DNA from: Clostridia bacterium | GTDB taxonomy: Bacteria; Bacillota; Clostridia; Christensenellales; UBA3700 | Assembly: GCA_029060025.1 (NCBI GenBank) | Contig: JAIDUV010000027.1 | Span: 36,085-100,084 of the forward strand | Length of the DNA stretch: 64,000 nt | Reading direction: 5' to 3' | In this document: positions 1 to 64,000 of the stretch, in pieces | Position numbering within the stretch: position 1 is the stretch's first letter | Layout of the letters: the number at the start of each line of letters is the position of its first letter | Notes under the pieces: model-generated | The model's input: only the letters and a program-made list of their open reading frames with translations | Told to the model about the DNA's origin: nothing | Databases searched by the model: none | Program-made: the position numbers and the translations under genes

Positions 1-1
1 A

Positions 2-190
2 GAAGTTGAGATAGAAGTCGTTGTCGAAACTGTTGAGGAAGCAGTTGAGGCAAAAGAAACTCAAGAAGACTTGCTCAAACAAATCAGAGACTTGCTTGCG
101 ACAATGCAACCTAAGAAGAGTGAAAAGCCGTCCGCTGCAAAGACTGCGACAAAGACGACTGCAAAAAAGACTACGAAGTCTGCAAAATAA
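2..190 (+). CDS. 3' end of a CDS truncated by the window edge; Lys/Ala/Thr-rich C-terminal tail (...KPSAAKTATKTTAKKTTKSAK*)
   Basis: Open frame from base 2 to TAA at 188-190, followed by a hairpin + T-tract terminator. Confidence 0.7.
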   Translation, partial: EVEIEVVVETVEEAVEAKETQEDLLKQIRDLLATMQPKKSEKPSAAKTATKTTAKKTTKSAK

Positions 191-208
191 TGACAATTAA
201 AATAATAG

Positions 209-240
209 ACCGCTTTTGTTGAATCAAAGGCGGTTTTTTT
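209..240 (+). terminator. Rho-independent terminator
   Basis: ACCGCttttg...caaagGCGGT followed by TTTTTTT. Confidence 0.8.
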
Positions 241-262
241 ATATGCAAAATTTAAGTTCGTA

Positions 263-291
263 TTGAAAAACGCCGTTTTGTGTGGTATAAT
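263..291 (+). promoter_or_regulatory. SigA-like promoter for the ComF-family gene
   Basis: TTGAAA (263-268), 17-nt spacer, TATAAT (286-291). Confidence 0.7.
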
Positions 292-301
292 AATTTAAAA
301 T

Positions 302-1063
302 ATGCAAAAGAAAAAATTAAAAGAATTTTTCCGTAAGATATTGTCGGAAATATTCGTAGATAAGTATAACTGTATCGTTTGCGACAGCGAGTTGCAAGAG
401 AAGTCTAGGTATGGGCTTTGCGAAGACTGTAAGAGCAAATTGCGTTTTGTCGGTGACAAGATATGCAAAAAGTGCGGTAGACTTCAACTCAACGAGGCTG
501 ATTATTGTCTCACCTGCAAAGAGCATAAGCGCGAATTTGATTTTGCTCGCTCCTGCGTGGTATACGACGACGTCGCAAAAGAAATCGTAAGAGGTATAAA
601 ATTTGGCGGTAAGAAATACTTCGCCAAGTATATTGGGAATTTTCTTGCTCAGAAGTATCAAGAGACTTTTGACGGAGTGGATATTGACGTAATCGTACCA
701 GTGCCGCTGACGAAGAAAAAGCAAATCATAAGGGGTTATAATCAATCTTGGGAAATAGCCAAGAGATTTGCAGAAACAGTGGATTTGACGGCTGACGACA
801 AAATTGTGGCAAAGGTCAAAGATAATCAAGAGCAGGCAAGATTGAGCGGCAAAGAACGCGAAGAAAATATTTTGGACGCCTTTGAAGTCAAACTTTTGGA
901 GAGAGTCGAGGGTAAAAGAGTGCTTATCATAGACGACGTTATGACTACGGGCAGTACGGCAAGCGAAATTGCAAGGGCGTTGAAGAAGGCAAAGGCTGAG
1001 GCAGTATATTTGTTGACTTTTGCAAGTACTAAATATAAAGTCGAAGAAAATCAAGAAGAGTGA
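302..1063 (+). CDS. comF: ComF family phosphoribosyltransferase-like protein
   Basis: N-terminal Cys4 zinc-finger pairs (CIVCDSEL, CKKCGRL) and PRPP-binding loop VLIIDDVMTTGST. Confidence 0.9.
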   Translation: MQKKKLKEFFRKILSEIFVDKYNCIVCDSELQEKSRYGLCEDCKSKLRFVGDKICKKCGRLQLNEADYCLTCKEHKREFDFARSCVVYDDVAKEIVRGIKFGGKKYFAKYIGNFLAQKYQETFDGVDIDVIVPVPLTKKKQIIRGYNQSWEIAKRFAETVDLTADDKIVAKVKDNQEQARLSGKEREENILDAFEVKLLERVEGKRVLIIDDVMTTGSTASEIARALKKAKAEAVYLLTFASTKYKVEENQEE

Positions 1064-1117
1064 CCGACTGTGTATAGACGCTCGACTTGCTCGCTATGCC
1101 GTCGCTACGCTCCTTAC

Positions 1118-1216
1118 AGCCTTATTTTTGCCCTATCGTCGGAACTTGGAAGTCGACGTGTACGCAAAGTACATTTGACGACTTAGTATCGCCCTAGCGC
1201 GGACAAAAATAAGACT
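1118..1216. repeat. ~100-bp extended palindromic intergenic element, copy A
   Basis: Outer arms agccTTATTTTTG / CAAAAATAAgact, inner arms AAGTCG..TGTAC / GTACA..CGACTT; second copy at 46106-46206. Confidence 0.75.
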
Positions 1217-1279
1217 AATCTTAACAGTCGTTATTGGCTGATTAGAAAAAATATAATGCTATACGGCATTGGGGGAAAT

Positions 1280-2944
1280 ATGAAGACAAGATGGTATAAA
1301 GACGCAGTAATTTATCAAATTTATCCGCGTAGTTTTTGTGATGGAAACGGTGACGGCATAGGCGATATAAGGGGTATTATATCAAAACTCGATTATATCA
1401 AAAGCCTTGGCGTGGATGCGGTATGGCTTTCGCCTGTCTACAAGTCTCCCAACGACGACAACGGCTATGACATAAGCGATTATAGGGATATAATGGACGA
1501 GTTCGGCACTCTTGACGATTGGAAAGAGATGATTGACGGTATGCATAGCCGAGACATACGGCTTATTATGGACTTGGTCGTCAATCATACGTCAGACGAA
1601 CACGCTTGGTTTGTCGAAAGCAGAAACAAAGACAGCGAGTATAGAGATTATTATATCTGGCGAAAAGGCAGAGGCAAGAACGGTAAGAAACCGCCCAACA
1701 ATTGGACGTCCAACTTCGTCGGTCCTGCGTGGGAATACGACGAGCAAAGCGGAGAATGGTATCTGCATTTGTTCTCCAAAAAACAACCCGATCTCAATTG
1801 GGAAAATCCAAAGGTACGTCAAGAAGTGGCGGATATATGCAATTATTGGTTTGACTTGGGCGTGGATGGATTTAGGTGCGACGTAATTACTTATATATCC
1901 AAAAAAGACGGCTTGCCCGACGGTAAGTTGAAATTCCCTCTTGTCGGAGACGAAAATTATATCGTCGGTCCAAATTATCACAAGTATATTCACGAACTCA
2001 ACGAGAGGAGTTTTTCCAGATACGACAGTATGACGGTAGGAGAATCTATAGGCATCACTCCCGACAACGCTTTTGACGCAATTGACGAGAGCGTGGGCGA
2101 ACTTGATACGGTCTTCAGTTTTGATCATATGGGCGTGGACTTCAAATTTAAAGTATTGCCGTCGAAGTTTAATTTTGTCAAATACAAAAAGATTTTGAAT
2201 AGGTGGCAACAACTTCCCAAGACTTGTCAGCCTACGATATTCCTTGAAAATCACGATTATCCACGCTGCTTGCCAAGATTTACGGGGGATTACGGCGACA
2301 GACGTGAACTTGCAGGTATGGCTCTTGCCACTTCGATGCTCTTTATGAGAGCAACGCCGTATATCTATCAAGGTCAGGAGATAGGTATGACGAATTGCGC
2401 TTTCAAGCAAGAAGACTATAAGGACATTATGTCCGTCAATGCTTTGAGTATGATAAAAAAAGTATGTCCGCTTCTTTTGCCGTATGCGCGCAAAGTATTA
2501 CTAAAAAGGGCAAGAGATCACGCGCGTACTCCAATGCAATGGACGGCAGGGGATAACGCGGGTTTTTCGACAGCAGAGCCCTGGATGGTCGTCAATCCCA
2601 ATTACAAGGAGATAAACGTTGAGGACAGCGAGAAAAGAAGCGATAGTCTGCTCAATTTTTACCGCAAGGCGTTGGCATTCCGCAAGGGCAAAGAAGTGAT
2701 TATCAACGGTGACTTTAGACTTGTTTGTCCAAAGAGTAAGGATATCTTTGCATATATAAGAGAATGCGAAGGCAAAAGGCTATTCGTGATAGTCAATTTC
2801 AAAAATAAGCAGGTGAATTTCAAACTTCCAAAAGAATTGACTTTTGACAACTGCGCTTTGGCTCTTTTTAATTATGCGGACTCTCCCAAAGTCTTGAATA
2901 GTATGAAGTTGAGGGAATACGAAGCGATAGTATATGAACTTTAA
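1280..2944 (+). CDS. GH13 alpha-glucosidase / oligo-1,6-glucosidase
   Basis: WYKDAVIYQIYPRSFCDGNGDGIGDIRGI, DLVVNHTSDEH, GFRCDVI, FLENHDYPR; SD GGGGG before ATG 1280. Confidence 0.93.
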   Translation: MKTRWYKDAVIYQIYPRSFCDGNGDGIGDIRGIISKLDYIKSLGVDAVWLSPVYKSPNDDNGYDISDYRDIMDEFGTLDDWKEMIDGMHSRDIRLIMDLVVNHTSDEHAWFVESRNKDSEYRDYYIWRKGRGKNGKKPPNNWTSNFVGPAWEYDEQSGEWYLHLFSKKQPDLNWENPKVRQEVADICNYWFDLGVDGFRCDVITYISKKDGLPDGKLKFPLVGDENYIVGPNYHKYIHELNERSFSRYDSMTVGESIGITPDNAFDAIDESVGELDTVFSFDHMGVDFKFKVLPSKFNFVKYKKILNRWQQLPKTCQPTIFLENHDYPRCLPRFTGDYGDRRELAGMALATSMLFMRATPYIYQGQEIGMTNCAFKQEDYKDIMSVNALSMIKKVCPLLLPYARKVLLKRARDHARTPMQWTAGDNAGFSTAEPWMVVNPNYKEINVEDSEKRSDSLLNFYRKALAFRKGKEVIINGDFRLVCPKSKDIFAYIRECEGKRLFVIVNFKNKQVNFKLPKELTFDNCALALFNYADSPKVLNSMKLREYEAIVYEL

Positions 2945-3089
2945 ATTTACCGCTAACGTCAAATAATGTAGCAATTGAGAACGTGTTAGATGAGTTTTGC
3001 GAAATCTAAAGGCTTGCTATAAATGAGATTTATCGACTGCGCTCAAAATGACTTAAAACACAGTCTATTAACATAATAAACACGACGTA

Positions 3090-3128
3090 AAATGCGCCTC
3101 CTCGTTTAGTTCATCGAAGAGGCGCATA
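3090..3128 (-). terminator. Stem-loop terminator after the MFS gene
   Basis: ATGCGCCTC...GAGGCGCAT then TTTT on the minus strand. Confidence 0.6.
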
Positions 3129-3150
3129 GTTGTTATGGATAATATTATAT

Positions 3151-4800
3151 TTATTCTTTCTTGGACGGATTTTCTTGTTCTTCCGCGACTTCTTTAGTTA
3201 TTGCTTGAGTAGTAACATCTCCGCCTTTTTCTAAAGAATTATCGCTGATTTCGGGAGTGGCTACTTGAATGTCAGGCGTTGCGTCGGGTGATTGCGGAGT
3301 ATTCTCCGTATCAGATTCAGCCAAATGTTGAAGACGCTGAGCGCGCAATACCTCAAGTTGTTTGTTGATGGCGTCTCGCTTTTTGGTAGTAAGTCTATAG
3401 CCAATCATAGGCAGTAGAGACAGCACAAAGCACAGACCTACGAATATAGTGTAGAAGAATACAAGTCTTATCTTTGTCGATTGACTTTGAATATCCGTAC
3501 CTTGTTGATAATTGCATACTTTGAGAAGAATCGTGGGAGTAAGAATACCAGTGATAACAGTCATAATAGTGGTGACTATCGTCGACGAAAAACTCACTGT
3601 GCCTTCAAGGCGTTTGCCGCCGCTTTGCAATTCTATCTCATTGAGCACGTCTGCGTTGAATATGTTTGGCAAAAGATTTGAAGAACCAAATTGAAGACCT
3701 ATTAGGAAAAGACTTGCAATAAAGGCTATTTGCCAACCTATGCCGCCTTGCTTAAAATAAAGAAATGCAATAAAGAATGCCAATGTGTTGGCGAGCAGAG
3801 AATATATGCCGAATATTGTGTATACTTTTATTGGATCGATTTTCTTTATCATCTTGCGGACGATAAGCATACTGACGACCGTTCCGATACCGGTGGGTAG
3901 TCCTATAAGAATAAACTTTGACGTGTCGCCCAATAATGCGCCGGCAACGAAAATACCAAAGCCCATTCCGAGTAATCGCACCTCTCTTATTGCGTTGGTA
4001 AGCGTCAAAAACCAAAAATTCTTGTTCTTTACCACGTGTGACATACCTTCAAAAGGCGAATTCTTTTTTTCGTTGTATGGTACGCGCTCTTTGACTTTGA
4101 GCATAGCGTTGACCATAAATGCTACGTACAGTATTGCGCACAAACCCAACGCGATAATATACATTGTGTTTTTTGAATAATGTCCGCTTGTTATGTTGCC
4201 GTCTTCGTCGTATTTGTATTGGAAAAATCCAAATATCAATATAATCACGAGCGGAGCAGACTGCATAATGGAATTGAAAAATCCATTTGTGGAGAGAAGC
4301 GAATTGCGTTCTTTCTCGTTGGGGGTCATCACTATTGCTGTTGAGTTTGCCGTAGCCGTAAGAGTGACGAGTCCGTTGTATATCACGTTGACTGCCACCA
4401 GATAAAACATTGCCTGCCAAGTATTGGCGTTGGAAAACGGCGTATAGAACATCAAAAAACCAAACAAGCCCATAGGTATTGCCGATATCAAAGCAATAGG
4501 ACGGAATTTACCTCTCTTGCCGTGAAAATTATCAATAAATACCATTATGCCAAATCCTACGACAAAGCCAAGTAAAGCCACAATTACGTTGAGAATTTGT
4601 TGATTGGTCTCGTTGAGTTTGATAATGTTGTTGACGTAATCACTTTTGTAATTGGTAATCATACCGATGAACATACTGTAAAAGCCTGTTCCCAGCACAT
4701 ATGAAAATAATTCGTGTTTGGAGATATGGTTTTTTGTCGAATCGAGATTGTCGACGGTAATTACGTTGTCTTCAACCTGTCTTGACTTGCGTTTTGACAT
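3151..4800 (-). CDS. MFS/GPH-type sugar transporter with long polar C-terminal tail
   Basis: ~12 hydrophobic segments; KHELFSYVLGTGFYSMFIGMITNYKSDYV N-terminus typical of GPH/MFS sugar symporters; adjacent to GH13. Confidence 0.8.
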   Translation of the reverse strand: MSKRKSRQVEDNVITVDNLDSTKNHISKHELFSYVLGTGFYSMFIGMITNYKSDYVNNIIKLNETNQQILNVIVALLGFVVGFGIMVFIDNFHGKRGKFRPIALISAIPMGLFGFLMFYTPFSNANTWQAMFYLVAVNVIYNGLVTLTATANSTAIVMTPNEKERNSLLSTNGFFNSIMQSAPLVIILIFGFFQYKYDEDGNITSGHYSKNTMYIIALGLCAILYVAFMVNAMLKVKERVPYNEKKNSPFEGMSHVVKNKNFWFLTLTNAIREVRLLGMGFGIFVAGALLGDTSKFILIGLPTGIGTVVSMLIVRKMIKKIDPIKVYTIFGIYSLLANTLAFFIAFLYFKQGGIGWQIAFIASLFLIGLQFGSSNLLPNIFNADVLNEIELQSGGKRLEGTVSFSSTIVTTIMTVITGILTPTILLKVCNYQQGTDIQSQSTKIRLVFFYTIFVGLCFVLSLLPMIGYRLTTKKRDAINKQLEVLRAQRLQHLAESDTENTPQSPDATPDIQVATPEISDNSLEKGGDVTTQAITKEVAEEQENPSKKE

Positions 4801-5084
4801 TTAACCTCCAAAAAACTACATAAATTTTCATATTTAATACATAGATATTAAATACTTAATAATTATATCATACATATAATCATATTGCAAGGGATATAAT
4901 TAGAAAGTTTTGTTCGACAATATTAAACTCTAGGCGGTTATATATTTATTCATTGCGCTTGAGACGTATATGGTTATATAAAAGATAGGCAATTTACCAA
5001 ATGAATTTGAGTAAATTGTAATGTATTAAAGATATTCAACGTAATAGTTTAGATATGAAATCAAATAATAGCGGAATAGATTAT

Positions 5085-5120
5085 AAAAAAAGACAAATCT
5101 AAATTAGATTTGTCTTTTTT
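5085..5120 (-). terminator. Terminator of tRNA-Asn
   Basis: AAAAAAGACAAATCTAA/TTTAGATTTGTCTTTTTTT immediately after the tRNA 3' end. Confidence 0.8.
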
Positions 5121-5195
5121 GGCGCCCTCAATAGGACTCGAACCTATGACACTGCGGTTAACAGCCGCATGCTCTACCGACTGAGCTATAAGGGC
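5120..5195 (-). tRNA. tRNA-Asn(GTT), CCA encoded
   Basis: Cloverleaf: acceptor GCCCTTA/TGAGGGC, anticodon loop CTGTTAA, T-loop TTCGAGT, 3' GCCA. Confidence 0.96.
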
Positions 5196-5427
5196 AATTT
5201 GCTGTTGAGCATATTTATATTAAAGTAAATTGACGTAATTGTCAAGAGTTTTTTCTCAATTTTTTAAAAAATTGTTTTTACGCTTTAGTTGCGTCAATTT
5301 AATATATGAAAAATCTGATAAATGAGTGCTAACATATAGTAAAAATATATTTGATATAGCAACAGAAATTAGTATTGACAATTATTTTAAAAATTAGTTA
5401 TACTATAAAAAGTCAAGGAGATATATT

Positions 5428-5748
5428 ATGGAACACAATGAGGTTTGGCAATCAATATACAATTCTTTTGCTAAAAGTCCAAGAGACGTGATTACAATTC
5501 CAAAGTCAAAAAAGGGTAAATGGTTTTTTGTTTATACGCAAAAAGACGGCGTATTTATAGAGAAGGGAAGAGAGCATACCGACGCCTGTAAAATCAAAGG
5601 AAGAAGACGATTGGAAGAAAAGAAGTGCAAAGAGATGCTTGACATATATTACAGAAGATGCGACGGACAGAGCGTGGCAAAAGAGGCTGCGTCGACTACG
5701 TATAATCAAGTATATTGGTATGGGATATTTGCCGCATTGGGTATATAG
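5428..5748 (+). CDS. Hypothetical protein (106 aa)
   Basis: SD AAGGAG before ATG; promoter TTGACA/TATACT upstream; no family recognised. Confidence 0.7.
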   Translation: MEHNEVWQSIYNSFAKSPRDVITIPKSKKGKWFFVYTQKDGVFIEKGREHTDACKIKGRRRLEEKKCKEMLDIYYRRCDGQSVAKEAASTTYNQVYWYGIFAALGI

Positions 5749-5757
5749 GAGGGTATT

Positions 5758-6507
5758 ATGAGATACTATGCAGTGGCGGATATACACGGATATTATACGC
5801 AATTGATAGAGGCGTTGAAAGACAAGGGTTTTTTTGAGGACAAGGGACCTCGCAAATTGGTAGTTTGCGGAGATTTATTTGACAGAGGCAGAGAAGCCAA
5901 AGAATTGCAGACCTTTATTCTTGACCTTATGGAAAAAGACGAAGTAATTTTGATAAGAGGCAATCACGAGGATTTGTTTATGCAATTGCTTGATCTTGAC
6001 AAAGGTTATCCTGTGCATCCTCACGTACGCAACGGTACGTATAACACAGGTTTACAACTGATAGAAAGCGACGACACAAAGTCAATTCTAAATCCCAATA
6101 GTTACGTCCAAGGCGCGCGCAAGACGCCTTACGTTGCAAAGATAATTCCGTCTATGCTCGATTATTTTGAGACGGAGCATTATATATTCGTTCACGGTTG
6201 GATACCTTGCGGAAACATAGGTCAAGTAAGATATTTTGAGGATTGGCGCAATGCAGACAAGGATATATGGGAAGGGGCAAGATGGCTCAACGGTATGCAA
6301 ATGTGGCGCGAGTGTATTAGAGAAGAAGGCAAGACTATCGTATGCGGACACTTTCACACCTCGTTCGGTCACAGCAGAATACGAGGCAAGTGCGCAGAGT
6401 ACGGAGAAGGCGCAGATTTCTCTCCCTTTATTGACGAGGGAATAATCGCGCTTGACGCCTGTACTGCGCATAGCGGTTTTGTCAATTGCGTAGTCATAGA
6501 CGATTGA
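5758..6507 (+). CDS. Calcineurin-like metallophosphoesterase (protein-phosphatase/Ap4A-hydrolase type)
   Basis: VADIHGYY, VVCGDLFDRG, LIRGNHED motifs. Confidence 0.92.
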   Translation: MRYYAVADIHGYYTQLIEALKDKGFFEDKGPRKLVVCGDLFDRGREAKELQTFILDLMEKDEVILIRGNHEDLFMQLLDLDKGYPVHPHVRNGTYNTGLQLIESDDTKSILNPNSYVQGARKTPYVAKIIPSMLDYFETEHYIFVHGWIPCGNIGQVRYFEDWRNADKDIWEGARWLNGMQMWRECIREEGKTIVCGHFHTSFGHSRIRGKCAEYGEGADFSPFIDEGIIALDACTAHSGFVNCVVIDD

Positions 6508-7400
6508 TGCAGTATATGAAAAAAGGTTTGATATTAGTAAACGCTTATACGAGGCAGGAGCGCAGTTTAAATCAGTCCAAGAGGCTTAAAGAAGAGTTGG
6601 AAAAAAACGGCGTAGATATTGATATTAAAAGAAATGATTTCTTTATTGCTCAAATTGACAATGACGGAGAGATAATAAGCAAAGCCAAAGATTACGACTT
6701 TTGCGTATACTTAGATAAGGACAAGTATATTTCGCTTATGCTAGAAAAGTCGGGTATGCGGCTTTTTAATTCGCACAACGCTATTCAGGCTTGCGACGAT
6801 AAGATGCAGACGGCAATTTTGTTGGCGCAACACGATATTCCTATGCCGCGCACTTTGCCAGGGCTGCTGTGCTATGAAAATCAAAAGTTGATAGTCGACG
6901 CAATTCAAAGGGTTGCCGAGGCTTTGGGATTTCCTGTGATAGTCAAGTCAAGTTACGGTTCTCTTGGCAAAGAGGTGTATAAGGCAAACGATATGGCTGA
7001 ATTGTGTCAGATTGCGGAAAAACTAAAGTTTTCGCCTCACTTGTTTCAAGAATTTATACAAGAAAGTTATGGTAAAGATATTCGAGTAATTGTCATTGGC
7101 GGAAAGGTGGCAGCGGCAATGTTGCGTCAGTCAAAAGGAGACTTTAGATCAAATATTGAATTGGGCGGCGAAGGTAAAAATATCATTCTCCCGAAAGAGG
7201 CACAAGCGTTATGCGAGAAGTCCGCACATTTACTTGGTCTTGATTACTGCGGCATAGACGTACTGTTGGGAGAGAATAAATATTATATTTGTGAAGTAAA
7301 TTCCAATGCGTTTTTTGGCGGTATAGAGGAGGTCACCGGTATAAATGTCGCAGAAAAATATGCCGGTTATATCTGCCAAAAGGTTTACGGCAAAGATTGA
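6507..7400 (+). CDS. RimK-like ATP-grasp protein
   Basis: VIVKSSYGSLGKEVYKA, FQEFIQESYGKDIRVIVIGGKVAAAMLR, YICEVNSNAFF; ATG overlaps the upstream stop codon. Confidence 0.88.
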   Translation: MQYMKKGLILVNAYTRQERSLNQSKRLKEELEKNGVDIDIKRNDFFIAQIDNDGEIISKAKDYDFCVYLDKDKYISLMLEKSGMRLFNSHNAIQACDDKMQTAILLAQHDIPMPRTLPGLLCYENQKLIVDAIQRVAEALGFPVIVKSSYGSLGKEVYKANDMAELCQIAEKLKFSPHLFQEFIQESYGKDIRVIVIGGKVAAAMLRQSKGDFRSNIELGGEGKNIILPKEAQALCEKSAHLLGLDYCGIDVLLGENKYYICEVNSNAFFGGIEEVTGINVAEKYAGYICQKVYGKD

Positions 7401-7420
7401 ATAATCAAACTTAAAGTATT

Positions 7421-7455
7421 TGACCCGCTTTTATCAGCGGGTCATTTTGCGTTTT
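7421..7455. terminator. Terminator hairpin between convergent genes
   Basis: TGACCCGCT tttatc AGCGGGTCA followed by TTTT. Confidence 0.7.
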
Positions 7456-9949
7456 ATTTAGATTGTTTTGCTTGTTTTGCTTCTGCTTTGGCTTTTGCTT
7501 TTTCGGCTTTTTTCTTTGCCTTGTCTTCTTCGTCTCCGCCTATGTTTTTAAGTACCATACCCACGCCCTTGAAGAATTTGCCGTTCATAATCGTCACGAC
7601 GCCGTCGACCATCTTCATATTGAACATACCTTGGGAGGAGAATGCCAGCGCTCTCATTGGGGAAGTCTTCATTACTTCGTAAATCATAAGATAGTTGGGA
7701 TCGTCCTTTTTGGCTTTCATACTCATTCTTATAGCAGGCTTTGCTATCTTGAGCGCAAACCTTGCAAGTCCGCTGGTATTTGCCATATCTTCAAAAGAAT
7801 CGTCTTCGGTGAACTCGCCTTTCTTTGCAATGCGGTAATCTTCTTTGATATTCAGTCTAGCCATTGCCAAGAACTCTTCCTTGGTAATCTCTTTGTTTGC
7901 GTCTGGAGCGCAATACCAAGAATCTGCCGGAGTGGGGATGATTTCGGCGGTATCAGTTGATTTGACGGTTACGCTGTCTTGAAGACGGATATCTCTGCTT
8001 GAAGCGCCTATCATAATCTTAAATTCTCCGCTTTCTACCTGCCAATCTCCTGCATTGACGTTGTAGAAGGCAAAACTGCGTTTGTCAAGGCTGAACGTAA
8101 CTCTTTTCTTTTCGCCTGCCTTGAGGAATACCTTTTCAAAGCCTTTAAGTTGTTGGTATGGGGTATATACGCTTGATTCTACGTCGTTTACGTAAAGTTG
8201 GATTATCTCTTTGCCGTCCATATCTCCCACGTTTTGCACGTCTACTGTAGCCGTCAAAATTTCTTTGTCGGTTATGTTCTTTGAAGATAGGGTGAGATTG
8301 GAATATTCAAACTTTGTGTATGAAAGTCCGTGACCGAATGGGAAGAGTACAGGAGCGTTTGCCGTGTTGAAATATCTATATCCCACGTAAAGCCCCTCTC
8401 TGTATTCCACGCTGAATCTAGCGCCGGGGAAGTTCTGAGTTGAAGGTACGTCTTCAAGTTTGAGCGCAAATGTCTCTGCCAGTTTTCCGCAAGGATTTGC
8501 TTTGCCGAGCAGGAGATCTACGCAAGCGTCGCCAGACGACTGACCGCCGAGATACATACAAAGCACGCTGCGCACCTTGTCTATCCAAGGCATTTCCACG
8601 CTTGAGCCCATTGTGAGCACTACGTTGACGTTTTTGTTGACTTGAGTAAGTTCTTCGATCAACAAGTCGTGACTTTGAGGCATATTTATATGCTTTCTGT
8701 CAAAGCCTTCTGCTTCATATTTTTCCGGCAAGCCCGCGACTACGAGCACTGTGTCATAATTCTTTGCGAGTTCGACTGCGTTTTTGCGGAGTTTTGCATT
8801 CTTCTTGACTGATTCGTCGGAGAGGTCGTAACCGCTTGTGAATTCATATTCGATACCTGCGTCGCGCAGACTTTGTTCTACGGTTGAAATCTTGGTGCAG
8901 TTGACAAAAGAAGAGCCTGCGCCTTGGAATCTAGGCTCTATTGCAAGTTCGCCGACTAGCAAGATTTTTTGAGCCTGGAGTGGCAGCGAGCCGTCATTTT
9001 TGAGCAATACGGCGCTTTCTTTTGCGATATTCTTCGCAATCTGATAATGTTCTTCTTTGTCGTAAGTTGCGTCTTTTGGATTTTTTGTCGACTTCATAAC
9101 GAGATCGAGTATTCTATCTACAGCCGTATCAAGTACGCTCTCGTCAAGCGAGCCGTCTTGCACTGCTTTGACGATAAGTTTGTCGTTCATTCCGCCGCTT
9201 GACGGCATTTCGAGGTCGTGGCCTGCTTTGAGACCTTTCACGCGCTTGTTGGTAGCGCCCCAGTCACTGACGACTAGTCCTTCAAATCCCCATTCGTCTC
9301 TCAAGACTTTGTTAAGCAAAAATTCGTTTTCAGTTGCGTACGTATCGTTGATGAGATTATATGACGCCATAATAGTGCGCGGTTGAGATTGCTTTACTGC
9401 AATTTCAAACGGCAAAAGATAAATTTCTCTAAGCGTTCTCTCGTCGACGACGGAGTTGATAGTCATACGGTAAGTTTCTTGATTGTTTGCGCAATAGTGC
9501 TTGATTGACGTGCCGATATTCTTGCTTTGCACGCCGTCGATAAAACTTGCTGAAAGCATACCCGCAAGATATGGGTCTTCGGAGAAGTATTCAAAGTTAC
9601 GTCCGCAAAGAGGGCTTCTCTTGATATTTGTGCCGGGGCCTAGTACCAAAGCCACGTTTTCGGCTACGGCTTCTTCGCCAATTGCCTGTCCCAGTTGGTT
9701 GAGTAGCGCTTTGTCCCAAGACGACGCCGTTGCCGACGCGGTGGGGAAGCATATAGCGTCAACCGATACGTTTAGACTTGTTGAGACGCCGCTATCGTCT
9801 TGCTTTCTCAATCCGTGAGGTCCGTCGCACATCATTACGGACGGTATACCCAATCTTTCGATTGCTTTTGTGTGCCACATATCTTTGCCCGAACATAGAC
9901 TAGCCTTTTCTTCCAAAGACATTTGGGCAATTAAATCTGCATATTTCAT
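7454..9949 (-). CDS. GH3 family beta-glucosidase-like protein with Lys/Ala-rich C-terminal tail
   Basis: MMCDGPHGLRKQ, GRNFEYFSEDPYL, VVSDWGA, FPFGHGLSYTKFEYSNL; SD GGGAGTG before ATG 9949. Confidence 0.93.
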   Translation of the reverse strand: MKYADLIAQMSLEEKASLCSGKDMWHTKAIERLGIPSVMMCDGPHGLRKQDDSGVSTSLNVSVDAICFPTASATASSWDKALLNQLGQAIGEEAVAENVALVLGPGTNIKRSPLCGRNFEYFSEDPYLAGMLSASFIDGVQSKNIGTSIKHYCANNQETYRMTINSVVDERTLREIYLLPFEIAVKQSQPRTIMASYNLINDTYATENEFLLNKVLRDEWGFEGLVVSDWGATNKRVKGLKAGHDLEMPSSGGMNDKLIVKAVQDGSLDESVLDTAVDRILDLVMKSTKNPKDATYDKEEHYQIAKNIAKESAVLLKNDGSLPLQAQKILLVGELAIEPRFQGAGSSFVNCTKISTVEQSLRDAGIEYEFTSGYDLSDESVKKNAKLRKNAVELAKNYDTVLVVAGLPEKYEAEGFDRKHINMPQSHDLLIEELTQVNKNVNVVLTMGSSVEMPWIDKVRSVLCMYLGGQSSGDACVDLLLGKANPCGKLAETFALKLEDVPSTQNFPGARFSVEYREGLYVGYRYFNTANAPVLFPFGHGLSYTKFEYSNLTLSSKNITDKEILTATVDVQNVGDMDGKEIIQLYVNDVESSVYTPYQQLKGFEKVFLKAGEKKRVTFSLDKRSFAFYNVNAGDWQVESGEFKIMIGASSRDIRLQDSVTVKSTDTAEIIPTPADSWYCAPDANKEITKEEFLAMARLNIKEDYRIAKKGEFTEDDSFEDMANTSGLARFALKIAKPAIRMSMKAKKDDPNYLMIYEVMKTSPMRALAFSSQGMFNMKMVDGVVTIMNGKFFKGVGMVLKNIGGDEEDKAKKKAEKAKAKAEAKQAKQSK

Positions 9950-10149
9950 AAAGTTCACTCCCATTGTTATCTAAAATAACATTATAATAATATCATATAA
10001 AAATAGCAATTTCAATAATTTTTTATAGAAATTTGTTGATTTGACATATAAAAACTATGGTTTTTTAATTTATTTTGCATTTTTATATTTGAAGCGAAGA
10101 TTGATTTATGGCAAAAAAATTTTGCAAAGGGAAGTGATTTAGAGTACGA

Positions 10150-10173
10150 AAAATACGGCATTTCTGCCGTATT
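10150..10173 (-). terminator. Stem-loop terminator of the HTH gene
   Basis: AATACGGCA gaaa TGCCGTATTTTT on minus strand. Confidence 0.6.
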
Positions 10174-10236
10174 CCGTCATTTTACATACTAGATATAAGT
10201 CGACAAGCGTCTTATATCTATACGCTTAAGAGTAAA

Positions 10237-10452
10237 TTACTCGCTCTTGCTTACAGGGGTATGTCCTACGAGTTCGTCGAGAGACACTTCAAGATAATCT
10301 GCAAGAATGCAAAGTCCTTCTATACTTGGTTGGCAAGTGCCGTTCTCATAATGAGAAATGGTACGTTGCGATACGCCGAGCAATTCTGCAAGGACGGTTT
10401 GAGATACTCTTTTGAGTTTTCTGAAGATTCTTAAATTTTTGCTAAAATTCAT
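10237..10452 (-). CDS. XRE/Cro-CI family HTH regulator
   Basis: LRIFRKLKRVSQTVLAELLGVSQRTISHYENGTCQPSIEGLCILADYLEVSLDEL. Confidence 0.92.
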   Translation of the reverse strand: MNFSKNLRIFRKLKRVSQTVLAELLGVSQRTISHYENGTCQPSIEGLCILADYLEVSLDELVGHTPVSKSE

Positions 10453-10884
10453 TGTTGACACCTCTCTTTTGTCTTTTTATGTAGTTATTTTCAAGACGTT
10501 TTTGACGCCTTGCATAAACAATATAGCATATTTTTGTGCTGATTTCAAGAGTATTTTAAAATTATTTTGTCACAATTTGCAAAATTTATAAAAAATTTAG
10601 CGTTTTCAGAAAGAATTCGCGTTGGGTGTCTATTACTTGCTCAAAATAATGTTTTTACAATGAGAATTTATAAATTATGTTGTTTATATGGCGTTATTTT
10701 GCTTTTGTTGCTAAATATCTTAAGCATACTTGGCAAATTTGAATAACTATTCAGTATAGGAGTTTTTGTTATTTAAATGTCTTTAGAGACAACTTTGAGA
10801 GGAAAGTAGGTAGAAGAGCGGCAATTATAAATAATTGTATTTTGTTCAACGCATAATATTTATATATAAATAATTCTTAAACAG

Positions 10885-10913
10885 TTGATATTATAAAAGG
10901 TGTTTGTTATAAT
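10885..10913 (+). promoter_or_regulatory. SigA-like promoter for the lipoprotein gene
   Basis: TTGATA (10885-10890), 17-nt spacer, TATAAT (10908-10913). Confidence 0.65.
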
Positions 10914-10946
10914 AAAACAGTACAACCAAGGTTAAAAGGAGTGAAT

Positions 10947-13900
10947 ATGAGAAATAAAATCAACGTGATAGTCTGCATAATGATTGTTGCGTGCGTGGCA
11001 ATATTCGCAGTTGCGTGCGCGCCGAAGGATGCGGACGGATTGATAAAACTCGCTACGCCAAGCAATTTGGCGCTCAACGGAAGTGTGTTGAGTTGGGACG
11101 AAGTAGAAAATGCCAAAGAGTATTTTATTTCCGTTGACGGCGTGGAGAATGAGCAGAGCGTGAATACTACGACTTGCGATTTGAGCGCAATGGTCACAGG
11201 GTATGGCAATTTTACAATTGCAGTGAGAGCGTACGGTGACGGAAAAAAATACGGCACCAGTGACAAGAGCGCGGCGATCGTGTACCACAAAGGCAATGCT
11301 TTGGACACGCCTGTCGTGACTATTACTGACAAGGTTGCGTCTTGGAATGCTGTCGATAAGGCTGTAGATTATTCCGTCAGAGTCACTGGCGAAAAGGGCG
11401 CGGTGCTTGACGAAGTCACAAGTGACGCGTTGTCTTATAATTTTGCAGACAAAAAGACTTCTGACAGTGAGGAAGAAAAAGAACTTTACGGTGACTACGG
11501 CGCTTATAGGATAAGCGTAATAGCAAATCCTGCGTCTGACAATATTGAGTATTCGTCTTCTTTGGCAGGTACGGCAACTTATTATAATTCGACGGTGTTG
11601 TCAGTGCCTAAATTTACAGATATGACGGGCACGACTATAAGATGGGGAGCAGTCTCCAATGCCACCAACTATACCTTGAGAAAGACTTATGAGGACGGCA
11701 CTTATGAAGACGCGGTCGTCACTGGTACGAGTTATGCTTATCGTACAAAATTCAATCTTGAGAAGGTTGGCGAATATACTTTCACGATTAGAGCAAACGG
11801 TGACAATCAAGTGTATTACACAAGTGATTTCAGCGAAAAGGATAGCGAATACGTCGTCAACAAACTTGCGTCCGTAGACGCTAAGGATATGTCGTTGACT
11901 TACGATCAAAACGGCAAGGCAACACTTACTTGGAAGATATCTGCAGATTCGCTTGCTACTGAATTTACGCTCAACTTGAGCGCATTGTTGCCCGACGGAA
12001 GCGTCAAGTTGGAAAGCAGTATTTTGCAAAAGACCATTTCCAACAAGATTGTTTTCGTAGTGGCAGACGTATACGATTTTTATAAGTATGATACGGACGG
12101 AGAAAGCCTTGTAAAGGAAGAGAAGACCATACTCGTATATAATATGAACGGATACGCTAAGGTGCGTTATGACGGCAAAGATTACTTCCTCAAGGATAAA
12201 GAGGACAAGGACGTAATGTGGAAGAATTATGCTCCCAGCGCAAGCGTAGATATAATTTGCGATATGAGCAATCCCGACGAAATAAAGTTTGTCAATGAGC
12301 GCAAGGAGTACACTAATCCGGAAGACGGCGCAATTTTGAGCCAAAAGACTGGAGAAACCCAAGACGTATTAGGCACAGACGGAAAACAACTTTTCTATTA
12401 TGAAAAAGTCGACGGCGAGACGGAGATTGAAGTAAAACAGGACGTTGAGTACGATGCCGACGGCGTAACCGTCAAGTATCATACTTTTGAGATTATGCTC
12501 GACGATATATTCATCAAGAAGAACAGCGAAGAGGGCGAAGACCCATACGAATATTTGATAAGTGACAATGCTTATTACGGCTTGCTTTACGACGTGTCGA
12601 TATCTGCGGACAATACTTCCAAGAATTTTGTGGTAAGTCAAAGCGTGTCGACAGACGGACAGTATATGAGTTATAAGATACCGAAAAAGGAAAACGGTAA
12701 ATTCGTTGTGACCAACACCGGTGAGTACGCTTACATTATACTCAATTCATTTATCAATCCTAATAATACTGACGAGTTTTCTATTGAAGACAATATCAAC
12801 TTCAACGGATATGAGATAGCGCAAATTGAGACATTCAGTGGCGTTATCAACGGCAATAAGCATACAGTTTCGGGTATCGTCATTGGCAACAAAGTGATGA
12901 CGCAAAACGGCGTAATGAAGAACGACAGTTCAGGTGATCTTGAGTATTCTATGTTTGTCAATATTGACGGCAACGGAAATTCAAACAAAGGTATTATCCA
13001 GAATATATTCTACGTTGGTATGAGTTTTGTAGGGTATGACAAAGAAGACCTTGGCGAGAGTGTGACGTCTATAAAAGTTGCGCCTATTGCTATCAACAAT
13101 AAGGGCACTATCCGCGATGCGCTTGTGCAAAGTGACTCCATCAAGGCAGAGGGCGCTCAAGTTGCAGGTATGGTAATCAACAACTACGGATATATCAACA
13201 CGGCTTCTGTATACGCTCAACTTGAGGGTATGACCGTAGGCGGTGTAATGATCAACAACGCAGAAAATACTCTTGTGGCATTCGTAGGCTTCTATGGCAA
13301 GGTTACGGCTACGCTTTCGGATATTCTGACTGACGGTGTGACTAGCGTAGGCGGAGCAGGATTTGCAGTCAACAACGACGGCTCTATTGCAGACAGTTTT
13401 TCGATTGGAGACGTAAGCGTCACGGCGGCAGGACTTGACAGCGTGTACGCAGGCGGATTTGTTGCTGTCAACAACGGTAATATCGGACAGTCGTACAGCG
13501 GAGAATTTACTCTCAACAATCCTGACGTCAACACCGTGGTAGCCAACGGTGACAATGCGTATGCAGGCGGTTTCGTAGGACTAAATACTGGTGAAATCAG
13601 ATCAAGTTATTCAACCAACAAGGCTACGGCAAGTATGTACTCCGGCGGATTTGTAGGCTTCAACGACGCGACCGTAATAAGTTGTTATTCCACGGGCGGT
13701 ACGACGCGTACCGGTGAGAACAAAGGCTCGTTCGTAGGTAAAAACAATGGAAATATTGACAAGAGCGTATGTTATTCTACAGACAGTTGGGCAGAAGACA
13801 GCGTCGTAGAAGTGTTGAAATCAAGCGAAAAACTTGGTGATATTATCAATATACTTTACGGAGAGGACGAGGCTGTAATGGTGCTTTTGCGAGAGCAAGG

Positions 13901-14150
13901 ATACCGCAACCCGCTTATCAAAGGACTTATCTATTTGGTAAGGAATAGCAACGATACTAGCGAGGATAGAAATATTGTAACAATGCGTCCTTCGCAGACC
14001 GTTGACACGCAAGGCGTAGCGTTCAATCGCGAAGTCAAAGACGTGGAATCTACCTTGCACGGTGATAATACTAAGAAAGGTAACAGAATAGTTATCGAAC
14101 TCAGTTGCGACAACCTTCCGTCAAGATACGTTTACGGATACGTCAATTAA
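10947..14150 (+). CDS. Large surface lipoprotein with FN3-like modules and GLUG-like repeats
   Basis: Signal peptide and lipobox (AIFAVAC); repeated GGFVAVNNGNIGQSYS / GGFVGLNTGEIRSSYS / GGFVGFNDATVISCYS units. Confidence 0.8.
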   Translation: MRNKINVIVCIMIVACVAIFAVACAPKDADGLIKLATPSNLALNGSVLSWDEVENAKEYFISVDGVENEQSVNTTTCDLSAMVTGYGNFTIAVRAYGDGKKYGTSDKSAAIVYHKGNALDTPVVTITDKVASWNAVDKAVDYSVRVTGEKGAVLDEVTSDALSYNFADKKTSDSEEEKELYGDYGAYRISVIANPASDNIEYSSSLAGTATYYNSTVLSVPKFTDMTGTTIRWGAVSNATNYTLRKTYEDGTYEDAVVTGTSYAYRTKFNLEKVGEYTFTIRANGDNQVYYTSDFSEKDSEYVVNKLASVDAKDMSLTYDQNGKATLTWKISADSLATEFTLNLSALLPDGSVKLESSILQKTISNKIVFVVADVYDFYKYDTDGESLVKEEKTILVYNMNGYAKVRYDGKDYFLKDKEDKDVMWKNYAPSASVDIICDMSNPDEIKFVNERKEYTNPEDGAILSQKTGETQDVLGTDGKQLFYYEKVDGETEIEVKQDVEYDADGVTVKYHTFEIMLDDIFIKKNSEEGEDPYEYLISDNAYYGLLYDVSISADNTSKNFVVSQSVSTDGQYMSYKIPKKENGKFVVTNTGEYAYIILNSFINPNNTDEFSIEDNINFNGYEIAQIETFSGVINGNKHTVSGIVIGNKVMTQNGVMKNDSSGDLEYSMFVNIDGNGNSNKGIIQNIFYVGMSFVGYDKEDLGESVTSIKVAPIAINNKGTIRDALVQSDSIKAEGAQVAGMVINNYGYINTASVYAQLEGMTVGGVMINNAENTLVAFVGFYGKVTATLSDILTDGVTSVGGAGFAVNNDGSIADSFSIGDVSVTAAGLDSVYAGGFVAVNNGNIGQSYSGEFTLNNPDVNTVVANGDNAYAGGFVGLNTGEIRSSYSTNKATASMYSGGFVGFNDATVISCYSTGGTTRTGENKGSFVGKNNGNIDKSVCYSTDSWAEDSVVEVLKSSEKLGDIINILYGEDEAVMVLLREQGYRNPLIKGLIYLVRNSNDTSEDRNIVTMRPSQTVDTQGVAFNREVKDVESTLHGDNTKKGNRIVIELSCDNLPSRYVYGYVN

Positions 14151-14225
14151 GTTTACGGCAACAAGTACGATGACGCTTGCCAAAAAACTATCTTGACATA
14201 AAATTCGTAATTTTAGTATATGTCT

Positions 14226-14260
14226 ATCTCCCTTCTCGTCCAACGAGAGGGGAGTTTTTT
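14226..14260 (+). terminator. Rho-independent terminator
   Basis: CTCCCttCTCGT cca ACGAGagGGGAG TTTTTT. Confidence 0.8.
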
Positions 14261-14332
14261 AATGCAGTTGCTCTATTGATTTATATTGTATAATATGTTA
14301 TTATTTATATATTAAGGAATATGGGAGGCATT

Positions 14333-15895
14333 ATGAACGACCAAGAGAGAATCGAAAAATACGTGTCTATTGTGCCAAATATGAGGCAGAAGGCTATTCA
14401 AAGGAAACGATTCAACGTATTTTTCCACTATGGTACCAATACTTTTTCTGCAAAAGAATGGGGTGACGGCAAGGCTGATCCTCAACTTTTCAATCCAACT
14501 GAGCAAGACACCGACCAATGGGTGCAAACTGTCAAGGAGGCGGGCGCATACGGAGTTATACTAACTTGTAAGCATCACGACGGCTTTTGTCTTTGGCAGA
14601 CCAAGACGACGGATTACAGCGTTGCGCAATCTCCTTACAAGGGAGGCAAAGGCGACATAGTCAAAGAGGTGTCTGACAGTTGCAGAAAATACGGAATTAA
14701 GTTTGGAATATACCTCTCTCCGTGGGATAGAAATCACGAGGCGTACGGTACTGACAGATACAATGACGTATATTGTCAACAACTTGAAGAACTTTTGACA
14801 GGATACGGCGAGGTATTCTGCGTATGGTTGGACGGCGCTTGCGGATCTTATATGGACGGTAAGCCTAAGCAAGTGTATGACTGGGATAGATACTTTTCGA
14901 CGATTAGCAGACTTGCTCCAAATGCGTGTATTTCCAATTGCGGACCTGACGTGCGTTGGGTGGGCAATGAAGGCGGTTTTGCAAGAGAGAGCGAGTGGAA
15001 TGTGGTTCCTAAGTTTGCTTTTGACATTCAATCTATAGAGGCAACGTCACAGCAGAGTGACGACAGCAATTTTGCCAAAAAGGAAGCGGATATCATATCT
15101 CCTGACTTGGGAAGCAGAGACTTTTTGAAGAACTTTGACAATTTTATATGGTATCCTGCCGAAGTCGACGTGTCTATAAGACCTGGCTGGTTTTATCACA
15201 AATCGCAAGACAAAGCCGTGCGCAGTCTTAAAAATCTGTTGAAGATATACTATAATTCTGTGGGAGGCAACTCTATTTTGCTTCTCAATGTACCGCCGGA
15301 TAGACGAGGGTTGCTTCACGAAACAGACGTCAAGAGACTTCAAGAACTTGGCAAGCATATCCAAGAGAGTGAGCGTCAACTGTTGAAAATAAAATCGGCG
15401 TCTGCTCCTGTTGCGGAAGAAGGATGCGACATACAGGGGGCGCTGGAGTATTCTTTTGACGAGACGACCTTAGACCCGATAAATTATTATACTCCTAAAA
15501 AAGAGCAGGATAATTACGAGATAGAACTCGTCTTAGAGCAACCTGCAAAAATCAACAGAGTTAAGTTGATAGAAAACGTGGCTTTTTCTCAACGCATAGA
15601 GACTTTTGAAATATATGCTTTTGTCAATGGTAAATACAAGAAAGTATATGACGGAACTACGGTGGGATATTGCAGAATTGCTACATTCAAGGCAGTGACG
15701 GCAGAAAAAATAAAAATCGTGTTGACAAGCGTACGTAAAAAACCGTACATAGAGTTTATAGGCATTTATTCCGACAATGGCGTACTTATCAAGGAGACTT
15801 TGCGTCAAAGATTTGTCAAATGGTTGCACCATATAAATTATATAATTTATATAAATAGAGAAAACAAAAAGAAAAAGAAGAAAGATACTCAATAA
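14333..15895 (+). CDS. GH29-like alpha-L-fucosidase
   Basis: RFNVFFHYGTNTFSAKEWGDG, VILTCKHHDGFCLWQTKTTDYSV, LNVPPDRRGLLHETD, C-terminal discoidin-like region; SD GGGAGG. Confidence 0.9.
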   Translation: MNDQERIEKYVSIVPNMRQKAIQRKRFNVFFHYGTNTFSAKEWGDGKADPQLFNPTEQDTDQWVQTVKEAGAYGVILTCKHHDGFCLWQTKTTDYSVAQSPYKGGKGDIVKEVSDSCRKYGIKFGIYLSPWDRNHEAYGTDRYNDVYCQQLEELLTGYGEVFCVWLDGACGSYMDGKPKQVYDWDRYFSTISRLAPNACISNCGPDVRWVGNEGGFARESEWNVVPKFAFDIQSIEATSQQSDDSNFAKKEADIISPDLGSRDFLKNFDNFIWYPAEVDVSIRPGWFYHKSQDKAVRSLKNLLKIYYNSVGGNSILLLNVPPDRRGLLHETDVKRLQELGKHIQESERQLLKIKSASAPVAEEGCDIQGALEYSFDETTLDPINYYTPKKEQDNYEIELVLEQPAKINRVKLIENVAFSQRIETFEIYAFVNGKYKKVYDGTTVGYCRIATFKAVTAEKIKIVLTSVRKKPYIEFIGIYSDNGVLIKETLRQRFVKWLHHINYIIYINRENKKKKKKDTQ

Positions 15896-15944
15896 TTAAA
15901 ATGATTTTAACAAAAAATATAGATAAATTTGACATAAATTGGTA

Positions 15945-15973
15945 TTGACAAGATTATATTTATCAATTATAAT
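15945..15973 (+). promoter_or_regulatory. Consensus SigA-type promoter
   Basis: TTGACA (15945-15950), 17 nt, TATAAT (15968-15973). Confidence 0.75.
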
Positions 15974-15979
15974 ATAAGT

Positions 15980-16057
15980 GTAGATGTTTAGTAGTGTAAA
16001 ACGTTTACTTTCTCCTTGTGTAAGATACGGACTGTAAAAGCAGTTCGTATCTTTTTT
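15980..16057 (+). ncRNA. Candidate ~78-nt small transcript (promoter-to-terminator unit)
   Basis: Consensus promoter followed within ~80 nt by AAGATACGGACTG taaaag CAGTTCGTATCTT TTTT. Confidence 0.45.
16022..16057 (+). terminator. Rho-independent terminator
   Basis: 13-bp stem (one G-U pair) plus T-tract. Confidence 0.8.
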
Positions 16058-16123
16058 ATTTATTTTATTTTTCGCAGCGGTTAATTTAGTTATAAATTTA
16101 AATCATAAGTGTCGTCAATTTGG

Positions 16124-16152
16124 TTGACTTTATATTTTTAATTGAATATAAT
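16124..16152 (+). promoter_or_regulatory. Promoter of marR-MATE operon
   Basis: TTGACT (16124-16129), 17 nt, TATAAT (16147-16152). Confidence 0.7.
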
Positions 16153-16158
16153 ATAGAA

Positions 16159-16174
16159 AGTCCGAAATCGGACT
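16159..16174. promoter_or_regulatory. Candidate MarR operator
   Basis: Perfect inverted repeat AGTCCGA-AA-TCGGACT just downstream of the -10 box. Confidence 0.55.
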
Positions 16175-16186
16175 AACGGAGAACTT

Positions 16187-16636
16187 ATGCGATTTGAAGA
16201 ATTTATAAAGTTGTACAACGAAATATATAAAGCCGGCAACAGAATATATCACGCCTTTGCGCGCAAATGCGGTTTGTCAGACAGCGCGCTTTTAATAATG
16301 TATGAGTTGAGAATGGAAGGGCAGCAAGGCATTACGCAAAGAGATTTGGGATTAGCGCTTTCGCTGAGTAAGCAGACTGTCAATTCATCGACAAAGTCAT
16401 TGTCGTATATGGGGCTAGTAGAACTAAAAGACGGCAAAGGAGACAAAAGAGAAAAAACAGTGATATTGACAGCCAAGGGCGAAAATTTTTGCATAGAGAA
16501 AATTGACAGAATTATCAAAGCGGAAGAAAGAGCCTTTTGCAGACTTACAATGGAAGAAGCGCAGGCTTTGATGTCCGCAGAAAAAAAGTATTATGAGTAT
16601 TTTCTTGAAGAATCAAAGAAAGCAATGGATATTTGA
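16187..16636 (+). CDS. MarR family transcriptional regulator
   Basis: Winged-helix pattern GITQRDLGLALSLSKQTVNSSTKSLSYMGLVELKDGKGDKREKTVILTAKGE. Confidence 0.9.
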   Translation: MRFEEFIKLYNEIYKAGNRIYHAFARKCGLSDSALLIMYELRMEGQQGITQRDLGLALSLSKQTVNSSTKSLSYMGLVELKDGKGDKREKTVILTAKGENFCIEKIDRIIKAEERAFCRLTMEEAQALMSAEKKYYEYFLEESKKAMDI

Positions 16637-16639
16637 GTT

Positions 16640-18046
16640 ATGAAAGAAGCAATACAATTGTCAGATAAATTCAATTTAAAGAAGATAATAAGATTTACGT
16701 TGCCGTCAGTGATTATGATGGTGGTAATGTCAATATATAGCGTCGTCGACGGTCTGTTTGTGTCCAATCTCGTTGGAGACTTAGCGCTTTCTGCCGTCAA
16801 CGTGGTTATGCCTTTGGTAATGATAATAGGCGCCGTCGGACTTATGTTGGGTTCTGGCGGAAGCGCACTTGTTGCAAAGACTTTGGGCGAGGGAGACAGA
16901 ACTAAGGCAAATAAGTATTTTTCAATGATAGTGTTTTCCGTGATTGGTATCGGTATTATTCTTTCCACCGTATGTCTGATATTTTTAAGGAAAATTCTCA
17001 CGCTTATGGGCGGAAGTCCCTTGATAATAGAGGACTGTATGTCATACGGCTACGTTATGGTAGGCGGAAGCGTATTGTTTATGCTGCAATGTATGTTTCA
17101 GAGTTTTTTTCCTGTCGCAGAAAAAGCCAAGTTGGGACTTATACTTTCAATCAGCGCCGGCGTTGCTAATATGGCGCTTGACTATATATTCATTAAATTT
17201 GCCAAGTTGGGAATATTAGGCGCAGGACTTGCCACCGTAATTGGATTTGCTATAGGCGGAGGCGTCGCGTTGGCATATTTTATCTTTTCTAAAAAGAGTA
17301 TAATAAGGATTAGGGGATGCGGATTTTATCCCAAGCAATTCGGATACGCTTGCTACAACGGCGCTTCGGAGTTTATGTCCAACGTGTCCGCGTCGTTTGT
17401 AGGTATACTTTACAATATCCAACTTCTCAAGTTGGTTGGTGAGCGAGGCATAGCGGCATATTCTGCAATGATGTATACCGACTTCGTATTCTTGGCGGTA
17501 TTCTTTGGCTTTACTATGGGTATAGCGCCGGTGATAAGTTATAATTTCGGAGCAAATAATTATGCCGAAATGAAAAACGTATTCAAGAAGAGTACTGCGC
17601 TCATAGTAATTGGATCTGTTGTTGCTATGATTTTGGCGGAGGCGTTGAGTTATCCTTTGGCGTATGCTTTTGTGGGCTACGACAAAGAACTTTTGCAAAT
17701 GACAGTAAGAGGCTTTAGAATATTTGCCGTATGTTACGTATTTTGCGGCATCAATATTTGGTGTTCTGGATTTTTCACGGCGCTTTGCAATGGCGGAGTA
17801 TCAGCGTTTATATCCTTTTTGCGTTCGCTTCTGCTGAGAGGAAGCGCGGTAATGCTGTTGCCGTTGATTTGGGGACTTGACGGAATATGGTCGGCAGTTA
17901 TTGTTGCAGAAGGCTTGACCGCTGTCGTGTCGGTACTGCTATTCGTGATATTCCGCAAACGCTATAGATACGGCAAAGAAACAAACCTATCTGACGTCAA
18001 CGCGCAGAAGAGCGTAGATACGCAGTTGACAAACAAGCAAGAATAA
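16640..18046 (+). CDS. MATE family efflux transporter
   Basis: ~12 TM helices; FTLPSVIMMVVMSIYSVVDGLFVSNLVGDLALSAVNVVMP. Confidence 0.93.
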   Translation: MKEAIQLSDKFNLKKIIRFTLPSVIMMVVMSIYSVVDGLFVSNLVGDLALSAVNVVMPLVMIIGAVGLMLGSGGSALVAKTLGEGDRTKANKYFSMIVFSVIGIGIILSTVCLIFLRKILTLMGGSPLIIEDCMSYGYVMVGGSVLFMLQCMFQSFFPVAEKAKLGLILSISAGVANMALDYIFIKFAKLGILGAGLATVIGFAIGGGVALAYFIFSKKSIIRIRGCGFYPKQFGYACYNGASEFMSNVSASFVGILYNIQLLKLVGERGIAAYSAMMYTDFVFLAVFFGFTMGIAPVISYNFGANNYAEMKNVFKKSTALIVIGSVVAMILAEALSYPLAYAFVGYDKELLQMTVRGFRIFAVCYVFCGINIWCSGFFTALCNGGVSAFISFLRSLLLRGSAVMLLPLIWGLDGIWSAVIVAEGLTAVVSVLLFVIFRKRYRYGKETNLSDVNAQKSVDTQLTNKQE

Positions 18047-18129
18047 TTTGTTATTTTTAAATTAGCGTCATTGAATTTGATTGACAAACTATGCGAAATT
18101 AACTATAATGTCAAATGTAGCGTCGATAT

Positions 18130-18206
18130 GCACTCATAGCTCAATTGGATAGAGCGTTCGGCTACGGACCGAAAGGTTGGGAGTTCGAGTCTCTTTGGGT
18201 GCACCA
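18130..18206 (+). tRNA. tRNA-Arg(ACG), CCA encoded
   Basis: Acceptor GCACTCA/TGGGTGC, anticodon loop CTACGGA, T-loop TTCGAGT, 3' ACCA. Confidence 0.95.
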
Positions 18207-18256
18207 AACACAACCTAATTCGAACTATTGAATTAGGTTGTGTTTATTTTTTAAAG
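18207..18256 (+). terminator. Terminator of tRNA-Arg
   Basis: AACACAACCTAATTC...GAATTAGGTTGTGTT followed by T-rich tract. Confidence 0.8.
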
Positions 18257-18337
18257 TTACATTTATTATAAAATTTGCTTGTGTTATGTTTTTATATATG
18301 ATATATTTTAATTAGAAATAGTTTTGAGGTGAAAGGA

Positions 18338-18358
18338 ATGATGATAGTTTCTTGCTAA
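18338..18358 (+). CDS. Candidate leader peptide MMIVSC* upstream of the ABC-F gene
   Basis: AGGTGAAAGGA SD followed by ATGATGATAGTTTCTTGCTAA. Confidence 0.55.
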   Translation: MMIVSC

Positions 18359-18466
18359 ATTTTTATAATAAGTCGACAGGGTTATTGCGCTCTAGGGACT
18401 TATTTGATTGCAAGAAAGTTTATCTACCAATTTCTCAAATACAAAAATATTTTGAGCACTAGTTGA

Positions 18467-18500
18467 GTTATGAGAATACTTTCTCATAACTTTTTTGTTT
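18467..18500 (+). terminator. Intrinsic terminator (attenuator) in the ABC-F leader
   Basis: Perfect 10-bp stem GTTATGAGAA-TACT-TTCTCATAAC followed by TTTTTTG, just before the ABC-F SD. Confidence 0.85.
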
Positions 18501-18517
18501 TTAAGGAGGTATATAGT

Positions 18518-19978
18518 ATGTCAATTATTAAGGTAGAAAATCTTACGTTTGCTTATCCGTCGAGTTATGACAATATTTTTGAAAACGTCAATTTTCAGAT
18601 AGATACGGATTGGAAACTCGGCTTTGTTGGCAGAAACGGCAGGGGTAAAACAACTTTTTTAAATCTATTGCAGGGGAAATTCGAATATAGCGGAAAAATA
18701 ATTAAGTCCGTTGAGTTTGATTATTTTCCTTATCCTGTGCGCGACAAGAGCAGTCTTACGGAAGATATTCTGCGCAAAGTTTGCCCGACGGCAGAAGAAT
18801 GGCAAATTATGCGCGAGTTGTCATACTTGGACGTCGATTACGACTGTTTGTACAGACCGTTTGATACTTTGTCCAATGGGGAGCAGACCAAAGTCCTGCT
18901 TGCCGCGCTGTTTCTAAACGAAGGGCGCTTTTTGCTGATAGACGAACCTACCAATCATTTAGACACGCAGGCGAGAGAATTGCTGTCGGCATATTTGCGT
19001 AAGAAAAAAAGTTTTATATTGGTATCTCACGACAGGCATTTTTTAGATGGATGCGTAGATCATATTCTTTCGCTTAATCGCGCAAATATTGAGGTGCAGA
19101 GCGGTAACTTTTCTTCGTTTATGACAAATTTTGAGAGACAACAGGAATTTGAGCGTAGACAAAACAGCCGATTGCAAAATGATATTCAGCGCTTGCAAGA
19201 GACGGCAAAGCGTACTGCAAATTGGGCGGACGCCGTCGAGGCGTCAAAAATCGGAGCGGCGGACAAAGGTTACGTGGGGCATAAGTCTGCAAAAATGATG
19301 AAACGCGCAAAAGTCGTAGAGGCGCGGCAACAAAAAGAGATAGAACAAAAATCTAATTTGCTTAAAAATGTAGAGGTAGAAAGCGCCCTTAAAATCTCTC
19401 CGCTTTGGTATCGTTCCGACCGACTTGCGTCCTTTTCTTCGGTTGCGCCTGTTTATGACGGCAAAGTCGTTTGCGCGCCAATGACTTTTGAAATCAAGCG
19501 GGGTGATAGGATTGCTCTTGAGGGTAAAAACGGAAGCGGAAAAAGCAGTCTGCTAAAATTGCTGTGCGGTCAACTTATAGGTCATTTAGGGAAAGTGGAG
19601 GTAGGCTCTAATTTAATCATATCCTACGTGCCGCAAGATACGTCACATTTGCAAGGAAGGCTTGCAGATTTTGCCGCGTCAAATAAGATAGACGAAAGGT
19701 TGTTTAAAGCCATACTTCAAAAAATGGGCTTTGACCACACTCAATTTGAGAAGGATATATCAGACTTTTCGGACGGACAAAAGAAAAAGACCTTGATTGC
19801 AAGAAGTCTTTGCGAGCAGGCGCATTTATACGTCTGGGACGAGCCGTTGAATTATATTGATATTTATTCGCGTATTCAAATTGAAAAATTGCTTGAAGAG
19901 TTTAGACCCACAATGATATTTGTCGAGCACGACAAGGCTTTTCAGGATAAGATTGCGACAAGCGTAATTCATATTTAA
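18518..19978 (+). CDS. ABC-F family ribosomal protection protein (Lsa-like)
   Basis: Two ABC domains: GRNGRGKTTFLNLLQG, LSNGEQTKVLLAALFL, LIDEPTNHLD, GKNGSGKSSLLKLL, DGQKKKTLIARSL, WDEPLNYIDI; GHKSAKMMKRAK linker resembles Lsa proteins. Confidence 0.9.
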   Translation: MSIIKVENLTFAYPSSYDNIFENVNFQIDTDWKLGFVGRNGRGKTTFLNLLQGKFEYSGKIIKSVEFDYFPYPVRDKSSLTEDILRKVCPTAEEWQIMRELSYLDVDYDCLYRPFDTLSNGEQTKVLLAALFLNEGRFLLIDEPTNHLDTQARELLSAYLRKKKSFILVSHDRHFLDGCVDHILSLNRANIEVQSGNFSSFMTNFERQQEFERRQNSRLQNDIQRLQETAKRTANWADAVEASKIGAADKGYVGHKSAKMMKRAKVVEARQQKEIEQKSNLLKNVEVESALKISPLWYRSDRLASFSSVAPVYDGKVVCAPMTFEIKRGDRIALEGKNGSGKSSLLKLLCGQLIGHLGKVEVGSNLIISYVPQDTSHLQGRLADFAASNKIDERLFKAILQKMGFDHTQFEKDISDFSDGQKKKTLIARSLCEQAHLYVWDEPLNYIDIYSRIQIEKLLEEFRPTMIFVEHDKAFQDKIATSVIHI

Positions 19979-20454
19979 TTTTTAGTCTTGGAATAAGATA
20001 AGTAGTGCGAATGAGTAATAGTTTCTACGTAATATTGCTCAACGCCTACGTCTCTTATTTTTTTATTACCGGTAAGCCAGTCTTTAAACACAATATCGTT
20101 AAATATGTCTTTTGTTTTATTGCAAGGAAATTCGTTACATTCTCCGCAGAAGTCAACTCCGTGAGATTTTGCGCATTCTAAAATAAAGCAATTTTTGATG
20201 CAATATTTGCCGTGTTCGCCATTTCTGCAACCACAACAAGAAGCATTTGATTTGCTGTTCAATTTTTCTAAAAACTTTTTCTCTTCGCGTATTGATTTTT
20301 TAGGTAAAATAGCATTTTCAAAATCACAATACCCAATATGATAATTTAATAAATTATTAGCCGTTTTTGCAATGATTCCATCTTTTTTTACAGCGCAAGT
20401 ATAACAACATAGAGCGCAAGGTGCAATGGCTTCAAGTATATCCTTTTTCTCCAT
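19975..20454 (-). CDS. DUF3795-like Cys-rich protein
   Basis: CALCCYTCAVKKDG, CCGCRNGEHGKYCIKNCFILECAKSHGVDFCGECNEFPC. Confidence 0.75.
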   Translation of the reverse strand: MEKKDILEAIAPCALCCYTCAVKKDGIIAKTANNLLNYHIGYCDFENAILPKKSIREEKKFLEKLNSKSNASCCGCRNGEHGKYCIKNCFILECAKSHGVDFCGECNEFPCNKTKDIFNDIVFKDWLTGNKKIRDVGVEQYYVETITHSHYLSYSKTKN

Positions 20455-20460
20455 TATATT

Positions 20461-20850
20461 TTAAGAGTTTTTATCTTTATTTTCTTCTTGTTGTTTTTCT
20501 GGCTCAGCCTTTTCGTCGGATTTGGCAGGGGAGGAGGCAGGTTGCGCCGAGATACCCACGACGTCGTCCACAGGGAGAGAAAAGGCAATACCTTTGCCCT
20601 CGCTTTTAAGTCCGGCGTTGCGGTAGATTGCGTGGAGTACGTTGTCTTTGATTTCTGCGGGTACCAATATCATTACGATATCTTTATCAGGCTGAATTGC
20701 TATATGGAAGAATTGTTCCGCCTCTTTGTTGGCAGTTCCGCGGGCGTGAATGACCGTGCCGCCGCGCGCGCCTTCTTCTTTTGCCGCGTCCATAACGAGT
20801 TCTGAAAATCCCGCGTCTACTATACACAATATCATTTCGTAATTATTCAT
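20461..20850 (-). CDS. PII-like protein
   Basis: MILCIVDAGFSELVMDAAKEEGARGGTVIHARGTA...GKGIAFSLPVDDVVG. Confidence 0.8.
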   Translation of the reverse strand: MNNYEMILCIVDAGFSELVMDAAKEEGARGGTVIHARGTANKEAEQFFHIAIQPDKDIVMILVPAEIKDNVLHAIYRNAGLKSEGKGIAFSLPVDDVVGISAQPASSPAKSDEKAEPEKQQEENKDKNS

Positions 20851-21305
20851 TATTTGCTCTCCTTTACTGCCATTCTGTTGTTGCTTAAAAAACCGTAGAT
20901 TAGCGTACCTATTACGCTTGTCAGAGGTATTGTGCAGGCTACGCCTTTGCCGTCTCTTATTGTTTGGAATTTATGCTCTAGCGTACTCATTGCGTCAGGT
21001 ATTTTATTCTCTTGAATTACGCTCAATATGACGACTTTTTCACTGTCCAACAAGCCGAGCAGTCCCAGCATCTTTGCGTTTGCCGTGCCTTCCGCAAGCA
21101 CGACCATCTGCATATTTACGTCAAAAGATTGAATTAGGTCGGTATAATATTCGGCTTTTTTTCTTGCTACGATCGTAATAAGAAGTTTAAGTTTGTTGGA
21201 CTTGACCCTATTTGACGGAGCAGACTTTGCCTTTTGGGAAGAATGTTGTTTCGTCTCTTTTTTGGCAGCCGAATCGTTTTCTTTTATATGTTTTTTGTCA
21301 GACAT
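20850..21305 (-). CDS. Second, divergent PII-like protein
   Basis: LLITIVARKKAEYYTDLIQSFDVNMQMVVLAEGTA...RDGKGVACTIPLTSVIG; same pattern as the downstream paralog. Confidence 0.7.
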   Translation of the reverse strand: MSDKKHIKENDSAAKKETKQHSSQKAKSAPSNRVKSNKLKLLITIVARKKAEYYTDLIQSFDVNMQMVVLAEGTANAKMLGLLGLLDSEKVVILSVIQENKIPDAMSTLEHKFQTIRDGKGVACTIPLTSVIGTLIYGFLSNNRMAVKESK

Positions 21306-21314
21306 ATATACCTC

Positions 21315-22856
21315 CTAGTCAAAGTAAATGATTTGCTCGTCGTCTGCGGACAGTATGCGCTTCATTGCTATCTTGTCTCGTACCTTTGCAGACATAATTG
21401 CTTTAAAACCAAGCGCCTGTATCGTAATGAGAGGTGTCATAGCAACCATTGCAACCACGCCGAAAGCGTCAGTTAAGATAGATTCCGCACCGCCGTTGAT
21501 AGAAACGCACGCGCCTACGATTAAGGGCAGAATAAAACTCGAAGTCAACGGACCGCTGGCAACGCCGCCCGAGTCAAATGCAATCGCGGTATATACCTTG
21601 GGAACGAAAAATGACAGTCCCAAAGAAATGAGATAACCAGGTATAAGATAATACAGAAGAGAGAAGTGGCAAATCATTCTGATTATCGACAGACATAGCG
21701 AAACGCCGACAGCCAATGAAAGCGCAATCAACATTTCAATTTTTTTGACGCCGCCGCCGGTGACCTGCTCGACTTGCTTGTTGAGGACGTGCACCGCGGG
21801 CTCTGCCAAAACTACGACAAAACCTATCACCAAACCGAATACGGCAAGCACAGGTTGAGAGAAGCGGGCAATTTCCGTGCCGAGTTTGAAACCGATTGGC
21901 ATAAAGCCGACTTCTACAGCAACAAGGAATATGACAAGTCCAAAGAACGTATATGCAATACCGATACCGATTTGCGCAAGTTTTTGGCGAGGAAGTTTTA
22001 AAACTGTGAATTGCAGTATCAAGAAAAATACAACGATAAGCGCCAATGCAAGCAGTACGTCTTTAGCGGTGCTCAATATGGAGTGACCTATAAGAGCAAG
22101 CGAGCCTTCGACAGTCTCATAAGAAGCAAGCGCGTTTAGCGTATCTTGAGAGATTTCGCCTTTTGAGCAAAGCGAAAGTATCATAACTGCGATTATAGGA
22201 CCTATGGAGCATAGAGCAATAAGTCCAAAACTGTTTTCGTTGGCGTCTCTGCCGCCGATCGTAGTCGCAATACCAAAGCCGAGAGCCATTATAAAGGGTA
22301 CTGTTATCGGACCTGTGGTTACGCCGCCCGAATCGAAAGAAAGCGCGAGAAAATCGTTTTTTCCACATTCTATAAGCATCGCGCAAATTGCAAAGAGCAT
22401 CATATAGAAAAACATCAAAAGCATTGACAGGCTTTTGTGGAATACTATTTTAAGCACTGCGATTATCAGAAAAATTCCCACGCCTGCGCCTACCGTCACT
22501 ATGAGCACAGTGTTGTTCATAACGTCGCTGACTTGCGAGGCAAGCACGGAAAGGTCGGGCTCAGCAACTGTGATAAGCACGCCCATAATAAAGCACACTG
22601 ATACAAGTACAAGCACTTTTTTTGACTTGGTAAGTCCTGTGCCTACGTGTCCGCCCATTGGCGTCATTGCAAGGTCTGCGCCCAAATTAAACAGTCCGAT
22701 ACCCAAGATAAGCATCACTGCGCACACCGCAAAGGTGATTTGCTCGGTTGTAGTCAAAGGCGCAAGGGGGGTGAAAGAAATTATAAGTACGATTATCGCA
22801 ATCGGCAAAACCGATATGAGCGATTCTTTAAGTTTGACTAAAAGCGCCTTTACCAT
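21315..22856 (-). CDS. DUF1538 family multi-pass membrane protein
   Basis: Hydrophobic; internal duplication FDSGGVTTGPITVPFIMALGFG / FDSGGVASGPLTSSFILPLIVG. Confidence 0.85.
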   Translation of the reverse strand: MVKALLVKLKESLISVLPIAIIVLIISFTPLAPLTTTEQITFAVCAVMLILGIGLFNLGADLAMTPMGGHVGTGLTKSKKVLVLVSVCFIMGVLITVAEPDLSVLASQVSDVMNNTVLIVTVGAGVGIFLIIAVLKIVFHKSLSMLLMFFYMMLFAICAMLIECGKNDFLALSFDSGGVTTGPITVPFIMALGFGIATTIGGRDANENSFGLIALCSIGPIIAVMILSLCSKGEISQDTLNALASYETVEGSLALIGHSILSTAKDVLLALALIVVFFLILQFTVLKLPRQKLAQIGIGIAYTFFGLVIFLVAVEVGFMPIGFKLGTEIARFSQPVLAVFGLVIGFVVVLAEPAVHVLNKQVEQVTGGGVKKIEMLIALSLAVGVSLCLSIIRMICHFSLLYYLIPGYLISLGLSFFVPKVYTAIAFDSGGVASGPLTSSFILPLIVGACVSINGGAESILTDAFGVVAMVAMTPLITIQALGFKAIMSAKVRDKIAMKRILSADDEQIIYFD

Positions 22857-23001
22857 TTTCACTCCAATTTTTCACTTTCTGTAAGATAATTTTTTGTCGA
22901 TAAAATATGCTTTATATATTATATCATAATTTTATGACATAAGCAACCGTAAGATTTTGATTTTCTAGTAAATTTAATGAATTATTGCCTTGATATTATT
23001 T

Positions 23002-23592
23002 CTAATTTTGCTTGATATATCTCCATAAGCCAAAAATGCGACTGTCGTCTGTAGGTTCGCCATCGTTAAAGATTGTGTCATCAGCGTCTACTTTGCTTTT
23101 GAAATATTGCGCGTATTCGTAAGTTGCAAAGAGTCCGTATTCATTTAGTTTGTCCAATATATCTTTATCTTTGTTGAAAGGATATCCTATATCGTATAGG
23201 GCAGAGCCGCCTTCATAATCGTGATGTATGTCATATCCGCAAAACTCAAAGCCGGCATAATCGGGAATTTCATTGCTGTCGCAAAATTGAGCGCAGATGA
23301 GTTGTTCGTCACTTCCCAAAGTTGACTTTGCATTTTCACATAGCGCAATAGCCGTGTCTTTTGAGATATATTCGTATTTTAACGACGATACATCCAAAAG
23401 GCTTTCGTCGTCGAGTTGGTAAAATATCTCGCGGAAGTCGCTTTTAAACTTACAACAGTGTCCCAAAGTTACTATTTCTTTTTTACCGACAATTCCTGTA
23501 TATTCCTCAAATTTTTTATTGGGAAAAAAGCGTATGCCGACAAACAAATCTTTAATAATCTCAAATACTCTGTCTTCGCCCCATATAATCAT
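23002..23592 (-). CDS. Hypothetical protein
   Basis: 196-aa ORF, no family recognised. Confidence 0.65.
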   Translation of the reverse strand: MIIWGEDRVFEIIKDLFVGIRFFPNKKFEEYTGIVGKKEIVTLGHCCKFKSDFREIFYQLDDESLLDVSSLKYEYISKDTAIALCENAKSTLGSDEQLICAQFCDSNEIPDYAGFEFCGYDIHHDYEGGSALYDIGYPFNKDKDILDKLNEYGLFATYEYAQYFKSKVDADDTIFNDGEPTDDSRIFGLWRYIKQN

Positions 23593-23695
23593 AGCGTGAT
23601 TATATCATAACTGCTTAATAAAGTAAAGCAAAATATGTTGAAAGGATCAGCATCTTATGTTAAAATAGTTTTGAAGTTTTATACGGAGGCGAGTT

Positions 23696-24163
23696 ATGTC
23701 TTTGACAAGGGCAAAAGAACATTTGAAGAATTACGGATTGGCGGGAGATATTATGGAGTTTGGCGTATCTTCCGCGACCGTGCAAGAAGCGGCTATTGCC
23801 GTGGGGTGCAAAGAGCAAGAGATTGCAAAGACTTTGTCATTTTACGTCGGCGAAAGTCCGATACTAATTGTGGTTGCGGGAGATTGTAAGATTGACAACG
23901 GCAAATACAAAGCGGAGTTTTCTACCAAAGCAAAGATGATACCTTTTGAAGAAGTCGAAAGCGCCGTCGGGCACGCAGTCGGAGGAGTTTGTCCCTTTGG
24001 AATAAACGACGGCGTGACGGTTTATCTTGATTGCTCTTTAAAGAGATTTGATTACGTTTATCCCGCTTGCGGAAGTTCCAACAGCGCAATCAAGTTGAGC
24101 ATTGCCGAATTAGAAAAGACGTCAGGATATAAAAAATGGATAGACGTCTGCAAAAATGTTTAA
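23696..24163 (+). CDS. YbaK/EbsC-type aminoacyl-tRNA deacylase-like protein
   Basis: KEQEIAKTLSFYVGESPILIVVAGDCKID, GHAVGGVCPFGINDGVTVYLD, PACGSSNSAIKL. Confidence 0.88.
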   Translation: MSLTRAKEHLKNYGLAGDIMEFGVSSATVQEAAIAVGCKEQEIAKTLSFYVGESPILIVVAGDCKIDNGKYKAEFSTKAKMIPFEEVESAVGHAVGGVCPFGINDGVTVYLDCSLKRFDYVYPACGSSNSAIKLSIAELEKTSGYKKWIDVCKNV

Positions 24164-24217
24164 TATTACAGAAAACAAAGTTGCAAAGCAATTCGCGATT
24201 TGCGTAATAATAAGATA

Positions 24218-24634
24218 CTAATCGAATTTGATTTTTTCAACTTTGAAATCGCAGTAATATTCGGCTTGTTCACAAGTGAATTTCAATACGCAATAATCGG
24301 GATCAGTCACACCCTTTTTATAAAAGAGGGTATCTCCAAAACGCCATATCATATCTTTTGTAGGTTGGTCTTCGCACACTTGCATAGTGCCGGTGATAGA
24401 CGCGCCTTGATATTTAAATCTACCGCGTTTGTAAAAATATATGCAAGCCTTTGGATTGTCAAGATACTGTTTTACTTTGTTTGACGAGGTATTTGTGGAG
24501 AAGTATACGTCCTTGCCGTCTATTTTTCTCGGCGAAAGCATAGCCCTTGCCACAGGGTAGCCATCTTCGTTTACAGATACAATAATAGCCGTCTTTTGCT
24601 TTGATATAAATTGGATTACTTCGCTTGAGTTCAT
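24218..24634 (-). CDS. Pyridoxamine 5'-phosphate oxidase-like FMN-binding protein
   Basis: QKTAIIVSVNEDGYPVARAMLSPRKIDGKDVYFSTNTSSNKVKQYLDNPKACIYF. Confidence 0.85.
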   Translation of the reverse strand: MNSSEVIQFISKQKTAIIVSVNEDGYPVARAMLSPRKIDGKDVYFSTNTSSNKVKQYLDNPKACIYFYKRGRFKYQGASITGTMQVCEDQPTKDMIWRFGDTLFYKKGVTDPDYCVLKFTCEQAEYYCDFKVEKIKFD

Positions 24635-24759
24635 AATATTCTCCACGCCATTTGTCAGTTAAATTATAATGCTTTAATGTCAAAATTGCAACGTTTTGTA
24701 GAGGGGTTGAAAAAATATCAGCGCTCTGATATAATCTAACTAAAAAGCAAGGGGTCTGT

Positions 24760-25698
24760 ATGCCACAACATATCACCGTCCAAAAATTTAATACTGCGTG
24801 GGAAAGGCAATTCGTCGAGGAAAAAGAACTTATAAAATCTATCTTGAAAGATAACCTCGTCGAAATCTATCATATCGGTTCGACGGCAGTAAAAGGATTG
24901 AGCGCAAAGCCAATAATAGATATGATGCCTGCAGTTTTCGACTTATCGAAAGTTGATTTAATTGCCAATAAATTTGAGCAAGCGGGATATGAGTATATGG
25001 GCGAGTTTGGCATAAAAGGCAGGAGATATTTGCGTAAGGGCGGAGACGAAAGAACGCATCAAATACATATCTTTCAAAAAGACGATGCTTCTAATATAAA
25101 AAGACATTTAGCCGTGCGAGATTATTTGCGAGAGCACTTTGACGAAGCGCAACGTTACGGCAAATTAAAAGAAAGTCTTGCTTTGCAATTTCAATATGAT
25201 ATTGAAGGTTACTGCGACGGAAAAGAAGAATTTATGCAAAGTCTTGAGCAGTTGGCAATGGAATGGTACGACAATTCAATAAGACTTGGCAATATTTGTG
25301 AAATTGACGAAATTATGCAGATTTGGAAAAGCGAAAACATCAGAGCGCACAACTTCATTTCGGCAGATTATTGGGAAAGCAATTATTGCGCGGTCAAAAG
25401 TGCTTTGCCGCAAGCCGGGATATACGTATACGTTTGCAAAGGAGAAATAATGGGATTTATCGGACTGAACGGCAATTATATCGAAGGTATATTTGTAAAA
25501 GCCGATTGCCAATGCAAAGGCATCGGTAAGGCTTTGCTAAATAAAGTAAAAGAGACAAGGTCTGATTTGAATTTAAGCGTATATAAGAAAAACTTAAACG
25601 CAGTAACGTTTTATTTAAAAAACGCTTTTGCCGTCGTAAGCGAAGGCATAGACGATAACACCAACGAAATCGAATATACTATGCGTTGGACGAAATAA
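24760..25698 (+). CDS. GrpB (UPF0157) domain fused to GNAT acetyltransferase domain
   Basis: IYHIGSTAVKGLSAKPIIDMMPAV (GrpB); GIFVKADCQCKGIGKALLNKVK (GNAT). Confidence 0.87.
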   Translation: MPQHITVQKFNTAWERQFVEEKELIKSILKDNLVEIYHIGSTAVKGLSAKPIIDMMPAVFDLSKVDLIANKFEQAGYEYMGEFGIKGRRYLRKGGDERTHQIHIFQKDDASNIKRHLAVRDYLREHFDEAQRYGKLKESLALQFQYDIEGYCDGKEEFMQSLEQLAMEWYDNSIRLGNICEIDEIMQIWKSENIRAHNFISADYWESNYCAVKSALPQAGIYVYVCKGEIMGFIGLNGNYIEGIFVKADCQCKGIGKALLNKVKETRSDLNLSVYKKNLNAVTFYLKNAFAVVSEGIDDNTNEIEYTMRWTK

Positions 25699-25828
25699 CG
25701 ACAATAATTTTGCAGGTTATGAGAATGATAACGACAAGGTTGTCGATAAATATTTAAGACTAAAAGTAATAATGTTGTTGACATTATATGGATTTTTGTA
25801 TTGAAATTATAGATTAAATATGATATAA

Positions 25829-28912
<3,084 letters not shown>

Positions 28913-28917
28913 CGATA

Positions 28918-28945
28918 AAAACGCCGATTTAACGTCGGCGTTTTT
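28918..28945. terminator. Bidirectional terminator hairpin
   Basis: AAAAACGCCGA tttaacg TCGGCGTTTTT. Confidence 0.8.
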
Positions 28946-28959
28946 AAATGGGAAAAATT

Positions 28960-29394
28960 ATGAAGATAATTGAATATGAAAATAAGTATCGCGACGATTT
29001 GATATTTATGGTATTGCAAGCAAAAGACGCGCTTGGCAAGATTCCTACGTTAAATGAGGACTTGATGGATATCAATGCCAACTATTTTCAAAAAGGCGAC
29101 AAGTTTTGGCTTGCAGTGGATGAGAGTGACAGAGTGGTCGGCTCAATAGGATTTTCTACGTTGCAAGATAATAAAGAGGTAAGGCTGCACCGCCTTTACG
29201 TCAAAGCAAATCTTAAAAGGCAGGGGATCGGTTCTCAATTGTTGACGTATGCGGAAGAATATTTGCGGAGCAAAAGCAAGAAGTCAGTCAGCGTTCATTT
29301 GGGCGAGTTTAAATATTATTTTGAATCATATTTGTTTTATCAAAAACACGGATATAAAGAATATCAACCAAGGTATATGATAAAATTTTTATAA
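28960..29394 (+). CDS. GNAT family N-acetyltransferase
   Basis: VRLHRLYVKANLKRQGIGSQLLTYAEEYL. Confidence 0.9.
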   Translation: MKIIEYENKYRDDLIFMVLQAKDALGKIPTLNEDLMDINANYFQKGDKFWLAVDESDRVVGSIGFSTLQDNKEVRLHRLYVKANLKRQGIGSQLLTYAEEYLRSKSKKSVSVHLGEFKYYFESYLFYQKHGYKEYQPRYMIKFL

Positions 29395-29605
29395 AAACAA
29401 TCGTAATATTTTGCTTTTGTATTTAGGTAATGTTAATTTTATACGCGTTTGATTTAGCAAAATGATAATATGAGAAGATTATTGTACTTTTTTGTCGTTA
29501 ATAACGCGTTTTTCTATTACAAGATTTGTAAAAGTTTTATTATGTCTTGACTTTAAACTTGCTTAGATTATATAATATATATGTAAACAATATTTGGATT
29601 GACGA

Positions 29606-31039
29606 ATGGAAACATTTAAGTTTGTGTTGGATATAATCAATTATATTTTTATGGCGATATTGGGGCTTGGATTCTTGCCTCAAATAATCTATGTATTGTT
29701 GTTTTTCTTAAAGCCTAAAAGGTATCCCAAAGCAAAAGAATTTCATAAAGTTGCAATCTTTATTCCGGCGAGAAATGAGTCTGCAACTATAGAGAATACC
29801 GTAAAAAGTATGTTTAAGCAGAATTATCCTGCCGATAAATATACTGTGTACGTCGTTGCGGATAACTGCGACGACAATACGGCAGAACTTGCAAGAGAAG
29901 CGGGCGCGCGAGTATTTGAGAGGTTTGACGACGAACATCGCAGTCGAGGTTGGGCTCTTGATTACGGTACCCGACTTGCGTTGGAAGAAGATCCCGACAT
30001 AGAGTTTTTTGTAATGTTTGACGCAGACAACGTGGCTCATTGCGATTATCTGTCAAAAATGAACGACGCTTTTGAGAGCGGAGTGCAATTTGCGAGAGGT
30101 TACGCCAATAGCAAAAATATAGATTACAATACGACGAGCGCAATATCCGGTATTTATTATTTGCGTGACTCAAGACTGTGCTGTCAGTCGCGTTCTGCAT
30201 TGGGACTGGATCAACAGTTGATGGGACCGGGTATGATGATATCGGCGGAGTTTATAAAAGAGCGAGGCTTTGACGCTCACAGTATAAGCGAAGATGCGGA
30301 GTTTACTTACAACCGTATGTTGGAAGGCAAGCGTACTCAATACGTTGACGAGGCTATATATTACGAAGAGCAACCTACAAAAATGAAAGACGTATTCAAT
30401 CGCAATATACGTTTTGGCTACGGACTTAACAGGCTTTTCTTTAATCACGGCTTCAGAATGTTGGGCAAGTTTTTCACGACTGGTAGAATTTCGTACGTAG
30501 ATATGTTTTTGCAACTGTTGTTTATCCCAATATCATTGATATGCTGTATATGGATACCTATTTATTACGGATTTACTCTTGTTGAAGCAATAGTGATGTT
30601 TTCGACAAATCCGCGTATGCTTTACGATTGGCTTAAAGTTGCGGCTATTGCATTATCGTGTATATTCTATCTGCCGTTTGTACTGCAAGCGCTTTTCGTG
30701 GTGCTACTTGAAAGAAAAAAACTTAAGTGTAAGCCTTCTAAACTCATATTCGCCTGTCTCGTATTTCCGCTATATATGATAGCATATTTGCTTTCGATAG
30801 CAATAGGCACTTTGACGCGTAAGCCTAAATGGAAACAAATAAATCACCACGTGACGGTAGATTTAGATACTTTCTTCAGAGAAGAAGGCTCGGCGGAAAC
30901 TCCGGAATTGCAGGTAGCGTCAGATTTGCTTCTTGAGGAGGGGGAAGAGAAGAGCGAAGAAATTATAGATAATGCTCAAAGTCAGTCCTTTGAAGAAGAC
31001 GAAGAAGTCGTGGACGGCGATGTAAGAGAAGATAATTAG
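29606..31039 (+). CDS. Membrane glycosyltransferase family 2
   Basis: VAIFIPARNESATIENTVKSMFKQNYP, VVADNCDDNTAELAREAGARV, MFDADN, SISEDAEF, C-terminal TM helices. Confidence 0.92.
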   Translation: METFKFVLDIINYIFMAILGLGFLPQIIYVLLFFLKPKRYPKAKEFHKVAIFIPARNESATIENTVKSMFKQNYPADKYTVYVVADNCDDNTAELAREAGARVFERFDDEHRSRGWALDYGTRLALEEDPDIEFFVMFDADNVAHCDYLSKMNDAFESGVQFARGYANSKNIDYNTTSAISGIYYLRDSRLCCQSRSALGLDQQLMGPGMMISAEFIKERGFDAHSISEDAEFTYNRMLEGKRTQYVDEAIYYEEQPTKMKDVFNRNIRFGYGLNRLFFNHGFRMLGKFFTTGRISYVDMFLQLLFIPISLICCIWIPIYYGFTLVEAIVMFSTNPRMLYDWLKVAAIALSCIFYLPFVLQALFVVLLERKKLKCKPSKLIFACLVFPLYMIAYLLSIAIGTLTRKPKWKQINHHVTVDLDTFFREEGSAETPELQVASDLLLEEGEEKSEEIIDNAQSQSFEEDEEVVDGDVREDN

Positions 31040-31044
31040 ACATA

Positions 31045-31078
31045 ACAAAACGCAACTTTGATTTCAAAGTTGCGTTTT
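31045..31078. terminator. Bidirectional terminator between convergent genes
   Basis: AAAACGCAACTTTGA tt TCAAAGTTGCGTTTT. Confidence 0.85.
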
Positions 31079-31100
31079 ATATTTAGATGATTTTTTACAC

Positions 31101-31598
31101 TTATTTAAGAAGTCCTTTTGAGGAAAGGAAATCCTTGACTTTTTGAGCGGCGTTCTCATATATAAAACTTGCGTCTGTCGCGTCGTCTGGGTATTTGTCA
31201 AGTTCGACAGTAGCGGTGGGGTCATCTGCCGCGCCGACCCATATATCAACAGAATCAGTTTCGTTTGCCTCGCCGTCTACGCCAAGAACAACCATTATGC
31301 CGTCGTCGTCAAATTCATTTATGAACACACTCATAGTTACTAATTTCATTACGTTGTCCCAATCATTTGTAACTCCGTTGCCGCAAATCTCGATTTCGTT
31401 TGTTCTCAACGCGATTTTCAAAGCCGATACAAACTTGTCTCCGGCAGAGTCTGCAAGTACGTCTTTTGCAAAATAGTCTTTTGCATTGAGTTTTTCGCCG
31501 TTAAGCGATTTTGATTGCAAAAATTCCGTCATAAGTTGGTCGGAAGTCATTTTTATTGGTTTGTCTTTTTTCTTAAATAAATTTGAAAATAATCCCAT
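31101..31598 (-). CDS. Hypothetical protein, MGLF-x-KK type, paralog 1
   Basis: SD AGAGG before ATG 31598; homologous to the next ORF. Confidence 0.75.
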   Translation of the reverse strand: MGLFSNLFKKKDKPIKMTSDQLMTEFLQSKSLNGEKLNAKDYFAKDVLADSAGDKFVSALKIALRTNEIEICGNGVTNDWDNVMKLVTMSVFINEFDDDGIMVVLGVDGEANETDSVDIWVGAADDPTATVELDKYPDDATDASFIYENAAQKVKDFLSSKGLLK

Positions 31599-31689
31599 AT
31601 TATACCTCTTAGAATTCATTGTAACATTATTATATTACGTTAATATTTTAACATAAGTTATTAAATCTGTCAATAATAATTATTGATTA

Positions 31690-32181
31690 TCAAAAGGTAA
31701 TGTTGATTGCACTTTTTTGTATCAACAACTCTTCTAGTTTTTCAGCAGCGTTTTCATAGATAAAATTTGCATTGTCAACATATAGGGGATATCTGTCAAG
31801 TTGGATATCTATTGAGTCGTCATTATCTATTCGGACTTTCAACTTGTCGGGAATGTTTTCTTCGTCGCAAGTTACTCCTAAATATACAGATATCGATTTG
31901 CCACAAGTCTCAAAGGTAAAATGAAGCGCAACATATCTAAAGTCGTCTCTCCATTCAAAGTTGATTGAATTGTCGGTGCAAATATTGCCTATGTCTATTC
32001 TCTTATTAATGGCAGAAACAAACAGCGAGCACGCTTGGTTCTTGACCGCGTCTTCGGCAAACCAATCTTTTACCGTAATAGTCTTTTTGTATATCTTCTT
32101 GTCCATAATGTAGCGCAATACTTGTAGTTGGTCAAAAGTAAAGGCTTTTTTATTAGTTGATTTCTTTTTAAATAATCCCAT
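31690..32181 (-). CDS. Hypothetical protein, MGLF-x-KK type, paralog 2
   Basis: SD AAAGAGG; shares KDWFAED, FVSAI, LDRYP..ANFIYENAAEKLEELL with paralog 1. Confidence 0.75.
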   Translation of the reverse strand: MGLFKKKSTNKKAFTFDQLQVLRYIMDKKIYKKTITVKDWFAEDAVKNQACSLFVSAINKRIDIGNICTDNSINFEWRDDFRYVALHFTFETCGKSISVYLGVTCDEENIPDKLKVRIDNDDSIDIQLDRYPLYVDNANFIYENAAEKLEELLIQKSAINITF

Positions 32182-32284
32182 TTTGTGCCTCTTTAAAATT
32201 ATATCAAAAGCGCTTGTGATTGTCAATTTGGAAATTTGTAAATAACGCTTTATGATTTTTTGTCATTTATGTTATAATACAAAT

Positions 32285-33121
32285 ATGGATTGGCAAAGAC
32301 TAAACGGCGAAATATTATCCAAAGTAAGTAGGTATTTGACCTTTGCAGAGCGCGCTATTGATACTGCGCAGGTGGACGAAGTTGCCTCCTGCGGAGTAAG
32401 TAGACACAGGGCGGTAGAATTGTTGTTTGCAAATTATCTTGATTTGGACGGGTTGGCTCAAAAATATTATTTGCCGTATATGCTCAAGGGGCTTGACAAG
32501 AGGGAGTATCATAGCAACGAGTATTATTCAAATATATCATTTGATTACGCGTCAAATGGGGAGTGGGAACTCAAGAAAGATTTTTATGCGCCGTATGAAA
32601 TATTTGTGCAAGATGATTTTGTGTATGATTTTCAAAAGGTATTACCTCAACTTGGTTATTTTGAAGAAGTATTTCAATATCCTGCAGTATATCAGGACGG
32701 AAGACTTTGGATGAGCGTAACTCCCAATGAAATCAACACTATGAAAGAACCTATATCTAAAGCGCGCGGTAAGACGCTTACGTTTGGATTGGGACTAGGA
32801 TATTTTGCATATATGTGCGCAATAAAAGAGAACGTGACGAGCGTCACTATCGTGGAAAAGGATAAGAGCGTCATTCAACTTTTTGAGCAAAATATCTTAC
32901 CTCAGTTTGTTTGCAAAGATAAGATAAGAATTATCTGTGACGACGCATTTGACTTTATTGAGAAAATGCGAGATGGCGAGTACGATTACGCTTTTGTCGA
33001 TATTTATCACGACGCAGGAGATGGCGCGGAAACTTATAAAAGATTTAAGCAGAAGCGAAGCAAATTCAGCGCTACCAAGTTTGACTTTTGGATAGAAAAA
33101 ACAATCAAGTATTATATCTAA
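32285..33121 (+). CDS. SAM-dependent methyltransferase / spermidine-synthase-like fold protein
   Basis: LTFGLGLGYFAYMCAIKENVTSVTIVEKDKSVIQLF, IICDDAFDFIEKMRDGEYDYAFVDIYHDAGDG. Confidence 0.75.
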   Translation: MDWQRLNGEILSKVSRYLTFAERAIDTAQVDEVASCGVSRHRAVELLFANYLDLDGLAQKYYLPYMLKGLDKREYHSNEYYSNISFDYASNGEWELKKDFYAPYEIFVQDDFVYDFQKVLPQLGYFEEVFQYPAVYQDGRLWMSVTPNEINTMKEPISKARGKTLTFGLGLGYFAYMCAIKENVTSVTIVEKDKSVIQLFEQNILPQFVCKDKIRIICDDAFDFIEKMRDGEYDYAFVDIYHDAGDGAETYKRFKQKRSKFSATKFDFWIEKTIKYYI

Positions 33122-33130
33122 ATCTTATAT

Positions 33131-34366
33131 CTATTTGTTGGGCAAAAAATTCAATGCGCTCAACGGCAATTCGACTATAAAGCGGGTGTATTCTCCCAAT
33201 TGACTTTCGCATTTAATTTTGCCTTTGAGCGAATCCACGATGGATTTTGCAATACTCAAACCAAGACCGAAAGAATTGCCGGTGTCTTTATGAGAAGAAT
33301 CAACCTTGTAAAATCTGTCGAATATATGATCGATTTTTTCTTGCGGTATTCCTTCGCCTGTATTTGTCAAAGTGATTACAGCGTAGCGTCTCGTCTTTTG
33401 CAAATGCAATGTCATTTTACCTTTTTCGGGAGTATATTTGATTGCGTTGTCAAGCAATATTCCTACGAGTTTTTCTATCTCGGCAGTGCTTGCCGAAACT
33501 TTGATATTCTCGTCGGCTGTGTAGTCAAGAGTAATTGATTTTTCATAACATATTGCTTCAAATGACAGTGTCATACCTTCGACTATGTCGTTGATTATCA
33601 AATCTTCTCGCTGGGTATTTATTTTGTTGGATTCATATTTTGTCAACTCCAGCATATCTAAAATCAAAGATTGCATTCTTCCAAGTTGATAGCCGGCAGA
33701 TTCAAGCCATTTTCTGTTGTCGTCAACGGTGGAAGAAGGATCGCTTTGAATAAGTTCTAGATTGGTTCTGACGACTGTCAAAGGAGTTTTAAGTTCGTGC
33801 GATGCGTTGGCAATCAATTCTTGTTGACGTAAGAAAGACTGCTTTACAGGCTCAATAGCGTGCTTTGCAAAGTAGTAGTAAAATAAGAATATAATAAGCA
33901 TACCGACGATACAAATACAAGTCAGCGTGATGCTCATAATATTAAGATAGTTGTATGATTTTGTATAATCTATTATCGTGTATTTTGTTGCATTCTTACC
34001 GCTTTCTTTGACGGTAGTAGCGATGAATTTATATCTTCTTCCGCTTTCGGTATTAAATGAGCCGCTCTCGACCTTTTTTCCTGTCACGTTTTTGACGACT
34101 GCCTGTATTTCTTCGCGCGTAAAGTAGTCGGGGGAGTAATACGTGGTCGGCTCGTGATTTTCCACTTCGACGACGTAGACGTAGTTGTCGCTTTGGAAGT
34201 AAGGTCCCGCGGCGGCTTTTAAAAGATCGTTTTCGATATCTGTCAAAGTCTGAACTCTCGATATGAGAAATACGAGAGAGCAGGCAAGTATTATAAACGC
34301 CCAGCCTATTGCCAATGGGACGTAAAAGAATTTTCGTTGAAGTTTTCTAAATACTTTGTCGTTCAT
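33131..34366 (-). CDS. Sensor histidine kinase
   Basis: Two TM segments; NASHELKTPLTVVRTNLELI, LVGILLDNAIKYTPEKG, SFGLGLSIAKSIVDSLKGKI. Confidence 0.95.
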   Translation of the reverse strand: MNDKVFRKLQRKFFYVPLAIGWAFIILACSLVFLISRVQTLTDIENDLLKAAAGPYFQSDNYVYVVEVENHEPTTYYSPDYFTREEIQAVVKNVTGKKVESGSFNTESGRRYKFIATTVKESGKNATKYTIIDYTKSYNYLNIMSITLTCICIVGMLIIFLFYYYFAKHAIEPVKQSFLRQQELIANASHELKTPLTVVRTNLELIQSDPSSTVDDNRKWLESAGYQLGRMQSLILDMLELTKYESNKINTQREDLIINDIVEGMTLSFEAICYEKSITLDYTADENIKVSASTAEIEKLVGILLDNAIKYTPEKGKMTLHLQKTRRYAVITLTNTGEGIPQEKIDHIFDRFYKVDSSHKDTGNSFGLGLSIAKSIVDSLKGKIKCESQLGEYTRFIVELPLSALNFLPNK

Positions 34367-35241
34367 CAATTTTTTGCGGCAAGTTGATAGCCTACGCCCC
34401 TTATTGAATTGATTGTAAAGGCAGCGTTGACGTAATTGAGTTTCTTCCGCAAGAAAGATATAAATACCTCAAGCGAGTTGGATTCAAAGTCGTTGTCAAA
34501 TCCCCAAACTTTGTTGATAAGGGGCTCTTTTTCGGCAACGTGACGAGGTCTTTCAAAAAAATATCTCATTATATCAAACTCTTTTTGAGAGAGTTTGACG
34601 CTCTTATTTTCGTTTTTGTTTATAAGTTGAAGCGTAGATAGGCTCAAAGATATAAATACCTCAAGCGAGTTGGATTCAAAGTCGTTGTCAAATCCCCAAA
34701 CTTTGTTGATAAGGGGCTCTTTTTCGGCAACGTGACGAGGTCTTTCAAAAAAATATCTCATTATATCAAACTCTTTTTGAGAGAGTTTGACGCTCTTATT
34801 TTCGTTTTTGTTTATAAGTTGAAGCGTAGATAGGCTCAAAGACACGTTTTCATAGGTAATGAGGTTGTCGGGCGTAGCGTCAGTCTTTCTTCTCAAAAGC
34901 GCTCTAATACGCGCCAACAGTTCTGCAGTGGAGAAGGGCTTTGGCAAATAGTCGTCGGCGCCTAGGTCGAGACCTTTGACTTTGTTGTATTCTTGCGAGA
35001 GCGCCGTCAGCATAATTACAGGCGTGGTAATTCTTTTTTCGCGTACTTGACTCAACACTTCAAAGCCGCTCTTCTTGGGCATCATCACGTCAAGTATTAT
35101 CAAATCAAAAATATTCGACAGCGCGAGTTGAAGTCCCGCTTCGCCGTCGTTTGCCACTTGCACCTCATATTTTTCCTTTTGCAAAACAGTACTCAATGCT
35201 TCGCAAAGGCTCATTGAATCTTCTACCAACAATATTCGCAT
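34366..35241 (-). CDS. OmpR-family response regulator carrying an internal 64-aa tandem duplication
   Basis: Receiver domain MRILLVEDSMSL...LIILDVMMPKKSG...LGADDYLPKPFS; winged-helix domain partly duplicated. Confidence 0.93.
   Translation of the reverse strand: MRILLVEDSMSLCEALSTVLQKEKYEVQVANDGEAGLQLALSNIFDLIILDVMMPKKSGFEVLSQVREKRITTPVIMLTALSQEYNKVKGLDLGADDYLPKPFSTAELLARIRALLRRKTDATPDNLITYENVSLSLSTLQLINKNENKSVKLSQKEFDIMRYFFERPRHVAEKEPLINKVWGFDNDFESNSLEVFISLSLSTLQLINKNENKSVKLSQKEFDIMRYFFERPRHVAEKEPLINKVWGFDNDFESNSLEVFISFLRKKLNYVNAAFTINSIRGVGYQLAAKN
34454..34837. repeat. Perfect 2 x 192-bp tandem direct repeat (34454-34645 and 34646-34837)
   Basis: Exact DNA repeat; AAAGA at 34454-34458, 34646-34650 and 34838-34842 flanks the units. 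Confidence 0.97.
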
Positions 35242-35335
35242 AATTTCCTCCTATCCTATACAACCCAAAAACCGAGTATCTTTATTATATAATATTATAT
35301 TAAGATTTTCAATACTTTTAATGAAAACTATACAA

Positions 35336-35366
35336 AAAAACGGAAGTTGTTGACACTTCCGTTTTA
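35336..35366 (-). terminator. Terminator after the ApgM fusion gene
   Basis: AAAACGGAAGT gtcaaca ACTTCCGTTTTTTT on minus strand. Confidence 0.85.
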
Positions 35367-35386
35367 AATATATTTTTAGTTGACGC

Positions 35387-38300
35387 TTAAGCGGCATTTT
35401 GCATTGAAGCAGAACCAATGCCTGACGTAAAACCGCTGTTGTTGACGTTGCCGCTGTTGATAGTGCCGTCATTTCCCAAGTCTGACGGAGATTTTGTCAG
35501 AGTGGCTTGACATTGCGAAGAGTCGGAATCTTTGTAATAGCCGTGTCCGATTGCTGTAATTATAATACGGTATCCGCCATTTTCTGCGATGCTGCTGTCA
35601 TACTCAATGCCATAGAGTTCCTTCAAGTCGTCAAAGTTGATGCTGTATCCTACGCTTCCTTCCGTCAGAATAGACGTTCTGCCTATTTCGATGATCTTGC
35701 TGTCGTTGATTTGAAGTTCTACAAGATATTCGTATCCATTTTGCACGCCTTGCCAACTTGCGTGAATTGCCGCTGATTTAGTCTCTTCGTTGCCGTCGTC
35801 TTCGCTTATCGTTGCGGTAATAGTATCTTCTTCGACAGCCGTGAGTTTTTGGGTCGTGGAGTGCGCAATCATTGAGATAGGCGAGTCTTTTATATTTGGA
35901 TTTTCAGTATTGATTGCCTTTACTCTCACAGAGTGATCGCCCACTTTGTTGACGTATTGCGTAATGTCCGCGTTGAACTTGTTGCCGTCTTCATTAAGAG
36001 TGAGATTGGTAATCTCTTTGTTGTCAATGAATATCTTGTATGCGTTTGCGTTCGGTACTTTGGTAAACTCAAAGAAAGTCTTGGTAGTCTCGTCTTCGGT
36101 CTTTGTATATACGCGAAGTCCGGTAGGCATATTAAGCGTGATTATATAGTCGTATTTTACTGATATAGAATCGCCGTTGACATACATTGTCGTAGATCCG
36201 ATTTCCTCAAAGTTCAAATCGTCGGAGTAGTTGCCTTCAGGAGTAACAGTGATTGTATAACTCTTGCCCGGTGTCGAAACGTATTGCGTTATATCAAATT
36301 CCGGATCGTCAGAGGTGTTCTTTTCCCAGCGCAGAACTACGTCGTTTTCAGCCACGCCGTCGCTTATCAAGAATTGGTACGACTTTGCATACTTCACTTT
36401 AGCGGCTTTGCAATATATTCTGTTTTCTCTCTCTTCGATAATTATATCTATTGGTTGAGCCAACTTTTCAACGTAGATTACGTTTTCGCAACCTGTCATA
36501 TTATGGGTAGCGTTGAGGTCTCTGAAGATTATCAAATTCTTGACGTTTTGATACGTCGGGCAGGTGTGACCTTCTTGCATTATGACTTGCTTACCGCCTA
36601 TGACGGTATTTGAGATATTGCCTGCGACAGTGGCGGTAGAGTCGCTGTCAAGTTGCAAAGTAGCAACGGTGCTATCGCTCTTAACCGTCAAGTTGCTGCC
36701 AATCAAAGAAATAGTATTTGAAATTTTTACTCCGCTTTCTACGATAGTATTGGGGCAGTTCAAGACGTTGATTTGGCTTGTAGACTTAGCGTCTATTATA
36801 TTGCCTGCAAATACTACTTTACTTGCGCTTATCTCTGCGTCGATTATGTTGGTTTCGCCGCCTTCAAAGTTGTAGATCGTAAATGATTTTGCCGTTACTC
36901 TCAAGGTTTCGCAAGATACGTTTGCCAAAAGTACGATGTCCAAGTTGGGAGCGTTTATTTCAATCGCGCCTGCTTTGAGGTTGGACTTTTTATGAGTGAC
37001 AAATTCTTTACCTTTTCTAGTACCAATATACAGCGTGCCTGATTTTTCTGACGTGATAGTAAGAGTTCCGGATACGCCCAACGTGTGTTTGTTGAGGTCA
37101 ATGCTATATATATTGTTGTCGTCAAAAGTCAAGTTGTCGCAAGAGATGTTGTTGTCAAGCACGTAGAAATATTTGTCAAGACCGCCTTGTTTGCTTGCGA
37201 CGAAATCGTCTGCGTTCTTGACGAAAATTCTCGGAGCGTGGAAGAATACTATAGGCAGTATTATTGCCAAGAGCACTCCCACGAGGCATACGCTTGCAAC
37301 TATGGCAATTATGCCTTTTTTGCCCAACTTTTTCTTTTGTCCGACAGGTTGGTCTTTCTTTTCTTTTTTATCGGATTTATCTTTTTTCTTTTTATCTTTG
37401 CTATCTTCGCTGTCTTCTTTTTTGTCGGAAGAACCGTCTTGAGTTACTTCTTCTGCTTTGTCTGCTTGGTCAGCGTCACTTGATTGCAAAATAATCTCTC
37501 CGTGCAAAAACTCTTCCATAAGTTCTTCACCTGTGGAGAAGAAGAGTCCTGCTTCTTTTGCGTTTTCTTCGCTATATGGCGCGCCTACTGCGGGGCTTTG
37601 CTCTTCGCCTGCTTTGCGAGCGTAGATTACAAACGGCACAGGATCGCTTGTGTGAGTCTTAAGCGAGAGCGGAGTAGGATGGTCTGGGGCAATGAGTATC
37701 TTGTAGTCCTCATTCATAAGGTCAAGTTGTTCTTTTACGTACTTGACTACTATGCTGTCTATAAGTTCAATAGATTTGACCTTGTTGTCAGCGTCTCCTT
37801 GGTGTCCGCACTCGTCGGGAGCCTCCATATGGATATATACGTAGTCGTATCCCTCTTTAAGAGCCTCTATGGCAGCCTCGGCTTTTCCCTTGAAGTTGGT
37901 CTTGTACGTACCGGTTGCGCCGTCTACGTTGATGACTTTCATTTGCGCGCCTGTTCCGATACCCTTTATCAAGTCTACTGCAGATATGACTGCGCCCTTG
38001 ATGCCGTACTTTTCTTCAAATGGAGTGAGTTGAGGGCGTGTGCCTTCGCCCCAAAGCCAAATGCTATTGGCAGGCTTTAGACCTTGAGCAATACGCTTTT
38101 GGTTTACAGGATGATCTTTTAGCAAATTGTAAGAATCCGTCATTATATCCAAAAAGATATCACCGTACTCGCCCTTGGGAAGATACTGAGTGATTTTCTT
38201 GTCGGAAATATCGTGCGGAGGAGTGAAGTCTGTGCCAGTCTCGGCATTGTGCGCAACGAGACAGTGGCGGTAACTTACGCCAGTGTAGAAATCAATATAT

Positions 38301-38716
38301 TCGTCTCCGAGATTTTGTTGGAGATATTCTATGAGTTGTCTTGCTTCCTCGGTAGAAATTTCGCCTGCGGAATAATCAACCATAGTCTTGTCGGCGTAGT
38401 TCTCTTCGTCGGATAGCGTGACGAGATTGCATCTAATAGCCACGTCGGTGTCCTTGAGGTCAATGCCGATCGAGAGCGCTTCGAGTGGGGAGCGCCCCGT
38501 ATAGTACTTGTCGGGAGCGTAACCCATCATAGAGAGGTTTGCCACGTCGCTACCCGGCTTCATACCGTCGGGTACTGTCTTGACAAGACCCAATTTGCCT
38601 CTTTTACACAAGTCGTCTATATTTGGCTTGTCTGCTACTTCAAGAGGTGTGCGACCTCCGAGAGCGTTTGAAGGGTAATCGGCCCAGCCGTCGCCCAAAA
38701 TTACCACATACTTCAT
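35387..38716 (-). CDS. apgM: Archaeal-type cofactor-independent phosphoglycerate mutase domain fused to linker, one TM helix and ~600-aa predicted extracellular region
   Basis: MKYVVILGDGWADYPSNALGGRTPLEVADKPNIDDL, GSDVANLSMMGYAP, TGRSPLEA, HMEAPDECGHQGD, IAPDHPTP; then Lys/Asp/Glu linker and IIAIVASVCLVGVLLAIILPIVFF; SD AGGTG before ATG 38716. Confidence 0.92.
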   Translation of the reverse strand: MKYVVILGDGWADYPSNALGGRTPLEVADKPNIDDLCKRGKLGLVKTVPDGMKPGSDVANLSMMGYAPDKYYTGRSPLEALSIGIDLKDTDVAIRCNLVTLSDEENYADKTMVDYSAGEISTEEARQLIEYLQQNLGDEYIDFYTGVSYRHCLVAHNAETGTDFTPPHDISDKKITQYLPKGEYGDIFLDIMTDSYNLLKDHPVNQKRIAQGLKPANSIWLWGEGTRPQLTPFEEKYGIKGAVISAVDLIKGIGTGAQMKVINVDGATGTYKTNFKGKAEAAIEALKEGYDYVYIHMEAPDECGHQGDADNKVKSIELIDSIVVKYVKEQLDLMNEDYKILIAPDHPTPLSLKTHTSDPVPFVIYARKAGEEQSPAVGAPYSEENAKEAGLFFSTGEELMEEFLHGEIILQSSDADQADKAEEVTQDGSSDKKEDSEDSKDKKKKDKSDKKEKKDQPVGQKKKLGKKGIIAIVASVCLVGVLLAIILPIVFFHAPRIFVKNADDFVASKQGGLDKYFYVLDNNISCDNLTFDDNNIYSIDLNKHTLGVSGTLTITSEKSGTLYIGTRKGKEFVTHKKSNLKAGAIEINAPNLDIVLLANVSCETLRVTAKSFTIYNFEGGETNIIDAEISASKVVFAGNIIDAKSTSQINVLNCPNTIVESGVKISNTISLIGSNLTVKSDSTVATLQLDSDSTATVAGNISNTVIGGKQVIMQEGHTCPTYQNVKNLIIFRDLNATHNMTGCENVIYVEKLAQPIDIIIEERENRIYCKAAKVKYAKSYQFLISDGVAENDVVLRWEKNTSDDPEFDITQYVSTPGKSYTITVTPEGNYSDDLNFEEIGSTTMYVNGDSISVKYDYIITLNMPTGLRVYTKTEDETTKTFFEFTKVPNANAYKIFIDNKEITNLTLNEDGNKFNADITQYVNKVGDHSVRVKAINTENPNIKDSPISMIAHSTTQKLTAVEEDTITATISEDDGNEETKSAAIHASWQGVQNGYEYLVELQINDSKIIEIGRTSILTEGSVGYSINFDDLKELYGIEYDSSIAENGGYRIIITAIGHGYYKDSDSSQCQATLTKSPSDLGNDGTINSGNVNNSGFTSGIGSASMQNAA

Positions 38717-38845
38717 ATTTTCACCTATATAAGAATGCGTAACGCTACGCATAATTTATTCACAGTTTATTATATTATATATAATATCCAATGTCAATTG
38801 TTTTATGACTAAGATTATTTAAAGTAACGGGGCGCGCTTTTTATA

Positions 38846-38880
38846 AAGATTAGACCTCTCGACTGCGCTCGAGGTGTGAT
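38846..38880. repeat. Copy of short intergenic repeat (CTCGACTGCGCTCGAG core)
   Basis: Similar to segments at 3025-3052, 43070-43113, 46343-46383, 59903-59972. Confidence 0.45.
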
Positions 38881-38981
38881 TGAAATTTATCACTTGATGT
38901 GACTTTTATATATTCATAATTAGTGTTACGTTTAAAATCTGTTTCACTTCCTAGTAATAAATTTGACGCAAAATAAAATTA

Positions 38982-39010
38982 AAGACGGCTCATTTAAGAG
39001 CCGTCTTAGT
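38982..39010 (-). terminator. Terminator of purF
   Basis: AAGACGGCTC ttaaat GAGCCGTCTT then T-rich tract on minus strand. Confidence 0.75.
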
Positions 39011-39013
39011 ATA

Positions 39014-40420
39014 TTATCCAAGGATGTTTTTGTCGTCTTTTTCACAAGGCACTTTGCAAGGATATTTGCCGGTAAAGCAACCTTTGCAGAATGTGACTTT
39101 TGAATCGGGAGCAATCTTGTCGACAGTCTTTACGTCGAGGAATGCAAGCGAGTCTGCGCCAATCTTTTGTCTCAACTCTTCCATAGTATAGTTGTTGCAA
39201 GCAAGATCCTTTCTCGACGGAATATCAGTACCGAAGAAGCAGGGGTAAATAAATGGTGGAGAAGATATTCTTACGTGCACTTCTTTCGCGCCCGACCTCT
39301 TGAGAAGTTTGATAATATTTGCCAAAGTAGTGCCTCTGACGATGGAGTCGTCGACCATAACAAGTCTTTTGCCTTCGACGTTGCTCTTCAAAGTATTGAG
39401 TTTGAGCGCAACGCTGCGTTCTCTCATTGCTTGCGTAGGTTGAATAAAAGTTCTGCCTATATATCTGTTTTTGATAAGACCCACGCCGTAAGGAATACCG
39501 CTTTCGTGCGAATAGCCTATTGCTGCAGGAAGACCGCTGTCGGGTACGCCTATTACGAGATCTGCGTCGGCAGGAGCGATTTTTGCAAGCATTTTGCCAG
39601 CGTTCATTCTTGCTTCGTTGACGCCTTGACCGTCGATTACGCTGTCGGGTCTGGCGGTGTAGATATGCTCAAATATGCAAAGTCCGCCGCTGTGACCGCA
39701 ATATTTCTCATTGGACTCTATGCCGTCTTCGGTGACGATTACTATTTCGCCCGGACGAACGTCTCTTTCAAAGGTTGCGCCTATCGTCTCAAACGCGCAA
39801 CTTTCGCTTGCGAATATTACGTTGTCCTGCAGTTTTCCCATACACAGAGGACGTATTCCGTATTTATCTCTTACGGCAATGAGTTTTCTTGGGCTCATTA
39901 TGAGAAGAGAGAATGCTCCTTGCAGCATAGGGAATACCTTTTCCACAGCCTCTTCGATGCTCTTTGATTTGAGTCTTTGAATGGCAATCAAATAGGATAT
40001 AACTTCGCTATCGCTCGTAGTGTGGAAGATTGCGCCTTTAGCCTCAAGTTTGTCTCTCAATTCTTTTGCGTTGGTTATATTTCCGTTATGCGAAACGGTG
40101 AGGTTGCCTTTTGCGTACTTTACGCTTATAGGTTGAGCGTTTTCCGGAGTATTGTTGCCCGTAGTTGAGTATCTCACGTGTCCTATAGCAATTTCGCCTT
40201 GCAATTTTGCAAGAATAGAATCGTTGAAAACTTCGCTTACGAGACCCATATTTTTGACAAGGGTGATTTCTCTGTCGTTATTGACGGCAATACCTGCCGC
40301 CTCTTGACCTCTGTGTTGCAGCGCGAACAGTCCAAAGTAGACTTGTTGCGCAATGTTGCCAAGACGAGATTTATCGTATATACCGAATACGCCGCACTCA
40401 TCCTTGATATTTTCTGACAT
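39014..40420 (-). CDS. purF: Amidophosphoribosyltransferase
   Basis: CGVFGIYDKS, GLFALQHRGQEAAGIAV, GHVRYSTTGNN, VMVDDSIVRGTT, SPPFIYPCFFGTDIPSRKDLAC. Confidence 0.97.
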   Translation of the reverse strand: MSENIKDECGVFGIYDKSRLGNIAQQVYFGLFALQHRGQEAAGIAVNNDREITLVKNMGLVSEVFNDSILAKLQGEIAIGHVRYSTTGNNTPENAQPISVKYAKGNLTVSHNGNITNAKELRDKLEAKGAIFHTTSDSEVISYLIAIQRLKSKSIEEAVEKVFPMLQGAFSLLIMSPRKLIAVRDKYGIRPLCMGKLQDNVIFASESCAFETIGATFERDVRPGEIVIVTEDGIESNEKYCGHSGGLCIFEHIYTARPDSVIDGQGVNEARMNAGKMLAKIAPADADLVIGVPDSGLPAAIGYSHESGIPYGVGLIKNRYIGRTFIQPTQAMRERSVALKLNTLKSNVEGKRLVMVDDSIVRGTTLANIIKLLKRSGAKEVHVRISSPPFIYPCFFGTDIPSRKDLACNNYTMEELRQKIGADSLAFLDVKTVDKIAPDSKVTFCKGCFTGKYPCKVPCEKDDKNILG

Positions 40421-40533
40421 ATTGTACCTACCTTTTTTGATTTATTTCAAAATCAATTTTATTATAGCAAATTTCGCTTGCATAATCAAATACTTGATAT
40501 AAAAAATTCTTGATTTTTTCAACAAATTTTGGG

Positions 40534-40569
40534 AATATTTTCGCGCGCACGCGTATACGCGAAAATATT
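40534..40569. repeat. Perfect 12-bp-arm inverted repeat upstream of purF
   Basis: AATATTTTCGCG cgcacgcgtata CGCGAAAATATT. Confidence 0.8.
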
Positions 40570-40730
40570 ATAGATATTTATTATCAATATTCTTATCTTT
40601 GAGAGTGGAGAGGTTGCGGCGCTGTAAAAGACGCGTGTCTATTGCGCTTTTACGTGTTTGATTATGCAACAAGGACGAAGCCTTGCGGTCTTCGTCCCTG
40701 TTCTAATGTACAACCTTTATATCGTATTTA

Positions 40731-42815
40731 TCAGTCCTTGACTGAGAAGAGAATTGCTCCGTAAGTTGGGAACGGCCAATACTTGTCGGCGGTATTGACT
40801 TCCATCTCGTCTGCCGCGGCGCGCAACTTGTCCATTGCTGTAATTACGTCCGTGCGGTAGAACATTGCCTTTTTTTCGATGTCTGCGATAGCCTCCGCCT
40901 TGTGAACTTTTGTTGACAGTTCTTCGAGATACTTATACGCGTCTGCCGAGAGTTTTGTCAACTTCTTTGCGGTAGCCGTCTGCGCAGTTGCTTCAAATCC
41001 CAATTCTTTTGTTGCTAAGGCGGTCTTTGCAAGTTCTTTTATGTATGTAGTTACAGCGGGCAAAATCTGCTTGTTTGCCATATCTATCATTGTCAAAGCC
41101 TCGATGTTGACGACTTTTGCATAGTTCTCAAGCAAGATGTCCGTTCTGGATTCTACTTCCAAAGCAGAGAATATGCCGTGCTTTTCAAAGAGGGCTATAT
41201 TCTTTGCGCTCTTGAAGTAGGGGATTGCTTCCGGCGTAGATTGCAAGTTGAGAAGTCCTCTCTTTTTTGCCTCTACCACCCATTCGTCGGAATAGCCGTT
41301 GCCATTGAATATTATTTTCTTGTGAGCAATGAAAGTCTTCTTGACAAGGTCTTTGACTGCCGCCATAAAGTCGCTTGCGCCTTCAAGTTCGTCAGCGAAT
41401 TGGTCGAGGGATTCTGCGACTATAGTATTGAGTATAATATTAGGTCCGGCAATAGAGAAGGTCGAGCCCAACATTCTGAATTCAAATTTGTTGCCTGTGA
41501 ACGCAAATGGGGAAGTACGGTTTCTGTCGGTGGTGTCCTTTGTGAACTTGGGCAGAGAACTTACGCCGATTTCGTATTCGCATTTTGCTCTTTTGCTGTA
41601 CGTTCTGTCTTCGGCAATTGCCGTGAGTATGCCGTCGAGTTCTTCGCCGAGGAACATTGATACTATAGCAGGAGGCGCTTCGTTGGCTCCAAGTCTGTGA
41701 TCGTTGCCTGCGCTTGCTACGCTTACTCTCAATAGGTCTTGATAATCGTCTACCGCCTTTATGACCGCAGCCAAGAAGAGTAAGAATTGCGCGTTGTCTT
41801 CCGGAGTGTCACCCGGCTCAAGCAGGTTTTCGCCCTTGTCCGTCGACATAGACCAGTTGTTGTGTTTGCCGCTTCCGTTGACGCCTTCAAAAGGCTTTTC
41901 GTGGAGCAGACATACCATTCCGTGACGGCTAGCAATCTTTTTCATCATCTCCATTGTCAACTGATTTGCGTCGGAAGACACGTTGGATTGCGAGAAGATA
42001 GGCGCAAGTTCGTGCTGAGCGGGCGCAACTTCGTTGTGCTTTGTCTTGGCTAGCACGCCGAGTTTCCAAAGTTCGGTGTCGAGGTCTGCCATATACTTGA
42101 CGACTCTTTGCTTGATAGTGCCGAAATAGTGGTCTTCAAGTTCTTGCCCCTTTGGAGCGGGTGCGCCGTAAAGCGTACGGCCGGTGTATATCAAGTCCTT
42201 TCTCTTTTCATATACGCTTTTGTCAATGAGGAAGTATTCTTGCTCTGGACCTACGGTCGTAATGACTCTGTTGACGTCTTTGCCGAAAAGTTTGAGTATT
42301 CTGCACGCCGTTTTGCTAAGCGCTTTCATTGACTTAAGAAGAGGAGTTTTTTTGTCGAGAACTTCTCCGGTATACGATACGAACGCCGTCGGTATGCAAA
42401 GCGTTCCGTCTTTGATAAACGCGTACGAAGTCGGGTCCCAAGCCGTATAGCCTCTTGCTTCAAAAGTGGCTCTGATACCGCCGTTGGGGAAAGAAGACGC
42501 GTCTGGCTCGCCCTTAATGAGTTCTTTTCCGCTGAATTCCATTATTACTTTGCCGTCGGCAGTGGGTTGAATAAAGGCGTCGTGCTTTTCCGCCGTGATA
42601 CCCGTCATCGGTTGAAACCAGTGGGTATAGTGTGTACAACCTTTTTCTATTGCCCAATCCTTCATTGCGTTGGCAATAACCGTCGCGCAAGTCAAAGAAA
42701 TAGGAGTGTCGTTTGCGATACAGGATTTGAGTTCCTTGTATGTGTACTTGGGAAGTCTTTCTTGCATTACCGTGTCGTTGAATACTAGACTGCCGAAGAG
42801 GTCTGACATTACCAT
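40731..42815 (-). CDS. glnA: Type III glutamine synthetase (GlnN-like)
   Basis: ~694 aa; [65 protein letters not shown]. Confidence 0.95.
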
Positions 42816-42850
42816 ATTTGTTATATCTCCTTAAAATTTGTTTCTGTTGT

Positions 42851-42893
42851 AAAAGAAAAAGCGCCAAACAGGGAATTCCTGATTAGCGCCTTT
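42851..42893 (-). terminator. Intrinsic terminator in the 5' leader of type III glnA (candidate attenuator)
   Basis: Minus strand AAAGgCGCUAAuCAGG-AAUUC-CCUGUUUGGCGCUUU followed by TTCTTTT; no minus-strand gene lies upstream. Confidence 0.6.
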
Positions 42894-42904
42894 GCTACAG
42901 TGAC

Positions 42905-42933
42905 AGTATATATTTTCTGGAGAAAGATGTCAA
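42905..42933 (-). promoter_or_regulatory. SigA-like promoter of type III glnA
   Basis: TTGACA (42933-42928), 17 nt, TATACT (42910-42905) on minus strand. Confidence 0.75.
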
Positions 42934-43405
42934 ACGATTTTAATAGTAATTTTTGGATTTTTTTGATTTTTTGTCAAAATGTTTTTGCAAGTCGTCGTAA
43001 TATCAAGGCGGTAGAGAGGGGGTAGTATACAGTAGAGAATTCTTTGCTTGGGGCGAAATGGCATCATAAAGATTGAGATTCTCCACTTCGCTTTGCTGCG
43101 CTCGAAATGACATACTATATTATTGACATATTTTTGTCGTTAAGGTTGTCATTGTGTTATACGCAATGACTGAAAAGGGAAATCGTAGCAATATTTTGCG
43201 CGCGAAATAATATAAATATTTATATGGACAATATAGGAAAATATAATCAAAATCAGCGAGTCTTTTCAGTGTGGCAAAATTATCGTAATAATTGTCATAT
43301 AATGGATAAATGTCAATTAAATATGTAAATTTGAGCAATATAAATTCTTAAATTAGTCAGAATTTAGAAAATATAAAAGAAATCAAAAATATTTTTTTCA
43401 ATTTA

Positions 43406-43435
43406 TTGACAAGGACAATTTGGGAGTATTATAAT
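43406..43435 (+). promoter_or_regulatory. SigA-like promoter of split glutamate synthase genes
   Basis: TTGACA (43406-43411), 18 nt, TATAAT (43430-43435). Confidence 0.75.
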
Positions 43436-43487
43436 TGCACCAAAGGAAGGGGCGAGAGACTTTTTCGTCCTTTAAAAGGTTTGTACT

Positions 43488-44582
43488 ATGTTGAAAGAAG
43501 GTGAGGTGAGAATACCGTCGGGATGCGCGATTTCGGGCATATTTTCCAGAAGCGGAAAACTCACCAACGGAGAGAAGATCATTACGTCGATAGCCACTAT
43601 GCACGACAGATCCAACGGTTTAGGCGGCGGTTTTGCAGGGTATGGAATTTATCCGCAATACGCAGATTTTTATGCTTTTCATATTTTCTACGACGACAAT
43701 GAGATAAGAAAAGAGGCGGAGAATTTTCTCTACCAAAACTTTTTCATTGTCAATATGTCTATGATACCCATACGAAAGACCAAGAAGATATCTGACGAGC
43801 CGCTCATTTTGAGATACTTCGTCAAGCCTCTTGACGCAAGATTGCACGAGACAAATCTCGACGAAAAAGAATTTGTTGCCAGAATGGTAATAAAAGTTAA
43901 TACGACTATCAAAGGCGCGTATATCTTTTCAAGCGGAAAGAATATGGGAATTTTCAAGGCGGTAGGTTATCCCGAGGACGTAGGAGAGTATTATAGGCTG
44001 GAGGAATACGACGCTTACTGTTGGACGGCGCACGGCAGATATCCGACTAATACGCCCGGTTGGTGGGGCGGAGCGCACCCATTCGGTATGCTTGATTATT
44101 CCGTCGTGCACAACGGAGAAATTTCTTCTTACGACGCCAACAGACGGTATATAGAGATGTTTGGATATAAGTGTACGCTTATGACGGACACCGAAGTAAT
44201 TGCTTACGTCGTAGACTTTTTATGCCGCCGTCAGGGCTTGAGTATGCAGGAGATGGCAGGGGTCATAGCCGCGCCGTTCTGGAGTACGATAGAGAAAAAA
44301 TCTCCCGAGGAGAGAGCGCTTGCCGAATACTTGCGCAATACTTTCTCAAGTTTGCTTATCACCGGACCTTTTAGCATAATGGTGGGATTTGAAAACGGAC
44401 TTATGGCGCTCAACGACAGGCTTAAGTTGCGCAGTATGGTCGTGGGTGAAAAGGACGATATGACGTATATCGCAAGCGAAGAATGCGCTATAAGAGTAAT
44501 TGAGCCAAACCTTGACAGAATTTGGTCACCGAGGGGCGGAGAACCTGTAATAGTCACTCTTGACAAAAAGGAGGGAAAATAA
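43488..44582 (+). CDS. Class II glutamine amidotransferase subunit of split glutamate synthase
   Basis: SGCAISGIFSRSGK, WTAHGRYPTNTPGWWGGAHPFG, DYSVVHNGEISSYDANRRYIEMFGY. Confidence 0.9.
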   Translation: MLKEGEVRIPSGCAISGIFSRSGKLTNGEKIITSIATMHDRSNGLGGGFAGYGIYPQYADFYAFHIFYDDNEIRKEAENFLYQNFFIVNMSMIPIRKTKKISDEPLILRYFVKPLDARLHETNLDEKEFVARMVIKVNTTIKGAYIFSSGKNMGIFKAVGYPEDVGEYYRLEEYDAYCWTAHGRYPTNTPGWWGGAHPFGMLDYSVVHNGEISSYDANRRYIEMFGYKCTLMTDTEVIAYVVDFLCRRQGLSMQEMAGVIAAPFWSTIEKKSPEERALAEYLRNTFSSLLITGPFSIMVGFENGLMALNDRLKLRSMVVGEKDDMTYIASEECAIRVIEPNLDRIWSPRGGEPVIVTLDKKEGK

Positions 44583-44583
44583 T

Positions 44584-46089
44584 ATGTCGATAAATTATAT
44601 ATATCCTCCGTATGAAGTCGTAAGAAATTTTAGTAAGTGCATAAATTGCAAGATATGCGTCAAGCAGTGCGCCAACGAGGTGCATACTTTTGACGAGAAG
44701 AAAGGCATAATGCTTGCCGATGATACCAAGTGCGTCAACTGTCACAGGTGCGTTACCACTTGCCCTACGAGAGCGCTAAAGATTGTCAAATCTGACAATA
44801 CATATAAAGAAAACGCCAACTGGTCGGCGGAGTCTATGAAGGAGATTTACCGTCAGGCGGAGAGCGGCGGAGTTTTGTTGTCGTCTATGGGTAATCCTCA
44901 GCCTTTGCCGGTGTATTGGGACAAGATACTTATCAATGCTTCGCAGGTAACAAATCCCTCTATCGACCCATTGAGAGAACCTATGGAAACTACGGTATTC
45001 TTGGGTAGTAAACCCGATAAAATCGTCAGAGACGAAAATGGCAAAATCGTTGACAATCTGTCACCGCAACTCAAATTGAGTACGCCTATTATGTTTTCGG
45101 CAATGAGTTATGGCTCTATAAGTTACAACGCTCACGCGGCGCTTGCCAAGGCGGCGGAAAAGTTGGGAATATTCTATAACACAGGCGAGGGCGGTCTACA
45201 CGAGGACTTTTATCAGTACGGCAAAAATACTATCGTGCAAGTTGCGTCGGGGAGATTTGGCGTATATAAAGATTATCTTGAGGCGGGCGAGTGTATAGAA
45301 ATCAAGATAGGTCAAGGCGCTAAGCCTGGTATAGGCGGACACTTGCCGGGCGCAAAGATCGTGGGAGACATCTCAAAGACGAGAATGATACCTGTAGGCA
45401 GTGACGCCATATCTCCCGCGCCTCACCACGATATTTATTCTATTGAAGACTTGCGTCAACTTGTATTTTCTCTCAAAGAAGCAACAGGATATAAGAAGCC
45501 AATCGCAGTCAAAGTCGCGGCAGTGCACAACGTGGCTGCCGTCGCAAGCGGTATTGCTAGAAGTGGCGCAGATATAATCGTCATTGACGGCTTTAGAGGT
45601 GGCACCGGAGCGGCGCCAACGAGAATAAGAGACAACGTGGGTATTCCTATCGAACTTGCCCTTGCTAGCGTAGACAAGAGACTGCGTGACGAGGGTATCA
45701 GAGGCAACGTGTCTTTGGTAGTAGGCGGCTCTATTCGCAACAGCGCGGACGTCATAAAAGCAATTGCATTGGGCGCTGACGCTTGTTATATTGCCACTGC
45801 GGCGCTTATGGCAATGGGCTGTCACCTTTGCAGGTCTTGTCACCTCGGTAAATGCAATTGGGGTATCGCAACTCAAGTGCCGGAACTCGTAAAGAGACTT
45901 GACCCCGAGGTCGGCTGTAACCGACTTGTCAACCTCGTCACCGCTTGGACGCACGAAATCAAAGAGATGATGGGCGGTATGGGTATCAACTCTATAGAGG
46001 CGCTCAAAGGCAACAGGCTTATGCTTAGAGGCGTGGGACTTAATGAGAGGGAGTTGGAGATTTTAGGCATCAAACACGCCGGCGAATAA
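44584..46089 (+). CDS. Glutamate synthase FMN-binding (GltB2-like) subunit with N-terminal 2x[4Fe-4S] ferredoxin domain
   Basis: CINCKICVKQCANEVHTF, CVNCHRCVTTCPTRA, PHHDIYSIEDLRQLV, IDGFRGGTGAAPTRIRDNVGIP, CHLCRSCHLGKCNWGIATQ. Confidence 0.95.
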   Translation: MSINYIYPPYEVVRNFSKCINCKICVKQCANEVHTFDEKKGIMLADDTKCVNCHRCVTTCPTRALKIVKSDNTYKENANWSAESMKEIYRQAESGGVLLSSMGNPQPLPVYWDKILINASQVTNPSIDPLREPMETTVFLGSKPDKIVRDENGKIVDNLSPQLKLSTPIMFSAMSYGSISYNAHAALAKAAEKLGIFYNTGEGGLHEDFYQYGKNTIVQVASGRFGVYKDYLEAGECIEIKIGQGAKPGIGGHLPGAKIVGDISKTRMIPVGSDAISPAPHHDIYSIEDLRQLVFSLKEATGYKKPIAVKVAAVHNVAAVASGIARSGADIIVIDGFRGGTGAAPTRIRDNVGIPIELALASVDKRLRDEGIRGNVSLVVGGSIRNSADVIKAIALGADACYIATAALMAMGCHLCRSCHLGKCNWGIATQVPELVKRLDPEVGCNRLVNLVTAWTHEIKEMMGGMGINSIEALKGNRLMLRGVGLNERELEILGIKHAGE

Positions 46090-46105
46090 TGCGACCGCAT
46101 ATATC

Positions 46106-46206
46106 AGCCGTCTTTTTGCCGTAGGCGTCGGGTCTCAAGAAGTCGACGTGTACGGCAAGTACACTTGACGACTTCATTTCGCCCTAGCACGGACAAAAAT
46201 ACAACT
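46106..46206. repeat. ~100-bp extended palindromic intergenic element, copy B
   Basis: gaagtcgacgtgtacggcaagtacacttgacgactt...tcgccctagcacggacaaaaat matches copy A at 1118-1216. Confidence 0.75.
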
Positions 46207-46429
46207 AATCTCTGCGGTTGTTCACGGCAAGATATAATGGCAAGTAAATTGAAATTTTGTCTATCTCTTTTTTGCCGAACATAAGCGCGTATAGCGGCTC
46301 ACTTGAGACAAAGAGTAAACTACTATAGCAGTGCGCTATCATATTGTCATTTCGACTGCAGCGTAGCGTAATGGAGAAATCTAATCTAATAAATATCAAA
46401 TATTACTCCAAGAGGAGAAACAAAGAACA

Positions 46430-47152
46430 ATGTTAAAAATTGATTGTACCAATAAACACTTTTCTGAGATAGGAAAGTTGATACGCGAAACCAAAGAAAC
46501 TCAAATAGTAATCGACAATGCGCAAGGACACAGATATATTGCGTCGGGCGTGGGCGGCAAGGAGATAACTATCAATGGCACTCCCGGCAACGCAATGGGC
46601 GCATATCTTGACGGCTGTAAGATTGTAGTTAACGGCAGCGCGCAAGACGCTATCGGAGATACTATGAACGACGGACTTATTGTCATTCACGGCAACAGCG
46701 GAGACGCCACCGGATATTCTATGCGCGGCGGAAAGATTTTTATCAAAGGTGATGCGGGTTATCGCGCAGGTATACATATCAAGGCGTATAAGGATAAATT
46801 TCCGGTGATTGTCATTGGCGGAAAGGCAGGAAGTTTTCTTGGAGAATACCAAGCCGGCGGTATTATACTTGTGCTTGGCATTGACACCGACAGCAAGACA
46901 AACGTAGGTTATTTTACCGGCAACGGTATGCACGGCGGCAAGATAATCTTACGTAGCGAACAATTGCCCGACCTGCCCGAGCAAATAGTTGCAAGAAAGG
47001 CAAATGCCCAAGATCTAAAAGAGATAGAGCAGTACGTCAACGAGTATTGCGGATATTTTGGCAACGACCCCAAGGAGATAATGAGCAAGGATTTCTTTGT
47101 GTTGACGGCTAATAGCGCGAATCCGTATAAGCAATTATATACGTCGGTGTAA
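46430..47152 (+). CDS. Glutamate synthase GXGXG-domain subunit (GltB3-like)
   Basis: GAYLDGCKIVVNGSAQDAIGDTMNDGLIVIHGNSGDATGYSMRGGKIFIKGDAGYRAGIH. Confidence 0.93.
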   Translation: MLKIDCTNKHFSEIGKLIRETKETQIVIDNAQGHRYIASGVGGKEITINGTPGNAMGAYLDGCKIVVNGSAQDAIGDTMNDGLIVIHGNSGDATGYSMRGGKIFIKGDAGYRAGIHIKAYKDKFPVIVIGGKAGSFLGEYQAGGIILVLGIDTDSKTNVGYFTGNGMHGGKIILRSEQLPDLPEQIVARKANAQDLKEIEQYVNEYCGYFGNDPKEIMSKDFFVLTANSANPYKQLYTSV

Positions 47153-47320
47153 AATTGAAAGACGGCTGGCAAGAGGTATTTGCATTAGTACCGACATATT
47201 TTTTAGTGAGAGTAATCTAAAAATCGCAAATTGTTTAAACCAAAAACTATGATGTACTTAATGCAAACACCATCTTTTCGCCTTGCGTAAGTCTAACTTA
47301 TATCAACTGTAAATTATAGA

Positions 47321-47599
47321 TTAGTTATCAAAAATTTCCTGTCCCATAGCAAGCCCAAAGGCAAAAGCCTCTCTGTATACATCATAACCGTAGAGAACGG
47401 TTTCGCGTAAGTGCAGGTCTTGCAATTCGTTAAATTGTTGCAAAAGTTTGGGGTTGTCGGCAATTTGTTTTTGAAAATCTTCAATTTTATCAACTAAGTC
47501 GTCTAAAGTTTTGTTATACTCGTCACTTGAAGTGGGGTTATCCAAGTTACCTCGTGTTCCCATCAACATTTGCATAATAGCAGAATTTTTTTGTTTCAT
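47321..47599 (-). CDS. Small hypothetical protein (resembles DUF6809-type proteins)
   Basis: ATG 47599 with upstream AAGGAGCA SD; C-terminal YREAFAFGLAMGQEIF. Confidence 0.6.
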   Translation of the reverse strand: MKQKNSAIMQMLMGTRGNLDNPTSSDEYNKTLDDLVDKIEDFQKQIADNPKLLQQFNELQDLHLRETVLYGYDVYREAFAFGLAMGQEIFDN

Positions 47600-47737
47600 A
47601 GTTTGCTCCTTGTTCAATAAAAGTGTATATATTATTACATAAATTTTTGCAAAATACTTTACTTGCACATTTTTGTGCAAACATTTTTGTCCAACTAATA
47701 AATCTAATAATTTTTATATATTTACTATTTACAAAAC

Positions 47738-47766
47738 TTGATATTTAAGATTTAGTATGATATAAT
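47738..47766 (+). promoter_or_regulatory. SigA-like promoter of the second glnA
   Basis: TTGATA (47738-47743), 17 nt, TATAAT (47761-47766). Confidence 0.7.
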
Positions 47767-47807
47767 TATAAAAATATTTAGGAAGTACGCCCCTAAAAGA
47801 GGTTTTT

Positions 47808-49109
47808 ATGAGTCAAACGGTAAAAGAAGTTTTGGATTTTGTAAAAGACAACGACGTCAAATTTGTCAAATTGACTTTTTGCGACTCCTTCGGAAATATC
47901 AAAAATATATCAATCATAGCCGACGAGTTGCCAAGCGCCTTCGAAAAGGGAGTATCATTTGAAGCCTATTCGGTGGGCGGCTTCGTCGACCCGGAAGAAA
48001 GCGACTTGTTGCTTTACCCAGACGCCTCAACTATTCAACTGTTGCCTTGGAGACCCCAGCACGGAAGCGTAGTGAGGTTTTTTTGTAAGATAAGACATAC
48101 CGACGGCAGAGACTTTGACGGTGACGGCAGAGGACTTCTTGCCAATGCGCAAAACAAACTTTCGCAGATGGGCTTGTCCTGTCTTATCGGCAGTGACTGC
48201 GAGTTCTATCTCTTCAAGTTGAACGAAGACGGAACGCCTACGCTCGAGCCGCACGATATGGCGGGGTATCTCGACGTTGCGCCGTTTGACAAAGGCGAAA
48301 ACGTAAGAAGAGATATTTGCCTTACGCTGGAGAGAATGGGTATCAAGCCTATCTCTTCTCACCACGAAAGAGGACCTGGACAAAATGAAATATGCTTCAA
48401 AGTCAACGACGCCCTTATGGCTGCGGACGACCTCTTGACATTCAAGACGGTGGTCAAAGCCGTGGCTAATATGAACGGACTTCACGCGTCTTTTATGCCA
48501 AAGCCGCTTAAGGACGAGATAGGAAGCGGTCTGCATATCAATTTGTCTCTTCTCAAAGACGGCGACAATTTGTTTGAACCGTCGCGCCTGTCGGGATCTA
48601 AAGAGGCTGAGAGTTTTGTTGCGGGCATACTTGCAAGGGCAAAGGAAATGGCGGTATTTCTCAATCCTACCGTCAACTCGTATGAGAGACTTGAAAACAA
48701 CGAAGATATAGAGGCTTACAATCAAATTGCTTGGTCGTATCTCAACGGTCGTCAATTGATAAGGATAAAAAAAGACGGACTTGCCAAGATGCAATTGCGT
48801 TCTGCAGACCCATCTTGCAATCCGTATATCGCGTACGCGCTCTTGCTATTTGCAGGCGCAGAGGGAATAGAGCAGGGGCTTAGATTGCCAAAGGAGTTGG
48901 ACGTCAACAACGCGGGCGAAGCAGAATGTCTGCCCGAAGACCTTATGAGCGCAATCCAACTTGCTAAAAACAGTGACTTTATCGCAAGGTACATACCTAG
49001 CAAGACGTTGAAAAAATTCTTTGAGTATAAGGAAAATATGTACAAGAATTATTCGCTGTCAAAGGATAAGGACGCTTTTATGACAAAGGCATACTTCAAT
49101 AAGATTTAA
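47808..49109 (+). CDS. glnA: Glutamine synthetase, second (type I-like, 433 aa)
   Basis: VKLTFCDSFGNIKNISI, GSDCEFYLF, ERGPGQNEICF, HASFMPKPLKDEIGSGLHINLSL, LRSADPSCNPYIAYALLL. Confidence 0.95.
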   Translation: MSQTVKEVLDFVKDNDVKFVKLTFCDSFGNIKNISIIADELPSAFEKGVSFEAYSVGGFVDPEESDLLLYPDASTIQLLPWRPQHGSVVRFFCKIRHTDGRDFDGDGRGLLANAQNKLSQMGLSCLIGSDCEFYLFKLNEDGTPTLEPHDMAGYLDVAPFDKGENVRRDICLTLERMGIKPISSHHERGPGQNEICFKVNDALMAADDLLTFKTVVKAVANMNGLHASFMPKPLKDEIGSGLHINLSLLKDGDNLFEPSRLSGSKEAESFVAGILARAKEMAVFLNPTVNSYERLENNEDIEAYNQIAWSYLNGRQLIRIKKDGLAKMQLRSADPSCNPYIAYALLLFAGAEGIEQGLRLPKELDVNNAGEAECLPEDLMSAIQLAKNSDFIARYIPSKTLKKFFEYKENMYKNYSLSKDKDAFMTKAYFNKI

Positions 49110-49138
49110 GCGAAGATAGATAATAAAATGCAACAGTG

Positions 49139-49158
49139 GGTGCGCAGATAGGCGCACC
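49139..49158 (+). promoter_or_regulatory. Perfect 7-bp stem / hexaloop hairpin between glnA and the ANTAR gene
   Basis: GGTGCGC-AGATAG-GCGCACC. Confidence 0.6.
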
Positions 49159-49173
49159 GGTGTAGGAGAGAAC

Positions 49174-49743
49174 GTGGCAAGTGCCCTAATAGTGTCGACA
49201 GCGGAATATGTGAGTAAGTTTTCGGCAATGTTGACCGAAGTGGGCTTTGCTGACGTCTATCAGGCTCATTCGGGAGTTGAGGCAAGACATCTGATAGTCG
49301 AAAGGCAATACGCGCTTATGATAATCAATGCTCCTCTCGTCGACGAGTTTGGATACGACCTTGCGATATACGCGGTGGAAAATACGACTATGAGCGTACT
49401 TATGCTGGCGCGGGGAGACGTGTGCGAGGCGGTGGAAAACAAAGTCGAAGATTACGGAGTTGTGGTTATGTCAAAGCCGGTGACGGCAGAAGGCTTGTTT
49501 AAGACCTTGAAAGCGCTGTACGCCAATCACAACCGAATAAATTCGATAGTGCTAAGCAATCGCAGATTGCAAGACAAGATAGAGGAACTCAAACTGGTGG
49601 ACAGGGCAAAGTGCTTGCTTATCTCACGCGAAGGAATGAGCGAAGAGCAGGCGCATAAGTATATCGAAACCGCCGCTATGGATATGAGAGTGTCCAAAAA
49701 ACAAATTGCTGAAAAAATTATATCAATAAAACAATACGATTAA
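49174..49743 (+). CDS. ANTAR-domain (AmiR/NasR-type) putative RNA-binding antiterminator with receiver-like domain; GTG start
   Basis: Receiver-like N-terminus; C-terminal NRRLQDKIEELKLVDRAKCLLISREGMSEEQAHKYIETAAMDMRVSKKQIAEKII. Confidence 0.92.
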   Translation: MASALIVSTAEYVSKFSAMLTEVGFADVYQAHSGVEARHLIVERQYALMIINAPLVDEFGYDLAIYAVENTTMSVLMLARGDVCEAVENKVEDYGVVVMSKPVTAEGLFKTLKALYANHNRINSIVLSNRRLQDKIEELKLVDRAKCLLISREGMSEEQAHKYIETAAMDMRVSKKQIAEKIISIKQYD

Positions 49744-49759
49744 GAAAAAAGAGGTAGAA

Positions 49760-50838
49760 ATGAAAAAAGTTTATCTTATTCTCGAAAACGGTAAGGTCTT
49801 TGAAGGCGAGTCGATCGGCGTCGAAGGCGAAGTAATCGGCGAAGTAGTCTTTACCACTGCAATGACAGGATATCTTGAGACTTTGACAGACCCAAGTTAT
49901 TACGGTCAGATAGTTTGTCAGACCTTTCCGCTGATAGGTAACTACGGCGTTATCGAAGAGGACTTTGAGTCTCCGAGCAGCGCGGTCAAGGGATATATCG
50001 TCAGAGATATATGCGACGAGCCGTCCAATTTCCGCTCCCAAGGCAAACTCGACGATATGCTCAAGAAGTTGGGCGTAATAGGTATCTGCGGAATAGACAC
50101 CAGAGAACTTACTAAGATCGTCAGAGAAAGCGGCGTTATGAACGGAATAATCACCGACAAGCCTACGCTCGACAAGGAGCAAAAGACTGCCCTAAAAGAA
50201 TACGTCATTACCGATGCGGTCAAGAGCGTATCTTGCAAAGAAAAGAGAGTAGTCTGCAACGTCAAAAAGCCAAAGAAGAGAGTGGCGCTCCTTGATTACG
50301 GTATCAAGAGAAATATAATCGAGAAGTTGGCAAGAAGAGGATGCGAGGTTACTATTTTCCCGCACGACACTTCGGCTGAAGAGATAATTGAATTTGCTCC
50401 CGACGGAATTATGCTTTCCAACGGACCGGGCAACCCCGAAGAAAACGTATACGAGATTAAGCAAATCAAAAAACTCGTCAAGAGCGGTATACCAATGTTC
50501 GGTATCTGTATAGGACATCAGTTGCTTGCCCTTTCTCAAGGCGCAAAGACTTATAAACTCAAGTACGGTCACAGAGGCGGAAACCAACCTGTCAAAGATC
50601 TTGCAACAGGCAGAGTATACGTATCTACGCAAAATCACGGATACGCAGTCGACCTCGACACTCTTCCGAAGAGCGCCCAGGTGACTTTCGTCAACGTCAA
50701 CGACGGCACTTGCGAGGGACTCAACTATAAAAACGCAAACGTATTTTCGGTTCAGTTCCATCCCGAGGCTTGCGCAGGACCGCTTGACACAGGATATTTG
50801 TTTGACAGATTTATGGAGAATATGGAGGAGAGAAAGTA

Positions 50839-50839
<1 letters not shown>
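49760..50839 (+). CDS. carA: Carbamoyl-phosphate synthase small subunit
   Basis: FTTAMTGYLETLTDPSYYGQIVCQTFPLIGNYG, GICGIDTRELT, GIPMFGICIGHQLLALSQGAKTYKLKYGHRGGNQPV. Confidence 0.97.
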
Positions 50840-56489
<5,650 letters not shown>

Positions 56490-56732
56490 GTTCAAACAAT
56501 TTGTTGAAAAAGAAAGAGAGTACATTTATATGCGCTCTCTTTTGTTATATCCCAACAACGGCGTATGTATGGTTTGTTTTAGGTATGTATTTTGATATTA
56601 CGCTAACAAATGCAGAAATCATTGCGATTTTAAAGCGCATTTATTGTGTATCGGGATATAGTTGTATTTTAGCATATTTGATTTATAAAAGTCAAGTTAA
56701 TTTATATAACTAGTCAAATTTAGTATTCTATG

Positions 56733-56747
56733 TTTCCACTTTGGAAA
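56733..56747. promoter_or_regulatory. Candidate operator upstream of XRE gene
   Basis: TTTCCA-CTT-TGGAAA inverted repeat directly upstream of TATAAT (56751-56756). Confidence 0.4.
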
Positions 56748-56789
56748 TACTATAATATAAATACAGTGTAATAGTTGGGGAGATATCGT

Positions 56790-57125
56790 ATGCTTGATTT
56801 GTCAGACGGAAGAGCAATCTATGAAAAAGTAAATAGATTGAGAGAAGAAAAAGGATGGACCATATATAAATTAGCGGAGGCAGCAGGCGTTTCGAAGGCG
56901 GCTTTATACAATTGGAGAGAAAAGGGGTCTATTCCGTCTTTAATTGTGCTTGATTCACTGTGCGGAGCATTTGAAATCACAATCATTGATTTTCTTTTGG
57001 ACGGAGACGAACTTATGTCTTTGACGCAAGAGCAAAAGACGCTTTTGGATGAATTGGGTACGTTGACTTCGTCACAGCGTAAGGCGCTGATAAATTTAGT
57101 CAGAGAATTTAAACGCAAAGACTGA
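56790..57125 (+). CDS. XRE family HTH regulator
   Basis: VNRLREEKGWTIYKLAEAAGVSKAALYNWREKGSIPSLIVLDSLCGAFEITIIDFL; SD GGGGAGA. Confidence 0.92.
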   Translation: MLDLSDGRAIYEKVNRLREEKGWTIYKLAEAAGVSKAALYNWREKGSIPSLIVLDSLCGAFEITIIDFLLDGDELMSLTQEQKTLLDELGTLTSSQRKALINLVREFKRKD

Positions 57126-57164
57126 TAAGTGACGCAAATCAAATTTTGAGCGTATAATAATGGC

Positions 57165-57195
57165 AGTATAAATGATATTTATACTGCCGTTTTTC
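57165..57195 (+). terminator. Rho-independent terminator
   Basis: GGCAGTATAAAT gat ATTTATACTGCC GTTTTTCTT. Confidence 0.8.
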
Positions 57196-57284
57196 TTGAC
57201 AATCGGTTATATCGGGGATAAAATATACTAAATACTTAGAATAATATAATATATTTATAATGATATATAAATGTGGAGGTAAAA

Positions 57285-59063
57285 ATGAAGACAGCAAAGA
57301 AATTTGCAATAGTTTGCATTATTGCAGTGATCTCGTTGATAGCGTTTGTCGCTTGCTTACCTGTGATGGGAGGCGGCAAGAGAGAGTATGACGAGCCGTA
57401 TGACCTTGAGATAGAAGTGACTGCTACGACTATTAAATTTATTGACAATTATACGGAAACTTGTGTAAATGGAGAGGTTTTGGAATACCGTATTGAAGGC
57501 GGGGAGTGGCAAGACAGTCCTTTATTTGAAGACCTTAATCCAAATACTACTTATAACGTGTACGTTAGAGTTAAAGAAAATGACAATTATAAAGCAAGTA
57601 AGGAGCATAAGCAGGTTGCGACTACGTCAAAACTTACGCAAGGCGCTCCCAACGCGACTTATGAGTTGATAGAGAAGACTGTCACTGTTCAAGCAGATTC
57701 AAATCTTGAATATTCTTTTGACGAAGGCGAGACTTACAGCGCAGAAAATAAACATACATATACCGAAAATGGCGAAAAAATAATTAAAGTAAGATATAAA
57801 GAGAGCGAAGATAAGTTTGTCGGAGAGGCGCAGGTAATCAAGATCAAAATTACCGATTATTACAGCGGCTCGGGAACTGAAGAAGATCCTTATTTGATTA
57901 AGACAGAAGCGCATTTCAATGCTTTAAAAGACGAAAAATCCTACGATTCTTATTTTAAATTGATGAGTGACTTAGACTTTGCATCAAAGACTTTCTATCC
58001 CGCAGATATAGGCGGATGTGTGTTTGACGCGGATAATCACACAATTAAAAATATAAATATTGAAAATGACGAGGATTTAAATTGCGTCGGGGTATTCGTT
58101 ACTGTGGGTACCGTAAAAAATCTCGTACTAGAAAACGTTAATATAAATTATACCTGCCTTGGCGTATCTGCTGCGCCTAGCATAGGACTTATTGCAGGAA
58201 TAGCACAAAATATAATAAATTGCAAAGCAAGCGGAGAGATAGCCGTAAAGAGCGAAAATTCTTACGCAAGAGTATCGGCCGGCGGTCTTGTCGGTACGGT
58301 TAGCGTTTGGAAAAGCGGTAGAAATAGATTGAATATAACAGACTCTTTCGCAGACTTTAAGTTTAGTTATAATTCTTCAGAAGATAAAGGCGCGAGCATA
58401 AAAGTAGGCGGTTTATTAGGAGAGTATGTCAATGCTATATATGACGCGCGCGATACCTTCTTGACCATTTCTAAATGCGTAGCAATCGTGGATATAGATT
58501 TATTGGGCGTAGGCAGCAGTAGCCAAGCAGCCGGTCTAGTCGGCTCGAATATGAAGGGTAAGATAGAGAATTGTTATGCAAAAGGTTCTATAAATACAAG
58601 TGGTTTTATAAGTACTATGATGATAGGCGGTTTGATTGCGCAGACGCCAATCAGAACTGATTCAGACAACCATAGATACGGCAATGCAAGTATAGAATCG
58701 TGTTATGCTGATATGGATCTGTATGCTGACAGAACAAGGCAAGACGTACGTATCGGAGGTATTTCGTCCTTAATGCAAGCATTTGAAGAGCAGACCGTCA
58801 AGAATTGTTTCTTTACAGGCACGATTGCTGTATCAGAGGGAAGCAAGGCAGGTCTTATGGGCGCATTCACAACGTCTGTACTTTCTAATTATACGCAAGA
58901 GAATTGTTATCATTCCGACAACTTGGCAGAGCCTGTCGAGACTGAAGACACTACAGCGGTATCTGTAGCAACTATGAAGAGTGTTAATTGGCAGCGAGAT
59001 ACGCTGAAGTTCAGCGCGGATATTTGGAATTTTGTCGAGGGAGAATATCCTACGTTGAAATAA
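57285..59063 (+). CDS. Surface lipoprotein with GLUG-like repeats
   Basis: Signal peptide/lipobox (SLIAFVAC); GSGTEEDPYLIKTEAHFNAL, GGLVGTVSVWKSG, GGLLGEYVNAIYD, AGLVGSNMKGKIENCYAKGSI. Confidence 0.8.
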   Translation: MKTAKKFAIVCIIAVISLIAFVACLPVMGGGKREYDEPYDLEIEVTATTIKFIDNYTETCVNGEVLEYRIEGGEWQDSPLFEDLNPNTTYNVYVRVKENDNYKASKEHKQVATTSKLTQGAPNATYELIEKTVTVQADSNLEYSFDEGETYSAENKHTYTENGEKIIKVRYKESEDKFVGEAQVIKIKITDYYSGSGTEEDPYLIKTEAHFNALKDEKSYDSYFKLMSDLDFASKTFYPADIGGCVFDADNHTIKNINIENDEDLNCVGVFVTVGTVKNLVLENVNINYTCLGVSAAPSIGLIAGIAQNIINCKASGEIAVKSENSYARVSAGGLVGTVSVWKSGRNRLNITDSFADFKFSYNSSEDKGASIKVGGLLGEYVNAIYDARDTFLTISKCVAIVDIDLLGVGSSSQAAGLVGSNMKGKIENCYAKGSINTSGFISTMMIGGLIAQTPIRTDSDNHRYGNASIESCYADMDLYADRTRQDVRIGGISSLMQAFEEQTVKNCFFTGTIAVSEGSKAGLMGAFTTSVLSNYTQENCYHSDNLAEPVETEDTTAVSVATMKSVNWQRDTLKFSADIWNFVEGEYPTLK

Positions 59064-59086
59064 TAGTGTATGAATAGTCTATGATC

Positions 59087-59116
59087 AAAGGAGTATGGCT
59101 TGCCATACTCCTTTTT
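59087..59116 (+). terminator. Rho-independent terminator
   Basis: AAGGAGTATGGC tt GCCATACTCCTTTTT. Confidence 0.85.
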
Positions 59117-59258
59117 GCACAACGAGACACTATAATCTGTAAAGTTGGTCTTGACAAAATCAAATTTAGTGATAAAATAAATATATAAATCTTACTTATC
59201 ACACTTTGAGTATATGGATAATATTATATATAGTCATTAAAGAAATACGGAGGAATAT

Positions 59259-59825
59259 ATGAGGAAAATCGTGGCTATCGTAGGTGATAGCAAAATAGAT
59301 AAAGACGGAGATAAATATAAGTTTGCGTTTTCGGTAGGTAAAGCGCTTATTGACAATGGATATCGCATACAGTCCGGCGGACTTGGCGGAGTTATGGAAG
59401 CGGCGTTTGCAGGAGCAAGGTCGTCGGAAAAATATCAAGACGGTGACACTATTGCCATCATTCCATCCTTTGACAGAAGTATGCACAATGAATATGCTGA
59501 CATAGTCATATCCACAGGTCTTGATATGTTGAGAAATTCTATCGTTGCCAACGCGGACGCAGTTATTGCTATTGGCGGCGGAGCAGGTACTCTTTCGGAG
59601 ATTGCTTTTGCTTGGCCTATGATGCGACTAATTATGGCTTGCAACTGCGTAGACGGTTGGAGCAGTAAAGTCGCGGATATAAGAATGGACCAGAGAATAC
59701 GTTATCCCGAGATTCCCGAAGATAAGGTGTACGGCGTGAGCAATGCCAATGAGGTGATAGAAATACTTGATAAGTACGCGGATAAGTACACAAAATTTCA
59801 TAAGGGTATCAAGTTTGGAATGTGA
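59259..59825 (+). CDS. LOG/TIGR00725-like nucleotide-binding family protein
   Basis: IVAIVGDSKIDKD, GYRIQSGGLGGVMEAAFAGARSS, ADAVIAIGGGAGTLSEIAFAW. Confidence 0.85.
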   Translation: MRKIVAIVGDSKIDKDGDKYKFAFSVGKALIDNGYRIQSGGLGGVMEAAFAGARSSEKYQDGDTIAIIPSFDRSMHNEYADIVISTGLDMLRNSIVANADAVIAIGGGAGTLSEIAFAWPMMRLIMACNCVDGWSSKVADIRMDQRIRYPEIPEDKVYGVSNANEVIEILDKYADKYTKFHKGIKFGM

Positions 59826-59869
59826 CACAAAATAAATTGTCATTGACGCTCACTACGTCATCGCATATG

Positions 59870-59901
59870 CTTGCTCGCTATGCCGTCGCTTCGCTCCTTA
59901 C
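59870..59901. repeat. Short intergenic module shared with 1086-1117
   Basis: cttgctcgctatgccgtcgct(a/t)cgctccttac; one mismatch in 32 nt. Confidence 0.75.
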
Positions 59902-60116
59902 GACTGGAGCGAAGCGCAATGGAGAAATCTTATACGGATAGAGATCTCTCCACTACGGTCGCAATGACAAATACTTTATGTTACCTTGAGCGAAACAAAG
60001 TTAAGTAGAAAGGTCTCAACAGGATAAAATATTATTTAACAACAATATAAAATATTGATAAATCTTTTTTGATGTGCTAAAATAAATAGGCAATAAAATT
60101 ATTTTGGAGCGTAATT

Positions 60117-61322
60117 ATGCATAGCGTAAAGAAAATCAACGAAGATTTGTATTGGGTGGGCGTAAACGACCGCAAGATTTCACTTTTTGAAAACGTATAT
60201 CCAGTAGAGCGCGGTATGAGTTACAACTCATATCTCTTACTTGACGAAAAAACTGCGCTTTTTGATACGGTAGACAGCGTTGCCAGTCTGCAATTTTTGG
60301 AAAATGTCGACCACGTACTTGGCGGCAGAGACCTTGATTATCTCATAGTCAATCATATGGAGCCCGATCATTGCGCGAATATCGGCGCAATCGTTGAAAA
60401 ATACCCACAAGTAAAAATCGTAGGAAATTTTAAGACCTTTACAATGATGTCACAATTTTTTGACTTTGACGTCGATTCTCGCAAGGTTGTTGTAAAAGAA
60501 GGTGATACTTTGAGCCTTGGCAAGCATAATTTGACTTTCGTTATGGCGCCTATGGTACACTGGCCAGAGGCTATGGTGACTTACGACACTGTCGACAAGG
60601 TGCTTTTCTCCGCTGACGCATTTGGCTCTTTTGGAGCAATGAGCGGAAATATTTTCGCAGACGAGTGCGATTTTGAAAATAAATGGATAGACGACGCAAG
60701 ACGTTATTATACAAATATCGTAGGTAAATACGGAGTGCAAGTGACAAATCTTTTGAAGAAGGCTAGTACACTTGAAATCTCCAAAATCTGTCCTTTGCAC
60801 GGTCCTGTTTGGAGAAAAGATATAGGATATATACTTGACAAGTATACAAAGTGGGCAAGTTATACGCCCGAGGAGAAAGGCGCGCTTATCGTATATGGAT
60901 CTGTACACGGTCATACCGAGAACGCCGCTGAGATACTTGCAGGTCTGCTGGGTGACAGAGGCGTTGCAGGAATTGAAGTGCTCAATGCGTCAAATACTCA
61001 TTATTCAAAGATAATATCAGAGTGCTTTAAGCGTTCGCATATCGTCTTTGCGTGCGCAACTTACAATATGTCATTGTTCCCTCCAATGCAGACGGCTTTG
61101 CACGAACTTGCTGAACATAATTTGCAAAATAGGTCTTTTGCTTTTATAGAAAACGGCACTTGGACTCCCGCAAGCGCAAAACTTATGAGCGAAATTCTTG
61201 AAAAACTCAAAAATAATAAGATTATTGAGCCCAAAGTCACTGTAAAGTCGGCTTTGAATGAAGAAAGTTATGCTGCGCTCGTAACGCTTGCTGACGCTAT
61301 TGCAGCCGATTTAAAAGCGTAA
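60117..61322 (+). CDS. FprA-type flavodiiron protein
   Basis: YLIVNHMEPDHCANIG metal-ligand motif, MVHWPEAMVTYD, PLHGPVWR, C-terminal flavodoxin domain LIVYGSVHGHTENAAEI. Confidence 0.95.
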   Translation: MHSVKKINEDLYWVGVNDRKISLFENVYPVERGMSYNSYLLLDEKTALFDTVDSVASLQFLENVDHVLGGRDLDYLIVNHMEPDHCANIGAIVEKYPQVKIVGNFKTFTMMSQFFDFDVDSRKVVVKEGDTLSLGKHNLTFVMAPMVHWPEAMVTYDTVDKVLFSADAFGSFGAMSGNIFADECDFENKWIDDARRYYTNIVGKYGVQVTNLLKKASTLEISKICPLHGPVWRKDIGYILDKYTKWASYTPEEKGALIVYGSVHGHTENAAEILAGLLGDRGVAGIEVLNASNTHYSKIISECFKRSHIVFACATYNMSLFPPMQTALHELAEHNLQNRSFAFIENGTWTPASAKLMSEILEKLKNNKIIEPKVTVKSALNEESYAALVTLADAIAADLKA

Positions 61323-61336
61323 ACATCAGAAATCCA

Positions 61337-61373
61337 ATAAAAAAACGTCTGCTACTTAATGCAGGCGTTTTTA
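61337..61373 (+). terminator. Rho-independent terminator
   Basis: AAAAACGTCTGC tacttaat GCAGGCGTTTTT. Confidence 0.8.
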
Positions 61374-61520
61374 TTTATCCAAATTTTTGTACAATTGCAA
61401 AAATTTACAAAAAAACAGTGTCATATAGACGAACTTTGGCAAAATTATTTTAATTTGCTATTGAAATGCGCTTCGATAGTTGTTATAATAAAAACATAAG
61501 TAAGGGTAAGGAGGGCAGTT

Positions 61521-61868
61521 ATGGAAAATCAAAAAGAAAGTTTTGTAACTATTACAAAGCACGCAATAAGCAGAATAAAGCAAAGAATTGGCATAAAAAA
61601 CAGCCGAGGACAAATTGATATTGCCGAAAATGCTTTTCGTTTTGGCGTTCGCTGTGACGACGCAGTCGGAGCAGAGCGTAAGTATATCGAGAGCCGCATT
61701 AAGGACGAGCCTGAATATGCAAACAGAGATATAAGACTGTATAGAGACATATTGTTTGTCTTTGTTCATAACAGGTTGATAACCGTGTTGCCGCCCGACA
61801 AAACTTACTGCAAAAAACTGCAAGCCAATAGGCGAAAGAAAAATCATAGCAACAAGGAGGTTGCATAA
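61521..61868 (+). CDS. Small basic hypothetical protein
   Basis: ITKHAISRIKQRIG...RDIRLYRDILFVFVHNRLITVLPPDK; preceded by AAGGAGGGC SD. Confidence 0.65.
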   Translation: MENQKESFVTITKHAISRIKQRIGIKNSRGQIDIAENAFRFGVRCDDAVGAERKYIESRIKDEPEYANRDIRLYRDILFVFVHNRLITVLPPDKTYCKKLQANRRKKNHSNKEVA

Positions 61869-61988
61869 TAAAAATACGCCTGTCGAAGTTCGACAGGCGT
61901 ATCTTTGAGATATGTATTCGGATAAGTCAATTTAATTGTTTTTACTTTTATATCTTATAAAACGCATTTTTTTAGCAAATACTTTATA

Positions 61989-62072
61989 TAATGTATACAT
62001 TAGTTATTAAACACATTATATAATGTTCAAGTCTATATGTCAAGCATATTTTTATATATAATGTATATATTA
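61989..62072. promoter_or_regulatory. Cluster of three 14-bp palindromes upstream of an HTH gene
   Basis: TAATGTATACATTA (61989-62002), ACATTATATAATGT (62013-62026), TAATGTATATATTA (62059-62072). Confidence 0.6.
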
Positions 62073-62097
62073 GATAATGCGGAGGGTGTATAGTAAA

Positions 62098-62298
62098 ATG
62101 AAATTCAGAATACTTGAGATACTTAAAGAGCAAGGGAAGAGTAAGTATTGGCTTTATATAAGACTGGGAATGAGTTATCAAAATTTCAACAATCTTGTGG
62201 AAAACAGGACCAAAAGCGTGAAGTTTGAAAATCTCAAAGCATTGTGCGATATACTTGAGTGTACGCCCAACGACCTATTTGAAGAGTATCATAAATAA
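62098..62298 (+). CDS. Small Cro/CI-type HTH regulator (YozG-like)
   Basis: ILKEQGKSKYWLYIRLGMSYQNFNNLVENRTKSVKFENLKALCDILECTPNDLFE. Confidence 0.9.
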   Translation: MKFRILEILKEQGKSKYWLYIRLGMSYQNFNNLVENRTKSVKFENLKALCDILECTPNDLFEEYHK

Positions 62299-62349
62299 AT
62301 AGTGGCAATAAATTTCACATATTGATAAAATATTTTAATTATTATAATA

Positions 62350-62375
62350 AAAGGGTACGGCTTGCGTCGTACCCT
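62350..62375 (-). terminator. Terminator after the GGGtGRT gene
   Basis: GGGTACG acgcaagc CGTACCC TTTTATT on minus strand. Confidence 0.7.
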
Positions 62376-62402
62376 AGATTTTTTATTGTTTGATATCAAC
62401 GA

Positions 62403-63404
62403 TTACTTCAATGCTTCTTCTACTGCAACTGCGCAAGATACGGAAGCGCCTACCATTGGGTTGTTGCCCATACCGATAAGACCCATCATCTCTACGTGAG
62501 CAGGTACTGAAGAGGAGCCTGCGAATTGAGCGTCGGAGTGCATTCTACCCATTGTGTCGGTCATACCGTAGGATGCAGGACCTGCAGCCATATTATCTGG
62601 GTGAAGCGTACGACCTGTGCCGCCGCCGGAAGCAACGGAGAAGTACTTCTTGCCAGTCTCTACGCACTCTTTCTTGTATGTTCCTGCAACCGGGTGTTGG
62701 AAACGCGTCGGGTTGGTGGAGTTGCCGGTGATAGATACGTCAACGTTTTCGTGCTTCATAATTGCTACGCCTTCGACTACGTCGTCTGCGCCGTAAACTC
62801 TTACTTTGCTTCTCTCGCCAGTGGAGTAGGAAATGGTGTCGATTACTTTGAGTTCGCCGGTGAAATAATCAAGTTTGGTCTGAACGTAAGTAAATCCGTT
62901 GATTCTGCTTATTATTTTTGCAGCATCCTTGCCAAGACCGTTGAGGATAACTTGGAGAGGTTGCTTTCTTACTTTGTTTGCCTTCATAGCAATACCGATT
63001 GCGCCTTCAGCGGCCGCAAAAGATTCGTGACCTGCGAGGAAAGCAAAGCACTTGGTCTCTTCTCTCAAAAGCATTGCTGCGAGATTGCCGTGACCGAGAC
63101 CAACCTTTCTTTGTTCTGCAACAGAGCCGGGGATACAAAAACTTTGCAAGCCTACGCCGATTGCTTCTGCTGCGTCAGCAGCCTTCTTGCAACCCTTCTT
63201 GATTGCGATTGCGCAACCTACGGTATAAGCCCATACTGCATTCTCGAATGCAATAGGTTGAATACCTTTTACTATAGCCTCGACGTCGATACCCTTGTCG
63301 GTGCAAATTTGCTTTGCCTCTTCAAGAGATTTAATTCCGTATTCGGAGAGGCACTTGGTGATTTTGTCAATTCTTCTTGAATAACTTTCAAATGTAACTG
63401 CCAT
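62403..63404 (-). CDS. GGGtGRT protein
   Basis: Signature SVASGGGTGRTLHPDNMAAGPASYGMTDTMGRMHSDAQFAGSSSVPAHVEMMGLIGMGNNPMVGASVSCAVAVE; SD AGGAGG. Confidence 0.93.
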   Translation of the reverse strand: MAVTFESYSRRIDKITKCLSEYGIKSLEEAKQICTDKGIDVEAIVKGIQPIAFENAVWAYTVGCAIAIKKGCKKAADAAEAIGVGLQSFCIPGSVAEQRKVGLGHGNLAAMLLREETKCFAFLAGHESFAAAEGAIGIAMKANKVRKQPLQVILNGLGKDAAKIISRINGFTYVQTKLDYFTGELKVIDTISYSTGERSKVRVYGADDVVEGVAIMKHENVDVSITGNSTNPTRFQHPVAGTYKKECVETGKKYFSVASGGGTGRTLHPDNMAAGPASYGMTDTMGRMHSDAQFAGSSSVPAHVEMMGLIGMGNNPMVGASVSCAVAVEEALK

Positions 63405-63418
63405 ATAAACGTACCTCC

Positions 63419-64000
63419 TTATTCGTTTCTCGGGTCGATGACCTTGACGGCTTCTTTGTATCTGCCGTAACAGTTGGTGAACTTAACCAAAGCGTCGTTT
63501 GCGGACATACCGCCTTTGATTGCTTCCATCATTTTGCCGAGGTTGACAAATTCATAACCGATTACTTGATTGTCTTTGTCAAGACCGATATGAGTTACGT
63601 AACCTTCAGCCATTTCAAGATATCTTACGCCTTTTGCGCCGGTGGAGTACATCGTGCCGACTTGCGAACGCAAGCCCTTGCCGAGATCCTCAAGACCTGC
63701 GCCGATAGGCAAACCGTTTTCAGAGAAAGCCGACTGCGTACGTCCGTAGACTATTTGCAAGAAGAGTTCTCTCATTGCGGTGTTGATAGCGTCGCATACG
63801 AGGTCAGTGTTGAGCGCTTCAAGAATAGTCTTGCCGGGTAGTACCTCTGCAGCCATAGCGGCGGAGTGGGTCATACCCGAACAGCCGATAGTCTCGACCA
63901 AAGCCTCTTCGATAATGCCTTCTTTTACGTTTAGCGTCAATTTGCAAGCGCCTTGTTGGGGAGCGCACCAACCGATACCGTGGGTAAGACCGCTGATATC
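63419..64000 (-). CDS. NifU-like iron-sulfur scaffold-type protein; 5' end beyond window edge
   Basis: Frame stays open to the window end (DISGLTHGIGWCAPQQGACKLTLNVKEGIIEEALVETIGCSGMTHSAAMAAEVLPGKTILEAL). Confidence 0.8.
   Translation of the reverse strand, partial: DISGLTHGIGWCAPQQGACKLTLNVKEGIIEEALVETIGCSGMTHSAAMAAEVLPGKTILEALNTDLVCDAINTAMRELFLQIVYGRTQSAFSENGLPIGAGLEDLGKGLRSQVGTMYSTGAKGVRYLEMAEGYVTHIGLDKDNQVIGYEFVNLGKMMEAIKGGMSANDALVKFTNCYGRYKEAVKVIDPRNE

Follow-up and report, generated by a model that had tools for sequence, protein, structure and literature searches.

A predicted uORF-controlled transcription attenuator upstream of Lsa-type ABC-F genes in Clostridia

How is an Lsa-type ABC-F gene of a clostridial locus switched on, and does the short uORF in its leader act through its peptide or through the RNA that encodes it? 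The window analyzed here, a 64,000-nt stretch of contig JAIDUV010000027.1 from a Clostridia bacterium, carries such a gene behind a leader for which the original prediction, made from the DNA letters, had proposed a drug-responsive attenuator. The predicted protein matches NF000167 with 728.8 bits over its full length, narrowly missing the strict cut-off of 750, and NF000355 with 483.8 bits, exceeding the cut-off of 380. Its best solved relative is Lsa(A) (PDB 7nhk, 394 bits). The Lsa-like gene with a Shine-Dalgarno (SD) sequence in front of it was thus correctly anticipated, and by family it would be an antibiotic-resistance ABC-F gene with predicted resistance. No second close copy was found in its own genome (assembly of 2.04 Mb in 98 contigs), and the nearest relatives of the window are uncultured Clostridia records.

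On the 5' side of the leader (window 16187-18245) lie a MarR-like regulator, a MATE exporter and a tRNA-Arg(ACG) gene, the last of which has both a perfect TTGACA-17-TATAAT promoter and a terminator of its own. Because the tRNA gene upstream has its own terminator, the ABC-F unit probably has its own promoter. A candidate recognized by eye (Table 1) is not listed in a promoter scan of the window; a relative that is 94% identical (L073) has TTGAAA-17-TATATT at the equivalent position.

Table 1. Features of the ABC-F leader and gene, in window coordinates
Feature	Position	Strand	Basis or remark
Candidate promoter TTGTGT-17-TATATT	18279..18307	+	by eye; low confidence
uORF Shine-Dalgarno GAGGTG	18326..18331	+	invariant in 18 of 18 leaders of full-leader alignment A1
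uORF ATGATGATAGTTTCTTGCTAA, MMIVSC*	18338..18358	+	relatives share its start, length and place
Strand 1, TTTCTTGC, within uORF codons 4-6	18348..18355	+	pairing with strand 2, covariation
P2 hairpin, AATAAGTC / GACTTATT, caps the predicted anti-antiterminator	18367..18404	+	fold, covariation
Strand 2, GCAAGAAAGT, partner of strand 1 or strand 4	18410..18419	+	fold, swap tests, covariation
P3 hairpin, CTCAAA (18434-18439) / TTTGAG (18451-18456), between strand 2 and terminator	18434..18456	+	fold, swap test
Intrinsic terminator, 12-bp stem (18465-18492), loop TACT, T6 (18491-18496)	18465..18496	+	
Strand 4, ACTTTCT, terminator loop and start of 3' arm, predicted antiterminator partner of strand 2	18478..18484	+	
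ABC-F gene Shine-Dalgarno AAGGAGGT	18503..18510	+	ATG at 18518
Lsa-type ABC-F ribosomal protection gene, 486 aa	18518..19978	+	profile matches and solved relative

The uORF with its upstream SD is present as originally described, and so is the CTCAAA/TTTGAG hairpin, a hairpin at the same place being conserved among leaders. The terminator was also confirmed together with its T6 tract, but instead of a 10-bp stem at 18467-18500 it is a slightly larger and shifted one of 12 pairs. What had been missed is the main switch. Strand 1 can form 8 of 8 pairs with GCAAGAAA of strand 2 (18410-18417), about 55 nt away, making an anti-antiterminator, and AGAAAGT of strand 2 (18413-18419) can form 7 of 7 pairs with strand 4, making an antiterminator. 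These two pairings are mutually exclusive, and the second also excludes the terminator. The 201-nt leader is more stably folded than shuffled sequence (z -3.6), with a minimum-energy fold in which strands 1 and 2 pair around P2 and the terminator stands separately; homologous leaders put the structure far beyond chance.

Covariance models R1 or R2 matched the leader, in the sense direction and upstream, in 58 of 80 loci encoding related proteins, four of the 80 having less than 100 nt of upstream sequence. The six-codon uORF form M..[VFIL]SC* belongs to the clade of the window, and a seven-codon form, M..[FI]SC[KR]*, occurs in Lachnospiraceae, Oscillospiraceae and others. Viewed singly, the leaders have the strand 1:2 pairing, the P2 hairpin, the terminator and the strand 2:4 pairing, and most of them have P3. 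When the two covariance models were run over whole genomes blind to gene positions, they found matches in 28 of 391 genomes of the class, 22 of 396 of the order and 24 of 248 of one family, nearly all directly upstream of an Lsa-like gene. Five matches that have no ABC-F gene (L121, L123, L124, L142 and L146) have some of the lowest scores and resemble chance hits.

In L107 (1501-1600, minus strand), a leader of this type with the uORF MIIFSCK* precedes an Msr/CplR/Vga-like ABC-F gene whose product is 27% identical to the Lsa-like protein, which suggests leader exchange or convergence. L017 and L030 (~1363-1428) have shortened leaders that have lost P2 and retained strands 1 and 2, but translation from the best-placed start codon would run through strand 1 in another frame (MENFLVKLK* in L017).

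Full-length MAFFT alignments did not align P2 and P3 well, so each helix was examined either sequence by sequence or in shorter alignments. RNAalifold, unaided, found both the strand 1:2 helix and P2 for each of the two uORF forms. Cells changed on both sides of a pair numbered 24 in alignment A3 and 45 in alignment A4, against 8.0 and 12.6 in shuffles, and none of 500 shuffles was as high in either case; P2 pairs were changed on both sides at 7 of 10 (A3) and 12 of 13 (A4) positions. When the helices were shifted by 1-3 columns, 35-52% of cells remained paired, compared with 86-92% in register. At the most variable core position of strands 2 and 4, the combinations were A-T in 37 leaders, G-C in 15, G-T in 5 and A-C in 1 (Fisher p = 7e-9), and at that of strands 1 and 2 they were U-A in 57, U-G in 16, C-G in 8 and C-A in none (p = 2e-5). 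All three strands are altered together in L165 (TTTCCCGT, GCGGGAAA and TTTCCCGC). As relatedness persists in the samples, these covariation numbers and those of the swap tests below are strong evidence rather than exact probabilities.

In swap tests on 81 non-redundant leaders (less than 85% alike), the extension of strand 2 paired with the terminator-loop side of its own strand 4 at a mean of -2.37 kcal/mol, compared with -1.29 for those of other leaders, and with its own 5' uORF codons at -2.32 compared with -0.88 kcal/mol; no permutation out of 10,000 did as well in either test. The terminator leaves its loop bases unpaired, and for this reason their covariation with strand 2 is evidence for the antiterminator as such. 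The halves of P3 likewise paired better with their own partners than with swapped ones (0 of 10,000). The antiterminator originally proposed, TTTCTC with the 5' arm of the terminator, fared worse: it drew weak support, with 83 of 10,000 permutations of a mixed set equally good, and it is broken in relatives such as L031 and L032, which retain the strand 2:4 pairing. The conserved antiterminator is that of strand 2 with the terminator loop and 3' arm.

A ribosome at the uORF start was simulated by holding positions -15 to +16 around the start unpaired. In a partial window transcript that ends just past the first half of strand 4, this footprint changed the probability of the strand 1:2 pairing from 0.99 to 0.00 and that of the strand 2:4 pairing from 0.00 to 0.98. 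In the finished window transcript, the terminator is more stable than the 7-bp antiterminator even with the footprint, so the switch would have to act during transcription. In full transcripts with the footprint, the antiterminator wins in L038 (0.96-1.00) and in lsa(E) (0.85-0.86).

Taken with the strong comparative support for a uORF-controlled attenuator before this Lsa-like gene, these results make it very likely that the leader is a ribosome-mediated transcription attenuator with the uORF as a ribosome parking place; stalling, the identity of the drug and readthrough are parts of the model that we infer, and the inducing drug class would be the one expected from the gene family alone. Without drug, ribosomes would traverse the six-codon uORF and leave, strand 1 would pair with strand 2 under the P2 cap, and with strand 2 sequestered the terminator would form and end transcription before the ABC-F gene. 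A drug acting at the peptidyl transferase center (pleuromutilin, lincosamide or streptogramin A) would hold a ribosome at the start or first codons and cover strand 1, and the freed strand 2 would capture the emerging terminator loop and 3' arm, so that the terminator would be blocked and the gene transcribed. The uORF peptide would then be mostly dictated by RNA pairing.

Arrest peptides are common at macrolide-inducible genes (ErmCL, ErmBL, MsrDL), and the original prediction took MMIVSC as a candidate drug-responsive stalling peptide, combined with the TTTCTC antiterminator. Two further points favor reading it as a drug-specific arrest peptide: the SC frame is preserved in 75 of the 81 uORFs, given which the peptide may have a role beyond RNA pairing, and the sequence of the vmlR uORF is reported to influence induction by lincomycin (PMC10201436). 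The homologs contradict it, as they shorten or alter the uORF and keep the RNA strand. In 6 of the 81 leaders the uORF stops after two or three codons (MI*, MK* twice, MRN*, MKL* and MF*) with strand 1 retained; others have Phe, Pro, Ala or Arg in place of Ser or Cys, including one in which Cys became Arg with matching changes in all three strands. Since strand 1 is retained through these shortenings and replacements, the peptide is not the conserved sensor, and the peptide conservation expected of leaders of the ErmCL, ErmBL and MsrDL kind was not found in these sequences. Synonymous and non-synonymous strand 1 changes (8 of 24 versus 1 of 5, p = 1) are too few to separate the readings. We regard the arrest-peptide reading, together with its antiterminator, as improbable.

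The spacing of the uORF bears on what a parked ribosome would do. From the first base of the start codon, strand 1 begins after 10 nt in 77 of the 81 leaders and after 11 nt in the remaining 4, and the toeprint of a ribosome positioned on the start codon lies at +16 (PMC9226507); such a ribosome therefore covers most of strand 1. Pleuromutilins, lincosamides and streptogramin A stop ribosomes at the start codon of ARE5 ABC-F uORFs (PMC12421871), and these drug classes are reported to act with little need for context (PMC10201436). The short uORFs with retained strand 1 are compatible with these drugs halting ribosomes at the start codon here as well.

A ligand-binding riboswitch or protein-binding leader, with the uORF secondary, would agree with a structured leader of ~200 nt with P1, P2 and P3 hairpins. 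However, Rfam 15 covariance models run against 18210-18560 gave no match up to E = 1, and the loops vary freely while conservation is concentrated around the start of the uORF and in the switching strands, making this very unlikely. It is still less credible that the leader is an amino-acid attenuator sensing Cys or Ser shortage: Ser-Cys codons are conserved in most uORFs, but they are single codons rather than a run, the MK*, MI* and MF* uORFs end before them so that the sensing codons are not retained, and the downstream gene is for ABC-F ribosome protection, not biosynthesis or tRNA charging. A plain, unregulated terminator next to a chance reading frame, short frames being common, is equally hard to credit, as the SD, the start and strands 1, 2 and 4 are conserved across many families and the mutually exclusive helices covary.

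The leader also appears on mobile DNA. The lsa(E) gene of plasmid pE15 (L174, NZ_KT448821.1, minus strand, ~230-600) has a leader that matches R1 with 52.5 bits (E 6.8e-10), with the uORF ATGTATAACTTTTCTTGCTAA (MYNFSC*), strand 2 GCAAGAAAGTT and terminator arm ACTTTCTTGC, followed by ~130 further nt with an apparent SD-hiding stem before the gene. This leader DNA occurs in 111 plasmid records, mostly from Enterococcus, 110 of them at at least 99% identity. Searching plasmids by blastn with the leader DNA of the window and of L038 gave no match; it was solely the protein and the covariance model that revealed the lsa(E) copy.

Other Lsa-type genes have a different leader. Among those examined, the lsa(B), Bacillus and Lysinibacillus homologs (L173, L081-L088) gave no R1 or R2 match. 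A second kind of leader stands alone in L081, L084-L088, L173 and L175 (Bacillus, Lysinibacillus, Priestia and lsa(B)), with a uORF such as MSDSDTIVTHVLLRTSR or MVLELDVTHELLRISR and alternative stems able to hide the SD of the gene. In L027 (1140-1500), L028, L104, L105, L115, L143 and L148, the attenuator comes first and a second uORF carrying a TH..L motif comes after it (such as MNTAEMVVTHIFLRVMSV in L027 and MKNKDTLLTHDNLHI... in L104), with an SD-sequestering element immediately ahead of the gene. A related leader in two parts, with a different second uORF, occurs in L061.

The leader has the sequence-level features of ARE ABC-F attenuators: a uORF with its own SD, a terminator between uORF and gene, an anti-antiterminator overlapping the uORF, and a competing antiterminator, the last two seen in covariation and swap tests. 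The same attenuation logic has been demonstrated by experiment for vmlR of Bacillus subtilis (uORF MIN), which shares the uORF within an anti-antiterminator hairpin, a middle hairpin, an intrinsic terminator and an ARE ABC-F gene, and in which the antiterminator arises when the drug stalls the ribosome, an event predicted here (PMC9226507). The two differ in sequence and in uORF (M..[VF]SC* here, MIN* in vmlR), in that strand 1 is part of the uORF coding sequence here, and in that no SD-sequestering hairpin was seen before the gene in the window. Between the anti-antiterminator and the terminator, where a vmlR-type leader would have an RNA polymerase pause hairpin, the present leader has the conserved P3 hairpin, known from its sequence.

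The cplR leader of Clostridioides difficile (uORF MR[I/M]), for which drug induction has been demonstrated, is likewise a clostridial leader with a short uORF and a terminator before an ARE ABC-F gene, but its terminator hairpin also hides the SD of the gene (PMC10201436), which here follows the terminator, and its gene clade and uORF differ. LsaA belongs to the same ARE3/Lsa family and is set apart by its published uORF consensus, MAGN (PMC10201436). The leaders of lsa(B) and of the lsa-like genes of Bacillus and Lysinibacillus also bear uORFs, yet these are longer, with a TH.LLR motif (MVLELDVTHELLRISR), and come with an apparent SD-sequestering element. The present uORF differs from all the published consensus uORFs, MIN, MK[L/Q], MR[I/M] and MAGN (PMC10201436), and in the literature searched, which took in few subscription papers, we found no description of the present leader, nor of the lsa(E) leader or its uORF. 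At the sequence level, the leader appears to work like the vmlR attenuator, as an RNA that is absent from Rfam 15 and a switch of a known kind.

A broader proposal, toward which the evidence leans slightly, is that most lsa-type genes of clostridia are under the control of a single uncatalogued family of RNA switches, which has traveled with lsa(E) into plasmids of Enterococcus, Listeria, Staphylococcus and Lysinibacillus, senses only a ribosome at the start codon, the peptide being irrelevant, and in several lineages is stacked with a second, different leader-peptide switch acting on translation. The leader gives a defined, searchable RNA family for predicted inducible resistance to lincosamides, pleuromutilins and streptogramin A in gut clostridia. 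For the widespread lsa(E), the prediction is inducible and not constitutive expression, with consequences for how resistance shows up in susceptibility tests. In addition, the natural series of uORFs, from seven down to two codons around an unchanged RNA strand, could settle whether the peptide or the ribosome at the start codon is sensed.

Follow-up and report, generated by a model that had tools for sequence, protein, structure and literature searches.

The window, by which we mean the whole 64,000-nucleotide stretch of Clostridia DNA that was analysed, carries on its minus strand a fused gene (35387..38716) encoding a ThrB2-type enzyme of the ApgM fold, a linker, a transmembrane helix and an ectodomain. 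Its uninterrupted reading frame runs from 38752 to 35387 and comprises 1121 codons; residue numbers given here refer to this frame. An alignment of the upstream DNA with that of sister species points to codon 13, the ATG at 38716, as the likely start. The Shine-Dalgarno sequence AGGTGA ahead of this ATG (38721..38726, minus strand) is conserved in the sister species, and the 12 codons upstream of the ATG are absent in several of them. Hence, a length of 1109 residues is most likely for the protein, as a preliminary description of this DNA had assumed.

A promoter-like site, TTGACA-17-TATAAT (38769..38797, minus strand), agrees with the sigma-70 consensus at 12 of 12 positions and is largely conserved in the sister species. 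An intrinsic terminator with an 11-pair stem followed by a T run (35337..35365, minus strand) lies 3' of the stop codon. A terminator-like hairpin (38982..39007, minus strand) at the end of the upstream amidophosphoribosyltransferase gene sets that gene apart from the fused one. Since the fused gene has its own promoter-like site and terminator and the gene ahead of it is apparently terminated, it seems to be transcribed as a separate unit. The single frame with its own Shine-Dalgarno sequence and terminator, reported in the preliminary description, is therefore confirmed.

The 5' leader contains a palindrome, ATGCGTA...TACGCAT (38735-38752), between the promoter and the Shine-Dalgarno sequence. 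Its arms are largely kept in the four nearest species while the middle varies, and it is absent from the rest of the fused clade. An operator or an RNA hairpin is possible; an Rfam search of positions 33000-41000, palindrome included, gave no match to a riboswitch or any other family.

Predicted membrane anchor and ectodomain

The enzyme domain (residues 13-417; 37502..38716, minus strand) is followed by a linker rich in Lys, Asp and Glu (residues 418-480; 37313..37501, minus strand) and by the core of a transmembrane helix (residues 481-499; 37256..37312, minus strand). This helix is the only hydrophobic one in the protein and is immediately preceded by KKKLGKKG. Its enzyme side is strongly positive, with 9 Lys/Arg in the 20 residues before it versus 3 after it, and the same bias toward the N-terminal side was found at every family locus measured (39/39). 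From this charge distribution, we infer that the C-terminal protein is bitopic with an N-in/C-out orientation, placing the enzyme inside and the ectodomain outside. The charged linker, the single helix and the topology expected from the positive-inside rule had all been recognized beforehand, and the family-wide bias supports the predicted orientation.

The ectodomain of about 620 residues (503-1121) is all-beta in a confident model predicted by AlphaFold2 on 34 homologues (pLDDT 87). Its first part is a predicted beta-solenoid of about 275 residues (36422..37246, minus strand; pLDDT 91.5 and pTM 0.86 when modelled alone). According to the AlphaFold2 model and Foldseek, approximately three FN3-like beta-sandwich domains follow (35507..36421, minus strand), and the chain ends in a Gly/Asn/Ser-rich tail (35390..35506, minus strand) that is predicted with low confidence and appears disordered. 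Structure prediction thus supports the beta-helix-like and FN3-like extracellular region proposed earlier. With the whole ectodomain, Foldseek returned FN3-containing chains down to an E value of 4e-9, all of them generic FN3 matches; Pfam fn3 was matched in only one of the 34 family members. No Pfam family names the C-terminal half of the window protein, and a profile search of PDB sequences gave no relative of solved structure. The solenoid alone yielded nothing in Foldseek at E ≤ 0.001, with adhesin and pectate-lyase solenoids below significance.

Among the weak fold matches of the ectodomain are the SRRP adhesins of L. reuteri, pectate lyases and tapirins, as well as the FN3 tandems of tenascin and the insulin receptor. 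The predicted order, a solenoid and then tandem FN3-like domains, is that of surface proteins in which a beta-solenoid is combined with an FN3 stalk. Unlike these, however, the window protein belongs to no significant sequence family, and it carries no signal peptide but a membrane helix within the chain. A beta-helical core is also found in bactofilins, some of which have a membrane helix nearby, but the solenoid of the window protein is predicted to be extracellular and is followed by FN3-like domains. Bactofilin membership was considered and rejected: PF04519 is absent from the window protein and weakly matched in one of 34 relatives (E 2.6e-4). Elsewhere in the window, a predicted lipoprotein of about 1069 residues with FN3-like repeats is encoded at 10941-14150. 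The ectodomain profile matches the FN3 region of this lipoprotein at E 1e-16, and sister genomes encode proteins like it.

Identity of the enzyme half

PF10143 and PF01676 are both matched by residues 13-417. The TIGR02535 profile ("proposed homoserine kinase") is matched over positions 1-396 of 397 with 539.9 bits, above the curated cut-off of 446.3. NF003242 (550 bits, cut-off 426) and the apgM subfamily profile TIGR00306 (540 bits, cut-off 320) are passed as well, and the equivalog of the archaeal phosphoglycerate mutase (PGM), NF003104, is failed with 320.3 bits against a cut-off of 489. The best relatives of solved structure are archaeal phosphoglycerate mutases (2zkt and 3kd8). Residues D21, S68, R87, D313, H317, D357, H358 and H367, aligned to these two structures, match the metal and nucleophile positions of archaeal cofactor-independent PGM (iPGM); their roles as metal ligands and nucleophilic serine we take from established knowledge of that enzyme. 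As judged from this alignment, in which all metal and nucleophile residues are kept, the active site is intact. Hence, of the archaeal-type, full-length, cofactor-independent PGM described at first, the full-length ApgM fold and the active site hold, whereas the identity as a PGM does not. The window enzyme shares its fold and its metal and nucleophile positions with archaeal ApgM (2zkt, 3kd8, 3idd) but differs in scoring below the PGM equivalog, in being dispensable for glycolysis and in its fused C-terminus.

That glycolysis has no need of the fused enzyme follows from two full GpmI genes (TIGR01307, 681 bits each) in the same genome; the preliminary description had suggested looking for a second, standalone PGM. 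Homoserine dehydrogenase (Hom, 219 bits) and threonine synthase (ThrC, 236 bits) are present too. Classical homoserine kinase (ThrB) is not found above the cut-off in this draft genome, which is 93% complete (best score 22 bits versus 168), nor in any of 22 sampled genomes of the window's family f1. TIGR02535 has a single match in the genome, so that the fused gene is its only ThrB2. Of 297 genomes from the order, 107 score above the cut-off for ThrB2 and 41 above that for ThrB; both occur together in 2 genomes, whereas 14.8 would be expected (Fisher p = 1e-6, a value that is too small because the genomes are related). This mutual avoidance, together with the lack of ThrB where Hom and ThrC are present, supports assignment to ThrB2 and argues against a PGM. 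The two genomes with both enzymes count against the ThrB2 assignment.

The TIGR02535 family has been proposed to replace homoserine kinase. A member from Bacteroides is required for growth without threonine; it did not, however, allow growth of an E. coli thrB mutant (PMC7311316), and for this reason homoserine kinase activity of the family is still only proposed. The protein goes by the name ThrB2 in PMC9026213. With ThrB2 proteins of the alkaline phosphatase-like ApgM fold, such as Bacteroides BT2402, the window enzyme shares the domain above cut-off, the active site and a context of Hom and ThrC without ThrB, but the known members are free proteins of about 400 residues, and in the window protein the enzyme is joined to a membrane helix with an ectodomain behind it. 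The enzyme half is thus most likely ThrB2 and serves threonine synthesis rather than sugar breakdown; it would phosphorylate homoserine to give O-phosphohomoserine. In consequence, an annotation as phosphoglycerate mutase is likely to be wrong and is corrected here to ThrB2, an enzyme class that is as yet only proposed.

The two GpmI genes lie at G000:C71:4863-6377 and G000:C19:81351-82865. Their scores are nearly equal within one draft genome of 2 Mb; the two may be true paralogues, or they may point to contamination or to a mixture of strains.

Separate genes in relatives and recurrence of the fusion

Sequence matching residues 420-1121 is present in all 47 genomes of family f1 (47/47), in one of them (G044) around the helix only. 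At the unfused loci of this family, a separate gene of about 645-730 codons lies directly 3' of a thrB2 gene of about 403 codons, with a gap of -4 to +4 bases, and this adjacency holds through most of the family. The separate protein begins with an acidic tail of about 90-170 residues, followed by a Lys-rich stretch, a single membrane helix and then the ectodomain. The C-terminal region is therefore no domain specific to the window protein; it corresponds to the neighbour gene of thrB2 in relatives. In unfused species of the window's genus g1, the end of thrB2, AAGGAGTAA, is followed by 4 nt and the ATG of the second gene. The last thrB2 codons, AAG GAG TAA, double as the Shine-Dalgarno sequence of that gene, and hence the two were probably translationally coupled before the fusion.

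In family f16 (genus g21) and in family f24, the C-terminal protein is found away from ThrB2. At the f16/g21 loci L112-L116 the membrane protein gene stands beside DusB/MazG-like genes or opposite methionine-synthase-like genes, all named by eye from the sequence, and thus has varying neighbours. In two f16/g21 genomes ThrC is fused to ThrB (L127:3504-5831 and L128:3264-5528) and the membrane protein is kept as a separate gene. There, likewise, two consecutive genes have become one, but the joined products are pathway enzymes at the same pathway step, whereas the window fusion joins an enzyme to a non-enzymatic envelope protein and not to the next enzyme of its pathway. A search of 246 genomes of the class gave, outside the order, partial matches only, in the FN3 region.

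Six further genomes of genus g1 (G026, G030, G039, G037, G038 and G029) share this fused frame, with lengths of 1090-1122 codons, and so does a seventh, G036, where the contig end truncates it. The eight fused species form a clade that is sister to nine unfused species. Further fused frames occur in two species of genus g3, in G012 (genus g4) and in genus g45 of the other family f16. A profile derived mostly from f1 proteins recognizes the C-terminal part of the g45 proteins with E values of 1e-58 or better. The relatives thus confirm a true single-gene fusion, as opposed to two genes split at 37240-37500. When the fused state is mapped onto an enzyme-domain tree, at least four changes are required; well supported branches force three of them, and some may be reversals. 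On this tree, the fused state has changed at least three or four times (g1, g3, G012, g45). In a phylum-wide sample, 88 other ThrB2-positive genomes contained no frame longer than 589 codons and hence no fusion. We found no description of such a fusion in the literature on TIGR02535 or membrane-anchored homoserine kinases among the open-licence papers of PMC, in line with the earlier statement that no described fusion of this type was known.

Inside the fused clade, dN/dS is 0.03-0.04 for the enzyme, 0.07-0.11 for the transmembrane helix and ectodomain, and 0.2-0.4 for the fast-evolving linker. By these ratios, both halves are under strong purifying selection. All eight fused genes of g1 keep the frame open through the junction, and they share no conserved internal start there that is preceded by a Shine-Dalgarno sequence. 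Consequently, both parts are used, and a single chain is their most likely product. A search of the eight genes for re-initiation at the former start showed no conservation, and this possibility was rejected.

Possible consequences of the proposed membrane tether

We consider it probable that, in some gut-type Clostridia, an enzyme of the threonine pathway has become anchored at the inner membrane face because its gene fused with a neighbour to which it was translationally coupled. The stop codon and the downstream start would have been lost and the frame slightly shifted, turning two neighbouring genes into one chain. Its N-terminal half, the only ThrB2 of the organism, would make O-phosphohomoserine for threonine synthesis, and its C-terminal half would be a single-pass N-in/C-out envelope protein with the beta-solenoid and the FN3-like stalk outside. 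A flexible, charged tether about 60 residues long would hold the enzyme at the cytoplasmic face, 1:1 with the ectodomain, and the enzyme presumably continues to act in the cytoplasm. The likeliest and simplest cause is a tolerated, low-cost joining, because the second protein already starts with a disordered cytoplasmic tail and a fused enzyme disturbs little.

Whatever the cause of the fusion, nature has here joined a biosynthetic enzyme of the cytoplasm to one and the same envelope protein several times, and close relatives without the fusion allow a direct comparison; the fused enzyme is a natural marker for the cytoplasmic N-terminus of this unnamed family of membrane proteins. If the tether is not selected, it shows that bacteria tolerate a membrane-tethered core enzyme. 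A selected role for the tether, which would connect amino-acid synthesis with the cell surface in an unusual way, seems rather unlikely to us. Such a role is conceivable given that the fusion arose several times in a single order, and this recurrence, seen beside its absence from the other ThrB2-positive genomes of the phylum sample, can also be read as selection for the tether.

An explanation with a modest chance of being correct is that the chain is cut, or translation re-initiated inside it, so that the enzyme is soluble and the membrane protein a chain of its own, like those of the relatives, which would make the fusion of little consequence. The long Lys/Glu/Asp-rich linker would be a plausible protease site. 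A possible internal start behind GGAG exists at the junction of the window gene (TTG422) and of one sister (GTG423), and from these some free C-terminal protein may also be made. The lack of a conserved junction start and the open frame in all eight g1 genes argue against this explanation.

Somewhat less probable is a sensor, in which the ectodomain binds a partner outside and changes how active the tethered enzyme is or how it clusters, or in which the state of the enzyme is passed outward; threonine synthesis would then be coupled to the envelope. Still more doubtful is its specific form, an extracellular beta-solenoid receptor that controls the synthesis of the threonine precursor as a one-component transmembrane metabolic switch responding to an outside ligand or to cell-wall contact. 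A sensor would fit the repeated fusion in two families of one order but in none of the 88 other genomes, the gene adjacency retained across most of the family, and a response regulator/histidine kinase pair that follows in fused and unfused g1 species alike. This kinase pair, however, has a promoter-like site of its own, and the linker, with its length, variability and weak constraint, does not resemble a signal-transmitting coil. Moreover, the C-terminal protein occurs without adjacent ThrB2 in f24 and in f16/g21, including the two genomes with a ThrC-ThrB fusion, and its work is thus independent of ThrB2.

A glycolytic PGM, or a phosphonate/phosphatase-like enzyme, tethered to the envelope as the preliminary description had proposed is very unlikely. 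It would agree with the fold, the metal and nucleophile residues of 2zkt and 3kd8 and the passed TIGR00306 cut-off, but the TIGR02535 and NF003104 scores, the two GpmI genes, the missing ThrB and the ThrB/ThrB2 avoidance leave it unsupported. A frameshift or misassembly joining two genes, for which the fragmented draft genome and a perfect 192-nt tandem duplication just downstream might speak, is excluded in practice by the same fused frame in seven further g1 genomes, by fused genes without junction stops there and in other genera, and by codon-level purifying selection in both halves.

This duplication of 192 nt (64 codons) lies at 34454-34837 in the DNA-binding domain of the response regulator gene (34366-35241). 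In the sister species the response regulator is a 227-aa gene product without it; the repeat in the window is either a fresh duplication or an assembly artefact.
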